A DNA stretch of 64,000 bases from an uncultured Bradyrhizobium sp. (GTDB lineage: Bacteria; Pseudomonadota; Alphaproteobacteria; Rhizobiales; Xanthobacteraceae): positions 124,001 to 188,000 of the forward strand of contig NZ_CAKZJO010000057.1 of NCBI RefSeq assembly GCF_936943645.1. Reading direction: 5' to 3'. The notes below the pieces were generated by a model. It did not search any database, was not told the DNA's origin, and saw only the letters and a program-made list of their open reading frames with translations. Of this stretch, positions 1 through 64,000 are shown one piece after another. The position numbers were made by a program, and so were the translations under genes. The stretch's first letter is position 1, and each line of letters starts with the position of its first letter.

Positions 1-1087
1 GTCGCACCGGCTCGGCCTCGGTCTCCGACCAGGTCGCCGTCACCTTCATGCTGCGGATCGCCCCTTCGGTCGGATGCGTCACCACAGGAAAGAAGCCGGT
101 CGCCTCCAGATGCTCGTCATGCAGGATGGAGCCGAGGTCGTGCATCGGCATGACAGGCACGTCGGCCTTGGTGAGCAGATCGATCCATTCGGCCGTGGTG
201 CGCGTCTCGAAGATGCGGGCGAGTTCGGCGTAGACGACGTCGATATTCGCGGCGCGGCCGGCGAAGGTGGCGAACTTCGGATCGGCGCGGAGATCCTCGC
301 GGCTAGTTGCCTTGAAGAAATTCTCCCACTGCTTGTCGTTGTAGACGATGACGCTGAGATAGCCGTCCGAGGTCTTGTAGGGCCTGCGGTCGCGCGAGAG
401 GTGGCGGGCATAGCCGCCCTTGTCGAGCGGCGGCTCGTAGGTGAGCCCGCCCATGTGGTCGCCCATGACGAAGCCGGCCATGGTCTCGAACATCGGGATA
501 TCCACGCGCTGGCCACGCCCGGTGCGGTCGCGGTGCACGAGGCTGGCACAGATCGCGCCGACCGCGGTGAGGCCGACGATGCGGTCGACCAGCGCGTTGG
601 GCACATAACGCGGCACGCCGTCGCCGGTCTGCGCCATCAGCGCGGGCAGCGCGGTCGCGCCCTGGATCAGATCGTCATAGGCGGGCTTTGCCGCATAGGG
701 CCCGTCCTGTCCGAATCCGAACACGCCGGCATAGACGAGGCGCGGATTGACGGCGGAGACGACGTCGTAGCCGAGCTGCAGCCGCGCCATCGCCTGCGGA
801 CGGACGTTATAGACCAGCACGTCGGCGTCCTTCAAAAGCCGCAGCACGGCCTCGCGCCCGGCAGGCTTCTTCAGATCGAGGCAGATCGAGCGCTTGCTGC
901 GGTTGGTGTTGAGGAACACCGGGCCCATGCCGGCATGCCGCATCGGGCCGATCAGGCGGGTGACATCGCCGTCGAGCGATTCCACCTTGATGACATCTGC
1001 GCCGTAATCGCCGAGCATCTGGGTCGCATAGGGCCCCATCAGCACGGTGGTCATGTCGATGACCTTGATGCCCTTCAGCGGCCCCAT
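1..1087 (-). CDS. CaiB/BaiF family III CoA-transferase (3' end beyond window)
   Basis: Transfers CoA between acyl-CoA and a free carboxylic acid in the cytoplasm; the substrate cannot be told from sequence. The frame opens with MGPLKGIKVIDMTTVLMGP, the usual family start, and stays open for about 362 codons to the left edge, so roughly 40 C-terminal residues are probably missing (family about 400 aa). The segment NALVDRIVGLTAVGAI resembles the conserved region holding the catalytic aspartate, followed by HRDRTGRGQ. The ORF track misses it because no stop lies inside the window; the minus ORFs it shows there (79..606, 807..1115) are other frames. Lone gene at the edge, so context is limited. 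Confidence 0.88.
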   Translation of the reverse strand, partial: MGPLKGIKVIDMTTVLMGPYATQMLGDYGADVIKVESLDGDVTRLIGPMRHAGMGPVFLNTNRSKRSICLDLKKPAGREAVLRLLKDADVLVYNVRPQAMARLQLGYDVVSAVNPRLVYAGVFGFGQDGPYAAKPAYDDLIQGATALPALMAQTGDGVPRYVPNALVDRIVGLTAVGAICASLVHRDRTGRGQRVDIPMFETMAGFVMGDHMGGLTYEPPLDKGGYARHLSRDRRPYKTSDGYLSVIVYNDKQWENFFKATSREDLRADPKFATFAGRAANIDVVYAELARIFETRTTAEWIDLLTKADVPVMPMHDLGSILHDEHLEATGFFPVVTHPTEGAIRSMKVTATWSETEAEPVR

Positions 1088-1213
1088 CGTTCGCTCCCGA
1101 TTGCGCAGGCGCCAAGGCGCGGCCCCGCGATTTCGGTCAGCTAAAGGCAGTGATGCCGCGCGCGCAAGGGCGGCCGGCGTATGGCCGCATGCGTCGCGCG
1201 GTGATATCGGCCG

Positions 1214-1420
1214 CTATTTCTTCTGGCGGGATTCGCGGATCTTGAGCAGCCGGTCGAGCTCTTCGTTCTGCTGGCTGATCCGGTCGGCGATACGCGACTC
1301 GTTCTGTTCGCCCGAAGCGGCCGCGGCCTGCTCGATGAGCTGGCGAATATTGTCCTCAAGGATCGCAATACGGTCGTTGAGTGCGTCCATCGACAGCGAG
1401 TCTTCGTAGTCAGTGCTCAT
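1214..1420 (-). CDS. Small coiled-coil protein, SlyX-like in appearance
   Basis: A 68-aa acidic protein of unknown function. Nearly the whole length is predicted helix with heptad-like hydrophobics (MDALNDRIAILEDNIRQLI, then NEELDRLLKIRESRQKK), so a short coiled coil is likely. It resembles SlyX-type small proteins in size and character but I cannot confirm that family. It starts with ATG and ends in a lysine-rich tail. It lies between the CoA-transferase start and a hairpin repeat, transcribed alone in the same direction as its neighbours. No signal peptide or membrane segment. Confidence 0.65.
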   Translation of the reverse strand: MSTDYEDSLSMDALNDRIAILEDNIRQLIEQAAAASGEQNESRIADRISQQNEELDRLLKIRESRQKK

Positions 1421-1450
1421 GATGCTTTTCCGCCAATCAATCAGGAGCCG

Positions 1451-1536
1451 TAGGGTGGGCCAAGCGAGGCAGGCCCACCATGATCTAACGCAAGGAAGGC
1501 GGTGGGCACGGCACCTTGGCGCCTTTGCCCACCCTG
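1451..1536. repeat. Intergenic double-hairpin repeat (GGTGGGC type)
   Basis: Two hairpins lie head to tail. The first pairs GTGGGC at 1455-1460 with GCCCAC at 1473-1478; the second pairs GTGGGC at 1502-1507 with GCCCAC at 1527-1532. The outermost arms GGGTGGGC and GCCCACCC also complement each other, so the whole 86 bp can fold. It sits just downstream of the thiolase stop, where it could end transcription or protect the mRNA 3' end. Elements of this look are common in Bradyrhizobium intergenic DNA (recalled, not searched). Confidence 0.6.
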
Positions 1537-1542
1537 CAAGGC

Positions 1543-2712
1543 CTATTTCAACGGCTCCAGCACGGAGACGTAGTTCGCAACCGCAGCACCGCCCATGTTG
1601 AAGATGCCGCCGAGCTTGGCGTTCTTGAGCTGCATGCCCTCGGGCGCCTGGCCGGCGAGCTGCATCGCGGTCATCACATGCATGGAAACGCCGGTGGCGC
1701 CGATCGGGTGGCCCTTGGCCTTGAGGCCGCCGGACGGATTGACCGGCAGCTTGCCGTCCTTGAGCGTCCAGCCTTCCTTGATGGCGCGGGCGCCCTGCCC
1801 CCGCGGCGTCAGGCCCATCGCTTCGTACTCGATCAACTCGGCGACGGTGAAGCAGTCATGGGTCTCGACGAAGGAGAGATCGTTAAGCGTGACACCCGCC
1901 TTCTCCAGCGCGCGTTGCCAGGCGACGGTGCAGCCCTCGAATTGCAGGATGTCGCGCTTGGACATCGGCAGGAAGTCCTGGGCGTGCGCGGTGGCGCGGA
2001 AACCGATCGACTTGGCCATGCCCTTGGCGGTCTCGGCATCGGCCAGCACCAAAGCCGCGGCGCCATCGGAGACCAGCGAGCAGTCGGTGCGCTTCAGGGG
2101 GCCGGCGACGTAGGGGTTCTTCTCGCTCTCGGCCCGACAGAAATCGAAGCCGAAATCCTTGCGCATCTGGGCGAAGGGATTGGCGACGCCGTTCTTGTGG
2201 TTCTTGGCCGCGATCAGCGCCAGCGCATCGGACTGGTCGCCGTATTTCTGGAAATAGGAGCTGGCGATCTTGCCGAACACGCCGGCGAAGCCGCCGACCG
2301 TGTCGCCGTCCTCGGGAAGGTACGAGGCCTTGAGCAGGTTCTTGCCGATCTCGGGACCGGGGGTGCGGGTCATCTGCTCGACACCCACGACCAGCACGAT
2401 CTTGGCAGCACCTGCGGCGATCGCGCGCAGGCCCTGATGCACGGCTGCAGATCCCGTGGCGCAGGCATTCTCGACCCGCGTTGCGGGCTTGAAGCGCAGC
2501 TTCGGGTCGGCCTGAAGCACCAAGGAGGCGGTAAAATCCTGCGGTGAGAAGCCGGCGTTGAAATGGCCGAGCACGATCTCGTCGACGTCGGACGCCGAAA
2601 TGCCGGCATCGGCCATCGCCTCATTGGCGACGCGGGTGACGAGGCTTTCGACGGTTTCGGTGTCGAACTTGCCGAACGGCGTATGCGCCCATCCGACGAT
2701 GCTGGCGGTCAT
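1543..2712 (-). CDS. Thiolase, SCP2-type acetyl-CoA acetyltransferase
   Basis: Condenses or cleaves acyl-CoA (thiolysis of a 3-ketoacyl-CoA) in the cytoplasm. The catalytic cysteine is at about residue 84 in VENACATGSAA, and the His motif GGLKAKGHPIGATG follows near the C-terminus. The C-terminal NMGGAAVANY, in place of CxGGG, is typical of the SCP2/sterol-carrier-like thiolase branch. Length 389 aa matches the family. The track start at 2718 leaves only 2 nt after the AGGGAG ribosome site, while the ATG at 2712 has 8 nt, so I use 2712. It lies 60 bp downstream of eda and may be its own unit or the operon's last gene. Confidence 0.88.
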   Translation of the reverse strand: MTASIVGWAHTPFGKFDTETVESLVTRVANEAMADAGISASDVDEIVLGHFNAGFSPQDFTASLVLQADPKLRFKPATRVENACATGSAAVHQGLRAIAAGAAKIVLVVGVEQMTRTPGPEIGKNLLKASYLPEDGDTVGGFAGVFGKIASSYFQKYGDQSDALALIAAKNHKNGVANPFAQMRKDFGFDFCRAESEKNPYVAGPLKRTDCSLVSDGAAALVLADAETAKGMAKSIGFRATAHAQDFLPMSKRDILQFEGCTVAWQRALEKAGVTLNDLSFVETHDCFTVAELIEYEAMGLTPRGQGARAIKEGWTLKDGKLPVNPSGGLKAKGHPIGATGVSMHVMTAMQLAGQAPEGMQLKNAKLGGIFNMGGAAVANYVSVLEPLK

Positions 2713-2772
2713 GGTCATGTCTCCCTGGGGGTCTTGTCCTGAGCCAAGTCTTAGCCCAGCGATGGCAAGACT

Positions 2773-3423
2773 TCACGCAGGTTTAAGGGCCTGAAGCGTG
2801 CGCTGGCAGATGGCAGTTATGCCGGCCCAGTTCCCGGCCTTGATCTCTGCCGTCGGGCACAGCCAGGAACCGCCGACCGCGACCACATTGGGTTCGGCGA
2901 GCCAGGTTGCCGCATTGGCCTCGCCGACCCCTCCGGTAGGACAGAATCGCACGTTCGGGAATGGGCCGCCCAGCGAGCGCAGGCCCTTGATGCCGCCGGC
3001 CTGCTCGGCCGGGAAGAATTTTGCCACGTCGAAGCCGTGGGACAGCGCCATCATCAGCTCGGAGGCCGTGGCGATGCCCGGCGCGAACGGCAGGGAGCTG
3101 TGGGCTGCGGCCTTCAGGAGATCGGGCGTCAGGCCCGGGCTGATGCCGAACGCGACGCCGAGCTTCTCGACCCGGGTGAAGTCGGCCGGATTGAGGATGG
3201 TGCCGATGCCGACCACCGCCTCGGGCACTTCGGCCATCACCGCCCTCGCCGCTTCGATCGCAACGGGGGTGCGCAGGGTCACCTCCAGCGTGCGGACGCC
3301 GCCGGCGACCAGCGCACGCGCCAGCGGCACGGCATCCTGGATGCGCTCGATGGTGAGAACGGGAATGACGGTCGCAACCTTGAACAGCGCGACGAGATGA
3401 TTCTGTTGGGCAGCTGTGGGCAT
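2773..3423 (-). CDS. eda: KHG/KDPG aldolase
   Basis: Splits 2-keto-3-deoxy-6-phosphogluconate into pyruvate and glyceraldehyde-3-phosphate (Entner-Doudoroff exit); the family can also cleave 4-hydroxy-2-oxoglutarate. The Schiff-base lysine is K135 in DVAKFFPAEQAGG, the catalytic Glu is E47 in RTLEVTLRT, and the phosphate/carboxylate loop CPTGGV is present. Length 216 aa is normal. It sits 32 bp after the KDG kinase gene, in the order the pathway needs (kinase then aldolase), at the distal end of the sugar-acid operon. Confidence 0.93.
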   Translation of the reverse strand: MPTAAQQNHLVALFKVATVIPVLTIERIQDAVPLARALVAGGVRTLEVTLRTPVAIEAARAVMAEVPEAVVGIGTILNPADFTRVEKLGVAFGISPGLTPDLLKAAAHSSLPFAPGIATASELMMALSHGFDVAKFFPAEQAGGIKGLRSLGGPFPNVRFCPTGGVGEANAATWLAEPNVVAVGGSWLCPTAEIKAGNWAGITAICQRTLQALKPA

Positions 3424-3455
3424 CTCAGGGATCTTTTCGTTCTAGGTGCGTCGCT

Positions 3456-4424
3456 TTACTTGGTCGCCTGACGCGTCGGCGTCGACCGATGCCGTTTCTT
3501 CGGCGGCATGGCATAACCCGGAATGATGGCGCCAGCATAGCAGATCACAACGCTGGCGAGGCGATGTCCTGATAGTGCCGCCTCGACCGGATCGGAGCCG
3601 GCGAGCCGGGCTGCGATATAGGCTGCGGCAAAGCTGTCGCCGGCCGCCGTGGTGTCGACGACGGGGTTCGTCATGGGGTCGGCGCGGACCTCGCTGGTGC
3701 CGCCGGGGAAGCGCAGCAAGCTCACGGGCTCGGCAAGGCGGAACACCAGCTCCGGGGTCGGGATGCGCGCCATCAGCTGCTCATGACTCTCGCCGGGATA
3801 GAGCGCGAGCAGATCCTCGGTCGAGGTCAGCACGATGTCCGCGGCCGCGAACGCCGCGGCGAAGACCTCGCGGGCGACGTCGCGATCCGGCCAGCCGCGT
3901 GCGCGAAAATTGGTGTCGAACACGAAGCGGGTGCCGAGCAGGCGCGCGCGCTTGATCGCCGCGAACAGGCGATCACGGCCGGCCTGATCGTAGATCGAGA
4001 GCGTGATCGCGGAGAGATAGACGATGTCGTAGCTCATCAGCGAGTTGAGCAGCTCGTCGGTCTCCGGCAGGCTCATCAGCTGCCGCGCCGCCGCGCTGTC
4101 GCGCCAGTGAAAGAACTGGCGCTCGCCCTTCGCATCCGTCTGGATCATGTAGAGGCCGGGCAATTTGCCCGCGAGCCGTGCGACGCGCCGCGTGCCGACG
4201 TTCTCCGCATTCCAGGCGGCGATCATCTCATCGCTCAAAGCGTCATCTCCGAGCGCTGTGAGATAGTCGACCTTGACCTCGAGCCGCGCCAGATACACGG
4301 CGGTGTTGAGCGTGTCGCCGCCGAAGCCGCGCGAGTACAGCCCGCCGCCCTGCCCGGCAGACGCGCCGCCTTGCGCCTGCCGAAGTTCGACCATGCACTC
4401 GCCGATGCAAGCAACGCTCGCCAT
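3456..4424 (-). CDS. kdgK: 2-keto-3-deoxygluconate kinase (PfkB family)
   Basis: Phosphorylates 2-keto-3-deoxygluconate (or a close keto-deoxy acid) with ATP to give the KDPG used by the next gene. PfkB signatures are GFGGDTLNTAVYLARL near the N-terminus and the anion-hole/catalytic motif DTTAAGDSF at about residues 257-265. Length 322 aa is typical. The track begins one codon earlier at a GTG; I prefer the ATG at 4424. It lies 24 bp after the DenD-like gene and 32 bp before eda. The C-terminal tail (KKRHRSTPTRQATK) is unusually basic. Confidence 0.88.
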   Translation of the reverse strand: MASVACIGECMVELRQAQGGASAGQGGGLYSRGFGGDTLNTAVYLARLEVKVDYLTALGDDALSDEMIAAWNAENVGTRRVARLAGKLPGLYMIQTDAKGERQFFHWRDSAAARQLMSLPETDELLNSLMSYDIVYLSAITLSIYDQAGRDRLFAAIKRARLLGTRFVFDTNFRARGWPDRDVAREVFAAAFAAADIVLTSTEDLLALYPGESHEQLMARIPTPELVFRLAEPVSLLRFPGGTSEVRADPMTNPVVDTTAAGDSFAAAYIAARLAGSDPVEAALSGHRLASVVICYAGAIIPGYAMPPKKRHRSTPTRQATK

Positions 4425-4448
4425 CACCAGGGCCCGCTCTGCTGGAGA

Positions 4449-5435
4449 TCAGGCGACGAAATTGCCGCCGAGCTCGTCTTCGATGTGAATGCGGATGATG
4501 TCGTCGAAGTTCTTCTCGGCGGTGGTGAAGCCGAGCTCGAGGGACCGCTTGGCGTTGAAATTGCGCGGCCAGCCGCCGACGATGCCGACGATGAAGGGAT
4601 CCGGCTCGCGCTTGATGCGCGCGGCAACCTTTTCACCCGCAACCCGCTTCAACGCGGCGATCTGCTCGCCGACCGTCGCCGACAGGCCCGGCATGGTCAG
4701 GTTGCGGCGCGGGCCGACCTTTTCGAGGTCCATGGTGCCGGCGTGGAGCAGGAAGCCGACGGCCGAGCGCGGCGTGGCATGCCAGTGACGAACATCCTCG
4801 GAGACCGGGAGTACCGCTTCCTTGCCGGCCAGCGGCTCGCGCAGAATGTTGGAGAAGAAGCCCGATGCCGCCTTGTTGGGCAGGCCGGGACGGATGCAGA
4901 TGGTCGGCAGGCGGATGCCGATGCCGTCAAGGAAGCCGCGGCGGGAATAGTCGGCCAGCAGCAATTCGCCGATCGCCTTCTGCGTGCCATAGCTGAGCAG
5001 GGGCGTGTGGAAGAACTCGTCGCCGATGGCATCCGGGAACGGCGCGCCGAACACCGCGATCGAGGAGGTGAACACCACGCGCGGCTTGTAGCCGCCGCCG
5101 ACCAGCCTGATCGCGTCGAGCAGCATCCGCGTGCCGTCGAGATTAATGCGATAGCCCTTGTCGAAATCGAGCTCGGCTTCGCCCGAGACGATCGCGGCAA
5201 GGTGGAAGATCACGTCGGGTCGGCCGGCGATCAGCTTTTCGGCCGCGCCGGGGACTGCGAAATCGCCAGATACGGTCTCGACCGGGAAACCGGCCTTCTC
5301 CGGCTTCTTCGGCTCGACCACGTCATGCATGGTGAGCTTGGTGATGTCGCTCTTGCCGAGCCGGCCGTCGCGCAGCAGCCGTTCACAGAGTTTGCGGCCG
5401 ACCATGCCGGCGGCGCCCAGAACCAGAATGTGCAA
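4449..5435 (-). CDS. NAD-dependent epimerase/dehydrogenase, DenD-like
   Basis: An extended short-chain dehydrogenase of 328 aa. The NAD-binding glycine motif GAAGMVG is at residues 8-14, and the catalytic Tyr/Lys are in SYGTQKAIGELL. It most resembles D-erythronate dehydrogenase (DenD), which oxidises D-erythronate, but a related sugar acid or uronate is possible. The start is a TTG: no ATG fits, and an AAGGAG ribosome site lies 8 nt upstream. It stands between the ABC permeases and kdgK, so it likely acts on the imported compound or an early intermediate. Confidence 0.8.
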   Translation of the reverse strand: MHILVLGAAGMVGRKLCERLLRDGRLGKSDITKLTMHDVVEPKKPEKAGFPVETVSGDFAVPGAAEKLIAGRPDVIFHLAAIVSGEAELDFDKGYRINLDGTRMLLDAIRLVGGGYKPRVVFTSSIAVFGAPFPDAIGDEFFHTPLLSYGTQKAIGELLLADYSRRGFLDGIGIRLPTICIRPGLPNKAASGFFSNILREPLAGKEAVLPVSEDVRHWHATPRSAVGFLLHAGTMDLEKVGPRRNLTMPGLSATVGEQIAALKRVAGEKVAARIKREPDPFIVGIVGGWPRNFNAKRSLELGFTTAEKNFDDIIRIHIEDELGGNFVA

Positions 5436-5499
5436 GAGCTCAACTCCTTCTTATTGGCCGGAACGCGCAGCCTCCGGCGCGCTCCCGTGGCAGCGCCCG

Positions 5500-6423
5500 T
5501 TATTCCTTCACGGCGCCGGTCATCGCGGACACATAATGCTCCACGAAGAAGGCGTAAAGGATGACGAGCGGCAGCGAGCCGGCCAGGGCTCCCGCCATCA
5601 GCGACCCCCAGCGATAGATGTCGCCATCGACGAACTCGTTGACGATCGCGACCGGCACCGTCTTGTTGCTGGTCGATTGCAGGAACGTCAGGGCGTAGAT
5701 GAACTCGTTCCAGCACAGCGTGAAGCAGAAGATGAAGGCCGAGATCAGGCCGGGGATGGCGAGCGGCAGAACGATCTTGATCAGGATCTGCCAGCGGCTC
5801 GCCCCGTCGATCAACGCGCATTCCTCGAGCTCGAACGGGATGGTCTTGAAATAGCCCATCAAGAGCCATGTCGAGAACGGGATCAGGATGGTCGGATAGG
5901 TCAGGATCAGCGCCAGCGGCGAGTCGAACAGGCCGTACTGGAACACGACGGTGGCGAGCGGAATGAACAGGATCGACGGCGGCACCAGATAGGCGAGGAA
6001 GATCAGCCCGCCGACCAGATTGGCGCCCTTGTAGCGCAAGCGCACGATCGCGTAGGCCGCAAGCACCGACGCGATGATCGAGAGGATCGTGGCGCAGATC
6101 GCCACATACATCGTGTTCCAGAGCCAGTGCGGATAGTAGCTTTCGAACAGCAGCTTGTGGAAATGCTTGAAGGTCGGATTCCAGGTCCAGAACGGATTGT
6201 ACTTGTCGAGGTCGAGCAGCTGGTCGTCCGGCTTCACCGAGGTCAGCGCCATCCAGTAGAACGGGAACAGCAGGACCACGACGATGATCGTGAGCGGCAG
6301 GTACAGCGTCACGAGCCGGCGCGGCACCGACTGCAGGTAGCTCATGCCCTCGCTGTTATCGACCCGCGCGGGCGACGATATGACCGTTTTGAGGTCGACT
6401 TTCGCGGCAGGAAGATCAGTCAT
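5500..6423 (-). CDS. Carbohydrate ABC transporter permease (MalG type)
   Basis: Inner-membrane subunit of a CUT1-type sugar importer. A first membrane segment follows a ~35-residue cytoplasmic lead (LYLPLTIIVVVLLFPFYWM), and about five more follow. The EAA loop that contacts the ATPase reads ECALIDGASRWQILIKIVLP. Length 307 aa is usual. Its start overlaps the end of the upstream permease by 8 bp, indicating translational coupling. It would pair with the 6416 permease, the Tat-exported binding protein and the UgpC-type ATPase. Confidence 0.92.
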   Translation of the reverse strand: MTDLPAAKVDLKTVISSPARVDNSEGMSYLQSVPRRLVTLYLPLTIIVVVLLFPFYWMALTSVKPDDQLLDLDKYNPFWTWNPTFKHFHKLLFESYYPHWLWNTMYVAICATILSIIASVLAAYAIVRLRYKGANLVGGLIFLAYLVPPSILFIPLATVVFQYGLFDSPLALILTYPTILIPFSTWLLMGYFKTIPFELEECALIDGASRWQILIKIVLPLAIPGLISAFIFCFTLCWNEFIYALTFLQSTSNKTVPVAIVNEFVDGDIYRWGSLMAGALAGSLPLVILYAFFVEHYVSAMTGAVKE

Positions 6424-7369
6424 TGTTCTCTCCCTGTTGCCATTTCCTTCGCTGCAGGCCGAACCAGGACACCATGATCGCAGCGAGCAAGAACGGAATC
6501 ATGGCACTGGATATCGCCGCGCCCTCCCCGAGCTGCCCGGCGATGATCGCGCGCTGGTAGGACAGCGTCGCCATCAGATGGGTGGCGTTGACCGGGCCGC
6601 CGCGCGTCATCGCCCAGATCAGCTGGAAGTCGGTGAAGGTGAACAGCACCGAGAAGGTCATCACGACGGCGATGATCGGCGTCAGCAGCGGATAGGTGAT
6701 GAAGCGGAAATTCTGCCAGCGCGTGGCACCGTCGAGCGTTGCCGCCTCATAGAGCGACGGGGACACCGTCTGCAGGCCTGCCAGCAGCGTGATCGCCACG
6801 AACGGCACGCCGCGCCAGATATTGGCGAAGATCACGCAAATCCGCGCCCAGGTCGTGTCGCCGAGGAAGTTGATGTTCTGGTCGATCAGGCCGAGATGCC
6901 TGAGCGACCAGGAGATGATGGAGAATTGCGAATCGAAGATCCACCAGAACGCCAGCGCCGAGAGCACCGTCGGAACGATGAAAGGGATCAGGACCATCGC
7001 GCGCAACATCGCCTTGAACGGCATGTTCTCGTTCAGCAGCAGCGCGAGATAGAGTCCGATCGCAAATTTGAGGGCGCTGGCAACGAAGGTGTAGAGCAGC
7101 GTGTTGAACACCGACAGCCAGAAGATGGAATCGTCCCACAGCCACTCATAGTTCTCGGTGGCGACGAAGTGCCCGACCCTGCCGATACGGGTGTCGGTGA
7201 ACGACAGCCAGATGCCGAGCCCGAGCGGATAGGCCAGGAAGAAGATCAGGAAGGCCATGGCCGGCACCATGAACCAGAAGCCGAGCCAGTTGCGATTGTG
7301 TTTGAGCTGGGTCCAGGCGCTGTCCTCGCTGATCTGAGGCTTGGCCCGGGGAATTGCGACATCAGCCAT
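6416..7369 (-). CDS. Sugar ABC transporter permease (MalF/UgpA type)
   Basis: Second membrane subunit of the CUT1 sugar importer, 317 aa with about six membrane segments; the first is FWFMVPAMAFLIFFLAYPLGL. The EAA motif is YEAATLDGATRWQNFRFI. It follows the solute-binding protein gene by 64 bp and overlaps the second permease by 8 bp. The substrate cannot be read from the permease itself; the neighbouring dehydratase, kinase and aldolase genes suggest a sugar or sugar acid. Confidence 0.92.
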   Translation of the reverse strand: MADVAIPRAKPQISEDSAWTQLKHNRNWLGFWFMVPAMAFLIFFLAYPLGLGIWLSFTDTRIGRVGHFVATENYEWLWDDSIFWLSVFNTLLYTFVASALKFAIGLYLALLLNENMPFKAMLRAMVLIPFIVPTVLSALAFWWIFDSQFSIISWSLRHLGLIDQNINFLGDTTWARICVIFANIWRGVPFVAITLLAGLQTVSPSLYEAATLDGATRWQNFRFITYPLLTPIIAVVMTFSVLFTFTDFQLIWAMTRGGPVNATHLMATLSYQRAIIAGQLGEGAAISSAMIPFLLAAIMVSWFGLQRRKWQQGENND

Positions 7370-7433
7370 GCCCGATATCCCTGATCGAAATGTTGAGGAG
7401 CGGGCGGCACGACGGCCGCCCGCTCCGTGACCC

Positions 7434-8753
7434 TCAGCGATAGATGCGCTTCAGCTGGCGCTCGGCTTCCGCCATCGCGCCCTTCGCATCCTTGGTGCCG
7501 GTGCAGTAATTGGCGAACATGTCGACGACGATGAAGTCGGCGATTGCCGTTGCCGCCTTCTCGCCGACGTGGCCGATGCCGGAGGCCGGGAGCGTGCGCT
7601 TGGAGGCCTGCGAGAACACCTCGTTCTTGGGATCGGCCTTCCAGATCGGCGCCGATTCATAGGCGTTCAGGGTCTGTGTGAGATAGCCCTGCGCACCGTC
7701 CAGCCACTTCTCGTAGTTCTCCTTCTCCAGCATGAAGGCGACGAAGGCCTTCGCTGCATTCGGATATTTGGTGAAGTTGAAGGCGAGGATCGGCAGCGCC
7801 AGCTGCAGCTCGGTCGGCTTGCCGACCGGTCCGACCGGCCAGAGCGCGTGATAGGTGTCCTCGGCCAGCTCCTTCTTGCTGGCGTCGGTCTTCTCGGCCA
7901 CATAGATCGAGATGCCGTTCGCCGTGCAATAGAGCTCGCCGGCGAGGAACGCCTTGTTGTTGGAGGAATCGTTCCAGGACGCGGTGCCCGGAATGAAGCT
8001 GTCATACAGCGCCTTGCAATATTCCAGCGCCTTCGCCGTCTCCGGCGAATTGATGATGATCTTGTCGTTCTGGTCGACGGTGTAGGCGCCGTGGCCCCAC
8101 AGCACCCAGTGCAGCCACGAATTGCCGTCGCCCGAGGCATGACCGAGCGCAAAGCCGGCCGGGGTGTTATTCTTCTTCAGGGCCTTGCACATCTCTAGGA
8201 AACCCGGGAAATCCTTCGGGAATTCCTTAAAGCCTGCCTTCTCGAGCGCCGATTTGCGGTAGGTCATGTAACCGCCGTTGGTGGCGACGGGAATACCGAG
8301 CCAGTCATTGCCCTGCATACAGGTCTTGGCCGCCGCATCGGTCCAGCCACCGTACTTCTTGCCGAGATAATCGGCGACGTCGTTCATCTTCAGCACTTTG
8401 GTCGGGAACAGCTGCGGCAGCGTGTGCAGGCCCCAGGCAAGGTCGAGCCCCGAGCCGGTATTGGCCGCAACCGAGGCCTTCGGCTGCACGTCCTCGAAGG
8501 ATTCGCTGAACACGTTCATCTCGGTGCCGGTCGCAGCCTTGAACGCTGCCACCATCGCGTTGAACGCATCGTCCTCCTGCGGCACGAAGCGCTTCCAGCG
8601 CATCACGGTGAGCTTGGCGCCCGCCTCCGCCTTCCAGGGCGAAGTCTGCGCCCAGGCCTTGGCAAAGTCGAACAATGCCGGCCCGGTGAGCATGCCGGTT
8701 GCAGCCAGTGCCGTTCCGCCCTGAAGCAGAGTCCGGCGGGTAAAGTCTTGCAT
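7434..8753 (-). CDS. ABC transporter sugar-binding protein with Tat signal
   Basis: Periplasmic substrate receptor of 439 aa (cluster B/extracellular solute-binding protein family 1). The N-terminus has a twin-arginine signal (TRRTLLQGGTALAATG), so it is probably exported folded. Family features include LTVMRWKRF near the mature start and the pattern EKAGFKEFPKDFPGFLEMCK. A strong AGGGAGGA ribosome site precedes the ATG. It is the second gene of the operon, 47 bp after the ATPase gene, and is commonly the most abundant component. Confidence 0.92.
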   Translation of the reverse strand: MQDFTRRTLLQGGTALAATGMLTGPALFDFAKAWAQTSPWKAEAGAKLTVMRWKRFVPQEDDAFNAMVAAFKAATGTEMNVFSESFEDVQPKASVAANTGSGLDLAWGLHTLPQLFPTKVLKMNDVADYLGKKYGGWTDAAAKTCMQGNDWLGIPVATNGGYMTYRKSALEKAGFKEFPKDFPGFLEMCKALKKNNTPAGFALGHASGDGNSWLHWVLWGHGAYTVDQNDKIIINSPETAKALEYCKALYDSFIPGTASWNDSSNNKAFLAGELYCTANGISIYVAEKTDASKKELAEDTYHALWPVGPVGKPTELQLALPILAFNFTKYPNAAKAFVAFMLEKENYEKWLDGAQGYLTQTLNAYESAPIWKADPKNEVFSQASKRTLPASGIGHVGEKAATAIADFIVVDMFANYCTGTKDAKGAMAEAERQLKRIYR

Positions 8754-8800
8754 GTCGTCCTCCCTGTGATGCTTTTTTATTGTCTCAACTCAAACCTACG

Positions 8801-9868
<1,068 letters not shown>

Positions 9869-10014
9869 CTAGCTCCCTCCTCGAAAGTCCACGACGCCTT
9901 GCGCGCCGCGACCGTCTTGTTTTTTCAGACTTCGCCGAACGAAGCCCGATCTTAGCGGGCAACATTGTCGGCAGTTTGTGCGGTTTTGGCAATTTGTCTT
10001 TGGTTAGTCGTTGC

Positions 10015-10028
10015 TGGTAGCGCTGTCA
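10015..10028. promoter_or_regulatory. Probable LacI-family operator 1
   Basis: TGGTAGCGCTGTCA matches a LacI-type palindrome (TGGTAGCG then an imperfect inverse). It lies in the region between the divergent ABC operon and lacI, 43 bp before the lacI start. It shares its first eight bases with the second site at 11143. Functional assignment is inferred. Confidence 0.6.
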
Positions 10029-10070
10029 ACGTTCCTTTGTTTGCGGGACTGACTGTGTTAAGAGCAGCAA

Positions 10071-11171
10071 ATGGGTCGAAAACGCACCAAGTCAGGCAAA
10101 ATCCGGTTGGCGGAAGTCGCCGAGCTTGCCGGCGTCAGCCCGATTACGGCGTCCCGCTTCTTTCGTAATCCCGAAGCCTTATCGGTCGCCAAGCGGACGC
10201 GGGTCGAGAGCGCGGCCAAGGAGCTCGGCTATGTGCCGAATCTTGCGGCACGCGCGCTGGCTTCGCAACGCACCGAGGTGATCGGTGTCCTGATCCCCTC
10301 TCTCACCAACAACGTGTTCTCGGACGTGCTGCGCGGCATCTACGACGCCTCCGAAGGCAGCCGCTACTCGATCCAGTTGTCCAACACGCGCTACAGCATT
10401 CTCCAGGAAGAAAAGCTGCTGCGGCTGTTTCTCGCGCAGAAGCCGGCGGGGCTGATCGTCACCGGCATCGACCAGACCACGGAGTCGCGCGCGATGCTGG
10501 AGGCCGCCGACTGCCCGATCGTGCAGATCATGGAGATCGGCCCCGATCCGGTCGACATGATGATCGGCTTTTCGCACTATGATGCGGCCCGCGCAGCGGT
10601 TGCGCACCTGTTCGAACAGGGGCGCCGCAGAATAGGATTCGTCGGCGCGCGCATGGACCCGCGCGTGCAGCGGCGGCTCGACGGATATGTCTCCGCCATG
10701 AAGGACGCCGGACTGTTCGAGCAGCGCCTCGTCGTCACGACGGCGACGCCGACCTCGGTGACGCTCGGCGGTGCCCTGTTCACCGATCTGCTGGCGCGAG
10801 AGCCCGACCTCGATGCGGTGTTCTGCGCCAATGACGACCTCGCGCTCGGCGTTCTGTTCGAATGCCGGCGCCGCGAGATCGCGGTCCCCGACCAGATCGC
10901 GATCGTCGGCTTCAACGACCTCGAATTCATGGCGTCCGCCGTCCCCACCCTCACCAGCGTGCGCACCAACCGCTACGAGATGGGCAGGACGGCCGCCACC
11001 ATGCTGATCGAGGCGATCGACGGACGGCGTCCCGAGCAGGCGGTGCTCGATCTCGGCTTCAAGGTGATCGAGCGGCAAAGCTCGACCTCGCGCCATTCGG
11101 ACAGCAGGCCGTCCACTTCAGGCGCGGGTGCGGCGAACAAAATGGTAGCGTTACCAAGTAGCCATGACTAG
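10071..11171 (+). CDS. LacI-family transcriptional regulator
   Basis: DNA-binding regulator of 366 aa, presumably sensing a sugar acid or its intermediate. The helix-turn-helix is LAEVAELAGVSPITASRFF at about residues 13-31, followed by the hinge LGYVPNLAARALAS and a periplasmic-binding-like core starting EVIGVLIPSLTNNVFSD. It closely resembles the GntR-like branch. It is divergent from the ABC operon and co-directional with the dehydratase. The last codons overlap a predicted operator at 11143, so the downstream promoter begins within this gene. It probably controls both arms and itself. Confidence 0.92.
   Translation: MGRKRTKSGKIRLAEVAELAGVSPITASRFFRNPEALSVAKRTRVESAAKELGYVPNLAARALASQRTEVIGVLIPSLTNNVFSDVLRGIYDASEGSRYSIQLSNTRYSILQEEKLLRLFLAQKPAGLIVTGIDQTTESRAMLEAADCPIVQIMEIGPDPVDMMIGFSHYDAARAAVAHLFEQGRRRIGFVGARMDPRVQRRLDGYVSAMKDAGLFEQRLVVTTATPTSVTLGGALFTDLLAREPDLDAVFCANDDLALGVLFECRRREIAVPDQIAIVGFNDLEFMASAVPTLTSVRTNRYEMGRTAATMLIEAIDGRRPEQAVLDLGFKVIERQSSTSRHSDSRPSTSGAGAANKMVALPSSHD
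11143..11156. promoter_or_regulatory. Probable LacI-family operator 2, inside the lacI 3' end
   Basis: TGGTAGCGTTACCA is an inverted repeat (TGGTA/TACCA around GCGT) of the LacI/GalR kind with a central CG. It lies within the last ten codons of lacI, 152 bp before the dehydratase start, and shares TGGTAGCG with the site at 10015. Confidence 0.65.
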
Positions 11172-11307
11172 TATCGGATTTGTGAGGAAACGACCCGCCA
11201 GCGGGCCAGCGATCCATCATTCGCGCCGTTCGGCATCGCACAAGCGGACGCCCCAGGACTGATGTAAGTGGACGGACGCCAGTGCGTTTGCATTGCAGGA
11301 GAAACCA

Positions 11308-13137
11308 ATGACAAAAAAGCCAACCAATGGGCATGCCCCCGCCGGCAACGGCTCGCGCCGCCACCTCCGTTCGCAGGAATGGTTCAACAATCCGCATAAT
11401 CCGGGCATGACCGCGCTCTACATGGAGCGCTACCTGAATTACGGCCTCACCCGCGCCGAGCTGCAGTCCGGCAAGCCGATCATCGGCATCGCCCAGACCG
11501 GCAACGACCTGTCCCCCTGCAACCGCCACCATCTCGAGCTGGCCCACCGCGTCCGCGAGGGCATCCGCGAGGCCGGCGGCATCGCGATGGAATTCCCGAC
11601 CCATCCGATCCAGGAAACCGGCAAGCGCCCGACCGCGGCACTCGACCGCAACCTCGCCTATCTCGGCCTCGTCGAGATCCTCTACGGCTATCCGCTCGAC
11701 GGCGTCGTGCTCACCACCGGCTGCGACAAGACCACGCCGGCCTGCATGATGGCGGCGGCGACCGTCAACCTGCCCGCGATCGTGCTGTCGGGCGGCCCGA
11801 TGCTGAACGGCTGGCACAATGGCGAGCGCACCGGCTCCGGCACCATCGTCTGGAAGTCGCGCGAGCGGCTTGCCGCAGGCGAGATCGACTATGAAGAATT
11901 CATGGAGATCGTGGCCTCCTCGGCGCCTTCGGTCGGCCATTGCAACACCATGGGCACGGCATCGACCATGAACGGGCTTGCCGAAGCGCTCGGCTTCTCG
12001 CTGCCGGGCTGCGCGGCGATCCCCGCCCCCTATCGCGAGCGCGGCCAGATCGCCTACGAGACGGGAAAGCGCATCGTCGAGATGGTGTGGGAAGACCTCA
12101 AGCCTTCGGACATCCTGACCCGCAAGGCGTTCGAGAACTGCATCGTGATCAATTCGGCGATCGGCGGCTCGACCAACGCACCGATTCACATCAATGCCCT
12201 CGCCCGCCATATCGGCGTCGAGCTCTCGATCGAGGACTGGCAGAAGGTCGGTCACGACGTGCCGTTGCTGGTCAATATGCAGCCGGCCGGCTTCTATCTC
12301 GGCGAGGAATTCCACCGCGCCGGCGGCGTGCCGTCGGTGGTGCGGGAATTGATGAAGCACAAGCGCATCCATGAAGACGCCGTCACCGTCAACGGCCGCG
12401 GCATCGGCGAGAACTGCAAGGATGCGCCCAAGCCCGACAACGACGTGATCTGGACCTACGACAAGCCGCTGGTGAAGGACGCCGGCTTCCTGGTGCTGAA
12501 GGGCAATCTGTTCGATTCCGCGATCATGAAGACCAGCGTGATCTCGAAGGAATTCCGCGACCGCTATCTCAGCAACCCGAAGGACCTCAACGCCTTCGAG
12601 GGCCGCGCCATCGTGTTCGAGGGCCCGGAGGACTATCACGAGCGGATCGACGATGCCTCGCTCGACATCGACGAGCGCTGCGTGCTGTTCATCCGCGGCA
12701 CCGGCCCGATCGGCTATCCCGGCGGTGCCGAGGTCGTGAACATGCAGCCGCCTGCGGCGCTGATCAAACGCGGCATCCTGTCCCTGCCCTGCATCGGCGA
12801 CGGCCGCCAGTCCGGCACCTCGGGCTCGCCCTCGATCCTGAACGCCTCGCCGGAAGCCGCCGCCAACGGCGGCCTTGCCATCCTCAAGACCGGCGACAAG
12901 GTCCGCATCGACCTCAACAAGGGCAGCGCCAACATCCTGATCTCGGACGAGGAGCTGAAGAAGCGTCACGCCGAGCTGAAGGCCGCCGGCGGCTTCAAGC
13001 ATCCGGCGAACCAGACGCCGTGGCAGGAGATCTATCGCAACACCGTCGGCCAGCAATCGACCGGCGCATGCATGGAGCTCGCCACGCGCTATCAGAACGT
13101 CGCCGGCACCTTCGGTGTGGCGCGGGATAATCACTAG
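11308..13137 (+). CDS. IlvD/Edd-family sugar-acid dehydratase
   Basis: Removes water from an aldonic acid to give a 2-keto-3-deoxy acid, using a [2Fe-2S] cluster and Mg2+. Cysteines at C71 (DLSPCNRHH), C139 ([10 protein letters not shown]) and C212 (HCNTMGTAS) are spaced 68 and 73 residues apart, the spacing I recall for the cluster ligands of the Rhizobium L-arabinonate and Caulobacter D-xylonate dehydratases. Length 609 aa fits that branch rather than true IlvD. I chose the ATG at 11308, with GCAGGAG just upstream, over the track start at 11293. A LacI-type operator precedes it. Substrate (arabinonate, xylonate, fuconate or galactonate type) remains open. Confidence 0.88.
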
Positions 13138-13145
13138 GAAAGACC

Positions 13146-13265
13146 GTCATTCCGGGATGCGCCGCGAGGCGCAGGCCCGGAATCCATACTCCCGATCGTG
13201 GTTATGGATTCTCAGATGCGCAATTGCGCATCGTAGCTCGCGACTGCGTCGCGCCCCGGAATGAC
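13146..13265. repeat. Intergenic palindromic repeat with GTCATTCCGGG ends
   Basis: A 120-bp element bounded by perfect 11-bp inverted ends, GTCATTCCGGG and CCCGGAATGAC. Inside are further hairpins, including the perfect 18-bp palindrome GATGCGCAATTGCGCATC at 13215-13232. It fills the gap between the dehydratase and the first SDR gene, leaving only the SDR ribosome site. A second copy with the same ends is at 54423-54554. Confidence 0.75.
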
Positions 13266-13290
13266 GGCGGACACATCAAAGGAGAACAAC

Positions 13291-14022
13291 ATGGCAGACC
13301 GCCTCAAGGGTAAACGCGCCGTCGTCACGGCAGCAGCCGCAGGTATCGGGCGCGCCTGCGCCCTCGCATTCGCGCGTGAAGGCGCAACCGTCATCGCTAC
13401 CGATATCAACGAAGCCGGCATCGCGGGCCTACCTGCGGAAGGTATCGCCGAGGTCGCAAAGCTCGACGTCCGCAACACCGCCGACGTCAACGCCTTCGCC
13501 AAGCGCGTCGGCAAGATCGACATCCTGCTCAACGCGGCCGGCTTCGTGCATCACGGCACCATCCTCGAGTGCTCGGAGGAGGATTTCGACTTCTCCTTCG
13601 ACCTCAACGTCAAGTCGATGCACCGGACCATCAAGGCCTTCCTGCCCGACATGATCGCAGGCGGCGGCGGCAGCATCGTCAACATCTCGTCCTGCGCGGC
13701 CCTGCGGCCGCCGGCGAACCGCTACGTCTACAGCTCGTCGAAGGCGGCGGTGTCGCTGCTGTCGCGTGCGGTCGCCCTCGACTTCATCACCAAGGGCATC
13801 CGCTGCAACTCGATCTGCCCCGGCACCGTCGAGACGCCCTCGATGCTCGACCGCGCCGCAGCCCAAGGGCCGCAGGGCAAGGAGATGTTCATCTCCCGCC
13901 AGAAGATGGGCCGGCTCGGCACCGCCGAGGAGATCGCCAACATGGCGGTCTATCTCGGCAGCGACGAGAGCGCCTTCACCACCGGCGTCGACCTCGTCGT
14001 CGACGGCGGCTACATGCTCTGA
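13291..14022 (+). CDS. SDR oxidoreductase, similar to 2-keto-3-deoxy-L-fuconate dehydrogenase/BDH2
   Basis: NAD-dependent short-chain dehydrogenase of 243 aa. The glycine motif reads TAAAAGIG at 13-20 (an alanine variant), D38 after the second strand favours NAD+ over NADP+, and the catalytic residues are Ser in NISSC, Y147 and K151 (YSSSK). The overall pattern resembles the BDH2/2-keto-3-deoxy-fuconate dehydrogenase branch, which would oxidise the product of the upstream dehydratase. An AAGGAG ribosome site supports the ATG at 13291 rather than the track start. Separated from the dehydratase by a repeat element. Confidence 0.82.
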   Translation: MADRLKGKRAVVTAAAAGIGRACALAFAREGATVIATDINEAGIAGLPAEGIAEVAKLDVRNTADVNAFAKRVGKIDILLNAAGFVHHGTILECSEEDFDFSFDLNVKSMHRTIKAFLPDMIAGGGGSIVNISSCAALRPPANRYVYSSSKAAVSLLSRAVALDFITKGIRCNSICPGTVETPSMLDRAAAQGPQGKEMFISRQKMGRLGTAEEIANMAVYLGSDESAFTTGVDLVVDGGYML

Positions 14023-14040
14023 CGTCAGGGGGCAGCGGGC

Positions 14041-14787
14041 ATGAACAAGATCGATCTCAACGGCCGCGTCGCCATCGTCACCGGCGGCGCGCAGGGCTTT
14101 GGCCGCGCCATCACCGAGCGCCTCATCGCCTCCGGTGCCAAGGTCGCGATCTGGGATTTTGACCAGGCGCTGGCCGAGAAGACGGCCAAGGAAGTCGGCG
14201 GTGACACGAAAGTGTTCAAGGTCGACGTCACCGACACCGCAGGTGTCGAAGAGGCCCGCGACGCAACGTTCAAAGCCTTCGGCAAGATCGACATCCTCGT
14301 CAACAATGCCGGCATCGCCGGGGTCAACAAGCCGGTCTGGGAGACCGACCTCGAGGAATGGCGGAAAGTCCTGCGCATCAACCTCGACGGCCCTTTCATC
14401 GTCTGCAAGGCGATCGTGCCGACCATGCTCAAGCAGAAGTATGGGCGCATCGTCAACATCGCCTCGATCGCCGGCAAGGAAGGCAATCCGAACGCGGCGC
14501 ACTATTCGGCCTCCAAGGCCGGCCTGATCGCGCTGACGAAATCGCTCGGCAAGGAGCTCGCCGCGCATGACATCCTCGTCAACGCGGTGACGCCGGCGGC
14601 TGCCAAGACCGCGATCTTCGACCAGATGACGCAGCAGCACATCGACTTCATGCTGTCGAAGATCCCGAAGGCTCGCTTCGTCCTCGTCGAGGAGCTCGCC
14701 GCGATGGTGGCCTGGCTCGCGTCCGAAGATTGTGCCTTCTCGACCGGCGCGGTGTTCGACATCTCGGGCGGACGCGCAACCTATTGA
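14041..14787 (+). CDS. SDR family NAD(P)-dependent sugar dehydrogenase
   Basis: Classical short-chain dehydrogenase, 248 aa: TGGAQGFG at 14-21, acidic D39 suggesting NAD+, NNAG at 88-91, S142, Y155 and K159 (YSASK). The C-terminal SGGRATY ending is one I associate with sugar or polyol dehydrogenases rather than fatty-acid FabG. A role as the first step (sugar to lactone) fits the operon but is inference. It lies 18 bp after the other SDR and 7 bp before the GFA gene. Confidence 0.82.
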   Translation: MNKIDLNGRVAIVTGGAQGFGRAITERLIASGAKVAIWDFDQALAEKTAKEVGGDTKVFKVDVTDTAGVEEARDATFKAFGKIDILVNNAGIAGVNKPVWETDLEEWRKVLRINLDGPFIVCKAIVPTMLKQKYGRIVNIASIAGKEGNPNAAHYSASKAGLIALTKSLGKELAAHDILVNAVTPAAAKTAIFDQMTQQHIDFMLSKIPKARFVLVEELAAMVAWLASEDCAFSTGAVFDISGGRATY

Positions 14788-14794
14788 GGACAGC

Positions 14795-15187
14795 ATGATC
14801 CGCGAAGGTGGATGCCTGTGCGGCGCGGTGCGCTTCAAGGCGGAGGGCGAGCCGCTCAACGTCCGCGTCTGCCATTGCCGCCTCTGTCAGAAGGCGATGG
14901 GCTCGCCCTTCTTCGCCCGCGCGCAATTCGACCAGCGCGCACTGAGCGTCGAAGGCGACACCGGGCGTTATGCCTCGTCCGAGAACATCGACCGCGTGTT
15001 CTGCAAGCGCTGCGGCACCCGCCTGTTCGCGTGGCGCCGCAACGGCACGCTGGCGGGCGTATCTCTCGCCGTTTTCGATGATCGCAACGCCTTCGCGCCG
15101 ACCGAACACATCTGGGTCTCGGAGAAGCCCGCCTGGCTGAAGCTCGACGACGGCCTGGTGCAGTATCAGGGAACGATCCCGGCGTGA
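14795..15187 (+). CDS. GFA (CENP-V/GFA) zinc-binding family protein
   Basis: A 130-aa cytoplasmic protein with the zinc-cysteine pattern of the glutathione-dependent formaldehyde-activating family: CLCGAVRF, CHCRLCQKAMGS and FCKRCGTRLF. The family's biochemical role is uncertain beyond S-(hydroxymethyl)glutathione-type chemistry. I use the ATG at 14795; the track's longer start would run into the upstream SDR gene. It is last in the plus-strand sugar-acid operon by position, though it may simply be co-transcribed. Confidence 0.85.
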   Translation: MIREGGCLCGAVRFKAEGEPLNVRVCHCRLCQKAMGSPFFARAQFDQRALSVEGDTGRYASSENIDRVFCKRCGTRLFAWRRNGTLAGVSLAVFDDRNAFAPTEHIWVSEKPAWLKLDDGLVQYQGTIPA

Positions 15188-15343
15188 CATCGTGCGACGG
15201 CCGGCCGCGGCGCGGCACGGCTCGCCGGTCATCGACGCCGTGGCATTTCGGAACCGGCCATCCTATCTTGAGCCGAAGCGTTGCTGCACCGCCGGTTGGC
15301 TGGGACGGCTGCAAGGCCGCAGGCAAACCGGGACGGACGAGCC

Positions 15344-16024
15344 GTGAACATTTCCTTTTATGACCTCTCGGTGTGGGTGCTGCCACTGGTGCTCGCCATC
15401 ACCTTTCACGAGGCCGCGCACGCCTTCGTCGCGGACCGGCTCGGCGACGACACGGCCTCGCAGCTCGGCCGCGTCAGCTTCAACCCGGTCAAGCATATCG
15501 ACCCGTTCGGCACCCTGATCTTGCCGGCGATGTTGCTGTTCGCGCACTCGCCGTTCCTGTTCGGCTATGCCAAGCCGGTGCCGGTGAACTTCCGCAAGCT
15601 GAACAATCCCCGGCTCGACATGGTGTGGGTGGCGCTGGCGGGGCCCGTCACCAACATCCTGCTGGCGCTGGCCGCGGCCCTCGCCTTTCATGCCCTGCCC
15701 CTGGTCCCGGCCAGTTCGGCGAAATGGGTGGCCGACAATCTCAAGAATGCGCTCATCGTCAACGCCATCCTCGCCGTGTTCAACATGATGCCGATCCCGC
15801 CGCTCGATGGCGGCCGCGTCGCCGTGGGGCTGCTGCCTCGCGCCCTCGCCATGCCGCTGGCCCGGCTCGAGCCATTCGGGATGCTAATCCTGATCGGCCT
15901 GTTGATCCTGCTGCCTCTTGCAGGTTCCCAGTTCGGTCTAAATCTTGATGTTATTTCAGGAATACTGCGAACGTTGACCGGTCATGTGATTCAGGCTGTT
16001 CTCTTCCTGACCGGCAATGCGTAG
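15344..16024 (+). CDS. Site-2 protease family protein (M50 metalloprotease)
   Basis: Intramembrane zinc protease-like protein of 227 aa with several membrane segments. The HEAAH motif (H22-E23-H26) lies in the first segment, and the second metal motif is NMMPIPPLDGGRV. Start is taken as GTG at 15344; the upstream extension in the track looks non-coding and no ATG fits. Substrate is unknown; short members like this lack PDZ domains. The next gene begins directly after its stop codon. Confidence 0.88.
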   Translation: MNISFYDLSVWVLPLVLAITFHEAAHAFVADRLGDDTASQLGRVSFNPVKHIDPFGTLILPAMLLFAHSPFLFGYAKPVPVNFRKLNNPRLDMVWVALAGPVTNILLALAAALAFHALPLVPASSAKWVADNLKNALIVNAILAVFNMMPIPPLDGGRVAVGLLPRALAMPLARLEPFGMLILIGLLILLPLAGSQFGLNLDVISGILRTLTGHVIQAVLFLTGNA

Positions 16025-16507
16025 TTGAACAGCACCACCCGAACAGCCGAAGGGCCCGAGGCCGACTTGGTCAAAGCTGCCGATATGCTCATCGCGCGAC
16101 GCGCCGACACCCGCGCCCGCGCCGATTTTGCCACCTGGAAGATGATGGCCAAACTCAACGGGGCGTCCGCATTGCCTCCGGAAGCCCAGGAATTCCTGGT
16201 GAGCTACCAGAACCTGCTGGCGCAGATGAGCGAGGGTGAGGCCACCGAGGCGACCATCGGCGCGATCTACAAGGCCTACTATGCCGAGATGGGCGGCGCG
16301 GGAACCCCGCCTGACGTCCGGCCCCGCCCGGCAGAGCCGGCAGCGGACAATGTTACCGCCTTCCGTCGCCCGGCACCGGCGCCAAAGACGACCAGGTTCT
16401 TCGGAGCAGGCGCGGCGAGTGGAGCCCAGAAGCGGCCCCTCCCCGTGGCGCTGATCTTCGCCTGCCTGGTCGTGGTCTATGTCGGGATCAGGCTCTACTG
16501 GCGGTGA
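16025..16507 (+). CDS. Hypothetical protein with C-terminal membrane anchor
   Basis: Up to 160 aa, not recognised. The N-terminal half is helical and charged (ADFATWKMMAKLNG), the middle is Pro/Ala-rich, and the end is one membrane helix (VALIFACLVVVYVGIRLYW), suggesting a tail-anchored cytoplasmic domain. The TTG at 16025 immediately follows the protease stop (TAGTTG); TTG at 16067 (GAGG 5 nt upstream) and ATG at 16085 are alternative starts. Its end overlaps the convergent tonB gene by 13 bp. Confidence 0.7.
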   Translation: MNSTTRTAEGPEADLVKAADMLIARRADTRARADFATWKMMAKLNGASALPPEAQEFLVSYQNLLAQMSEGEATEATIGAIYKAYYAEMGGAGTPPDVRPRPAEPAADNVTAFRRPAPAPKTTRFFGAGAASGAQKRPLPVALIFACLVVVYVGIRLYWR

Positions 16508-17325
16508 GCCGTCTTCTTCTTCTTTTTCTTGTCTTCCGGCGGCTTGAAGACGATGTCGACCGTGCGCTCGAACTTGTCCCCGCCCAGCTCGGGGCTTGGG
16601 CGGGGGAAAGGATCGGACTTCCGGACCATCGCTATCGCGGTCGCGTCAAATGTCGGGTCCTGGGATGACTCCAGAACATCGACGGAAAGCACATTGCCCA
16701 CGCGATTGATGACGAACCTGACCTTGACCTTCTGATTGTTCTGCTTCCTGTCTTCCCGCTTGATCTGGTGGGCCAGGAGGTGGGCGCTGATCTGAATGTT
16801 CCAATCATCCGTCAGCTTCTTGTTGTCCTTGCCCATGCCACTGTTCTGAGCCGTAGGCTTCTTGGACTCGCGCGCCGCGTCTTCGAAAGTCTGCTGTTCC
16901 ATATCAACCGACTTCTGAGACGCTTCCATGGCCGGCGTTTCGACGGCTGCGACCTTCGGAGTTTGGTCCTGCTCCTTCTCCGGCTTGTTTTCAGTGACGA
17001 CGGTGTCGGGATCGTCCTCCTGCTGTGGCCGATCCTGCGGAAGCTCAGTCTGCTTCGTTTCAGCTTTCTGCTCGGGAAGCGCCGGGCGCTCCTCCTGCGC
17101 GACGGAGTCCATCGGGCCAGGAGGCAGGTCGGATTCCTTCGCCTCCGGCGAAGTCATCTCGATTGCAAAGTCCGCCCCGGCAGCACCCAGCCCTTCATCA
17201 CCGGGATCGGCACGCAAATTTGCCAGCGCCAAAGCCGCCCCGCCCAAATGGAGCGCAAGCGCCGCCACCGCTGCCAAAATCCACAGCTTGCGGGACGGCT
17301 TGGCTTCGATGTCGATGTTCGACAT
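16495..17325 (-). CDS. tonB: TonB-family energy transducer
   Basis: Periplasm-spanning link that passes proton-motive energy from ExbBD to outer-membrane receptors, 276 aa. One N-terminal membrane anchor (LWILAAVAALALHLGGAALALA), then a long Pro/Glu/Lys-rich spacer, then a TonB C-terminal domain (VRFVINRVGNVLSVDVLESS...DPFPRPSPEL). The tail ends in an unusual polylysine run (DKKKKKKTAH). Start at MSNIDIEAKP, 8 bp after exbD; the longer track start overlaps exbD. Last gene of the receptor-piuC-exbB-exbD-tonB operon. Confidence 0.9.
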   Translation of the reverse strand: MSNIDIEAKPSRKLWILAAVAALALHLGGAALALANLRADPGDEGLGAAGADFAIEMTSPEAKESDLPPGPMDSVAQEERPALPEQKAETKQTELPQDRPQQEDDPDTVVTENKPEKEQDQTPKVAAVETPAMEASQKSVDMEQQTFEDAARESKKPTAQNSGMGKDNKKLTDDWNIQISAHLLAHQIKREDRKQNNQKVKVRFVINRVGNVLSVDVLESSQDPTFDATAIAMVRKSDPFPRPSPELGGDKFERTVDIVFKPPEDKKKKKKTAHRQ

Positions 17326-17333
17326 AGCGGCTT

Positions 17334-17792
17334 CTATCGCTTCGAGGCGGCTTCGGGCGCCGACGCGGGCGGACCTTCGAGCGCGACCAGCTTCACATGT
17401 GTATAGCCGCCTGCGCGCAGCAGCTCCATGACGGGCCACATTTCGCCGTAGGGCACAGAACGATCGATGCGCAGGAACACGTACTTGTCCTTGGTCATCT
17501 CCGGTGTGCCGTCGAGCGTCGTCGCCAAATCGGCTCGCGCCACCGGATTTTCCCCGATCGCGAGCGTCAGGTCAGACTTGATCGAGACGAAGGTCGGCTT
17601 GTCCGGCTGCTTCTGCGGCGGTACCGCGCTCGTCTTGGGCAATTCCACGGGCAGATCGACCGTGGAAAGCGGCGCGGCGACCATGAAGATGATCAGCAGG
17701 ACCAGGATGACGTCGATGAACGGCGTGACGTTGATGTCATGCGTTTCCGAGAAATCGTCGTCGTCATCATTGTCTGCGAGCGAGACGGCCAT
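17334..17792 (-). CDS. exbD: Biopolymer transport protein ExbD
   Basis: Inner-membrane partner of ExbB and TonB, 152 aa. It has a short acidic N-terminus, the conserved THDINVTPFIDVILVLLIIF segment with the proton-path aspartate (D in PFIDV), and a periplasmic domain. It lies 3 bp after exbB. Iron limitation probably drives it through the promoter sites upstream of the receptor. Confidence 0.94.
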   Translation of the reverse strand: MAVSLADNDDDDDFSETHDINVTPFIDVILVLLIIFMVAAPLSTVDLPVELPKTSAVPPQKQPDKPTFVSIKSDLTLAIGENPVARADLATTLDGTPEMTKDKYVFLRIDRSVPYGEMWPVMELLRAGGYTHVKLVALEGPPASAPEAASKR

Positions 17793-17795
17793 GGT

Positions 17796-18757
<962 letters not shown>

Positions 18758-18761
<4 letters not shown>

Positions 18762-19447
18762 ACTTCGGCCCAGTAGCGAATGAGATTGTGATAGATACCC
18801 GTCAATTTGACCGTTTCGGGATCGTCACGCCCGAGCCGTTCCACCAGCGCCTGTATCGCGGTGTCGAGGTCGAAGATCATGCTCCGGGCTTGATCGTCCC
18901 GTATCATGCTCTGCAGCCAGAAGAAAGACGCAACCCGCGTTCCCCTCGTCACGGGGGTGACGAGGTGGAGGCTGGTCGAGGGATAGAGCACGCAGTCGCC
19001 GGCCGGCAACTTGACTTCGTGCGAGCCGTAGGTGTCCTCGATCACAAGTTCGCCACCATCGTACTCTTCCGGCTCGGCGAGGAACAGCGTCACCGACAGG
19101 TCTGTGCGGATGCGAAGTCCGGTCAGCCGGTCGCCGCGGATCGCATTGTCGACATGCAGGCCGAAATGATGGCCGCTGCTCGCCGCATAGCGGTTGAACA
19201 GCGGCGGGAAGATCTGCAGCGGGACCGCCGCCGCGATGAAGCGCGGGTTCGACGTCAGCGCCGAGATGATCCGGTTGCCGAGCTTTCGCGCGACCTCGCT
19301 GTCGGGCGGCAATTGCTCGTTGCGCTTGACCATGGCCGACTGCGCGCCCGCGGTGGAGCGGCCGTCTTCCCATTCGCTGGCGTCCATGATGCGGCGGAAA
19401 TCCGCCACATCGTCCTTGCTCAGAATGCCAGGCAGGCACGTCAACAT
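18758..19447 (-). CDS. piuC: Fe2+-dependent dioxygenase (PiuC/YbiX type)
   Basis: 2-oxoglutarate/Fe(II) oxygenase of 229 aa found beside TonB-dependent siderophore receptors. Iron ligands are H98 and D100 (GLHVDNA) and H161 (STSLHLV); R171 is placed to bind the co-substrate. Its target is not established; modification of a siderophore or receptor has been suggested. It follows the receptor with 2 bp and overlaps exbB by 4 bp, so it is made together with the uptake machinery. Confidence 0.92.
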
Positions 19448-19449
19448 GA

Positions 19450-21870
19450 TCAGAACTTCGCCGTCGTGACGATGTAGAAGGCCCGGCCCGGAGCGACCGA
19501 CACGAAGGGCACTGCGCTGCGATACAGCGTGTCGTAGTACAGCTTGTTGGTCAGGTTCTGGGCGTAGAGCTTCATGGTCCAGTTCTTGTCGATCTTCTTC
19601 TCGACAAAGGCGTCGAAGCGCCAGTAGCTCGGCAATTCATTGCCGGTGTTGGCTGCGAACGTGCCGCCATAGACCTTCGATCGGTACACCGCCTGGCCAC
19701 CGAGCTCCCAGCCGTCGTCAAATTTGTACTTGGTCAGCAAGCTGAACGATTGGTGGGCGACGTTGGCAAGCTGCAGGCCGAGATTCGAGGCAACGCCGCT
19801 CTGCGTCACCTTGGATTGCATCAAGACGAGACCGCCGAAGATGCTCCAACGATCGGTGATCCGGCCCTCTGCTTCGATATCGATGCCCTGGATTCTGTAG
19901 GCCGCGCCCGATGTGAGCAGGCCATTGACCGTCTCGCGCGCATTGTCCTTCGTGGTCTGGAACAGCGCACCGGTCACCAGCAAGTGGCGATCGGCAAGCT
20001 CCCATTTAGTGCCCACTTCAATCGCCTTGTTGCGCTCGGGTCCGAGCAGGATAGTCGAATTGGCAGGCACGCCGCCGTAATCGGTACCGGTCGCGTCGAG
20101 CTCTGACCCGAACGGATTGGCCGAAGTTGCGTAAGCCGCATAGACGCTACCGATCGACATCGGCTTGTAGACCGCGCCGACGTTGTAGTTGACGAGGTCG
20201 CTGCTCTGCTTGAGGAACGCCGAATTGGTCGAAGAGCTCTGGCTGTAGCCGTCGTAACGGATGCCGCCATTGAGGATGACGGTGTCCTGCCAATTCGCGG
20301 TGTCCATGACGTACACGCTGCTGGTGTTGACTCCGTAGCGCGTCGGGTTCCCAACCAGCGAGGGCGTGTTGCTGAAAGGAATGTTGGTGTATTGCGGCGA
20401 GTAAAGATTGACTCCTGTGACGGCGCCATTGCTAGTCGAACCACCGCCGAACAGCTCGGACGAGAGGCCGGTGTAACGGTCGATCGAGATGTTCTCGTTC
20501 GAATATTCGACGCCGAACACCGCGGTGTGCTTGACCCCGCCGGTGTCGAGCTTGAACGTAGCCTCGTTCTGGTTGGCCCATACGTCCACGTTCTGGTACC
20601 GGCTCTGCGCGCTCGCCGTCGTGGTCCAGAGCAGCGGATTGGAGCTCGTCGTGATCGGATTCTGCGGCAACGTGCCGATATAGTTGAGCAGCGAATGCTC
20701 GCCGCGCACCTTGCTGGTCAGCGTGATGGCCTCGTTGACCTTGTACTCGATGGTACCGGTGCCGAAATCCTGCCGCGCCGTCTGGAAGTCGCGGTTGAGG
20801 AATCCATACCAGTTCTGACGCGGAATGCCGGCTGAGGTCACCGGCACGTTGCCCTGCTTGTAATAGGGCACGCCGAAATCAGGATAGCCGCTGAGGTCGG
20901 TGTGGACGTAGTTGGTCGTGATCTTGATGTCGCTGGTCGGGGTGTATTTGGTCGAGATGAAGCTACCCCAGCGATTGTCGGTGACGTAATTGCGTCCGGC
21001 GACGTTGGCGTCCTGGAACAGACCACCGGTGCGAACCGAGAAGGTGGGATCGATGACCTGGTTGACGTCGAGCGTGACGCGCTTTGTGTAGTCGGTCCCG
21101 AACTCGGTATCCATGCGCTGGAAATTGCGATCGCCGGCCTGCTTGGTGACGATGTTGATGGCGCCGCCGGCGGTGCCGCGGCCGGCATAGGAAGACGCGG
21201 GACCGCGCAGGATCTCGATCTGCTCGGTGAAGAAGTTCTCGCGGATGGACACGGCGGGATCACGGATGCCGTCGATGAACACGTCGTTGCGCGCATCGAA
21301 GCCACGGATGAAGAAACGGTCGCCGAACGCGTTGCCGCCCTCGCCCGAGCCCAGTGTCACGCCCGCGGTCGAGCGTCCGATCTCCTTCAGCGTCGTCGCG
21401 TTCTTGTCCTCAAGCACTTCCTTGCTGAGCACCGTGATGGTCTTGGGCGTGTTCAGCATCTTCTCGGGAAACTTGCCCGAGGCCTGGACGTGGTCGATCT
21501 TGTAGGGCGCGGCCGCATCGGCATAGGGATTGCCGTCCGGAGCGCCCGACGGCGTGGCCGGCGCCGCCTGCTGCGCCGCCTGCTCGCGTTGCGCGGCGCG
21601 CCGAATCGCGTTGCGGGCGCGGACCTGCTCCGGCGAGGGCTTTGATGCCGTCGGACGCGGCCGCTCGACAGGCGCGTCGACCGCGACCGGCGGCAAGTTC
21701 GACTGCTGCGCCTGCGCGCCGCTCGACACCGACGCCACCGCGATCAAGCTCGCAACTGCAGAAGCCTTCTTGCCGGAAACGCCCGCGAACTTTTCATCCA
21801 CCAGATCGAATGCTGCGACCGAACGCAACGACTTCGGTGCGACCACCTGCCCCATTACCAAACGCCCCAT
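19450..21870 (-). CDS. TonB-dependent siderophore receptor
   Basis: Outer-membrane ferric-siderophore channel, up to 806 aa. After an export signal ([16 protein letters not shown]) there is a plug domain with [42 protein letters not shown] and [22 protein letters not shown], then a 22-strand-type barrel ending in [10 protein letters not shown] (terminal aromatic). No secretin/STN signalling domain is obvious, so no sigma/anti-sigma surface signalling is expected. The N-terminal extension before the signal is long and the exact start uncertain. ICE-like elements lie 127-145 bp upstream. Confidence 0.93.
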
Positions 21871-21996
21871 CTTTCTGTTCGCTCATTCCCTTCGGCGAAC
21901 CATGCGATGTTGGTATCGGCAGCAAAATAACGGGTCAATGCGAGCGGCTCGCAAGAACCCTTGAATCGATCCAGATCAAAACAATTCTAAACTACA

Positions 21997-22015
21997 GTTT
22001 GAAACCGTTCTAAAC
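21997..22015. promoter_or_regulatory. ICE-like iron-regulatory palindrome upstream of the receptor
   Basis: GTTTGAAACCGTTCTAAAC is a 19-bp inverted repeat with 7 of 9 arm positions paired, close to the rhizobial iron control element bound by Irr. Extra TTCTAA half-sites flank it at 21985 and 22030. Irr control is inferred. Confidence 0.6.
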
Positions 22016-22078
22016 TTAGATTGGACTCGTTCTAAGAAGCACGCCGCAAGCGATGCAATCGCAGCCTTCTGCGCAGCA

Positions 22079-22318
22079 TCAATCGCTGCTCGGTGGCTTC
22101 ATCAGCGAAAACAATTCATCGACGGTTTTCTGTGCGACGGCGCGCACGCGATCGGTCGAGTCCATGCCGGCGATGTTGACGCCGTTCACGACGGCTTTGA
22201 TCTCGTCGCGAAAGTCGGTGAGGAAGCGCAAGGGATCGCGCTGCTCGTTGGCCACGCGCGCGATCAATCCCGTGATCAGAATCTGACATGCGATCAGCTT
22301 GCCGTTCAATTCGTCCAT
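22079..22318 (-). CDS. Small helical protein of unknown function in the iron region
   Basis: A 79-aa protein, not recognised. Sequence is amphipathic helical with no signal or membrane segment (LIACQILITGLIARVANEQ, then FLTDFRDEIKAVVNGVNIAG). The start MDELNGK has AGGGAG upstream and replaces the longer track start. It is read in the same direction as the receptor operon, 208 bp upstream of it, and has its own ICE-like element 75 bp before the ATG, so an iron-responsive role is plausible. Confidence 0.7.
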   Translation of the reverse strand: MDELNGKLIACQILITGLIARVANEQRDPLRFLTDFRDEIKAVVNGVNIAGMDSTDRVRAVAQKTVDELFSLMKPPSSD

Positions 22319-22392
22319 CCTACGCTCCCTGTGTGGCGGCGCCGATATGGACGATGCGGAAATTCCTGACAACCGAAACAGCCTCCGCGCGA

Positions 22393-22409
22393 TTTAGAAC
22401 CATTCTTCA
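22393..22409. promoter_or_regulatory. ICE-like element upstream of the 79-aa gene
   Basis: TTTAGAACCATTCTTCA is an imperfect inverted repeat resembling the TTTAGAA...TTCTAAA iron control element. It lies 75-91 bp upstream of the 79-aa gene on the minus strand. It is the best ICE match I see by eye in the window. Confidence 0.6.
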
Positions 22410-22695
22410 CACCGGGCACCGGACGACGGTTCGGCGCGGCACCGGGCGGGCCGGGTTCACCGTCTGCGAGTGCCGCACGAGACTTGCGCGCCGGTCGCAT
22501 AGCCGGGAAAATGCAGCACTGCACATCGCCGCGCCACGACACTGCCCAGGCGGTGCAAAGCTTTCCAATTGTTTAGGATTCTCAACGGATAGTGCTGTTT
22601 ACACTGGAACTTGGCGTGTATTATACAAACGCGCTGGAACCCTGCGATTGCCCTATAATTCGTAAGCGAGGGCACAAGAGCCGACACGAGACAAC
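22410..22695. promoter_or_regulatory. Intergenic region with possible promoter for the RND efflux operon
   Basis: No credible gene. Locally AT-richer than its surroundings near 22560-22665. TTTACA at 22598 followed by TATTAT at 22619 (15-bp spacing) or TTATAC at 22621 (17-bp) could be a sigma-70 promoter pointing to the efflux adaptor. No clear operator palindrome and no adjacent dedicated regulator gene. Confidence 0.35.
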
Positions 22696-23865
22696 ATGAA
22701 AAAGTCCCGGCCGATCCTCTGGCTTCTGACCGTCGCGGCCGTGGCCACGGCGGGTTACTATGGGTGGCAGACATTCCGGCACGGGGCCGGCAAAGCCCAG
22801 ACCGCCCAGAAGGGCCCGACCCGCCCGGCCGCCGTGCCGGTGAGCGTTTCGCCGGTGCAGAAGGTCGACTTTCCGGTCTACCTGACCGGTCTCGGCACGG
22901 TTCAAGGTTTCAACACCGTACAAGTCCGGACCCGCGTGGACGGTCAGATCGACAAGCTCGCCTTCAGGGAGGGCCAGATCGTCCAGCAGGGCGAGCTTCT
23001 GGTCTCGATTGACCCCCGTCCCTATCAAGCGACGCTCGACCAGGCCAAGGCCAAGAAGGCGCAGGACGAGGCTAGTCTCGCCAACGCCAATCTCGAACTG
23101 CAGCGCGCCATGAAGCTCGGCGAATTCGCGACCGCACAACGGGTCGATACCCAGCGCTCGACCGTCGCCCAGCTGACCGCCCAGATCGCCGCCGACGAGG
23201 CCGCGATCGCCAACGCCCAGACCCAGCTCGACTACACGCAGGTCAAGGCGCCGATCACCGGCGTCGCGGGGCTTCGCCAGGTCGACGTCGGCAACATCGT
23301 CAACGCCTCGACACAGACCGGCATCGTGACGATCTCGCAGGTCGAGCCGATCGCCGTGATCTTCACGGCGCCGGAAGACCAGCTTCCCTATGTCAGCGAG
23401 GGCCAGAAGAGCGGCGCGCTCAAGGTGATCGCCTTCACCACCGACGGCAAGAAGACTCTGGCCGAGGGCAAGCTTGCGGTCATCAACAACCAGGTCGACA
23501 CGAGCAGCGGAACGATCCGGCTGAAAGCGGTGTTCGACAACAAGGAGCACACGCTGTGGCCGGGTCAATCGGTCTCGACGCGGCTTCTGGTGCGGACGCT
23601 GAAGGACGCGACCGTGGTTCCCGATGACGCGGTCCAGCATTCCACCAACGGCCTCTACGCCTATACCGTCAATCAGGACAACAAGGCCGAGGTCCACAAG
23701 GTCAAGGTCAGCTACGCCATCGACGGACGGTCGGTCATCGAGGAAGGCCTCAGCCCAGGGCAGCAGGTGATCGTCGGCGGTCAGTTCAAAGTCCAGCCCG
23801 GGAGCCTCGTGTCGACGGCGGTGGCAAGCTCGGATCCGGCCCAGAACAAGGTACGACAGGAATGA
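22696..23865 (+). CDS. RND efflux periplasmic adaptor (MdtA-like)
   Basis: Membrane-fusion protein of 389 aa linking an inner-membrane RND pump to an outer-membrane channel. It has an N-terminal membrane anchor (PILWLLTVAAVATAGYYGW), a lipoyl-like half (VQVRTRVDGQIDKLAFREGQ), an alpha hairpin (QAKAKKAQDEASLANANLELQRA) and the partner half LDYTQVKAPITGVAGLRQVD. Its stop overlaps the pump ATG (ATGA). No outer-membrane TolC gene is in the operon, so a TolC encoded elsewhere is expected. Confidence 0.92.
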   Translation: MKKSRPILWLLTVAAVATAGYYGWQTFRHGAGKAQTAQKGPTRPAAVPVSVSPVQKVDFPVYLTGLGTVQGFNTVQVRTRVDGQIDKLAFREGQIVQQGELLVSIDPRPYQATLDQAKAKKAQDEASLANANLELQRAMKLGEFATAQRVDTQRSTVAQLTAQIAADEAAIANAQTQLDYTQVKAPITGVAGLRQVDVGNIVNASTQTGIVTISQVEPIAVIFTAPEDQLPYVSEGQKSGALKVIAFTTDGKKTLAEGKLAVINNQVDTSSGTIRLKAVFDNKEHTLWPGQSVSTRLLVRTLKDATVVPDDAVQHSTNGLYAYTVNQDNKAEVHKVKVSYAIDGRSVIEEGLSPGQQVIVGGQFKVQPGSLVSTAVASSDPAQNKVRQE

Positions 23866-26800
23866 TCGGCGGCGGGATTTCGGCACCTTTCATCCGTTAT
23901 CCCATCGGCACGTCGCTGCTGATGGCCGGCATTCTCTTCGTCGGTCTCGTCGCCTATCCCCTGCTTCCGGTCGCACCGCTGCCGCAGGTGGATTTTCCCA
24001 CCATCCAGATCACCGCGAACCTGCCCGGCGGCAGTCCTGAAACGATGGCCTCGTCGGTGGCGCAGCCGCTCGAGCGCCAGTTCGCCCAGATTCCCGGCAT
24101 CGCGCAGATGACCTCGACGAGTTATCTGGGCACCGCTTCGGTCACCATTCAGTTCGATCTCAACCGCAGCATCGACGGTGCCGCCAACGACGTTCAGGCG
24201 GCCATCAATGCGGCCTCCGGACAGTTGCCGAAGAACCTGCCGTCGCCGCCGACCTATCGCAAGGTCAACCCCGCCGACGCACCGATCCTCATCATGTCCG
24301 CCACATCGGACACTCTGCCGCTGACCACTGTCAGTGATTCCGTCGATGCGCAACTGGCGCAGCAGATCAGCCAGATCTCCGGAGTCGCGCAGGTCATCAT
24401 CGGCGGCCAGCAGAAGCCGGCGATCCGCATCCAGATCGATCCGGCCAAGCTCGTCGCCAAGGGCCTGTCGCTGGAGGACGTGCGCAGCCAGATCGCGATC
24501 ACAACGGTCGACAGCCCCAAGGGCAATATCGACGGACCGAAGCGCGCCTACACGATCTACGCCAACGATCAGCTCACCCACTCCAAGGACTGGAACGACG
24601 TCGTCATCGCCTATCGTAACGGCGGGCCGCTGCGCATTCGCGACATCGGGCAGGCCGTCACCGGTCCGGAAGACGCCAAGCAGGCGGCCTGGGCGAACGG
24701 CAAACGCGGCGTCTTTCTGGTCGTGTTCAAGCAGCCCGGCGCCAACGTCATCGAGACAGTTGACAAGATCAAGGCCGCCCTCCCCCGCCTGGTGGCGGCG
24801 ATCCCGCCCGCCATCAAGATCGAGTTGATGAGCGACCGAACCCAGACGATCCGGGCCGCGGTCGAGGACGTCCAATTCACGCTACTCCTGACCATCTTCC
24901 TGGTGGTCATGGTGATCTTCATCTTCCTGCGCAGCTTCTGGGCGACGGTCATTCCCACGATCACGGTGCCTCTTGCGCTGCTCGGCGCTTGCTCGCTGAT
25001 GTGGGTGGCCGGCTATACGCTGGACAACCTCTCCCTGATGGCGCTGACGATCGCGGTCGGCTTCGTGGTCGATGACGCCATCGTCATGCTCGAAAACATC
25101 TCGCGCTACGTCGAGGAAGGCGAAACGCCGATGGCGGCCGCCTACAGGGGCGCGAAGGAAATCGGTTTCACCATCGTATCCATCAGCATCTCGCTGGTCG
25201 CCGTGCTCATCCCGCTGCTGCTGATGGGCGGCATCATCGGGCGCCTGTTCCGCGAGTTCGCGGTCGTGCTGGCGATGACCATCTTCGTCTCGATGATCGT
25301 CTCGCTGACGCTGACCCCGATGATGGCCTCGCGCTTCCTGCGCGCCCATGGTGAGGTCAAGCACGGCCGCTTCTATCAGTGGAGTGAAAGCGCCTTCGAC
25401 GCGATGCTGCGCGGCTACGAACATGTCCTCGACATCGCCCTGAGCTGGAAGCGCACCACGCTCCTCATCTTTTTTGCGACCCTCGCCTTGTCGGTCTATC
25501 TCTTCGTGCTGATCCCGAAGGGCTTCTTCCCGCAGCAGGACAACGGCCTGATCACCGCGACCTCCGAGGCCTCGCAGGACATTTCGTTCGCAGCCATGAA
25601 GGAGCGGCAGGAGGCACTTGCCAAGATCGTGCAGGCCGATCCCGGCGTCGCCAGTGTCGCCATGGCGATCGGCGGCAGCGGCAGAGCCGGCAACAACGGC
25701 AATCTCTTCATCACGTTGAAGCCGCGCAATCAGCGCGACGCTTCGGCACAGGAGATCATCGCGCGCCTCCGTCCCCAGCTCGACAAGGTGCCCGGCGCCC
25801 GCCTCTACATGCAGGCGTCCCAGGACGTCCGCCTCGGGGGCCGGCCGACGCGCACTCAGTTCGAATTCACGCTGCAGGACGCCAATCTGGACGAGCTCAA
25901 CGAATGGGCGCCAAAGATCCTCGCCAAGATGCAGACGCTGCCGCAGCTGCGCGACGTCGCGACCGACCAGCAGACCCAAGGCACCACCGTCCAGCTCAGG
26001 ATCAACCGCGATACCGCCTCACGCTACGGCATCCAGCCGCAGCTGATCGACGACACGTTATATGACGCCTTCGGACAGCGACAGGTCACGCAGTATTTCA
26101 CCCAGCTCAACACCTACAAGGTGATCCTGGAGATCCTGCCGGAGATGCAGGGCAACCTCGACACCCTGAACAAGCTGTACTTGAAATCGCCGCTGACCGG
26201 CGACCAGGTCCCGTTGTCGACGTTTGCGACCTGGACCACCGATCCGGTCCGTCCGCTCTCGATCAGCCATCAAGGCCAGTTCCCGGCGACCACGATCAGT
26301 TTCAACCTCGCACAAGGCGTCGCGCTCGGCCAGGCCACCGAGGCCGTGCAGAAGGCGATGGCCGATCTCGGCGCGCCGCCGACGCTGAACTCGAGCTTCC
26401 AGGGCACCGCGCAGGCGTTCCAGCAGTCGCTCGGCACCGTGCCGCTGCTGATCCTCGCCGCGCTCGTCGTGGTCTACCTGATCCTCGGCATCCTCTACGA
26501 GAGCTACATCCACCCGATCACGATTCTGTCGACGCTGCCCTCGGCCGGCGTCGGTGCGCTCGCGATCCTGATGGCGGCCGGCTTCGACTTCAGCCTCATT
26601 GCGCTGATCGGGATCATCCTTCTGATCGGCATCGTCAAGAAGAACGGCATCATGATGGTCGACTTCGCCATCGCGGCCGAACGCGACGAGCACAAGACGC
26701 CGGAGGAATCGATCCGCCAGGCCGCACTGCTGCGCTTCCGTCCGATCATGATGACAACGATGGCAGCGCTCCTCGGCGGTGTGCCCTTGATGCTCGGTCA

Positions 26801-27008
26801 CGGCACCGGCGCGGAGATCCGCCAGCCGCTCGGCTACGCCATGGTCGGCGGCCTGATCGTCAGCCAGGCGCTGACGCTGTTCACCACACCCGTCGTCTAC
26901 CTCTATCTCGACAAGCTCAACAACTGGTTCTCCACCTGGGGCCGATCGGATGACGGCGAAAGCGGCGAGCCGTCCGAGCACGGTGGCGTCAAGCAAGCCG
27001 CCGAGTAA
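23862..27008 (+). CDS. RND multidrug efflux pump (MdtB/MdtC-like)
   Basis: Proton-driven inner-membrane exporter of 1048 aa, 12 membrane segments with two large periplasmic loops. The TM4 proton-relay aspartates are in AVGFVVDDAIVMLENISRY, the N-terminal PLPQVDFPTIQITANLPG is typical, and the C-terminal RPIMMTTMAALLGGVPLMLG motif is present. Sequence style (APLPQVDFPTI) points to the MdtBC branch, although only one pump gene is here where enterobacteria have two, so it likely works as a homotrimer. Confidence 0.93.
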   Translation: MIGGGISAPFIRYPIGTSLLMAGILFVGLVAYPLLPVAPLPQVDFPTIQITANLPGGSPETMASSVAQPLERQFAQIPGIAQMTSTSYLGTASVTIQFDLNRSIDGAANDVQAAINAASGQLPKNLPSPPTYRKVNPADAPILIMSATSDTLPLTTVSDSVDAQLAQQISQISGVAQVIIGGQQKPAIRIQIDPAKLVAKGLSLEDVRSQIAITTVDSPKGNIDGPKRAYTIYANDQLTHSKDWNDVVIAYRNGGPLRIRDIGQAVTGPEDAKQAAWANGKRGVFLVVFKQPGANVIETVDKIKAALPRLVAAIPPAIKIELMSDRTQTIRAAVEDVQFTLLLTIFLVVMVIFIFLRSFWATVIPTITVPLALLGACSLMWVAGYTLDNLSLMALTIAVGFVVDDAIVMLENISRYVEEGETPMAAAYRGAKEIGFTIVSISISLVAVLIPLLLMGGIIGRLFREFAVVLAMTIFVSMIVSLTLTPMMASRFLRAHGEVKHGRFYQWSESAFDAMLRGYEHVLDIALSWKRTTLLIFFATLALSVYLFVLIPKGFFPQQDNGLITATSEASQDISFAAMKERQEALAKIVQADPGVASVAMAIGGSGRAGNNGNLFITLKPRNQRDASAQEIIARLRPQLDKVPGARLYMQASQDVRLGGRPTRTQFEFTLQDANLDELNEWAPKILAKMQTLPQLRDVATDQQTQGTTVQLRINRDTASRYGIQPQLIDDTLYDAFGQRQVTQYFTQLNTYKVILEILPEMQGNLDTLNKLYLKSPLTGDQVPLSTFATWTTDPVRPLSISHQGQFPATTISFNLAQGVALGQATEAVQKAMADLGAPPTLNSSFQGTAQAFQQSLGTVPLLILAALVVVYLILGILYESYIHPITILSTLPSAGVGALAILMAAGFDFSLIALIGIILLIGIVKKNGIMMVDFAIAAERDEHKTPEESIRQAALLRFRPIMMTTMAALLGGVPLMLGHGTGAEIRQPLGYAMVGGLIVSQALTLFTTPVVYLYLDKLNNWFSTWGRSDDGESGEPSEHGGVKQAAE

Positions 27009-27072
27009 GCTTGCACCGCGCCTCCCGCAACGCTACAGCGAGACCTCCGGTTCACGCCAACGCGGTTTCGCC

Positions 27073-27642
27073 ATGCTCATGCAATCCAGACTTGTCGCCC
27101 TCGCCGCTGCTCTCCTGTTACCCCTGGGCGCCGCGCATGCCCAGCAGGGCGCCAAGAAGAACGCCGCCCCTGCCCCGGCAGCGCAACCCGCGCCGGCCCC
27201 GACGCAGGCACAGGCTGACGGCGCGCAGGCGCACCAGCCCGGCTGGGTCGTGCGCTGCACCAGCGTGAGCCGCGATGCGCCACTCGAATGCGCGATGGAG
27301 CAGAATGCGGTGCTGACCAAGACCGGCCAGACCGTCGTCCTGATCAACATCCGGATCGCGCCCGACACCCGCACGCCGATCGCGCTCCTGCAATTGCCGC
27401 TCGGCCTCAACCTACCCGTCGGCGCCAAGCTTCAGGTCGACGAGGGCAAGACGGTCGACCTCCAGATCCAGACCTGCGAGAACCGCGGCTGCTACGCCTC
27501 GACACCGATCGCGGCGGACCTGCTCGCAGCGTTGCGGTCGGGCAAGCAGCTGAAGGTCTCCTTCCAGAACATGGCCAAGGAGACGATCGCGATCCCGATG
27601 CCACTCGGCGATTTCGCGGCGGCCTACGACAAGATCAAGTAG
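27073..27642 (+). CDS. Invasion-associated locus B (IalB) family protein
   Basis: Exported protein of 189 aa. The signal peptide is LVALAAALLLPLGAAHAQ, followed by an Ala/Pro/Gln-rich linker and the IalB-like domain WVVRCTSVSRDAPLECAMEQ with conserved cysteines and CENRGCYAS. Family members occur widely in alphaproteobacteria; outside Bartonella the function is unclear. The start at 27073 directly precedes the signal; the longer track start overlaps the pump gene. It lies 64 bp after the pump gene and may be co-transcribed. Confidence 0.87.
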   Translation: MLMQSRLVALAAALLLPLGAAHAQQGAKKNAAPAPAAQPAPAPTQAQADGAQAHQPGWVVRCTSVSRDAPLECAMEQNAVLTKTGQTVVLINIRIAPDTRTPIALLQLPLGLNLPVGAKLQVDEGKTVDLQIQTCENRGCYASTPIAADLLAALRSGKQLKVSFQNMAKETIAIPMPLGDFAAAYDKIK

Positions 27643-27653
27643 CCGGCCTCTCG

Positions 27654-29942
27654 TTACTGCCGCGCCATCTGCGCGTTGCCGACGGCTTCGCCGTCGAGCT
27701 TCTGGTCGCCATGCATGGTGACCGTGACGCGCAGAAGCCGGCCCTCGAACTCGAACGGCGCCTCGTAATGTGACACGGGGCTGCCGCGGTCGCGGCCGAT
27801 GTCGAGGCCCGACCACGAGATCAGCGTGTGGAAGCCGAGCTGGGTCTGCAGCGATCCCGCCTTCTCGCCGTCGATCAGCAACGTGTATTCACTGACGCCG
27901 GTGCGCGAGCCCTTGGCCGGCGGCTCCTTGCGCACGAGACGTTCGACATGCACGCCGAGCCGGCGCGCGCCGGAGAGCACCTTGCGATCCGATCGCACGA
28001 GCTGATGGCTGCCGCCGATGTTGAGATCGTGCACGAGATGGCCGTCCTTGACATAGAGGCTGTAGCCCGACGTCGCATCGCCGTGCGAGATCAGCACGCC
28101 GTCTGCGCTCTCTTCGTCGATCTCGACATCCGCCTCGATCGTATAGCTGCGGCTGCGCACGTCGGGCGCGACGTCGGTCGGCACATGGCCCATGCCCGCG
28201 TGGAAAACGAAACGGTGGCGCGCACCGTGGAAGCGCGCGGCATTCTCGGCAAAGCGCGGCCCGAAGCGGTCGTCGAGCGGCAGCACCTTGTGCTTCTCGG
28301 CCTCGTCCCACCACATCGCGATCATCCGGCCAAGGCGCTCCGGCTCCGTAGCCGCAAGGTCGTTGGTCTCGGAGAAGTCCGCGTCCAGATGGAACAGCTC
28401 CCATTTGTCGTTCTCGAACGGCGTCCCCGACGGATGAAAGGCGACCGCCTTCCACCCGGCGTGCCACAGACCGCGATGGCCGAACATCTCGAAATATTGC
28501 GGCGAGCCTTTGGACGGCGCCGATGCATCCGTGATCGAGCGCGCAAAGCTCTCGCCTTCGAGCGGCATCTGCGCACAGCCTGCAATCGTTCCGGGAGGCT
28601 CGATGCCGATCAGTTCGAGCAGCGTCGGCGTGAGATCGCAGGCATGGACGAATTGGTGCCGCAACTCGCCATTGGCCGCGATGCGCCTCGGCCAGTTGAT
28701 GACGAAGGGATCACGGATGCCGCCGCCATGGGTGTTCTGCTTGTAGCGCCGCAGCGGCGTGTTCGAGGCCATCGCCCAACCATGCGGGAAATTGCTGTGG
28801 GTGTCGGGGCCGCCGATGTCGTCGATGCGGGCGAGCTTCTCGGCGATCGGCTCCGGCTTGAAATTGAACGGGCCCATCGCATTGACGAAACCGAGCGGCC
28901 CGCCCTCCTGGCTCGCGCCATTGTCGGACATTACGATGATCACGGTGTTGTCGCGGATGCCGGATGTATCGAGGAATGCGACGAGGCGCGCCAGATGACG
29001 GTCGGAATGGTCGAGCATGCCGGCGAAGGCCGCCTGCAGGCGCGTGAACACGCGGCGCTCGTCGGCCGAATGCTCCTCCCAGGCCTTCACGCCGTCATTG
29101 CGCGCCGGCATCCGTGTGTCCTGCGGCACCAGACCCATCGCCTTCTGGCGCGCAAGACGCTGCTCCCGCTCGACGTCCCAGCCATTCGCAAAGGCGGCAT
29201 CATAGCTCCGGATGATCTCGGCCGGCGCCTGGTGCGGGGCGTGGCAGGCGCCCAGCGCGACCCAGGTCAGCCAGGGCACATCAGGTCGATCGGCGAGGTG
29301 ATCGCCGATGAAGCGGATCGACTGGTCGATCAGATCCTCGGTGAGATGATAGCCGTCGGCATAGGTCCCCGGCGGATCAATATGCGTGTTATCCGAGACG
29401 AGCTCTGGCGCATACTGGTCGGTCTCGGCGTCGAGGAAGCCGTAAAAGCGATCGAAGCCGCGCCCGAGCGGCCAGCCGTCGAACGGACCGGTGGCGCCGC
29501 TCTCGGTCAGCGGCGTGACGTGCCATTTGCCGATCATGTAGTTGCGATAGCCGTGCCCACGCAGCATCTCGGCCAGCGTCCCCGCCTCGCGCGCGATCTT
29601 GCCGCGATAGCCGGGGTAGCCGGAATCGAAATTGGCAAGACACCCGACGCCGACGGAATGATGGTTGCGCCCCGTAAGCAGCGCCGCGCGCGTCGTCGAG
29701 CACATTGCGGTGGTGTGGAAGCCGGAATAGCGCAGCCCTTCGGCGGCGAGCTTGTCGATGGTCGGCGTCCTGATCGCCGAGCCGTAGCAGCCGAAATCGG
29801 AGAAGCCGACGTCGTCGAACAGCACGATGAGGACGTTCGGCGCGCCCGCGGGCGGCTTCGGCGCCTCGGGCCACCAGGGCTTTGACTGCGCAACCGTCTT
29901 GCCGATGCTGCCGCCGAACGGCGTGGCGCTGCCTGCGCTCAT
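27654..29942 (-). CDS. Arylsulfatase (sulfatase family, type I)
   Basis: Hydrolyses sulfate esters. The calcium-binding aspartates are D43 and D44 (VLFDDVGFSDFG), and the formylglycine site is C81 in MCSTTRAALLTGRNHH. The usual CxPxR reads CSTTR, with Thr where Pro is standard. A C-terminal concanavalin-like domain (about 590-750) is suggested by the beta-rich tail. Length 762 aa matches the large arylsulfatase branch; no signal peptide is evident, so it may be cytoplasmic. AGGGAGGA precedes the ATG. Divergent from a TetR regulator across a perfect palindrome that probably controls it. Confidence 0.9.
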   Translation of the reverse strand: MSAGSATPFGGSIGKTVAQSKPWWPEAPKPPAGAPNVLIVLFDDVGFSDFGCYGSAIRTPTIDKLAAEGLRYSGFHTTAMCSTTRAALLTGRNHHSVGVGCLANFDSGYPGYRGKIAREAGTLAEMLRGHGYRNYMIGKWHVTPLTESGATGPFDGWPLGRGFDRFYGFLDAETDQYAPELVSDNTHIDPPGTYADGYHLTEDLIDQSIRFIGDHLADRPDVPWLTWVALGACHAPHQAPAEIIRSYDAAFANGWDVEREQRLARQKAMGLVPQDTRMPARNDGVKAWEEHSADERRVFTRLQAAFAGMLDHSDRHLARLVAFLDTSGIRDNTVIIVMSDNGASQEGGPLGFVNAMGPFNFKPEPIAEKLARIDDIGGPDTHSNFPHGWAMASNTPLRRYKQNTHGGGIRDPFVINWPRRIAANGELRHQFVHACDLTPTLLELIGIEPPGTIAGCAQMPLEGESFARSITDASAPSKGSPQYFEMFGHRGLWHAGWKAVAFHPSGTPFENDKWELFHLDADFSETNDLAATEPERLGRMIAMWWDEAEKHKVLPLDDRFGPRFAENAARFHGARHRFVFHAGMGHVPTDVAPDVRSRSYTIEADVEIDEESADGVLISHGDATSGYSLYVKDGHLVHDLNIGGSHQLVRSDRKVLSGARRLGVHVERLVRKEPPAKGSRTGVSEYTLLIDGEKAGSLQTQLGFHTLISWSGLDIGRDRGSPVSHYEAPFEFEGRLLRVTVTMHGDQKLDGEAVGNAQMARQ

Positions 29943-30015
29943 CTGATCCTCCCTGCTGGCCTCAGTGTTCGTCTCGGCGCCTGCGGTTGACCCGCAGCGC
30001 GTCCGGTTCTAAATT

Positions 30016-30035
30016 ATAATCAGAACTATGATTAT
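30016..30035. promoter_or_regulatory. TetR-type operator between arylsulfatase and its regulator
   Basis: ATAATCAGAACTATGATTAT has perfect 7-bp arms (ATAATCA/TGATTAT) around 6 bp. It sits in a strikingly AT-rich patch, 12 bp before the tetR start and 74 bp before the arylsulfatase start on the other strand. Confidence 0.7.
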
Positions 30036-30047
30036 GATTTTTGGCGG

Positions 30048-30716
30048 ATGCAAGCCCAGATGCGCCCACGGTCAGACCAGCCGGAGCTTCGCGATATCGA
30101 CCTGCCGGGCGTCGCCCCGTCCCGTCAGAAGCGCAGTCGGAAAACGACGCTGGCGCTGCTGCGCGCGGGCGCCGCGATGCTGCGAGCGCGCAGCCTGGCG
30201 GAGCTTTCGATCGAGGCGCTCTGCACCGAAGTCGGGGCCACCGTCGGCGCCTTCTACAGCCGCTTCGAGAGCAAGGAGACCTATTTCAACGCGCTGATGG
30301 CGCTGGCCGCCCGTGATGGCGAGCAGCGCCTCGACGAGATCAGGCCCCCGTCGCAGGACGCAAGCGTTGACCAGCTCTGCCACATCATCGTCGGCGGCAT
30401 CATCGCCTGGATGCGCAGCCACGAGGGCGTGCTGCGCGCTGCGCTCCAGCATGACGACACCCGCCCCGACAAATGGACGCCGTTCAAGGCGCTCGCGCAG
30501 GCCACCACTGCACGCGCCACCCCTCTCCTGCTGCCGGCCATGGGCAAAGGCCGCAAGGCGGCAAAGACCCGCACCATCGCCTTCGGCTTCCAGATCGTGC
30601 TGGGCACGCTGGTGAACGCGATCCTCAACGACCCCGGGCCGCTATCGCTGTCGTCGAAAGAGATGGAAGCGCGGCTCGCCGGCTGCCTGTCGCTGCTGCT
30701 GCAGGCCGAGCTATGA
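30048..30716 (+). CDS. TetR/AcrR-family transcriptional regulator
   Basis: Probable repressor of 222 aa. After a variable lead, the DNA-binding helices are KRSRKTTLALLRAGAAML and LSIEALCTEVGATVGAFYSRFESKETYFNALM at about residues 30-85. The C-terminal ligand domain is helical and not assignable to a ligand. Divergent from the arylsulfatase with the palindrome between, so local control is likely. Its stop overlaps the next convergent gene by 6 bp. ATG at 30060 is an alternative start. Confidence 0.88.
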   Translation: MQAQMRPRSDQPELRDIDLPGVAPSRQKRSRKTTLALLRAGAAMLRARSLAELSIEALCTEVGATVGAFYSRFESKETYFNALMALAARDGEQRLDEIRPPSQDASVDQLCHIIVGGIIAWMRSHEGVLRAALQHDDTRPDKWTPFKALAQATTARATPLLLPAMGKGRKAAKTRTIAFGFQIVLGTLVNAILNDPGPLSLSSKEMEARLAGCLSLLLQAEL

Positions 30717-31196
30717 CAGACCTTCCTCGCGAAGGATCTGCTGCGCTTCCGCGTCTCCGAGAGCAGCGGCTTTTCTGAGCCAAAAGCTGGCGCGTTCGCT
30801 GTCTTTCGGGGCTCCGTTGAAGGCATGAAGACAATTCATGATCATCTCGCGGATGGTCGCCAAATGGCCCGCCTCTGCAACTCGTTCCTTCAGAGCCGAG
30901 GATCTGAAGTATCTCTCCTTGGCTGTCCCGGCCCCGAGCCCCCTTCGTAAGGCTCCGGCGAGGAAGAGCAGTGTCTCGAAATCGTCCGCGGCAATCGATG
31001 CCTCGGCTCGTTCCATCCATGCCAGGCTGGAGGCCGAATCCCCCTTATCATCAAGATGTTCAGCCATCTCGATCATGGCCATGACCGATCCCTTCCCGAT
31101 GAACTGCTCGAGATAGGCGACGCCCTCGCTCTCCTCACCCTGCTTCAAAAGACATCTGGCAGTCCCGACATCGAAGCCGAGCGCGTCTGAGAACAC
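30711..31196 (-). CDS. Sel1/TPR-like repeat protein, hypothetical
   Basis: A 161-aa helical-repeat protein of unknown role. The C-terminal ERASFWLRKAAALGDAEAQQIL fits a Sel1-like repeat, and preceding segments (GVAYLEQFIGKGSVMAMIEMAEHL) look like degenerate copies. The only start fitting the frame is GTG at 31196. No signal peptide. Convergent with tetR, overlapping it by 6 bp; no partner gene obvious. Confidence 0.7.
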   Translation of the reverse strand: MFSDALGFDVGTARCLLKQGEESEGVAYLEQFIGKGSVMAMIEMAEHLDDKGDSASSLAWMERAEASIAADDFETLLFLAGALRRGLGAGTAKERYFRSSALKERVAEAGHLATIREMIMNCLHAFNGAPKDSERASFWLRKAAALGDAEAQQILREEGLS

Positions 31197-31332
31197 GATG
31201 CAGTCTCCCGGTCGCCTCGCGAGCTGCGCAAGCTATCATTATTCGCTGCCGCCTGTCGCTGTTGTTCCGGTGGAAGATCGTTCGGCCCGCGCGAGATGCC
31301 GGCCGGCCGAACGCCTCGTGCATGAATTGCCG

Positions 31333-31695
31333 TCAGCCAACGATATCGCTGGCGCGGAGCAGCGTCGTGAAGCCGCCATAGATCATGCGCTTGCCGTCGA
31401 ACGGCATGCCCTCCATCTTCAGCCGCGGGTCCGCCATCACCTTCTTGTTGACGGCATCGCGGGTCTCCCGATCGCGATAGACGATCCAGGCGAACACCAC
31501 GACCTCGTCCTCCGCAGCCATCACCGCGCGCGGAAACGAGGTCAGCTGCCCGTAGGGGACGTCATCGGCAATGCATTCGACATAATCGAGCGCGCCGTGC
31601 TCCATCCAGAGCGCGCAGGCGGTCGTTGCCAGCGTCTTATAGGCCTCGACCTTGTCCTTCGGCACGGCCAGAACGAAACCATCGACATAGGGCAT
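31333..31695 (-). CDS. DUF1428 family protein
   Basis: A 120-aa protein with the family's start (MPYVDGFVLAVPKDKVEAYK) and the segments ALDYVECIADDVPYG and RKMIYGGF-like GKRMIYGGFTTLL. It belongs to the dimeric alpha/beta-barrel group related to YbaA; no enzymatic function is known. AAGGAG before the ATG at 31695 fixes the start; the track start is too long. Stands alone, divergent from the DUF3616 gene. Confidence 0.85.
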   Translation of the reverse strand: MPYVDGFVLAVPKDKVEAYKTLATTACALWMEHGALDYVECIADDVPYGQLTSFPRAVMAAEDEVVVFAWIVYRDRETRDAVNKKVMADPRLKMEGMPFDGKRMIYGGFTTLLRASDIVG

Positions 31696-31898
31696 CACGG
31701 ATCTCCTTGGGTTGTATGACCCAAGGACGAGGAAGAGCACGGCGATCCGACGGCGAGATGCAAATTTCAGATGAGGCAAACCGTCGCGCGGCGGCAGCAC
31801 AGCGCCATGCGGCGCGCCTCAGTTGCACTGAACAGTTTGACACGCCTGCGATGCAAGTGCATGCTGGCTTTTTTTATTGGTTGTTCGGGGAATTGCGC

Positions 31899-32957
31899 AT
31901 GGTCCGTATTGCTCATGCATTGCGCTTGCTGATCACCACCATTCTTCCGTCGGTCGCGGTTCCCGGGCTGGCGGTCGCCCAAGCTCCCGGCGAGATCTTC
32001 ACCTATCGCGGCGCTTGTGACGGCTCGGCGGCGGTCGCACTCGACCAGGATCGTTTCGCCGTCGCTGACGACGACAGCAATGTTCTCAACATCTTCCAGA
32101 TCGGAAAGCCGGACGCCCGGGCACTCAATCTCGATCGGTTTCTCGAAGCGCCGCTCAAGAAGAAACAACCCGGACCGGACGGCCAACCGGCCTTCAAGGA
32201 AGCCGACATCGAGGGAGCGGCGCGGATTGGCGATCGCATCTATTGGATCGGTTCGCATGGCCGCGATTCCGAAGGAGATGCCGAGCCGGGCCGTGCGCGG
32301 CTGTTCGCAACTCGTATCGTGTCGGATCCTGCGGGGCCCCGCCTCGAGCCAGTCAATTCCGTCGCCTACAAGAACCTGCGTGAGGACATGTTCGGCGATA
32401 AGAAGTTCGAGTTCTTGAAGCTTGCCTATGCGCCCGACAAGAAGAAGAACGGGCCGTCCCCGGAATCGGACAACGGATTCAACATCGAGGGACTAGCCGC
32501 TACGCCGGATGGACGCCTCCTGATCGGATTCCGCAATCCGCGCCCCGGCAACAAAGCCGTGGTGATCCGGCTCGACAATCCGGCCGAGGTGGTGGACGGC
32601 AAGCAGGCGGTGTTCGGCAAGACATGGCAGCTGGAGAATCTCGCGGGGCGCGGCATCCGCAGCATCGAGCGAATCAACAACACTTACGTCATCGTTGCGG
32701 GACCTCATCTCAACGCCGAGGATTCGAAGATCAAGCCGCCGTTCGCCCTCTACACCTGGAGCGGCGCGGAGGACGACAACAAGCCGGCAGAGATGAAGGA
32801 CGTGACAATTCCCGGTGATCTCACACCCGAAGCAGTGTTTGCGATTCCGGGCAGCGCCAACATGATGCTGCTATCCGATGACGGCAGCAAGGCCTGCAAG
32901 AAGGCGGAAAAGCCCGACAAATCGTTCCGGGCGATGACCCTGCCGGCGCCCAAATGA
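31899..32957 (+). CDS. Secreted DUF3616 protein
   Basis: Exported protein of 352 aa (signal ALRLLITTILPSVAVPGLAVAQ) with the DUF3616 pattern: CDGSAAVALDQDRFAVADDDSNVLNIF, then a beta-propeller-like run (DIEGAARIGDRIYWIGSHGRD; NIEGLAATPDGRLLIGFRNP). Function unknown; the fold suggests a periplasmic binding or phytase-like propeller, but no catalytic residues can be named. First gene of a co-directional trio: 32 bp to the haem protein. ATG at 31851 is a possible but less likely start. Confidence 0.8.
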   Translation: MVRIAHALRLLITTILPSVAVPGLAVAQAPGEIFTYRGACDGSAAVALDQDRFAVADDDSNVLNIFQIGKPDARALNLDRFLEAPLKKKQPGPDGQPAFKEADIEGAARIGDRIYWIGSHGRDSEGDAEPGRARLFATRIVSDPAGPRLEPVNSVAYKNLREDMFGDKKFEFLKLAYAPDKKKNGPSPESDNGFNIEGLAATPDGRLLIGFRNPRPGNKAVVIRLDNPAEVVDGKQAVFGKTWQLENLAGRGIRSIERINNTYVIVAGPHLNAEDSKIKPPFALYTWSGAEDDNKPAEMKDVTIPGDLTPEAVFAIPGSANMMLLSDDGSKACKKAEKPDKSFRAMTLPAPK

Positions 32958-32989
32958 CAGCTCGCGATCGATAACGCAGGGCGCTCCTG

Positions 32990-35023
32990 ATGAAACTGTC
33001 GCGAAGCCTTTTGTGGCAGCTCATGGCAACGTTGCTGCTGACCGCATCCGCGGCGGCCCATCCGCTCGACCGCGGCCTCGCGATCGTCGATCCGGCCGTC
33101 GTCGAAGAGCTCGACCGCGATTTTGGCGTCGCCCAGATGCTCGGAGGCATTGCACCCGGCGGCGGCACCATCAGCAACGACAAGCTGTTCGCTCGCCCCG
33201 GCATGGCAGAGGTTCGCAGATACATCCTGCAGCGGATCGAGGCATACAATCAGGAGTACAATCACGGCCACGACGACCCGCGCGTGCTCGACGCGCGGTT
33301 CGTGCAAGGGGCGATCGCACGCTTTCAGCTCGCTGGTGTCGTCAACCGCATGGACCGCGGTTTCGTCGGCGAGTTGAAGGAAGCGTGCGGCGAAATCAGG
33401 CTGATCTATCGCCTGTTCTACAAGGGTACTGCCACGGTCGGCGAAATCTCCGCGCCCGTGGAATCGCGCCTGCCGATGACGCTCAACGTCACCTTGAAGG
33501 CGAACACCGGGGACGGCTGCGCCGCCGTGGCGAAGCGCTGGCTCAATGCTCCGGCCGAAACGACCTCGGTTGCCGAGCAGGTGCAGCACTTCAAGACCAA
33601 GGGTGCGCTGGCGGGGGTCAAGCCGGCGCAGATCGACCGGCTCGAATTCAATTACCAGATTCTGCGCCGGCCTGCCGGCGAGTCCGACGTTGGCGTAGGC
33701 GACTTCGGCGGGCGCGCCGAATATCTGCTGTCCGTCTTCCGCTGGAGCAAACAGGACAAGGCTTTTGTCCGCAACCGGATGGAGAACCAGATCGATCCGG
33801 AGCGATTCCGCAACAACCCCGCCGATCGCAAGGCACTGAACGATGCCGTGATGTTGCTCGATTTCCTGCGCGATCTCGACAATGGCCGGGCCATGCTGCC
33901 GACCGCGCTGACCACACGCGAGGCGGTATCGATCTCGCCGGGGGGCCAGACCCGCACCCGCAACCGGCCGTTCGATAATTTGATGGACGAGAAGCGTTTC
34001 CAGCAACTGATGGCGCAATTCAAGGCTAAGGGCGAACGGCTGCAAAACATCGCCTCGTTTGAGAGCTTCGTGGCGCGGCTCAACGATCTGACCTGCGCGG
34101 GCTGTCACCAGACCCGCGCCATCGCCGGGTTCCATTTTCCCGGCGCCGATTGGGCCGCCGCCCCAAAGATCAACGCCGTGTTCGTGGCGGGCTCGCCGCA
34201 TTTCTACGGCGACATGCCGCGCCGCCGTGCTATCGTCGAGGCTTATGCGAACGGTGCCGCACCGAACTTCCGCCGCAGCTTCGCAGCCCGGCCGGAGCCC
34301 TCAACGGTGGCCGCACTGGCGGGCACGGAAATCGCCGATGGCTGGGGCGCGGTCTGCTACAAGCCGCCCGACCCCAGCAAGCCGGACAGCTCCTTTGCTG
34401 CCATAACGAGTTGCGCAAGCGGCCTCGAGTGCCAAGTCATCGCGCGCAGCAAGCGGCATTCCGGGATGGGCATGTGCCTGCCACCAGAAACATCCGTTCA
34501 GGTCGGCGATCCCCTGGAGATCACGACGGTCACCTACGGTGAGACCGGCGATGCCTTTGACCACGAACGTCTCAGCAAGCCTGAACCGGATGCAGGACGA
34601 GAACGCGCGCCGCACGTCGGGGAATTGCCCGAGAATTCGACGACGTCGAAATATGTCCGACAGCATCAGCGGGGGATGAGCGGTTTTGGCGGCTTCCCGG
34701 CAGGCATGCTGCGAATCCGCGGTTGCAGCGGTGCGCCCGGCGAGCCAGCGAGCGCGAACAATCCTGAATCCATCTGCGTGCAAATGGCCGATGACGGCTT
34801 CAACAAGTGCGTCGGAGAGAAGCCGTTTTCGCTGTGCCTCTCGGCGAGCGTTCCCAACCCCGTAGTCAAACCAGGGGGCGCGCGTGCCTGTGACATCGCC
34901 AAGCCCTGCCGCGAGGACTACATCTGTACGGGCAGTGAGAAAGTCGGGACCGGCGCCTGCATCCCTCCCTATTTCGTTTTCCAGTTCAGGGTGGACCGCC
35001 ACCCAAGCAACATTTCTCCATAA
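32990..35023 (+). CDS. Large secreted mono-haem protein with cysteine-rich tail
   Basis: A 677-aa protein of unknown function. Signal peptide LWQLMATLLLTASAAAHP. One c-type haem site, CAGCH at residues 369-373, in LNDLTCAGCHQTRAIAGFHFPG, so it is probably a periplasmic haem protein. The last ~240 residues contain two cysteine-rich blocks (ITSCASGLECQVIA..., then IAKPCREDYICTG...GACIPPYFVFQFRVD), likely disulfide-bonded. The N-terminal ~350 residues match no family I know. It lies 32 bp after the DUF3616 gene and 60 bp before the lysozyme-like gene. Confidence 0.75.
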   Translation: MKLSRSLLWQLMATLLLTASAAAHPLDRGLAIVDPAVVEELDRDFGVAQMLGGIAPGGGTISNDKLFARPGMAEVRRYILQRIEAYNQEYNHGHDDPRVLDARFVQGAIARFQLAGVVNRMDRGFVGELKEACGEIRLIYRLFYKGTATVGEISAPVESRLPMTLNVTLKANTGDGCAAVAKRWLNAPAETTSVAEQVQHFKTKGALAGVKPAQIDRLEFNYQILRRPAGESDVGVGDFGGRAEYLLSVFRWSKQDKAFVRNRMENQIDPERFRNNPADRKALNDAVMLLDFLRDLDNGRAMLPTALTTREAVSISPGGQTRTRNRPFDNLMDEKRFQQLMAQFKAKGERLQNIASFESFVARLNDLTCAGCHQTRAIAGFHFPGADWAAAPKINAVFVAGSPHFYGDMPRRRAIVEAYANGAAPNFRRSFAARPEPSTVAALAGTEIADGWGAVCYKPPDPSKPDSSFAAITSCASGLECQVIARSKRHSGMGMCLPPETSVQVGDPLEITTVTYGETGDAFDHERLSKPEPDAGRERAPHVGELPENSTTSKYVRQHQRGMSGFGGFPAGMLRIRGCSGAPGEPASANNPESICVQMADDGFNKCVGEKPFSLCLSASVPNPVVKPGGARACDIAKPCREDYICTGSEKVGTGACIPPYFVFQFRVDRHPSNISP

Positions 35024-35083
35024 TACGCGCGCTGACGGAGCTTGCAGGAACCTTCAATCGCGGATCGTACAAGGGAGCGTCAA

Positions 35084-36310
35084 ATGCCAATCGTGGGAAC
35101 GGGATGGGAGCTTCATCTCAAGCGCCTTGGGATGCACAAGAGCGGATCGAAACAACGCACCTATGGCAGTTACCAGGTCTATATCGACGGCGAAGCTCAG
35201 CCGTCCCTGGCAGGTTTCATCTGCGAGAGATTGGGGCCCGGCGACAACACGACCGCGAGCAACGGCAAGCGCATCGAGGCAAAGACCTATCCCCTATGGA
35301 CGCAGTTCGGTCACTACCGTTCGATCGGCTATTCCACGAGTGAGGACGTGGCCGGCAAGCCGCCGATGCCCGCCATCCTGCTGCTGGGGACCGGCGCGCG
35401 AACGGGGATTCTGATTCATCCCGCGCATCCGCCGAACCTCTATTTGTCGAGCATCGGCTGCCTCAATCCGACCAGCGCCGTCGGCCCCAAGGACCTCATC
35501 GACTTCTGGGATTCACGCCGCCGCGTGATCGCCCTGTTGGAGAGCCTGAAGGTCCATGCACCCGCCGCTTTCGCGCATGAGGTCACCACCCGGATCAAGG
35601 ACGCCTCGATCGTCATCGACGGCGAACCGACCAAGCAGCTCACCGCGACGCCCACTCCTGCTTTCGAAGCGGTATCGGCGGAGACGGCGCTATTACTACC
35701 GATCTCCAAGGCGTCGGCGCTGATCTGCGCCAGATGGCTGATGCAGAATTTCGGCGACAAGCTTACGAACGCCTGCGCCGGCAAGGCCTACCAGCCCAAA
35801 CATCTCTGCGCGATCGTGTGCCAGGAAACCGCCTATAAATGGATTCCCTGGATCGGCACCCAGTCGGTTCAGACCATCGTCGAGCGGGCAGTGTTCGATG
35901 CGAGCGGCGACTACCCCGGTACAACGCGCACAGCCTTTCCAGTGAACACAAAGGCGTTCCGCGACAAATACGGAAAGCCATTCACCGACATGCTGATCGC
36001 GGAGGCGAACAAGACCCGCCAGCTGCAGGGCTGGGGTGACAAGCCCTGGGTCTACAAGGGCTACGGCCTGTTTCAATACGACTTGCAGCACGTCAAAACC
36101 GCTGAAGATTTTTTCAAGAACAGGGAATGGTACAGTTTCGACAATTGCCTGCGCCGCGTCGTCGAGGAGCTCGACAGCAAACTGACCGCGCAGGGCGGAA
36201 ACCTCTGGAAGGCCATCAAGGCCTACAACGGCTCAGGCGCAGCCGCCGAGCGATACATGCAAAACGTCAAGGTGTTTACGGATTATTGCGAGGAGGTGAC
36301 CGGACCTTGA
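35084..36310 (+). CDS. Two-domain protein: DUF5675-like plus lysozyme/SLT-like
   Basis: A 408-aa protein with two apparent modules. Residues ~1-135 resemble DUF5675 (GFICERLGPGDNT..., ILIHPAHPP with H112, SIGCLNPT with C126; a His...Gly-Cys pair reminiscent of L,D-transpeptidases). Residues ~215-400 look lysozyme/transglycosylase-like: catalytic-type E248 in CQETAYKW, GYGLFQYD, and LWKAIKAYNGSG. A peptidoglycan role is inferred. No signal peptide is visible, so export is unclear. AAGGGAG fixes the ATG at 35084. Third gene of the trio. Confidence 0.7.
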   Translation: MPIVGTGWELHLKRLGMHKSGSKQRTYGSYQVYIDGEAQPSLAGFICERLGPGDNTTASNGKRIEAKTYPLWTQFGHYRSIGYSTSEDVAGKPPMPAILLLGTGARTGILIHPAHPPNLYLSSIGCLNPTSAVGPKDLIDFWDSRRRVIALLESLKVHAPAAFAHEVTTRIKDASIVIDGEPTKQLTATPTPAFEAVSAETALLLPISKASALICARWLMQNFGDKLTNACAGKAYQPKHLCAIVCQETAYKWIPWIGTQSVQTIVERAVFDASGDYPGTTRTAFPVNTKAFRDKYGKPFTDMLIAEANKTRQLQGWGDKPWVYKGYGLFQYDLQHVKTAEDFFKNREWYSFDNCLRRVVEELDSKLTAQGGNLWKAIKAYNGSGAAAERYMQNVKVFTDYCEEVTGP

Positions 36311-36397
36311 GGACAGGCCGACATATCGGTGGCGCCGAACATGGTGGCAGACCTGCGGGGCCGCTCCGGCGGCGACGACCAATCCTCGTCGGGCGAC

Positions 36398-36471
36398 TGG
36401 CTGGGGAACCTGGATTCGAACCAAGACAAACAGAGTCAGAGTCTGTTGTGCTACCGTTACACCATTCCCCA
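36398..36471 (-). tRNA. tRNA-Gln (anticodon CTG)
   Basis: Reverse strand reads as a full cloverleaf: acceptor TGGGGAA/TTCCCCA with G discriminator and encoded CCA; D-arm GTGTAACGGTAGCAC; anticodon stem ACAGA/TCTGT with loop CTCTGAC, giving anticodon CTG; T-arm CTTGG-TTCGAAT-CCAGG. 74 nt including CCA. No integrase or attachment repeat beside it. The remaining DNA from 36311 to 36687 holds no credible gene. Confidence 0.95.
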
Positions 36472-36687
36472 ACGGAATAGTCGAACAAATTCAATGACTT
36501 GATTATTTGTTCGACTGTCGCCGGAAGCGCGTTTGGCGCAAATCACGGCTCAGGCGTGGCAGGGTTCTACCCGCTCGCCCCCGGGCTGGCAAGCGTTGCG
36601 GTGGATGGGGCATCTCTCCTCAACAGGAGGAGCAGGACCCGGCCATTCACGTGCTTCGCCAGCCGACCTTCGCCGTGGCTTTGCCGT

Positions 36688-37659
36688 CTAGTCCAGCTTG
36701 ATGTTCGCGGCCTCGATCACCTTCTTCCAGCGCGCCGTCTCGGCGGCGATGTAGGCCGCGAACGGTTCGGAATCCATGGCGACGGCGGTGGCACCGAGCT
36801 CAGCCAACTTCTGCACCGTCTCCGGCTGCTGCATGAAGGCGCGGATTTCGGCCGACAGCTTTTCGACGATCGGCTTCGGCGTCCCTGACGGCACGAAGAA
36901 GCCGTGCCAGGCCACCGCCTCGAACCCGGGCAGGAATTCGGCAACGGCCGGCGCCTGCGGATCGAAGTCGGCGCGCTTGGGCGATGCGGTCGCGAGCAGC
37001 GCGAGCTGGCCGGTCTTCACCTGCGGCAGCAGCAGCGGTACGTTGTCGAAGGCCAGATCGATCTGGCCGCTGAGGAGGTCCGTCAGCATCTGGCTGGAGC
37101 CCTTGTAGGGCACGTGCACCATCTTGGTGCCGGTCATCTGCTGGAACAGCTCGCCGGCAAGATGCTGGGACGTGCCGACGCCGGCCGAGCCGAACGAGAC
37201 CTTGTCCGGATTGGCTTTCAAATAGGCGATCAGCTCCGGCACGGTGCGCGCCTTGATCTTGTTGGGATTGACGACGAGCACGTTGGGCACGACGCTGATC
37301 TGGGCAACCGGCACCAGATCCCTCTCCGGCTGGTAGCTGAGCTTGGGCCCGTAGAGCGACGGATTGATCGCAAGCGCGGACGTGCTCGCAAGGCCGAGCG
37401 TGATACCATCCGGCGCCGACTTCGCCAGCCGCGTCACGCCGAGGATCGAGCCGGCACCGGCGACATTCTCGACCACGAACGGCTTGCCGAACTTCGTCTG
37501 CAGATGGTTCGAGACCATGCGCGCGAAGATGTCAGCCGTGCCACCGGCGGCGAAGGGAACGATCACCGTCACCTGCTTGGACGGATAAGCATCCTGCGCC
37601 TTCACGGGTGACGTCGCCAGCAGCACTGCCGACACAAGACCAAGCCACATCGATCTCAT
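36688..37659 (-). CDS. Bug-family (TctC-like) periplasmic binding protein
   Basis: Extracytoplasmic solute receptor of 323 aa for carboxylate-type substrates. Signal peptide WLGLVSAVLLATSPVKAQ, then the family start AYPSKQVTVIVPFAAGGTADIFAR and GTSQHLAGELFQQMTG. Normally works with TctA/TctB membrane proteins, which are not in this window, so the partner is elsewhere or it signals through another system. It is downstream of the acid-sugar genes in the same direction, 57 bp after the iron alcohol dehydrogenase. Confidence 0.9.
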   Translation of the reverse strand: MRSMWLGLVSAVLLATSPVKAQDAYPSKQVTVIVPFAAGGTADIFARMVSNHLQTKFGKPFVVENVAGAGSILGVTRLAKSAPDGITLGLASTSALAINPSLYGPKLSYQPERDLVPVAQISVVPNVLVVNPNKIKARTVPELIAYLKANPDKVSFGSAGVGTSQHLAGELFQQMTGTKMVHVPYKGSSQMLTDLLSGQIDLAFDNVPLLLPQVKTGQLALLATASPKRADFDPQAPAVAEFLPGFEAVAWHGFFVPSGTPKPIVEKLSAEIRAFMQQPETVQKLAELGATAVAMDSEPFAAYIAAETARWKKVIEAANIKLD

Positions 37660-37716
37660 CGAAGTTTCCTCTACCTTTGCTGTGTTGTTGATTTGGTGCC
37701 GCGCGTGACAGAAGCG

Positions 37717-38847
37717 TCAGAACGCGACTTCGTACATGTTCAGGATCGCATCCCGGCTCAGATCGCGCGGATTGTTGTCGAGCAAGCGGCGAATGGCGTG
37801 CGCCTCATCCGCCATCACGCCGAGGTCGTTCCTGGGCACGCCGAGCGCCGACAGCCGCATCTCGACGCCGAGGTTCTTGCAGAAGTCGTAAGTGGCGTCG
37901 AATGCGAGCTTCGGATCGGTGCGTTCCGGCAAGCCCAGCGCGCCGAGCACCGCGACCGTCTTCGTCTCCACGGCCGGCATGTTGAAGGCCAGCGTGTGCG
38001 GAAAGATCACCGCGCAGGCAAGGCCATGCGCCACGTGGTGACGCGTGCCGAGCGGATAAGCCACCGCGTGGCCGGCGGTCGTGTTCACCGGCCCCAGGCA
38101 ATAGCCGCCATAGAGCGAGGCCAACGAAAGACCTGCGCGCGCCTCGCGGTCGCCGCCATCGGCCACCGCGCGCTTGAGATAACGTCCGACCAGCCGCGCG
38201 CCCTCGAGCGCATAGAGGTCGATGGTCGGATGCGACTTGCGGCTGGTATAGGCCTCGACGCAATGCGCCAGCGCATCGACGCCGGTCGCCGCGGTGACCT
38301 CCTTCGGCACGGTCATGGTCAGGTCCGGATCGACGATGGCGATATCGGCCAGCATGAACCGGCTCTGTACCGCCTGCTTGTTCTGGCTGACGGGATCGGT
38401 GACCAGCGCACGGGTGCCGGCCTCGCTGCCGGTGCCTGACGTGGTCGGGATCTGCATCAGCGCAACGCTGCGGCCCGCCACCTTCTCCGGCCCGACGATG
38501 TCGGCGAAGGGCACGTCGGACGTGCACATGACCGCGACCAGCTTGGCGAGGTCCATTGCACTGCCGCCGCCGAAGCCGACGACGAGATCGGGCTTGGTGT
38601 CCTTCGCCATCGCCACGGCCTTCTCGAGATTGGGCAGGTCCGGCTCGGGCTTGACCTCGCCAAACACCTTGACGGCCCCCGGCAGCGCCAGCGTGTCGAC
38701 GCGGGCAGCATTGAAGGGATCGGAGATCACCAGCGGCCGCTTGGCGCCGACCCGCTGGGCGAAGCGCGCTGCGGCGGTGATCGTGCCGTTGCCGAACTCC
38801 AGGATGGTGGGACGTTGGATTTCGATGGGCGTGAAGGCGTTGGTCAT
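37717..38847 (-). CDS. Iron-containing alcohol dehydrogenase
   Basis: NAD(P)-dependent group III dehydrogenase of 376 aa. Nucleotide-binding GFGGGSAMDLAK at about 92-103; IPTTSGTGSEAGTRALV; metal ligands in DALAHCVEAYTS and HHVAHGLACAVIFPH. Substrate unknown; in this operon it could reduce an aldehyde or oxidise a hydroxy acid. Start at MTNAFTP (38847); the longer track start overlaps pdxA. 10 bp after the PdxA2 gene. Confidence 0.9.
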   Translation of the reverse strand: MTNAFTPIEIQRPTILEFGNGTITAAARFAQRVGAKRPLVISDPFNAARVDTLALPGAVKVFGEVKPEPDLPNLEKAVAMAKDTKPDLVVGFGGGSAMDLAKLVAVMCTSDVPFADIVGPEKVAGRSVALMQIPTTSGTGSEAGTRALVTDPVSQNKQAVQSRFMLADIAIVDPDLTMTVPKEVTAATGVDALAHCVEAYTSRKSHPTIDLYALEGARLVGRYLKRAVADGGDREARAGLSLASLYGGYCLGPVNTTAGHAVAYPLGTRHHVAHGLACAVIFPHTLAFNMPAVETKTVAVLGALGLPERTDPKLAFDATYDFCKNLGVEMRLSALGVPRNDLGVMADEAHAIRRLLDNNPRDLSRDAILNMYEVAF

Positions 38848-38857
38848 AGGCTCGATC

Positions 38858-39891
<1,034 letters not shown>

Positions 39892-39895
<4 letters not shown>

Positions 39896-41004
39896 ATCGG
39901 ACTCTCCATTCTGAGCAGATGATTGTCCCGGAGCAGGTCGCGCCACAGCTCGCTGGGACCGAATGCGCCGGATTTCGAGACGACGTCAACACCGGCCCAG
40001 CGCCCGCCTTGCAGGATCGAGCGCGGCAATCCCGGAACGATACGTCCCGTCACCTGGAGGGCGTGTGCATCAAGACCAACGCACGCCGCCTTCAAGGTCT
40101 CGCCGCCGGCCACGATCAACGTGCCGGGCGGATCGAGCGTCGCGATCAGCGCGGTCAGTTCGCGCGCGATCCGCCGCGCCGCCTCGGTTCGCGTCAGGTC
40201 TTCGGCGAGCGAGAACTTGACCATCGCCACGCGATCGTCGACCAGCTTGCGCCGAACGCGGTCCACGCCCTCGCCTTCCGCAAGCGCAATCGTCGCCTCG
40301 CCGCACGCGGCGAGCTGAGAGGCGGTGGCGGGCTGATCGGAGCCGAACAGCCCCAGCACGGGCAGCTTCAATTGGCCCGGCGCGTCGGCACGGTGACGGC
40401 GCGCGAGCGCACCGGCCAGCCCGCCGCTTCCGCACCACAGCACGGGACCCGGCATGCGTCGTCCCATCTCGACGACGCGGTCGAGGTCGATGTCGCTCTC
40501 GGCGTCGAAGACCTGAACACCGCCCCGCGATAGCGTATCGGAGCTGCCCTGCCGCGCCTCGAGGCCCTCGCGTTGCAACTGGGTCAGGAGATCGTCGCCG
40601 ACCCGATGCCACTCGCCCTGCACCGTGCGTGCGAATTGCTGCCCGCCGGCGGTGCGGCGCCCCTGATAATCGAATGCCGGCGCGACCACGCAGGATGCGA
40701 AGTGACCGCCCTCCAGGCAGCCCCCGAGCTCTGCCGCCCACGCCCCCCGCAACAGGCTATCGATCTTCTTGTAAGCGATTGTCGCGCCCAGAAGATGGGG
40801 CGCTAGGCGGCCGACAATCCGGACGCTCTCGTCCTTCGAGCGTTCACGGGTACCGCTATCGATCGCCAGGCTTCCAGAGTCCGGCGGCTTGAACCCCTCC
40901 GACCAGACGACATCGAACGGTCCGCACAGGCCGACGAACTCCGCCGCGGTGTCGAGCGCACCGGTGAGGTCGTCAGCAAGCAGCCGGACGCTCGTCATCG
41001 TCAT
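39892..41004 (-). CDS. Four-carbon acid-sugar kinase (DUF1537; DtnK/OtnK type)
   Basis: ATP-dependent kinase of 370 aa acting on four-carbon acid sugars. N-terminal LLADDLTGALDTAAEFV holds the conserved DDLTGA motif; the nucleotide-binding C-terminal domain has LIVAGGETLKAACVGL and TGRIVPGLPRSIL. Directly coupled to PdxA2 (ATGA overlap), the known pairing for D-threonate catabolism; 3-oxo-tetronate kinase (OtnK) would instead pair with OtnC/OtnI, absent here. Also overlaps the upstream FAD dehydrogenase by 4 bp, so three enzymes are translationally linked. Confidence 0.87.
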
Positions 41005-42440
41005 GCAGCTCCCGCGCTGAAAATCTTGCCGGGGTTCATCAGCCCGTGCGGGTCGAGCAATCGCTTGATGTCGCGCATCAGGTCAATGTCGAGCGGATCG
41101 GCGACGCGGGCAAGCCTGCCGCGATTGGTGATGCCGATGCCGTGCTCGGCACTGATCGCCCCGCCCTGCGCCGCGGTCTCGTCATCGACGATCTCGTTGA
41201 TATCAGCCACCAGCCTGGCCGTCGCTTCCGGATCCCGGCAATGCATCCGATTGATCAGCGCCACGACGTGGATGTTGCCGTCGCCGATATGGCCGTGCAT
41301 CACGACGTTGGCATGAGGGACGGCCGCCTTGATGCGGGCTTCGACATTGTTGACGAAAGCCGCTTGACGCTCCAGCGGAACCACGCTGTCATGCGACACC
41401 ACATAGCCGCTGCGCTTGTTGCCTTCGGAGACGCTGTGCCTGACGGCCCAGATCGCCTTCGCCTGCCCCAGATTGGAGGCCAATATGGCGTCCTCGGCCA
41501 GCCCTGCTTCCATCGCATCCGCGAGGACGGCGGCCAGCGGCTCGGTGAGGTCGACGCCTGCGAGCGTGTCGGTCAGCTCGACGATCAGATACCACGGCGT
41601 CGTCAGCTCGAAAGGAACGGTGACATGCGGAACGGTCGCGGCGATCGCCTCGATCTGCGACCGCGACATGATCTCGAGGCTGCCGATCCGGTCGCCGACC
41701 GCGCCGCGGAGGCGCTGCATGATCTCGAGCGCCTGCTCGACGCCCCGCAATTTCAAAAGCGCCAGGGCCGAGCTGCGCGGCGGCGCAAACAGTTTCAGCA
41801 CGGCCGCGGTGACGATGCCGAGCGTGCCCTCCGCACCGATGAAGAGCTGCTTGAGCGCGTAGCCAGTATTGTCCTTGCGCAGCGCGCGCAATCCGTTGAA
41901 GACGCGCCCGTCGGGCAGCACGACCTCGAGACCGAGCACGAGGTCGCGCGTCGGACCGTAGCGCAGCACCGCGGTTCCGCCGGCATTGGTCGAGATATTG
42001 CCGCCGATCTGGCAGGAGCCCTCGGCGCCCAGGCTCAAGGGAAAGTAGCGATCGACGTTCCGCGCCGTGTTCTGCACCTCCGCGAGGATGCAGCCGGCCT
42101 CCACGGTGATCGTGTTGGCGAGCGGGCTGACGTCGCGCACGGTGCGCATGCGGTCGAGCCGGATCACCACATTGCCGGCGTGATCGTCCGGCGTCGCTGC
42201 CCCGCACATGCCGGTGTTGCCGCCCTGCGGCACGATCGCGAGGCGCCTTGCGGCGCAGAACTTCACGACGGCGGCGACCTCGGCTGTCGAGGCTGGCTTC
42301 ACCACCGCGACCGCGCGGCCGTGATAGCGCCCGCGCCAGTCCGCTACGTAAGGTTCCTGGTCGACCCCGGATGCGATGACGTGCTTGTCGCCGACGATTG
42401 CGGCGAGGCCGGCCAGCGCATCCTGGAAAGAGTCAGACAT
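41001..42440 (-). CDS. FAD-linked 2-hydroxyacid dehydrogenase (GlcD family)
   Basis: Oxidises a D-2-hydroxy acid, passing electrons from FAD to an acceptor. 479 aa. The PP-loop FAD domain shows VVKPASTAEVAAVVKFC, IVPQGGNTGMCG, LGAEGSCQIGGNISTNAGG and FIGAEGTLGIVTAAVLKL; the C-terminal cap ends with the typical DPHGLMNPGKIF. Not lactate-specific by sequence. Start at MSDSFQD (42440). Third gene after the DapA-type aldolase by 26 bp and coupled to the kinase. Confidence 0.9.
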   Translation of the reverse strand: MSDSFQDALAGLAAIVGDKHVIASGVDQEPYVADWRGRYHGRAVAVVKPASTAEVAAVVKFCAARRLAIVPQGGNTGMCGAATPDDHAGNVVIRLDRMRTVRDVSPLANTITVEAGCILAEVQNTARNVDRYFPLSLGAEGSCQIGGNISTNAGGTAVLRYGPTRDLVLGLEVVLPDGRVFNGLRALRKDNTGYALKQLFIGAEGTLGIVTAAVLKLFAPPRSSALALLKLRGVEQALEIMQRLRGAVGDRIGSLEIMSRSQIEAIAATVPHVTVPFELTTPWYLIVELTDTLAGVDLTEPLAAVLADAMEAGLAEDAILASNLGQAKAIWAVRHSVSEGNKRSGYVVSHDSVVPLERQAAFVNNVEARIKAAVPHANVVMHGHIGDGNIHVVALINRMHCRDPEATARLVADINEIVDDETAAQGGAISAEHGIGITNRGRLARVADPLDIDLMRDIKRLLDPHGLMNPGKIFSAGAA

Positions 42441-42466
42441 CGGTTCGCCTCGTCGCCGGTCCAGGT

Positions 42467-43390
42467 CTAGATGGTGGCAGCAGCGAATGCCGTGGCATCC
42501 GCAAGCAGCTCTTTCACTTGGGTCGGCGGCAAGGACTCCAGCGGCGGCCGCAGGCGTTGCCATCCGGCATGACCGGTGCGCTCGGCAACGATTGCCTTCA
42601 GCGATGGCATCTGCGGGAAGCGCGAGACCAATTCGCGCGCCTTCACGATGCGCGCCTGCGCCGCCTTGAGCGCCGCGTCATCGTCGCTGTCGCGAAAATG
42701 CTTGTAGACATAGGCAAGATCGCGCGCGACCAGATTGGACGTCGCGGTGATACACCCCGCCCCGCCCTTGCGAAGCAGCGGCAACAGCAACGGATCTGCC
42801 CCGACCAGAACCGAAAAGCCGGGGAAGCGATCGACCATCGCCGTCATGTTCGCAAAATCGCCGGAGGAATCCTTGATGCCGGTGAAGGTGGCCGGATAGG
42901 CCTTGCGCAAACGCTCGATCAGCGCATGCGAGATCGGCTGCGCCGACATCTGCGGGATGTGATAGAGCACGATCCTGAGCCTAGCATCACCGACGCGCTG
43001 CACGATTTCGCTGTAGGATGCGTAGATGCCGTCGTCGCTGACGCCCTTGTAGTAGAACGGCGGCAGCATCACCACGGTGTCGACACCGACCGAAAGCGCA
43101 TGACGCGTCAGCGCAACGGTCTCGGTGAGCGCGGCAACGCCGGTTCCGGGAAGCAGCCGCCGCGGCGCGATGCCCGCAGCCGCCGCCGCCTCGAGCAGCG
43201 CCATGCGCTCCGCCGCGGAAAAGGAGTTCGCCTCCCCGGTGGTCCCCAGCAGGGCGATGCCGTCGCAGCCTTCGTCCAGCAAGTAACGGCAATGCGCGAC
43301 GAAGCGCGCGTGATCGGGGGTGAACTCGGCATCGAGCGGCGTCAGTGCGGCGGAGAACACGCCACGGGGGTGCAGCGATGGTGTCGACAA
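42467..43390 (-). CDS. DapA-family aldolase/dihydrodipicolinate synthase-like
   Basis: TIM-barrel Schiff-base lyase of about 307 aa. LLGTTGEANSFSAAERMALLE is the substrate-binding loop; the catalytic Tyr is in LYHIPQMS and the Lys in FTGIKDSSGDF. Family members make dihydrodipicolinate or cleave 2-keto-3-deoxy or hydroxy-oxo acids; here a catabolic aldolase is more likely. No ATG fits: TTG at 43390 has GGAGGA just upstream, whereas the track's TTG at 43408 has none. First gene of the operon, next to an IclR-type palindrome. Confidence 0.85.
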   Translation of the reverse strand: MSTPSLHPRGVFSAALTPLDAEFTPDHARFVAHCRYLLDEGCDGIALLGTTGEANSFSAAERMALLEAAAAAGIAPRRLLPGTGVAALTETVALTRHALSVGVDTVVMLPPFYYKGVSDDGIYASYSEIVQRVGDARLRIVLYHIPQMSAQPISHALIERLRKAYPATFTGIKDSSGDFANMTAMVDRFPGFSVLVGADPLLLPLLRKGGAGCITATSNLVARDLAYVYKHFRDSDDDAALKAAQARIVKARELVSRFPQMPSLKAIVAERTGHAGWQRLRPPLESLPPTQVKELLADATAFAAATI

Positions 43391-43416
43391 ACTTCCTCCG
43401 ATCGTCAAATCAACGT

Positions 43417-43433
43417 TGTTCGGAATGCGAACA
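43417..43433. promoter_or_regulatory. IclR-type operator in the divergent promoter
   Basis: TGTTCGGAATGCGAACA has perfect 6-bp arms (TGTTCG/CGAACA) around 5 bp. It lies 27 bp before the first aldolase codon and 79 bp before the iclR start, in the only gap between the divergent units. Confidence 0.7.
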
Positions 43434-43512
43434 TTTGTTATTGAGTTGTCCTGTCGTAAAATCAGCTCGCCGCCGCGTCAAGGGCGCTGGCTGTCATGGC
43501 AAGGCATCGAGC

Positions 43513-44346
43513 ATGGCGAGGGCCGAAAAGAAGGCCGCGAAACGCAAAGCGGAAAGGCCCCCGAAAAATCCAAAGAACTACGTTGCTTCCGTCGGGAAGG
43601 CCTTTGCCGTGCTCCAGAGCTTCAGCAGCGAGGCCTTCGAGCTGACCCTGAGTGAGATTGCCGCACGGGCCGATCTCGATCGCGGAACGGCATTTCGCCT
43701 GATCCAGACCCTGGTCGAGCTCGGCTATGTCCAGGCGGTGCCGCAGAGCCGGCGGTTCCGCCTCGGGGTCGCCTGCCTCGACCTCGGCTACACCGTGCTG
43801 ACGCGCGGATCGCTGCGGCCCATGGTCGAGCCGCTGCTGCGCAACCTCGTGCCTGAGGTCGGCGATGCGGCTTCGCTCGGCATTCTGGACGGCGGCGACG
43901 TGGTCTATCTCGCACGGGTTGGCGCCGGTCTCGACCGCCACAAGATGGACCGCCGGCCGGGAACGCGCATTCCCGCCTACAGCGCCGCACTCGGCCACGT
44001 CATGCTGGCACAGCTGATGCGAGACGAGCAGATCGCGCGGCTGGAATCGCGCCCTCGCGTCAAGCTGTCGGAGCGGACGCTGACCGATCTCGATGCCCTG
44101 CTCGCCCGGCTCGACCTCGTGAGGAAGAAGGGCTACGCCGTCTCCGACGGAGAGAACGCCTATGGCCTGCGCACGCTGGCAACACCGATCTTCAACGCCC
44201 AGGGCGTGGTGATCGGAGGATTGAGCGTCACCATCGATGCGGTGCGCATGGACATGGCAGCCTTCCGCGACCAGGCACTACCGCTGCTGATGCAGCAGAC
44301 AGCCCAGGTGCAGGATCTCGCGATCAAGTCGGGATTGACGAGCTGA
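43513..44346 (+). CDS. IclR-family transcriptional regulator
   Basis: Regulator of 277 aa. A lysine-rich lead precedes the winged helix (VASVGKAFAVLQSF, then LTLSEIAARADLDRGTAFRLIQTLVELGYV, about residues 22-75) and an IclR effector domain (GTRIPAYSAALGHVMLAQL; GYAVSDGENAYGLRTLATPIFN). Divergent from the acid-sugar operon across a perfect palindrome, so it probably controls that operon. I use the ATG at 43513; the track start at 43345 overlaps the aldolase gene. Confidence 0.9.
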   Translation: MARAEKKAAKRKAERPPKNPKNYVASVGKAFAVLQSFSSEAFELTLSEIAARADLDRGTAFRLIQTLVELGYVQAVPQSRRFRLGVACLDLGYTVLTRGSLRPMVEPLLRNLVPEVGDAASLGILDGGDVVYLARVGAGLDRHKMDRRPGTRIPAYSAALGHVMLAQLMRDEQIARLESRPRVKLSERTLTDLDALLARLDLVRKKGYAVSDGENAYGLRTLATPIFNAQGVVIGGLSVTIDAVRMDMAAFRDQALPLLMQQTAQVQDLAIKSGLTS

Positions 44347-44362
44347 GCCCGGGCCGGCGCAA

Positions 44363-45268
44363 CTAGACCACGATGTGATCGAAATCGGCGGCGATCCTGG
44401 TGTTCGGAAATATCCTCGCCGCCTCGGCCAGGATCTCGGCGTCCTCGTAACGTCCGGACATATGGGTCAGCACGAGCTGGCGGACGCCGTTCGCGGCTGC
44501 AAGGGAAGCGGCCTCTGCCGCGGTGAGATGGCCGTAATCCCGCGCGGTTGCGGCGTCGCGATCAAGGAAGGTTGCCTCGATCACCAGCAAATCGGCGCCA
44601 GCGACCTCATTCGACAGGCCGTCGGTGGCTTCGAGGTCACCGATCACCACGAGCTTCTTGCCGCCGCTTGGCGGCCCCAGCACGTCTTCTGGATCGATCG
44701 TTCGATCGCCCTCGATCACGACGGCTCGGCCCGCGGCCAACTCGCCGCGCAGGGGACCGTCGGGAACGCCCAGCGCCGCGAGCCGATCCGGCTGAAGGTG
44801 ACGGCGTGAGGGGCTTTGGAACACGAATCCAAAACTGTCGGTGTCGCGATGACGGACCGGAAAACAATCGACGACGAAGTCGCCGGCATCGATGAAGCGT
44901 CCCGCGGCCAAGGCGACGAACTCCGCCGGAAGCGGCGCCCTGCCCGCGCCCCACAAACCTGCCAGCATCTGGATGACGATCTCGAGCGTCGCCGGGCCAC
45001 CGTGCACCGTCATCACCTCGGCGCTCTGCCTCAGGCGCAGCGTCGAGAACAGGCCGGGGATGCCCAGCACGTGATCGAGATGCGCATGCGTCAGCAGGAT
45101 GCGGTCAAGCCGCCGGAAGCCGGCGCCGCTGCGCAGCAATTGGCGCTGCGTGCCTTCGCCGCAATCGACCAGCATGCGCTGGCCGGCAGCCTCGATCAGC
45201 AAGGCCGGATGGTTGCGTTCCGCCGAGGGAACGCTTGCGGAGGTGCCGAGGAATGTCAGGGCAAACAT
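44363..45268 (-). CDS. rnz: Ribonuclease Z-like metallo-beta-lactamase protein
   Basis: Processes tRNA 3' ends in the classical family. 301 aa, short form. Start MFALTFLGTSASVPSAERN, the metal motif LTHAHLDHVLGIPG (HxHxDH present, but HLHGDH in canonical RNase Z), the exosite-like PDGPLRGELAAG...IDPEDVLGPP, VIGDLEATDG where VxSGDT is usual, and LTHMSGRY near the end. Those changes leave metal ligands intact but could mean a relaxed or different substrate. Confidence 0.83.
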   Translation of the reverse strand: MFALTFLGTSASVPSAERNHPALLIEAAGQRMLVDCGEGTQRQLLRSGAGFRRLDRILLTHAHLDHVLGIPGLFSTLRLRQSAEVMTVHGGPATLEIVIQMLAGLWGAGRAPLPAEFVALAAGRFIDAGDFVVDCFPVRHRDTDSFGFVFQSPSRRHLQPDRLAALGVPDGPLRGELAAGRAVVIEGDRTIDPEDVLGPPSGGKKLVVIGDLEATDGLSNEVAGADLLVIEATFLDRDAATARDYGHLTAAEAASLAAANGVRQLVLTHMSGRYEDAEILAEAARIFPNTRIAADFDHIVV

Positions 45269-45319
45269 GGTCGTCGCTATCCGGCGCCGCGCCTCGCCGC
45301 GATGGCGCGGTGGACGGTC

Positions 45320-46303
45320 CTACCGTCCCCAATGCCACGCGAGCAGCAGCGCGTACAGGCCCATCGAGGCGGCATAGAGCACCGCAAGGAGTGCGTAGCC
45401 TGCGACTTGGCGACTGACCGCCGCCTTCGGCGTGATCCACCAGTCGAGCGCCTTGAAGGCGGCAGGCACCAGCCACCATCCGAGCAGCTGGGTGCTGACG
45501 AGATTGCCGACGAAGAGCGAGAGCCAGATCGGCACGCCGTGGCTGTCGATCAGCGGCCCGCTGACGAAAATGCCCCAGAGGTAGACCACCGGATAGAGCA
45601 CCAGGAGAACGATCAAATTGCTCTTCCAGATGAAGTCCGAACCCTGCTCCGGCGCCTGCGCCTTGGCGGCCGGGAACCAGAAATTGAAGCCGTAGCTCGC
45701 GCGCTTCACATTCATGCCGGCGTTGAAGCGCTCGCCTTCGCTGAGCAGCGTCTGCCGCACGGGCGAGTCAAGCCATGCATTGAGGCCGGCATCCGAGTCG
45801 AACGACAGGATGACGATCCATTCGTCATGCAAACCCGGTATCGGCCGCTCGATCTTGTGGCGCAAGAATCCCTTGAACTCGGCTTCGGCGGCCTGGATGC
45901 GCTGCTGCCATTTCAGGAACGCATCCTCGAGCCCGTCGGGGACCTTGAAGGAGATGACGGCGGACACCGCGCTGTCGCGCTGGACGCCGCTGTCGGGCAG
46001 GATATGGACGTTTTCCGAACCTACCAAATGGCGCTGCACCTCTCCGATCAGTTTCGCCCGCACTTCGCTCTGAAGCCAGGCGCGCGCGGCGGCCGGGCTG
46101 GCGAAACGCAGGATCGTCACCCAGTCCACATGCGCCGGCGGCTGCGGCGGAACGACCTCCTGGCTGAGGAAACCTGGCCATGCCTTCAGCACCTCGCCGA
46201 CTTCGCCATTCCAGCGTATGAACGCGGCGAAGCCGTCGTCCGCGATACGGCGCTGGATGACGAGAGCGACCGGTTGGCCGGCTGGATCCGCAGATGCGCT
46301 CAT
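45320..46303 (-). CDS. Membrane-anchored protein with two ABM-like domains
   Basis: A 327-aa protein. Two consecutive antibiotic-biosynthesis-monooxygenase-like alpha/beta domains (about 10-100 and 108-205): ALVIQRRIADDGFAAFIRWNGEV and SAVISFKVPDGLEDAFLKWQQRI begin each, with similar PGFL/KGFL and DWVTILRF/EWIVILSF landmarks. The C-terminal third has three membrane segments (IVLLVLYPVVYLWGIFV; SLFVGNLVSTQLLGWWLVPA; LLAVLYAASMGLYALLLA). Function unknown. 12 bp after guaD's start-side neighbour; co-directional with guaD. Confidence 0.8.
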   Translation of the reverse strand: MSASADPAGQPVALVIQRRIADDGFAAFIRWNGEVGEVLKAWPGFLSQEVVPPQPPAHVDWVTILRFASPAAARAWLQSEVRAKLIGEVQRHLVGSENVHILPDSGVQRDSAVSAVISFKVPDGLEDAFLKWQQRIQAAEAEFKGFLRHKIERPIPGLHDEWIVILSFDSDAGLNAWLDSPVRQTLLSEGERFNAGMNVKRASYGFNFWFPAAKAQAPEQGSDFIWKSNLIVLLVLYPVVYLWGIFVSGPLIDSHGVPIWLSLFVGNLVSTQLLGWWLVPAAFKALDWWITPKAAVSRQVAGYALLAVLYAASMGLYALLLAWHWGR

Positions 46304-46314
46304 GAGCTGCCGTC

Positions 46315-47712
46315 TCAGCTCTTCTTGTAGAGACGCTTGCCCATCACCCAGGTCTCGTCGACGCAGCGATCGTCGCCGACCATCATGACGGCGAACAGCA
46401 TGCTCGCGGCCTCATCCATCGTGCGCGGCCCGGCACCGTCCGCAATCAGCGACTGGTGCCAGGCTTGCGCGATCTGCCCGCCGTTCGGATCGAGCGCGAC
46501 GAAATCGGCCTCCTTGCCCGGCTCGAAATTGCCGAGCTTGTCGTCGATGTAGAGGCCTTCGGCGCCGCCGAGCGTGATCGACCAGAAGCCGCGATAGGGC
46601 GACAGCTTGTTGCGCTCGGCTTCGGCGAGATCCTTGCGCGTGGGATCAATGCTGCCGTCGAGCAGCGTGTTGTTGCACATGCCGACCTTGTAGGCATCGT
46701 CGAGCACGGAGATCATGGAGAAGCGGTTGCCGCCGCCGACGTCGGTGCCGAACGACATCTTGACGCGATGCTCGGGATCGGTGGCGCGGCCGAGGCGGAA
46801 CAGGCCGCTGCCGAGGAACAGGTTCGAGCACGGGCAGAACACCACCGCCGCACCCTTCTTCGACATGCGGCGGAACTCGTTGTTCGAGAGATAGACGCCA
46901 TGGCCGCCGGAGAATTTCGGTCCGACCAGGTCGAACTTCTCGTAGACGCCGAGATAGTCCTGGCAGTCCGGATGCTCGACCAGCACGCCGCTGCATTCAG
47001 CCGGATTCTCGGAGATGTGGGTGTTGACCCAGCAGTCCGGATGCTCGTGCTTGAGGCGCTGGCAGGCCTTGAGCAGCTCCGGCGAGGCACCGAAGGCGAA
47101 GCGCGGCGTGATGGCGTAGAGATTGCGGCCCTTGTTGTGATACTGCGCGATCAGCCGCTTGCTGTCGCGATAGAAATTTTCGGGCGTATCGATGAAATCG
47201 GCCGGCGCGTTGCGATCGATGCCGGTGAGGCCTGCGATGACGCGCATGTTGCGGCGGGCTGCTTCCTCGAACAATTCTTCGGTGGATACAGGCGAGGAGC
47301 TGGTGAAGGCCTGGCAGGTGGTGGTGCCGGACGCCAGGAGCGCATCGAGGAAGCGTTTCACGCCCTCGCGCGCGTAGTTGCGATCGCGGTATTTGAGCTC
47401 TTCCGGATAAACCCATTTCTGGAGCCACGGCAGGAGCTGCTCGCCATAGGCGCCCAACACGCGGGTCTGCGGCAGGTGGATGTGGCCGTCGATGAAGCCC
47501 GGGACGATGATGCGGTCCTTGATGTGGGTGACCTCGATGCCCGGATGCGCAGCGGAGATCTTGTCATAGGGACCGAACGCCTTGATGACGCCGTCCGCGA
47601 CGATCATCAGGCCGTCCTGATGAAAGCGCGCAGCCGCCTGCTCGTTGCCGACGTGCTTCCAGGGATCGTCGACGAAGTCGAAGAACGTGCCACGAATACC
47701 GACGGTGGCCAT
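46315..47712 (-). CDS. guaD: Guanine deaminase
   Basis: Deaminates guanine to xanthine in purine breakdown. 465 aa amidohydrolase. The Zn motif is in IVPGFIDGHIHLPQTRVLGAYG, followed by RNMRVIAGLTGIDRNAP, WVNTHISENPAEC and GTDVGGGNRFSM with catalytic His/Asp. Length fits GDA. Followed closely by the MFS gene upstream (15 bp), which suggests coupled purine-related transport, an inference from position only. Confidence 0.92.
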   Translation of the reverse strand: MATVGIRGTFFDFVDDPWKHVGNEQAAARFHQDGLMIVADGVIKAFGPYDKISAAHPGIEVTHIKDRIIVPGFIDGHIHLPQTRVLGAYGEQLLPWLQKWVYPEELKYRDRNYAREGVKRFLDALLASGTTTCQAFTSSSPVSTEELFEEAARRNMRVIAGLTGIDRNAPADFIDTPENFYRDSKRLIAQYHNKGRNLYAITPRFAFGASPELLKACQRLKHEHPDCWVNTHISENPAECSGVLVEHPDCQDYLGVYEKFDLVGPKFSGGHGVYLSNNEFRRMSKKGAAVVFCPCSNLFLGSGLFRLGRATDPEHRVKMSFGTDVGGGNRFSMISVLDDAYKVGMCNNTLLDGSIDPTRKDLAEAERNKLSPYRGFWSITLGGAEGLYIDDKLGNFEPGKEADFVALDPNGGQIAQAWHQSLIADGAGPRTMDEAASMLFAVMMVGDDRCVDETWVMGKRLYKKS

Positions 47713-47727
47713 GAACTGGTTCCTTCC

Positions 47728-48945
47728 TTAGGTCTGTGTGGCGTGCCGCACTGGGGGCAGTGAGATCGCGAGCAGCACGCCCGCAATGGCGCAGAGGCCG
47801 AGATAGAGCCATCCGATCGGTGCCTGTGTGGCTTCCGGCAGCACCGCCGCGATCGCCATGGCACCGCTGACTGCGAGATAGCAGAGCGCGCTGATGAGGC
47901 CGCCGATCAGGCCATGGTCGCGCTCGAACAGGCCGAGCGCCATGCCATACATCATCGGGCACAGCACGCCGCAGCCGCCGAGCACCAGCGCGCCGCCGAT
48001 CGTGATCGACGCGACATCGATACCGAAGATCATGCCGGTTGCGGTCAGAACCGCTGAGCCTGCGAGAAACAATGCGAAGGCGCCGAAGCCCAGCAGACGA
48101 GCCGGCAAAAGCTGCGCGAAATGCGCGCAGCCGAGCTCGCCGGCGAGGTTGACGCCGCCAAGGCCGAGCGCGACGAGGCCGTAGATCGCAGCCGAATAAC
48201 CGAGACCGGTCTGGTAGAAGAACGGCGCGACGACGCCGAACGCCAGCTGTGCGCTTGCTGCCGCGGCAAACACCAGCACGAAAGCGAGGAAGCCCGGGCG
48301 GACCAGCGCCTCGCGCAGGGTGCCGGCCGTGCGGCGCGGATCGAACGGTGCGCGCCGATCAGCGGGCAGCGTCTCGGGCAGCAGAAACACGACGATCGCG
48401 GCGACGATGGCTGCCGTGATGGCAATGACGACAAAGACCCCGCGCCAGGAGGTCAGCTCGACGATGAAGCCGCCGGCCGCGGGCGCCAGCACTGGCGCGA
48501 GGCCCCAGGCGGCTCCAAGCAGGCCGGAGATCGCCGTGAGCTCGCGACCGCGAAAGCAGTCGGCCGCAACGGCATAGGCGACGACGAGGCAGGTGCAGCC
48601 GCCGATGCCTTGCAGGAAGCGCAAGGCGAGCAGCAGTGAGGCGCTGGTGGCGAGCGCACAGGCAATGCTCATCGCGATCAGCACGGACAGACCTGCGAGC
48701 AGGACGTTGCGGCGGCCGAGCGTGTCGGAGGCGATGCCCACAGGCACCAGCGCCAGGCTCATGCCGAGCATGTAGGCGGTGACGGTGTTCTGCATCGAGG
48801 CGGAATCGGTTGCGAGATCCACCACCATCTGCGGCAGGCCGGGCGTATAGGCATCAAGCGGAATCTGACTGAACGGCACGACGCACAACAGGATCGGCAC
48901 GATCCCACCCCTCGCGCGACCGGCGTCCGATGCAAGTGCAGTCAT
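47728..48945 (-). CDS. MFS exporter, Bcr/CflA family
   Basis: Twelve-segment major facilitator of 405 aa. Typical Bcr/CflA features: VVPFSQIPLDAYTPGLPQMVVDL near the start, GIASDTLGRRNVLLAGL (motif A), and FLQGIGGCTCLVVAYAVAADCFRGREL. Such proteins export drugs or small metabolites. I use the ATG at 48945; the upstream 440 nt in the track ORF are non-coding. It precedes guaD in the same direction. Confidence 0.9.
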   Translation of the reverse strand: MTALASDAGRARGGIVPILLCVVPFSQIPLDAYTPGLPQMVVDLATDSASMQNTVTAYMLGMSLALVPVGIASDTLGRRNVLLAGLSVLIAMSIACALATSASLLLALRFLQGIGGCTCLVVAYAVAADCFRGRELTAISGLLGAAWGLAPVLAPAAGGFIVELTSWRGVFVVIAITAAIVAAIVVFLLPETLPADRRAPFDPRRTAGTLREALVRPGFLAFVLVFAAAASAQLAFGVVAPFFYQTGLGYSAAIYGLVALGLGGVNLAGELGCAHFAQLLPARLLGFGAFALFLAGSAVLTATGMIFGIDVASITIGGALVLGGCGVLCPMMYGMALGLFERDHGLIGGLISALCYLAVSGAMAIAAVLPEATQAPIGWLYLGLCAIAGVLLAISLPPVRHATQT

Positions 48946-49287
48946 GGCTTTACGCCCCCTCGATGTCCGCGGGCCCCGTCTTTTCGTGCGCGCAATGAGA
49001 GGCGCCGATGCGAGTTGCGGATATTGACGCGGAAGCTGCCAGAACTGTGTGTAGAAACTCTTAGGAGCGGCCGTGTCGGTCCGCTTCCGGCAATTGGTGC
49101 TCGAGTCGCACCTCCCAAAAACAAAAATGCGAAAACAACCCCATGCACAGTACAAATCGTTGAGGAATTTTGCCGCACGCCTCCGAACCCGATGAGGCGT
49201 TTGACACGTCGGGCAAAACAGCGGCACGATCACACGATCGCCATCTCGAGTTTGCCTTCGTCCGAATCCATTAACCGATCGGAAGGC
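48946..49287. other. Divergent intergenic region between MFS gene and amidase gene
   Basis: 342 bp with no convincing gene. AT-richer patches around 49130-49165. TTGACA at 49201 could be a -35 element for the amidase, but I see no good -10 at the right distance and no palindrome that stands out. The track ORF that crosses it is the amidase frame running upstream by chance. Confidence 0.5.
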
Positions 49288-50811
49288 ATGGCTATTTCGG
49301 ATCGCGAGGTGGAGGTTCTGATGCAGAAGGCCGCGGACGCTGCTGACTTGGATTTCGGCTCGATCGGCGCCCTTCTCGGCGCCCTGCACGCGCGCAAGAC
49401 GTCAGCGTCGGAGTTGCTCGAACACACCATCTCGCGCATCGAGGCGCTGGACGGCAAGATCAACGCCATCATCGTTCGCGATTTCGATCGCGCCAGAGAT
49501 GCCGCGCGCGCCGCCGATGCTGCGCTTGGCCGAGGCGAGCGGCGGCCGTTGCTTGGCATCCCCGTCACCATGAAAGAACCGTTCAACGTCGCCGGCCTGC
49601 CGACGACATGGGGCTTTCCGCAATTCACGGATTTTCAGCCAACGGAAGACGCTCTCGTCGTCTCGCGGCTGAAAGCTGCGGGCGCCATCATCATCGGCAA
49701 GACCAATATTCCGATCGGCCTCAGGGATTTCCAGAGCTACAACGAGATCTACGGGACGACCAAGAATCCGTGGGATCTCGACCGGTCGCCCGGCGGCTCC
49801 TCGGGCGGATCGGGTGCAGCGCTCGCCGCGGGCTTCGGCCCGCTCTCGATCGGCTCGGATATCGGCGGCTCGATCCGGGTGCCCGCGCATTTCTGCGGCG
49901 TGTTCGGACACAAGCCGAGCCTCGGCCTGGTGCCGCTGCGGGGATACAGCCTGCCGCCGGCACCGCCGGTTCCCGGCCAGGGCGATCTCGCCGTCCTTGG
50001 GCCGATGGCGCGCACCGCCTCGGATCTTGCCTTGTCGCTCGACGTCATCGCCGGCCCCGACGAGCTGAGCGATGGAACCGGCTATCGGCTTGCACTGCCC
50101 GCCTCTCGCCATGCCGATCTCAAGAACTTCAGGATCTTCGTGATCGATACGCACCCCCTGATGCCGACGGGTGACGCCGTGCGTTCTGCCATCGGACGAT
50201 TGGCCGACCGGCTTGGCAGATCGGGCGCCCATGTCGCGCGCGCCAGCGCCTCGCTGCCTGATCTTGCGGACTCCGCGCGGCTCTACATGAGGCTGCTCAA
50301 CGGCGCGCGAAGCCCGCGCCTGACACCGGCCGCACTCGCCGAGGCGCAAGGCCTTGCCGCGGCACTCTCGCCCGACGACCGCAGCCTGCAGGCCGAACGC
50401 GCCCGCGGCTGGGGCATGCTCCATCGTGAATGGCTCGCAGCCGACGCAGCCCGCCTGCAGCTGCAGCAACGCTGGCGGCAATTCTTCCGCGAGTTCGACG
50501 CGGTGATCTATCCCGTCGCCGCCGTGCCGGCCTTTCCGCACGACCATTCCGAGCCGTTCGAGGCGCGGCAGCTCGACATCGACGGCAAGCTCTACAATTA
50601 CTCCGACGCGTGCTTCATCTGGGCAGATCCGGCTTCGACTTGCGGCTTGCCGGCGACGGCCGTTCCGATCGAGCGCGCGCCCACAGGCCTGCCGATCGGC
50701 GTCCAGATCATCGGACCTTATCTGGAGGACCGCACGACCATTACGCTCGCGAGCTTGATCGAACGCGAATTCGGCGGCTTCGTCGCGCCGCCGTCGCTCT
50801 CTGCAATGTAG
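49288..50811 (+). CDS. Amidase (amidase-signature family)
   Basis: Serine amide hydrolase of 507 aa with the Ser-cisSer-Lys triad: Lys in IPVTMKEPFNVAG, cis-Ser and Ser in SPGGSSGGSGAALAAGFGPLSIGSDIGGSIRVPA. Substrate unknown; the family covers amides, nitrile products and urea derivatives. No GatBC-like context, so it is not a Glu-tRNA amidotransferase. The ATG at 49288 has GGAAGG just upstream. Divergent from the MFS gene. Confidence 0.9.
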   Translation: MAISDREVEVLMQKAADAADLDFGSIGALLGALHARKTSASELLEHTISRIEALDGKINAIIVRDFDRARDAARAADAALGRGERRPLLGIPVTMKEPFNVAGLPTTWGFPQFTDFQPTEDALVVSRLKAAGAIIIGKTNIPIGLRDFQSYNEIYGTTKNPWDLDRSPGGSSGGSGAALAAGFGPLSIGSDIGGSIRVPAHFCGVFGHKPSLGLVPLRGYSLPPAPPVPGQGDLAVLGPMARTASDLALSLDVIAGPDELSDGTGYRLALPASRHADLKNFRIFVIDTHPLMPTGDAVRSAIGRLADRLGRSGAHVARASASLPDLADSARLYMRLLNGARSPRLTPAALAEAQGLAAALSPDDRSLQAERARGWGMLHREWLAADAARLQLQQRWRQFFREFDAVIYPVAAVPAFPHDHSEPFEARQLDIDGKLYNYSDACFIWADPASTCGLPATAVPIERAPTGLPIGVQIIGPYLEDRTTITLASLIEREFGGFVAPPSLSAM

Positions 50812-51097
50812 TTTTGTGAGATGGCTGAGGCCGACGGTGCAGTCACGTTTTGCCGGCCGACTGCGCTTCGACGACCCACGCTGCAAACCAGCGACGCAGC
50901 CAAGAGCATCGCCGCCGCTGATTCCCGACATCAGCCGTTATCGGGCCCTAACGATGTCGGCCACGAGAGGCAACTTCGCGCCTGCGACAGGACAATCTTT
51001 CAAGCCTTCAAGGAAATTGGCAAGCGGCGCGGCGAGCCCGCCGAGCGGGACACTCTGCGGCTTGACAGTTGAGGCCACCGCCCTGGCTACAACGGAA

Positions 51098-52126
51098 TTA
51101 TTGGCTTGCCGCCGCAGCGGCGGTCGCCACGTACTTCGTGTAGAATTCGGCGACCCGGCCGCGCCACATCCCGACGAACGCCTCCGACGTCACGTTGTCC
51201 ACCGATTTCCAGGTGCGCTTGAACGCCGGAAGGGCATTGCCCCAGATCGCGCGCTTGCACCAGCGCTCGCCCTTCTCCTTGCCTTCGCTGGTGGCGCACA
51301 TGGATTTCCAGGCGGCGCGAGCGGGCTGGCTGATGTGCTGAGCGGCGCCTTCCCAGCCCTGCTGATGGATCAGGTAGAGATCGCTCATGTCCGGGGTCCG
51401 GTGCGTGATCCACCCGAACTGGACTCCTTCGGTAATGATCTTGTAGGCGGCCGCAACGGCATTGTCCCTGGGATCGCGAATCTGCCCGAAGCCGAACTTC
51501 CCGAACTCATACTGGCTCAGCTGAAACAGGCCGATATACGAGCCGGTGCGCTGATTGGGGTTGAAGCCGGATTCGATCTTGGCAACCGCCATCATGAAAT
51601 TGAAATCGAGACCAAACGCATCGGAAGCGCGCTTGATCTCCTCGGCCGGCGTTCCGACCGGAATGTCCTTGAACGCACGCAGGACGATCTCCGCCGGTTT
51701 CTCGGCGGGCGGCAGTTCGGACCAGACGTAATAGACCAGATAGCGGAAATCCTGCGTCGACGCCGCTTTCGCAGCATCGCTTGGCGCATCGCGTTCTGCC
51801 GGCAGCGGCTGGACGATATCCTGTCCCAACGACGCCAATTTTGGTCCGACGGGTTCATCGACGATGTCAGCTCCGGTGCTCAGCGCCCCGGAACCTGCTG
51901 ACGTCACCGAGCCAGGTTCTGCTCTTTCTGCCCGAAGCGCTGCCGCAAGCCTGGCTGATGCCTCTGCGTACAGGGCAGGCGTCACCATGTTCACAGGAGG
52001 CGCCATGTTCGCTGCCGCTTCCGGCATGACATCCGGCACCGTCGCGGCCAGTCTGTTACCGGCGGCCAGACAAAGCCCAAGGGATGCGATGACAACCAGG
52101 ATGCAGCTAACTTGCAAAGCCTTCAC
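51098..52126 (-). CDS. Lytic transglycosylase-like (SLT) secreted protein
   Basis: A 342-aa exported protein (VSCILVVIASLGLCLAAG signal). After a disordered Ala/Pro-rich region, residues ~160-260 form an SLT-like domain: catalytic-type E185 in VAKIESGFNPN and SYIGLFQLSQYEFGKF. Probably cleaves peptidoglycan glycan strands. The start is GTG at 52126 with a weak ribosome site; no ATG suits. It stands alone between the amidase and tetR; the 286 bp to the amidase stop hold nothing I recognise. Confidence 0.82.
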   Translation of the reverse strand: MKALQVSCILVVIASLGLCLAAGNRLAATVPDVMPEAAANMAPPVNMVTPALYAEASARLAAALRAERAEPGSVTSAGSGALSTGADIVDEPVGPKLASLGQDIVQPLPAERDAPSDAAKAASTQDFRYLVYYVWSELPPAEKPAEIVLRAFKDIPVGTPAEEIKRASDAFGLDFNFMMAVAKIESGFNPNQRTGSYIGLFQLSQYEFGKFGFGQIRDPRDNAVAAAYKIITEGVQFGWITHRTPDMSDLYLIHQQGWEGAAQHISQPARAAWKSMCATSEGKEKGERWCKRAIWGNALPAFKRTWKSVDNVTSEAFVGMWRGRVAEFYTKYVATAAAAASQ

Positions 52127-52370
52127 TGCCGGAAGTCCACGGATGGCTTCTGTATGAAGGCTATGCGCATGTTCCTGCAGCCTAGGTTAGTCCTCCTTCG
52201 TAGAATCGTATGGTTTAAATGTGGTGAACGAAAGCAGACTTTCTGTCTCGCCACACGTCTGCGCTATGGGTGCCGCCGATATCCGATCGAGCCGGCCGCT
52301 CCCGCTGCATCACCGCAAGCCGACGAAGTACACGCCCTGGCTTGAAGCTCGGGCCCCATAGCTCCGCATT

Positions 52371-52973
52371 TTACTTTCGCGCCGACTGCGCCTCGACTGC
52401 CTGCACCGCGACATCAGCGACCTGCCGCAGTGCTTCGCGATCGGCGCCGGAGGACGCCATTACGCCCATGCCGACCGACACCGCCGAAACGTAGCGCGCG
52501 AGTGCGGCGGGGTCTGACGTCGACTTGAGATCGCCTTCGGCCTTGGCGCGAACAAAACGGTCGCGAAGCTGGTCCTCGTTCTGGGCGCGGCGGGCGGCGA
52601 GCTCGAAGGGGACGTTCTCGGAACCGGTGCCGCAGGCGATGCCCCCCTGCACGAGCAGGCAGCCGGGGGGATTTGCGGGATCAGTCTGCTTGTCGGCGAT
52701 GCCCATCAGCATCCGCTCGGCGACGTCGCGGGCGGTGGCAGCGGCAACCACCTCTTCCATCCAGGCGCCGCGCAATTTGGTGTAGCGGTCGAGGGCTGCT
52801 TTCAGCAGGCCTTCCTTGTTGCCGAAGCACGCATAGAGGCTGGGCGGATTGATGCCCATGGCCTCGGTCAGCTGGGCGATAGTGGCGCCCTCATAGCCAT
52901 GGCGCCAAAACACTTCCATCGCCTGGTCCAACGCCATTTCGGCGTCGAATTCGCGGGGGCGTCCCATGCGCAT
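52371..52973 (-). CDS. TetR/AcrR-family regulator of the RND pump
   Basis: Probable repressor of 200 aa. The start GRPREFDAEMALDQAMEVFWRHGYEG leads into the helix-turn-helix ATIAQLTEAMGINPPSLYACFGNKEGLLKAAL at about residues 30-61. The C-terminal part (GCLLVQGGIACG) is of the TetR_C type seen with GRPREFD regulators. GAGGAG 8 nt upstream supports ATG 52973. Divergent from the pump operon with a perfect palindrome between, the classic arrangement for a local efflux repressor. Confidence 0.9.
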   Translation of the reverse strand: MRMGRPREFDAEMALDQAMEVFWRHGYEGATIAQLTEAMGINPPSLYACFGNKEGLLKAALDRYTKLRGAWMEEVVAAATARDVAERMLMGIADKQTDPANPPGCLLVQGGIACGTGSENVPFELAARRAQNEDQLRDRFVRAKAEGDLKSTSDPAALARYVSAVSVGMGVMASSGADREALRQVADVAVQAVEAQSARK

Positions 52974-53140
52974 GTGCCTGTCTCCTCGGAAGCGGCGGGT
53001 GATGTCAGCCTAACGCCGGCCCCTATCTATTTGTTCTAACTTTCTTTTTCTTGTGTCTTCCAATTGTCGCGGTATCGACGTACATTTTTCTTAGCGATTG
53101 GTACATAAGTATCTTGCGCTGCGGTATCCAGCTCCACATC

Positions 53141-53156
53141 TGTAGTGAACACTACA
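53141..53156. promoter_or_regulatory. TetR-type operator before the second RND pump
   Basis: TGTAGTGAACACTACA has perfect 7-bp arms (TGTAGTG/CACTACA) around AA. It lies 16 bp before the adaptor ATG, where bound protein would block transcription or translation start. Confidence 0.75.
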
Positions 53157-53172
53157 TATTTGGAGCGCGCAA

Positions 53173-54414
53173 ATGCCCCCCTCCCAAGAAACACATCCCG
53201 CCGGCCGTTTCCGTCGCCTTCTCGGCGGCGTCGCCATTGTCGGCGCCCTCGCCGCCGCCGGCTCGATCGCAACCGGCCGCTACTTCCATGCCGCCCAGGC
53301 GACGGCAACGGCCGCTGCGGCTGAACAGGCCGTGCCCGTCACCATCGCGCTGGTCGAACCGAAGCAGACCGCGCTGTGGGATGATTTCTCCGGCCGGCTC
53401 GAGGCCATCCAGCGCGTCGAGCTCCGCCCGCGCGTCGCAGGTGCGATCCTGGCGACCAAGTTCACCGAAGGCGCGCTGGTCAAAGCCGGCGACGTCCTGT
53501 TCAAGATCGACCCGGCGCCTTACGCGGCGGAGGTCGACAAGGCCAACGCCCAGCTCGAGGCGGCGAAGGCGCGCGTCGTCTTCACCCAGGGCGAAGTCGA
53601 ACGCGGCGCGCAGCTCGTCGGCAACGCCGTCGTGACCCGTCGCGATTTCGATCAGCGCGAGAATGCCAATCGCGAAGCGATCGCCAATGTGAAGGCCGCC
53701 GAAGCGACGCTTCAGACCGCCAAGCTCAATCTCGACTATACCGAGGTGCGCGCCCCCGTGGACGGTCGCGTCGGCAAGATCGAGGTCACCGTCGGCAATC
53801 TCGTCGCCGCCGGCACCGCCTCCCCGGTGCTGACCTCGCTGGTCTCGGTTAATCCGATCTACGCCTCCTTCGATGCTGACGAAGAAGTCGTGCTGCATGC
53901 GTTGAACGCGATCGCAGACGCCTCCGGCCAGCGCGGCAATCTCGACCAGATCCCGGTCGAGATGGCGACCTCCGGCGGCCTCTCGGCAAAAGGTCACATT
54001 CAGCTCATCGACAACCAGGTCAACGGCCAGAGCGGCACGATCCGTGTCCGCGCCGTGTTCCAGAACGAGGACGGGCGTCTCATCCCCGGCCAGTTCGCGC
54101 GCGTGCGCATGGGTCAGCCGAAGCAGCAGACATTGGTGATGATCGACGAGCGCGCGATCGGCACCGACCAGGACAAGAAGTTCGTGATGACGGTCGGCGA
54201 CGACAGCCGCGCGGTCTATCGGCCGGTCACGCTCGGCGGCGCCGTCGACGGGTTGCGTATCGTCACTGCGGGTCTGAAGCCCGGCGACCGCATCGTCGTG
54301 AACGGCCTGCAGCGTGTGCGTCCCGGCGCCCTCCTCAAGACAGAGGTCGCGGCGATGGGCGCGCGCGGGCAGCAGGCGTCCAACCATAGCAACCAGGATG
54401 TGGTGCAACGCTAG
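53173..54414 (+). CDS. RND efflux periplasmic adaptor (MexE/AcrA-like)
   Basis: Membrane-fusion protein of 413 aa. Its N-terminal anchor is LLGGVAIVGALAAAGSIATG, followed by VELRPRVAGAILATKFTEGALVKAGD (lipoyl half), a helical hairpin and LDYTEVRAPVDGRVGKIEVTVGNLV. The sequence style is MexE-like. It is read away from its tetR regulator and is separated from its pump by an intergenic repeat rather than the tight overlap seen in the other pump operon. Confidence 0.92.
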   Translation: MPPSQETHPAGRFRRLLGGVAIVGALAAAGSIATGRYFHAAQATATAAAAEQAVPVTIALVEPKQTALWDDFSGRLEAIQRVELRPRVAGAILATKFTEGALVKAGDVLFKIDPAPYAAEVDKANAQLEAAKARVVFTQGEVERGAQLVGNAVVTRRDFDQRENANREAIANVKAAEATLQTAKLNLDYTEVRAPVDGRVGKIEVTVGNLVAAGTASPVLTSLVSVNPIYASFDADEEVVLHALNAIADASGQRGNLDQIPVEMATSGGLSAKGHIQLIDNQVNGQSGTIRVRAVFQNEDGRLIPGQFARVRMGQPKQQTLVMIDERAIGTDQDKKFVMTVGDDSRAVYRPVTLGGAVDGLRIVTAGLKPGDRIVVNGLQRVRPGALLKTEVAAMGARGQQASNHSNQDVVQR

Positions 54415-54422
54415 TGCACCTC

Positions 54423-54554
54423 GTCATCCCGGGGGCGCGCGTCGCGCGCCCTACGGTGCGCGAATGCGCGCCTGAGGATCTCGAGTTTACAAGATTTCGA
54501 CCACACCACCTCTGGATTCCGGGTTCGCGCGCGTTGCGCGCGTCCCGGAATGAC
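54423..54554. repeat. Intergenic palindromic repeat, second copy
   Basis: Bounded by GTCATCCCGGG and CCCGGAATGAC, nearly the same inverted ends as the 13146 element, with internal GC-rich hairpins (GGCGCGCG/CGCGCGCC and CGCGCGCGTTGCGCGCG). It fills the gap between adaptor and pump genes. Confidence 0.75.
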
Positions 54555-54601
54555 GGGGGGAGCTGTCGGCGACACGCAGGATATTGCCCAGGGGCAAGAC
54601 C

Positions 54602-57600
54602 ATGAATCTCTCAAAGTTCTTCATCGACCGTCCGATCTTCGCCGGCGTTCTCTCCGTCCTGATCTTCCTCGCCGGGCTGATCTCGCTGTTCGCGATGCCG
54701 ATCTCGGAATATCCCGATGTGGTGCCGCCCTCCGTCGTGGTGCGCGCCACCTATCCCGGCGCCAATCCCAAGGTGATCGCGGAGACCGTCGCGACCCCGA
54801 TCGAGGAACAGATCAACGGTGTCGAAGGCATGCTCTACATGTCGAGCCAGGCCACCACCGACGGCGCCATGACGCTGACGGTGACGTTCCGCCTCGGCAC
54901 CGATCCCGACAAGGCGACGCAGCTGGTGCAGAACCGCGTGCAGCAGGCCGAACCGCGGCTGCCGGCCGTGGTGCGCCAGCTCGGCATCATCACCAAGAAG
55001 TCCTCACCCGACCTCACCATGGTCGTGCATCTGTTGTCGCCCAACGGCCGCTACGACATGACGTATTTGCGCAATTACGCCGTGCTCAACGTCAAGGACC
55101 GCCTGGCGCGGATCGACGGCGTCGGCGACGTCCAGCTCTACGGCGCCGGCGACTATTCGATGCGGGTCTGGGTCGATCCGCAGAAGGCCGCCGAGCACGG
55201 GCTGACCGCGAGCGATATCGTCAAGGCGATCCAGGCGCAGAACGTCGAGGCTGCCGCCGGCGTGGTCGGCTCCTCCCCGAACGTGAGGGGTATCGACCTG
55301 CAGCTCTCGGTCAACGCCGAGGGGCGCCTCGCCAACGAGGAGCAGTTCGGCGACATCGTGGTGAAGACCGGCACCCGCGGCGAAGTGGTGCGGCTGCGCG
55401 ACGTCGCGCGGATCGAGCTCGGGGCGTCCGAATACGGTCTGCGCTCGCTGCTCGACAACAAGCAGGCGGTGGCGATCCCGATCTTCCAGGCCCCCGGCTC
55501 CAACGCGCTGCAGATCTCCGACAACGTCCGCGCCACCATGGCAGAGATCAAGAAGAACATGCCGGAGGGCGTGTCCTACCAGATCGTCTACGACCCCACC
55601 CAGTTCGTGCGCTCCTCGATCGAGGCGGTGATCCACACGTTGCTGGAAGCGATCGCGCTGGTGGTGCTGGTCGTGATCCTGTTTCTGCAGACCTGGCGCG
55701 CCTCGATCATCCCGCTGCTGGCGGTGCCCGTCTCGATCGTCGGCACCTTTGCCGTGATGCACGTGTTCGGCTTCTCGATCAACGCGCTCAGCCTGTTCGG
55801 CCTCGTGCTCGCCATCGGTATCGTGGTCGACGACGCCATCGTCGTGGTCGAGAACGTCGAGCGCAACATCGAGGCCGGGCTGTCGCCGCGCGACGCCACC
55901 TATCAGGCGATGCGCGAGGTCTCCGGACCGATCATCGCGATCGCCATGGTGCTGATCGCGGTGTTCGTGCCGCTCGCCTTCATCTCCGGCCTCACCGGAC
56001 AGTTCTACAAGCAGTTCGCGCTGACGATCGCGATCTCGACCGTGATCTCGGCGGTGAACTCGCTGACCTTGTCGCCGGCGCTCTCCGCCCTGCTGCTCAA
56101 CGGACACCACGAGCCCAAGGACAAGCTGACGATCGTCATGGAGAAGGGTCTCGGCTGGTTCTTCCGCGGCTTCAACAAGGCGTTCACACGCTCCTCGGAG
56201 AACTACAGCGGCACCGTGACCAAGGTGATCTCCGGCAAGGCCGCCGTGATGGGGCTCTATGTCGTGCTGGTCGGCCTCACCGCCTTCCTGTTCCAGCAGG
56301 TGCCTGGTGGATTCGTGCCGGGCCAGGACAAGCAATATCTGGTCGGCTTCGCCCGCCTGCCCGACGGCGCCACGCTCGACCGCACCGAAGAGGTGATCCG
56401 CAAGATGAGCGACATCGCGCTGACGCAGCCCGGTGTCGAGAGCTCGGTGGCCTTCCCCGGCCTGTCGATTTCCGGTTTCACCAACTCGTCCAATGCAGGC
56501 ATCGTGTTCTCCACACTAAAACCGTTCGACGAGCGCAAGGGCGCGGCGCTGAGCGGCAATGCGATCGCGGCCGAGCTGAACAAGAAATATGCCGGCATCC
56601 AGGAAGCCTTCATCGCGATGTTCCCGCCGCCGCCGGTCAACGGTCTCGGCACCATCGGCGGCTTCAAGCTGCAGATCGAGGACCGCGCCGGTCTCGGCTA
56701 TGACGCGCTGAACGAGGCGACGAACGCGTTCATGGCAGCGATGCAGAAGGCGCCGGAGATCGCCGGTGTGTTCTCGAGCTTCCAGGTCAACGTGCCCCAG
56801 CTGTTCGCCGACATCGACCGCACCAAGGCGCTGCAGCTTGGCGTGCCCGTGACGGAGGTGTTCAACACGCTGCAGATCTATCTCGGCTCCTACTACGTCA
56901 ACGACTTCAACAAGTTTGGCCGCACCTATTCGGTCCGCGTCCAGGCCGACGCGCCGTTCCGCGCCCGCGCCGACGACATCAGGCAGTTGAAGGTGCGCTC
57001 GGCCTCAGGCGACATGGTGCCATTGTCGGCGCTGCTCAAGATCCGCCAGAGCGCAGGGCCAGAGCGCGCGATCCGCTACAACGGGTTCCTGTCGTCCGAC
57101 ATCAACGCAGCGGCAGCGCCCGGGTTTTCCTCGGGCCAGGCACAGGAGGCCGCGACGCGAATCGCGGCCGAGGTGCTGCCGCCTGGCTTTGCCTTTGAAT
57201 GGACCGACCTGACCTATCAGGAGTTCATCGCCGGCAATTCCGGCATCTGGGTGTTCCCGCTGGCGATCCTGCTGGTGTTCCTGGTGCTGGCCGCGCTCTA
57301 TGAGAGCCTGACGCTCCCGCTCTCGATCATCATGATCGTGCCGATGGGCCTGTTGGCCGCGATGTTCGGCGTCTGGGTCTCGAACGGCGACAATAACGTC
57401 TTCACCCAGATTGGCCTCATCGTTCTCGTCGGCCTCTCCGCCAAGAACGCGATCCTGATCGTCGAATTCGCGCGCGAGCTCGAATTCGCCGGGCGCACGC
57501 CGATCCGGGCCGCGATCGAGGCGAGCCGCCTGCGGCTACGCCCGATCCTGATGACCTCGATGGCGTTCATCATGGGCGTGCTGCCGCTAGTGCTCTCGAC

Positions 57601-57802
57601 CGGAGCGGGCTCTGAGATGCGGCGCGCGATGGGCGTCGCCGTGTTCTCCGGCATGATCGGCGTCACGGTGTTCGGCCTGTTCCTGACGCCGGTGTTCTAC
57701 GTGCTGCTGCGGACCGTCACCGGCAACAAGCCGCTGGTGCATCACGGCAGCGACATCAGCGCGGCGCCGGTCCAGGGCTCCGTCACCAGTCCCGGGCACT
57801 AG
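54602..57802 (+). CDS. RND multidrug efflux pump (MexF/HAE1-like)
   Basis: Proton-driven exporter of 1066 aa. The start MNLSKFFIDRPIFAGVLSVL, SEYPDVVPPSVVVRATYPG, the TM4 aspartates in LAIGIVVDDAIVVVENVER and the C-terminal RPILMTSMAFIMGVLPLVLS are canonical HAE1 features. Together with the adaptor it would need an outer-membrane channel encoded elsewhere. The ATG at 54602 follows GGGGCAAGACC; the track start is 18 nt early. Its last 4 bp overlap the convergent TauE gene. Confidence 0.93.
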   Translation: MNLSKFFIDRPIFAGVLSVLIFLAGLISLFAMPISEYPDVVPPSVVVRATYPGANPKVIAETVATPIEEQINGVEGMLYMSSQATTDGAMTLTVTFRLGTDPDKATQLVQNRVQQAEPRLPAVVRQLGIITKKSSPDLTMVVHLLSPNGRYDMTYLRNYAVLNVKDRLARIDGVGDVQLYGAGDYSMRVWVDPQKAAEHGLTASDIVKAIQAQNVEAAAGVVGSSPNVRGIDLQLSVNAEGRLANEEQFGDIVVKTGTRGEVVRLRDVARIELGASEYGLRSLLDNKQAVAIPIFQAPGSNALQISDNVRATMAEIKKNMPEGVSYQIVYDPTQFVRSSIEAVIHTLLEAIALVVLVVILFLQTWRASIIPLLAVPVSIVGTFAVMHVFGFSINALSLFGLVLAIGIVVDDAIVVVENVERNIEAGLSPRDATYQAMREVSGPIIAIAMVLIAVFVPLAFISGLTGQFYKQFALTIAISTVISAVNSLTLSPALSALLLNGHHEPKDKLTIVMEKGLGWFFRGFNKAFTRSSENYSGTVTKVISGKAAVMGLYVVLVGLTAFLFQQVPGGFVPGQDKQYLVGFARLPDGATLDRTEEVIRKMSDIALTQPGVESSVAFPGLSISGFTNSSNAGIVFSTLKPFDERKGAALSGNAIAAELNKKYAGIQEAFIAMFPPPPVNGLGTIGGFKLQIEDRAGLGYDALNEATNAFMAAMQKAPEIAGVFSSFQVNVPQLFADIDRTKALQLGVPVTEVFNTLQIYLGSYYVNDFNKFGRTYSVRVQADAPFRARADDIRQLKVRSASGDMVPLSALLKIRQSAGPERAIRYNGFLSSDINAAAAPGFSSGQAQEAATRIAAEVLPPGFAFEWTDLTYQEFIAGNSGIWVFPLAILLVFLVLAALYESLTLPLSIIMIVPMGLLAAMFGVWVSNGDNNVFTQIGLIVLVGLSAKNAILIVEFARELEFAGRTPIRAAIEASRLRLRPILMTSMAFIMGVLPLVLSTGAGSEMRRAMGVAVFSGMIGVTVFGLFLTPVFYVLLRTVTGNKPLVHHGSDISAAPVQGSVTSPGH

Positions 57803-58527
57803 ACGAGGGAAATCCCCGAGATCAACAACAGAACGAGCACGGTCTTGCGAAAGACCGCCTCGTTGACGCGGTGAAAGGCGATCACGCCGAGCGCAGAGCC
57901 GGCGAACAGCGCCGGCAGGCTGACGGCAAGATCGACGAAGACCTTTGACGACAGATCCTGGTGCCCGACCAGCAGCACGATGGCGAACAGCTGCATCGCC
58001 GCGATGAAAGGCTGCACCAGACCGCGCTGCTCGCTCTTGGGCATGCCGCGCATGTCGCACCAGATCGTCGGAACGGCACCCGGCATCGCCGTAAGGCCGC
58101 CGACGAGCCCTCCTCCGAACCCGATCAGCGCGACCCAGTGACGGCCGACGGCTTCGCCGGCGGTCACCAGCGTCGGCCGCAACAGCATGTAGGCAGCATA
58201 TAGCGCCACGACGATGCCGAAGCCGCGCCGCAGCAGATGCGTGTCCGTCGACTGCAGGAGCGAGATCGCGATGGGGACGCCGATCAATCCGCCGACGATC
58301 AGCATCAGACTGCCTTCCCAGCGGATGTTGCGCCGGAGCGCCCACAGATTGGTCGCCTGCACGCCGATGCTGCACGCCATCATCAGCGGCACGGCCTCAA
58401 GCGGCTGGAACACGCGCAGCAGGATCGCACCTGCAACGGCCGAAAACGCAAAGCCGGAGAGTCCCGAGACGAAGGCGCCAGCAAACACGGCAACGCTAAG
58501 CAGAAACAGAGTCGCGACATCAGGCAC
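57799..58527 (-). CDS. TauE/SafE-family sulfite exporter-like permease
   Basis: Membrane protein of 242 aa with about eight helices, exporting sulfite or sulfonate-type anions in the family. FVSGLSGFAFSAVAGAILL near the N-terminus and GFGGGLVGGLTAMPGAVPTIW in the middle are the two TauE repeat signatures. I use the GTG at 58527, which has GGAGG 7 nt upstream, over the track TTG at 58545. Two small genes lie directly upstream in the same direction. Confidence 0.87.
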   Translation of the reverse strand: MPDVATLFLLSVAVFAGAFVSGLSGFAFSAVAGAILLRVFQPLEAVPLMMACSIGVQATNLWALRRNIRWEGSLMLIVGGLIGVPIAISLLQSTDTHLLRRGFGIVVALYAAYMLLRPTLVTAGEAVGRHWVALIGFGGGLVGGLTAMPGAVPTIWCDMRGMPKSEQRGLVQPFIAAMQLFAIVLLVGHQDLSSKVFVDLAVSLPALFAGSALGVIAFHRVNEAVFRKTVLVLLLISGISLV

Positions 58528-58541
58528 GGACCGACCTCCGG

Positions 58542-58775
58542 TCAATCGTAGGGAATCTGCGGAACATCGACATTGACGCCCTCGGGGCAGACGGCCGCCT
58601 CGCTCGGCAACGACACGTGCATCGCGTGGGCGTGGGACCGCTCCAGGATCGCGAGGCCAACCAGTTGAAGAATGACGAGCGAGACCGTCAGCACGACTGC
58701 AACGACGTTGAAATTACGCGCGCTCGAACGCCGGTTGGCCGGGAGCGTGCTCGCGCGTATCAGATCCGTGGGCAT
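58542..58775 (-). CDS. Small single-pass membrane protein, hypothetical
   Basis: A 77-aa protein, not recognised. A basic N-terminus is followed by one membrane helix (VVAVVLTVSLVILQLVGLAIL) and a short outer tail with one cysteine. It ends 14 bp before the TauE start, so it is likely co-transcribed. Its first 62 bp overlap the end of the next small gene in another frame. Confidence 0.6.
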   Translation of the reverse strand: MPTDLIRASTLPANRRSSARNFNVVAVVLTVSLVILQLVGLAILERSHAHAMHVSLPSEAAVCPEGVNVDVPQIPYD

Positions 58776-58950
58776 GTCTCGAAATATCCTCTTCCTTGCT
58801 GACCGAAATGATCTCGTTCAACGGCAATGTTTCGTCCGGCCGGGCCAGCAAATGGTGATAGCGCCGCAATGCGCGCTGCGCCTCGATCCTGCGCTGCTCG
58901 TGAAACACGGCGCCGACGCGGGCGACGATGTCGCGGAACTTGTCGGCCAT
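58714..58950 (-). CDS. Small charged protein, hypothetical
   Basis: A 78-aa protein, not recognised. Basic helical N-terminus (DKFRDIVARVGAVFHEQRRIEAQRALRRYHHLL) and an acidic middle (LNEIISVSKEEDISRHAHG). No membrane segment. I favour ATG 58950 over 58971. It overlaps the 77-aa gene by 62 bp in a different frame; both have natural-looking composition, so real overlap is possible, but one may be spurious at its end. Confidence 0.5.
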   Translation of the reverse strand: MADKFRDIVARVGAVFHEQRRIEAQRALRRYHHLLARPDETLPLNEIISVSKEEDISRHAHGSDTREHAPGQPAFERA

Positions 58951-59095
58951 GGTAAGCGATGTCCTTCGCATGACGATCTCCTCTCAACCTGCACGAGAGA
59001 ATGATGAGGTTCACTCCGGACCGCTGTGAGTTGCTTCACAGAGGACATCGAGACGTCGAACAAGAAATCGTGTGACGAGTCACTAAACGAGAACG

Positions 59096-59127
59096 CAAAA
59101 AATCGCGTCATTCGATCGAATGACGCG
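59096..59127 (-). terminator. Intrinsic terminator after the first LuxR gene
   Basis: A perfect 24-bp palindrome, CGCGTCATTCGATCGAATGACGCG at 59104-59127, is followed on the minus strand by ATTTTTTG. It lies 75 bp downstream of the LuxR gene's stop, correctly oriented as a rho-independent terminator. Confidence 0.75.
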
Positions 59128-59201
59128 CGATAACTTACTGATGATGTCTCGGCTTGAACCTTTCGCGAGCTGCAGTGACGCGCTCGCGAGCGCGATGCCG
59201 G

Positions 59202-60332
59202 TCAGTGCAGCAGCGGGTTGGAGAATCCCGCGGCGAGCTTGACCAGATCGGCCTGGCGTGAGACGCCGGTCTTGGCGAAGACGCGATGCAGATGCGTCTT
59301 CACCGTCGTCTCGGCGATCCCCAATGCCGCCGCGGTCTCCGGCACGCCGCCGACTTCGACGATCGACTGCAGGACCCTCAGTTCCGCCGGCGTCAGCTCG
59401 AACGTGCGATCGATCAGACCGGCGCACGAGCGACTGTCGAGTTCCGCCTTCCAGACGAGCAAGGCCCCGACCGCCGATGTACGCTCTGTTGCGCCGTCGC
59501 GCAGCAGCGACGGCAACGCAATCACGTGAGCGACGTAGTGCGATCCGTCATGCGCCATCAGAGGGATCTTCCGGCCAATCGCCGCCGCGACGGCCACCTC
59601 TGCCGGATCACGGAAGATGTTGCGCAGGGCGAGATTCGCCTCGGAGGATCTCGTCACGAGCCGGCCCGCCATCGAACGCAGGACGTCGTCGGCCGCGAGG
59701 ATCGTCTCCGCGGCCGGATTGCTGTGAACGATGCGGCAAGCCGAATCGAGCAGGATGACGCCGGCATTCAGCCGATCCACGACGTCGGCGAGCGCGGTCG
59801 CGCGCTGCTGCTTCCGCTCGATCGCGCGATTGATCAGCAGCGCCCGGCTCGCATGCGGGGCCAGGGACCGCATGCGCGCACGTTGCTCGGCGTCGAGCAT
59901 CTCCTTGCCCGGAATGACGGTCATCAACATCGGGCACGGCGACTTCGACTGCTCCAGCACGACGTTGGCAACGTCGACGCAGCCCTGGGGACGCAGCCAT
60001 TCCTGGTAGAAGCGCCCGCGGCGGTACTCGTCGAAATTCACGAGGTCCGGAATGTTGCGCACCTCGCCGTACTGGGGAAGCCGAGCGAGCGGATCGTAGC
60101 GGGAGTAAGTCTCGGAATAGAGCTGGATGTAGTGCGGATCGACGCCGCAATAATAGTGGGTGGCTCCCGACTTGCTGACCGTGTCCTTCGAGATCAGGCC
60201 GCAAGCCTGGCTGCCAATGAACGCATTGAGCATGACGACGACATCGCTCCACAACTCAGGGTGGAGCCCTGCATCGTAGATGCTCTCGATCAGCTCGGAA
60301 TGCTTGGGAACTCGGGACATCCGAAGAGCCAT
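59202..60332 (-). CDS. LuxR-family transcriptional regulator (paralog A)
   Basis: A 376-aa regulator. The N-terminal ~200 residues form a sensory region (GSQACGLISKDTVSKSGATHYYCG; LARLPQYGEVRNIPDLVNFDEYRRGRFYQEW), a PAS-like piece follows (AGVILLDSACRIVHSNPAAETIL), and the C-terminal LuxR helix-turn-helix is LTPAELRVLQSIVEVGG...TAAALGIAETTVKTHLHRVFAKTGV. Ligand unknown; it is not an acyl-homoserine-lactone domain I recognise. Same architecture as the upstream paralog, 100 bp away. A strong terminator follows. Confidence 0.87.
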   Translation of the reverse strand: MALRMSRVPKHSELIESIYDAGLHPELWSDVVVMLNAFIGSQACGLISKDTVSKSGATHYYCGVDPHYIQLYSETYSRYDPLARLPQYGEVRNIPDLVNFDEYRRGRFYQEWLRPQGCVDVANVVLEQSKSPCPMLMTVIPGKEMLDAEQRARMRSLAPHASRALLINRAIERKQQRATALADVVDRLNAGVILLDSACRIVHSNPAAETILAADDVLRSMAGRLVTRSSEANLALRNIFRDPAEVAVAAAIGRKIPLMAHDGSHYVAHVIALPSLLRDGATERTSAVGALLVWKAELDSRSCAGLIDRTFELTPAELRVLQSIVEVGGVPETAAALGIAETTVKTHLHRVFAKTGVSRQADLVKLAAGFSNPLLH

Positions 60333-60432
60333 GATTGAACGCGGAGATTGCGGGAATGTTTGTTCATGCCCTGCGGCTACTGTGAGTCTGTCAGGGCGAC
60401 AAAAGGTTCAACTCCGGCAACGATTGGGCGGA

Positions 60433-61551
60433 TCAATTCACGAGCGGATTGGCAAATCCAGCCGCGAGCTTGACGAGATCGGCCTGCCGGCTGACGCCCG
60501 TCTTGGCGAAGATGCGATGCAGATGTGTCTTTGCCGTGGTTTCCGCGATGCCCAGCGACGAAGCGGTTTCCGGGACGCCGCCGATTTCGACGATCGCCAG
60601 AAACACGCGCAGCTCTGCCGGCGTCAGATCGAAGGTCCGCGCGATCAATTCACCATATGATGGCCCGCCAAGCGACACCTTGCGCAGCAGCAGCGCACCG
60701 GCGGCATCGACGACACGTTCGCTGCCGTTCCGCAGCACGGACGACAACGGCAAGAGATGAGCGACGTAGCGCTCGCTGCTGGACGACAGCAGCGGCATGG
60801 CATGACCGCCTGAGGCGAGCGGCGGAGCATCGCCGCGGTCCGCGAGCGCTTCGCGCAACGCCTGATTGGCCTCCATGCTGGAGGTCACGAGCTGCCCGGC
60901 GACCGACCTGACCACGTCGTCGGCCGCGAGAAGAGCGTGACCGGCCGAATTCGCGTGCACCACCCGGCAGAGGCCGTCGAGCAGGAAAATCCCGGCCGTC
61001 AAATTGTCGAGGACATCGGCCAGTGCCGTCGCCAACGTCAGTTGCGCGCCCATGGCGCGGTTGATCAGGAGCGCCCGGCTGGCGTGCGGCACAAGGAGCG
61101 AGAGGCGATCCTTCATGCTCCGATCGACCATGCGGCGGCCCGACAGCACGGTCATCATCACGGGGCAGTTTGCATTGGACATCTCGAGCACGACGTTGGC
61201 CGCATCGCTGCAGCCCTGCGGCTGCATCCATTCCTGGTAAAAACGCCCCTTGCGATACTCCACGAAATCGACGAGGTCCGGCACACTCACAACCCAGCCG
61301 TGTGGCGGCAGGACGCTGAGCGGGTCGAACTTCGAATGCGTGTCGGCATAGAGCCGGATGAAATGCGGGTCAGCTCCGCAATAGTAGTGAGTGACGCCGA
61401 ACTTGCTGATCGAGTCCTTCGAAAATACGCCGCAAGCCTGGCCGCCGACGAAATCCCGAATGCCGGCGACGGCCTCGTTCCAGCGGGACGGATCGATCCC
61501 GGCATCGTAGATGGTCTCGACGAGGTCCGGCAGTTTCTGCGGTCCGTGCAT
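60433..61551 (-). CDS. LuxR-family transcriptional regulator (paralog B)
   Basis: A 372-aa paralog of the next gene, with the same order of parts: GGQACGVFSKDSISKFGVTHYYCGADPHF, EYRKGRFYQEWMQPQGC, a PAS-like AGIFLLDGLCRVVHANSAGHALL and the C-terminal helix-turn-helix (VPETASSLGIAETTAKTHLHRIFAKTGV). The start MHGPQKLPDLV (61551) aligns with paralog A; the track start is 168 nt too long. Likely a tandem duplication. Lies between the autotransporter end and paralog A. Confidence 0.87.
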   Translation of the reverse strand: MHGPQKLPDLVETIYDAGIDPSRWNEAVAGIRDFVGGQACGVFSKDSISKFGVTHYYCGADPHFIRLYADTHSKFDPLSVLPPHGWVVSVPDLVDFVEYRKGRFYQEWMQPQGCSDAANVVLEMSNANCPVMMTVLSGRRMVDRSMKDRLSLLVPHASRALLINRAMGAQLTLATALADVLDNLTAGIFLLDGLCRVVHANSAGHALLAADDVVRSVAGQLVTSSMEANQALREALADRGDAPPLASGGHAMPLLSSSSERYVAHLLPLSSVLRNGSERVVDAAGALLLRKVSLGGPSYGELIARTFDLTPAELRVFLAIVEIGGVPETASSLGIAETTAKTHLHRIFAKTGVSRQADLVKLAAGFANPLVN

Positions 61552-61613
61552 GGCTCGAAATGACAATGATTGATCAATGCCGGCGAGAATAACACGACCC
61601 ACGCATGCGACAT

Positions 61614-61662
61614 CCTCCGATCGGAGGAGGCGTCGGCCGGGCGGATGGCACCCGGCCGACGC
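61614..61662 (-). terminator. Strong hairpin after the autotransporter gene
   Basis: GCGTCGGCCGGG at 61630 and CCCGGCCGACGC at 61651 form a perfect 12-bp stem with a 9-nt loop, followed on the minus strand by a second perfect palindrome, CCTCCGATCGGAGG. No T-run, so a non-canonical terminator or mRNA-protecting structure. Confidence 0.55.
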
Positions 61663-61696
61663 GCACCGCGTTCGGGCCGCCAGGGCTGATGCCGGC

Positions 61697-64000
61697 TCAG
61701 AACGCGACGCGAACACCACCCTTGGCCGAGCCGGTGCGGCTCTGGTCGGACATCACCGTGCCCTCCACCGCGCCGAACACGGAGACGTTGGCCGTGGCGT
61801 GATAGTCGAAACCGAGGCCGGCGACGGCACCGACGGTGCTGCGGCTGCCCGGGGTGACGAAGGACAAATTCTGGCCGAGCAGCACCGTATTGATGCTGGT
61901 GTCGCCCGCGCGCTGCAGCGCGATCACGCCACCATGGATGTTGGCCTTCAGCTCGCCGCCGGCGAAGCCGGTGACGCGGGACAGGTCGACCTCGCCGCGC
62001 TCCTCGAAATCCTGCAGCGTGCGACCGCCGACGGACAGCGACTGCGCCGAGCCGCTCTCGCTATACCCGTCGAAGCGGCCGGCGACGTAACGCAGCCGCG
62101 CCGTCGGCGTCAGCACGTAGCCGTTGCCGATGTTGAGCCTGTAGCCGTAGGCCACCTCCGGGCTGACATACCAGCCGCTGTAGTTCGCCGTGGCCGTCTC
62201 CATACCGCCGACGGCCGCATTGTTCAGCACCAGACGGCGCGACCTGTTGTCGGCATTGCCGCCCTGGATCGTGAAGTCGAAGAACTGCGAGGCCCATTCG
62301 AAACGGCTGTAGGCGCCGGCGAAGACGTAGTTGGTGTCGACCGACTGCGAGTTGAGGTCGACCGAGAGACCGCCCTGCCCGCCGCCGAGGAAGGCGCCGA
62401 CCAGCCAGTCCGGCCGCACCTTGCGGTCGATACCGATCGCCCCACCCCATGCCGTCGAGGTCGCGCGCAGCGTCGACGCCGTCTCGTCCTGGATACGCTG
62501 CCCGCCAAAGCTGTTGGCCCAGACCGTGATCGGCGCCGGATCGGTCCAGAGGCTGCGCGGCGCTTTGGTGAAGGGCCCGGCCTGCGCCGTTTCAGGCGCA
62601 TAGGCCATCGCCATCATGTTGCTGCCGGCTGTACCCGTGCCGCCGCTCAGGCGCCCCTGCACCAGCGAAGAGACGCCGCCGGTGAAGTCCATCAGCGTAC
62701 GGTCGGTCTGCGCCAGCGCGGTCGGATCGAGCGTCGCCAGCGTCAGGCCGGAGGTGACCGAGGGACCGTTGAAGCTGCCGTTGGAGATATTGGTCTTGAT
62801 CGTACCCTCGAAGTTGACGAAGGTCGGCAGGTTGATCGTCGTCAGCGAAGACACCTTGCTGCTGATCGGCGACAGGTTGACGTTGACGACGTCGGCACCG
62901 AATTCGAAATCGACCACGCCGTTGATCTTCGAGCCCGGCAGCAGCGTCAGCGTGTCAGCAGCATTCGACAGCAGGATCGCGGTGCCGCCGGTTCCGGTGA
63001 TCGTGCCCGAATTCGTGATGTTCGCGCCACCACCCACGCTGATACCGGTGCCACCGGAAATGACGCCGGAGTTGAACACGGTCGCGGTGGTGGCCGCTCC
63101 GATGCCGCCGCCTGCTGTTCCCGAGATGGCCCCCGCGTTGTTGACGACGAGATTCCCCTGCGCAACGATGCCATGAAGGCTGCCCGAAATGCTGCCGCCC
63201 CCAGCGTTCGTCAAGCCGAGACTGCCGAGGGTCTGGATGCCGTACCTTCCCGAGATCGTGCCCGCATTGAAGATCTGCGCCTGCCCTTGCGCAAAGACCC
63301 CTGGAGCAACCAGCGCACCCTGGATGGTGCCCGAGTTGCTCAAGGTGAGATCGCCGAAGACCTGAACCGCGCTTCCAGCCACCGACCTCAGGATGCCGGA
63401 ATTGCTGATGGCGGCGGACTGCGCGTCGATGGCAGCCCCACCGAGGGTCGATTCCATGATGCCGGCGTTGCTGACCCTGACGTCGGCGCCTCTAACGGCA
63501 AACTGGCCGGCGGAAATCAATCCGCCCGCCGCGTTCTCGACGGTCGCCGTGCCGGTGGCGAGGACACCGATTCCGCCGCCAATCCCACCCTTGATTGTCC
63601 CCGCATTGAATACGCTGGCGTTTGCGCCCGCAGAAATCGCGACAGCCCCTAGGCTCGTGCCCTGGATCGTCCCGCCTGCATTGTTGTTCGCGGCAACTGC
63701 GCCTGTCGACGTGCGGATCGCGTATCTTTCGCCCGAAATCAGACCGATGTTGGCCGTCACATTCACTGTGTCGCCGTCGATGCCGATACCTCCGGTCGCT
63801 AGCGCAGATATTTGCCCGGCATTGGCGACCGTAACCGTGGTCGCCAGGATGGCCTTGCCGTTGGCGTCGAGCGCCGAGATCGTGCCGCCCTCATTGTTGG
63901 AAACGTTTGCCGTGTTTGCCGTAATGCCACGTGTGCCGCCGGAGATGATGCCGGTATTTGCCGACAACACCACCCCATCTGCTTCGATCGCCGCGCCGTT
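61697..64000 (-). CDS. Autotransporter with outer-membrane beta-barrel (N-terminus beyond window)
   Basis: The C-terminal 767 residues of a type Va secreted protein. The passenger part is built of repeated NAGxISG/NSGTIxG units ([30 protein letters not shown]), a beta-helix pattern. From about 500 residues before the end comes the autotransporter barrel ([35 protein letters not shown]) ending in GGVRVAF with a terminal Phe. The frame is open to the right edge; the GTG at 63973 in the track is internal. Function likely adhesion or surface display, unproven. Confidence 0.88.

Follow-up and report, generated by a model that had tools for sequence, protein, structure and literature searches.

The gene clusters that surround bacterial Hedgehog (BacHh) genes (PMC6027127) are the closest described counterparts of the locus analysed here. 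Excerpts of one account describe the Hedgehog genes of Mesorhizobium and Bradyrhizobium as ringed by genes for lysozyme, amidase, M23, trypsin-like, M54, endonuclease and S53 proteins (PMC8052667). The same excerpts name 'possibly a Phytase (DUF3616)' near bacterial Hedgehog genes and propose a role in feeding or scavenging. A further member of the DUF3616 family (PF12275), XAC2848/Bdp7 of Xanthomonas, was recovered from a biofilm mutant screen (PMC3130047).

The present locus is a trio of genes (Table 1) in a 64,000-nucleotide stretch of DNA (the window) from a Bradyrhizobium genome, whose relatives were identified by comparison. The trio is best read, with a probability of about 0.6, as a small accessory operon of envelope-acting, exported or released enzymes at a tRNA-Gln hotspot, used to attack or scavenge microbial walls. 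It looks like a part, or a modified form, of the wall-hydrolase islands carried on rhizobial plasmids and chromosomes. An earlier note, made from the sequence of the window, had described three genes running in one direction and separated by 32 and 60 bp, and the coordinates obtained here agree exactly (32 bp between genes 1 and 2, 60 bp between genes 2 and 3). This spacing and orientation are operon-like, and the three genes may be co-transcribed; a sequence scan of the trio interior, weak evidence in itself, found no consensus promoter and no terminator on the + strand. Relative to Bradyrhizobium iriomotense, dN/dS is 0.14 for gene 1, 0.11 for gene 2 and 0.15 for gene 3, indicating that all three are real genes under purifying selection. 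A known defence system is not indicated for the trio, since PADLOC matches were at chance level only, and a phage origin is disfavoured by a phage collection without relatives of gene 3 and by viral contigs without relatives of gene 2 or gene 3. Sequence searches of the PDB with genes 2 and 3 returned no relatives, and AlphaFold2 models of both, built from two-sequence alignments, were unusable (pLDDT about 31-33).

Table 1. Positions of the trio, its sequence features and the adjoining tRNA gene in the window.
Feature	Position	Strand	Description
Gene 1	31899-32957	+	352 aa; exported DUF3616 protein; PF12275 match
Gene 2	32990-35023	+	677 aa; exported putative mono-haem c-type protein with Cys-rich C-terminal tail
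18-bp repeat in gene 2, GTCGTCGAAGAGCTCGAC	33098..33115	+	with the gene 3 copy, marks the site of the G016 deletion scar
CAGCH motif in gene 2	34094..34108	+	residues 369-373; predicted haem-binding motif; conserved GFH shortly after
Cys-rich tail of gene 2	34355..34960	+	residues 456-657, 12 Cys; genus-wide paralogue lacks it beyond about residue 497
Gene 3	35084-36310	+	408 aa; leaderless, two-domain, probably peptidoglycan-acting
Gene 3 N-terminal domain	35084..35653	+	DUF5675-like; L,D-transpeptidase-like H...S-x-G-C motif (H112, C126)
Gene 3 C-terminal domain	35699..36307	+	lysozyme/transglycosylase-like by motif: QE248T, GYGxFQY, AYN
Matching 18-bp repeat in gene 3, GTCGTCGAGGAGCTCGAC	36158..36175	+	partner of the gene 2 copy
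tRNA-Gln (CUG)	36398-36471	-	directly downstream of gene 3; variable integration hotspot in relatives

The source genome contains no DUF3616 match other than gene 1, which scores 45.6 bits against PF12275, above the gathering cut-off of 20.6, and has an N-terminus that is signal-peptide-like by hydropathy, in keeping with its earlier description as an exported DUF3616 protein. Against the Phytase-like esterase family (PF13449), it reaches 20.2 bits, under the gathering cut-off of 27.6. The exported protein would most likely serve as an ester or phosphoester hydrolase acting on the same wall material as the product of gene 3. Many orthologues of gene 1 sit in catabolic or P450 neighbourhoods without a wall enzyme; in Bradyrhizobium G024, gene 1 is followed by a small gene that matches SLT weakly.

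Gene 2 encodes 677 aa and, as the earlier note had it, is predicted to be exported and contains a single CxxCH; its tail is rich in Cys. Its N-terminus is signal-peptide-like by hydropathy, CxxCH occurs in no other of the 54 genes called in the window, and 12 of its 16 Cys fall in the tail. The extended motif CxxCH-x8-GFHxxGxD is kept in 31/31 family members examined, and this conservation points to a likely c-type haem site, a second histidine being conserved as well. Gene 2 combines two features expected of a c-type mono-haem protein, namely predicted export (a signal-peptide-like N-terminus by hydropathy) and a conserved CxxCH. Neither gene 2 nor any of nine diverse homologues matched a Pfam or NCBIfam family, known cytochrome c families included. 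If haem is attached, the exported protein would be a mono-haem redox protein adding a dispensable redox or binding function to the set. A stronger proposal, that gene 2 founds an exported mono-haem family whose members contribute redox chemistry to the breakdown of wall polysaccharides outside the cell, perhaps as electron donor or peroxidase alongside lysozyme- or chitosanase-type enzymes, is a doubtful one; if true, it would reveal an oxidative-plus-hydrolytic wall-attack module in rhizobia. No evidence was obtained for the surface redox or contact-dependent process that the earlier note had suggested.

The distribution of the gene 2 family is far wider than that of the trio. A match is present in 72/73 sampled Bradyrhizobium genomes, nearly always as a copy of about 510 aa without the Cys-rich tail, and the source genome itself also encodes such a tailless paralogue. 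Several further families of the order have full-length copies, mostly stand-alone and chromosomal, and among 299 genomes sampled from the phylum relatives of gene 2 are confined to the same order. Because most full-length homologues stand alone, the idea that gene 2 serves specifically as a partner of wall enzymes was rejected. In the tree of the family, the window gene does not group clearly with a plasmid clade associated with wall enzymes, and the pairing of gene 2 with such enzymes may therefore have arisen twice, once in the window pair and once in the plasmid clade. Bradyrhizobium G055 carries a divergent full-length relative of gene 2 (26% identity; L036:6544-8709) adjoining a TctC gene that is a flank of the trio in the window; the gene 1 of G055 lies about 1 Mb from this relative.

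Gene 3 begins at an ATG (35084) preceded by a ribosome-binding-site-like GGGAG, and its product passes no Pfam cut-off. Its two-domain structure, already noted, is clear from comparison with relatives. In the N-domain, the pattern LIHP...SxGC(L/F/I)N is kept in nine divergent members, H112 and C126 being invariant in all nine. We take the order of these motifs to resemble that of L,D-transpeptidases. The model PF18925 (DUF5675) is matched by 4/14 sequences in the set of gene 3 relatives (best 8e-6), though not by gene 3 itself, and the homologous N-domain of Pararhizobium gei scores 19.1 bits against a cut-off of 26.7. In the C-domain, QE(S/T), GYGxFQYD and AYN are kept in most of 14 sequences from several genera; profile comparison with SLT domains is weak (hhalign probability 11%), and PF18013 is matched at E = 0.2. 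Elsewhere the C-domain is fused to wall enzymes or proteases, with Amidase_3, M74, S8 and DUF2272 plus SH3 as partners. On a plasmid of Rhizobium sp. TH2 (L088:6243-11198), a single 1651-aa protein unites GDSL, Amidase_3, gene-3-type lysozyme-like, M74 and S8 domains. The protein probably acts on peptidoglycan, most likely cutting it by two activities, one of an L,D-transpeptidase/carboxypeptidase-like His/Cys domain and the other of a lysozyme-like Glu domain. The earlier description of a peptidoglycan-type, wall-cleaving protein thus draws its support from motifs and relatives. Gene 3 has no signal peptide, so its product would have to leave the cell through lysis or some exporter.

The intact trio is rare, being found in the source genome and in B. 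iriomotense SZCCT0007, where gene order and flanks are the same and identity is 85, 91 and 87% for genes 1, 2 and 3. The dS values of trio and flanks are comparable (0.43-0.54 against B. iriomotense), and on this evidence the trio looks vertically inherited. Full-length gene 3 is present in 5/272 Bradyrhizobium genomes, and gene 1 adjoins it in every one of the five. Gene 2 is the unstable member. It is absent from G029 and G221; in the latter, about 17 bp of its start remain, fused to the leader of gene 3, showing that gene 2 was there deleted from an ancestral trio. In G016, codons 1-44 of gene 2 run directly into codons 359-408 of gene 3, the scar lying at an 18-bp repeat common to both genes, and in G317 the end of gene 3 alone remains. 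Loss of gene 2 has thus taken place in at least three lineages, in two of which genes 1 and 3 are intact, and gene 2 appears dispensable to its neighbours. An obligate three-gene system is rejected on the same grounds: a secreted, wall-acting set of the kind considered in the earlier note stays plausible, an obligate three-part system does not. These scars amount to a natural experiment, in that comparison of relatives with and without gene 2 could reveal what the haem protein contributes.

Repeated loss is also what would be expected if the three had come together by chance at a tRNA hotspot, gene 1 as a DUF3616 esterase long resident there and the other two genes as unrelated cargo, without joint function. 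The same explanation would account for the G055 locus, in which a gene 1 orthologue occupies the same position without genes 2 and 3, for the mostly stand-alone occurrence of the gene 2 family, for the variability of the tRNA-Gln site, and for the convergent arrangement of genes 1 and 3 in G298, from which it follows that a shared transcript of these two genes is not universal. Chance placement nevertheless sits poorly with the pairing of genes 1 and 3 in all five genomes that have a full-length gene 3, with the operon-like spacing and orientation of the trio, and with the recurrence of a gene 1-lysozyme adjacency in other genera and of all three families in a single P. gei island. It is accordingly considered unlikely, while remaining the strongest competitor of the accessory-operon reading.

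Other cargo is found at the tRNA-Gln hotspot in relatives, its variability being apparent at L003:11335-16475, L092:5502-6864 and L094:6177-15116. In B. iriomotense the site holds genes for a BTAD regulator, a PAP2 protein and a Peptidase_A4 protein, and in G221 an integrase cuts the tRNA-Gln gene. Two neighbouring caspase-domain (Peptidase_C14) genes adjoin genes 1 and 3 in G298 (L094:9182-11518), and another caspase gene lies near gene 3 on a plasmid of R. leguminosarum 248. At the far end of the window (61697-64000, - strand), a long open reading frame of repeat-rich, autotransporter-like appearance runs past the window end.

Outside Bradyrhizobium, in a survey whose sampling was deepest within Hyphomicrobiales and in which neighbours lacking a Pfam match were identified by visual inspection of their sequences, members of the same families recur in plasmid islands. 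All three lie inside about 27 kb on a P. gei plasmid, in the company of chitosanases, phospholipase D, an L,D-transpeptidase and enzymes of the M15/SLT types. In this island, DUF3616 has YkuD_2 transpeptidase and GH46 chitosanase genes as neighbours. The homologue of gene 2 adjoins a GH75-type chitosanase gene (at 140 bp), the product of which has the viral chitosanase 7tvm as its PDB relative, as well as a gene coding for a gene-3-type N-domain with a Hedgehog-type DD-peptidase. M15 and phospholipase D genes stand between these two parts of the island. Other relatives of gene 2 on rhizobial plasmids have comparable neighbours: in R. lusitanum (at 41 bp) a gene whose exported product gives a weak peptidoglycan-binding match, in Mesorhizobium AR02 (at 11 bp) a peptidoglycan-binding protein gene and, in G804, a gene recognised by eye as related to the P. 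gei chitosanase. On plasmids of S. medicae and R. ruizarguesonis, DUF3616 lies directly upstream of a gene-3-type lysozyme-like domain fused to DUF2272, with 164 and 145 bp, respectively, between the matches and the lysozyme-like domain N-terminal in the protein. A random-placement test over three plasmids gave p of about 5e-5, a value that overstates the case because two of the three, those of S. medicae and R. ruizarguesonis, are related (77% identity). The earlier note had held that its grouping would fail if homologues of the three genes never neighboured each other in other genomes; the B. iriomotense trio and the P. gei island provide such neighbours. Given the recurrence of these families in accessory wall-enzyme clusters of other rhizobia, the trio looks like a small and readily lost part of a known, little-studied toolkit for wall attack or scavenging, and not like a system of a new kind.

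The modularity of gene 3 raises the further possibility of an antibacterial effector set, in which the gene 3 product would be a toxin that enters rival cells, for instance through a type VI or contractile-injection apparatus, with genes 1 and 2 accessory or protective. The protein is leaderless, and a constant N-domain is combined with exchangeable C-domains, lysozyme-like in rhizobia and a Hedgehog-type DD-peptidase in P. gei (PF01085, 3e-50); the plasmid neighbours, moreover, include nucleases, phospholipase D, proteases and caspases. The P. gei protein (L084:5319-6557), a DUF5675-like N-domain followed by a Hedgehog-type DD-peptidase, has an architecture possibly unreported for bacterial Hedgehog proteins. 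An effector set is improbable in view of the immediate neighbourhoods read, which contain no VgrG, PAAR, Hcp, spike or recognised immunity gene. The N-domain has a conserved H/C motif of its own, giving it the look of an enzyme rather than of a sorting tag, and gene 2, dispensable and broadly conserved without gene 3, is unlike an immunity protein. Least probable is a housekeeping role, in which the cell would remodel its own wall or scavenge phosphate or esters without other organisms being involved: a weakly phytase-like gene 1 and a gene 2 family in nearly all Bradyrhizobium would suit it, but the patchy distribution (full-length gene 3 in so few of the 272 genomes), the repeated loss and the location on plasmids or at a tRNA hotspot with chitosanases do not.

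If the trio is instead an accessory operon of envelope-acting enzymes, all three proteins would act outside the producing cell, and the benefit would come from attack on, or scavenging of, the walls of neighbouring microbes. Three orphan families, namely DUF3616, a haem family without a model and the DUF5675-like/lysozyme-like proteins, would thereby be tied to one accessory wall-degradation toolkit of rhizobia, which the shared N-domain connects with the bacterial Hedgehog-type peptidases.

Gene 1 has Pfam membership in common with XAC2848/Bdp7, itself a protein without known biochemical function (PMC3130047). The N-domain of gene 3 resembles DUF5675 (PF18925) and YkuD proteins in its succession of ILIHP, SxGC and a C-terminal stretch; unlike these, gene 3 itself matches neither model, and the YkuD likeness is at the level of motifs. 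Likewise, the C-domain presents E[ST], GYGxFQ and AYN in the same order as SLT and phage lysozyme-like transglycosylases (PF01464, PF18013), whereas its scores are under all cut-offs for members of these families. The designation of the trio as an undescribed system in the earlier note is only partly borne out, since wall-hydrolase clusters with DUF3616 around Hedgehog genes already appear in excerpts of PMC8052667; a gene-2-type haem protein goes unmentioned in the excerpted cluster account. The trio differs from the BacHh clusters in that the cassette in the window comprises three genes only and the C-domain of gene 3 is lysozyme-like, by motif, instead of Hedgehog. The Hedgehog domain (PF01085) was found nowhere in the source genome and in 1/271 Bradyrhizobium genomes. 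The two also have features in common: both are accessory and non-core, DUF3616 is common to both, as far as excerpts of PMC8052667 describe the clusters, and in P. gei the gene 3 N-domain is fused to a Hedgehog-type DD-peptidase within an island that also holds the gene 1 and gene 2 families. With families in common but no Hedgehog gene, the trio is thus better regarded as a variant of a kind already known than as one of the Hedgehog islands proper.
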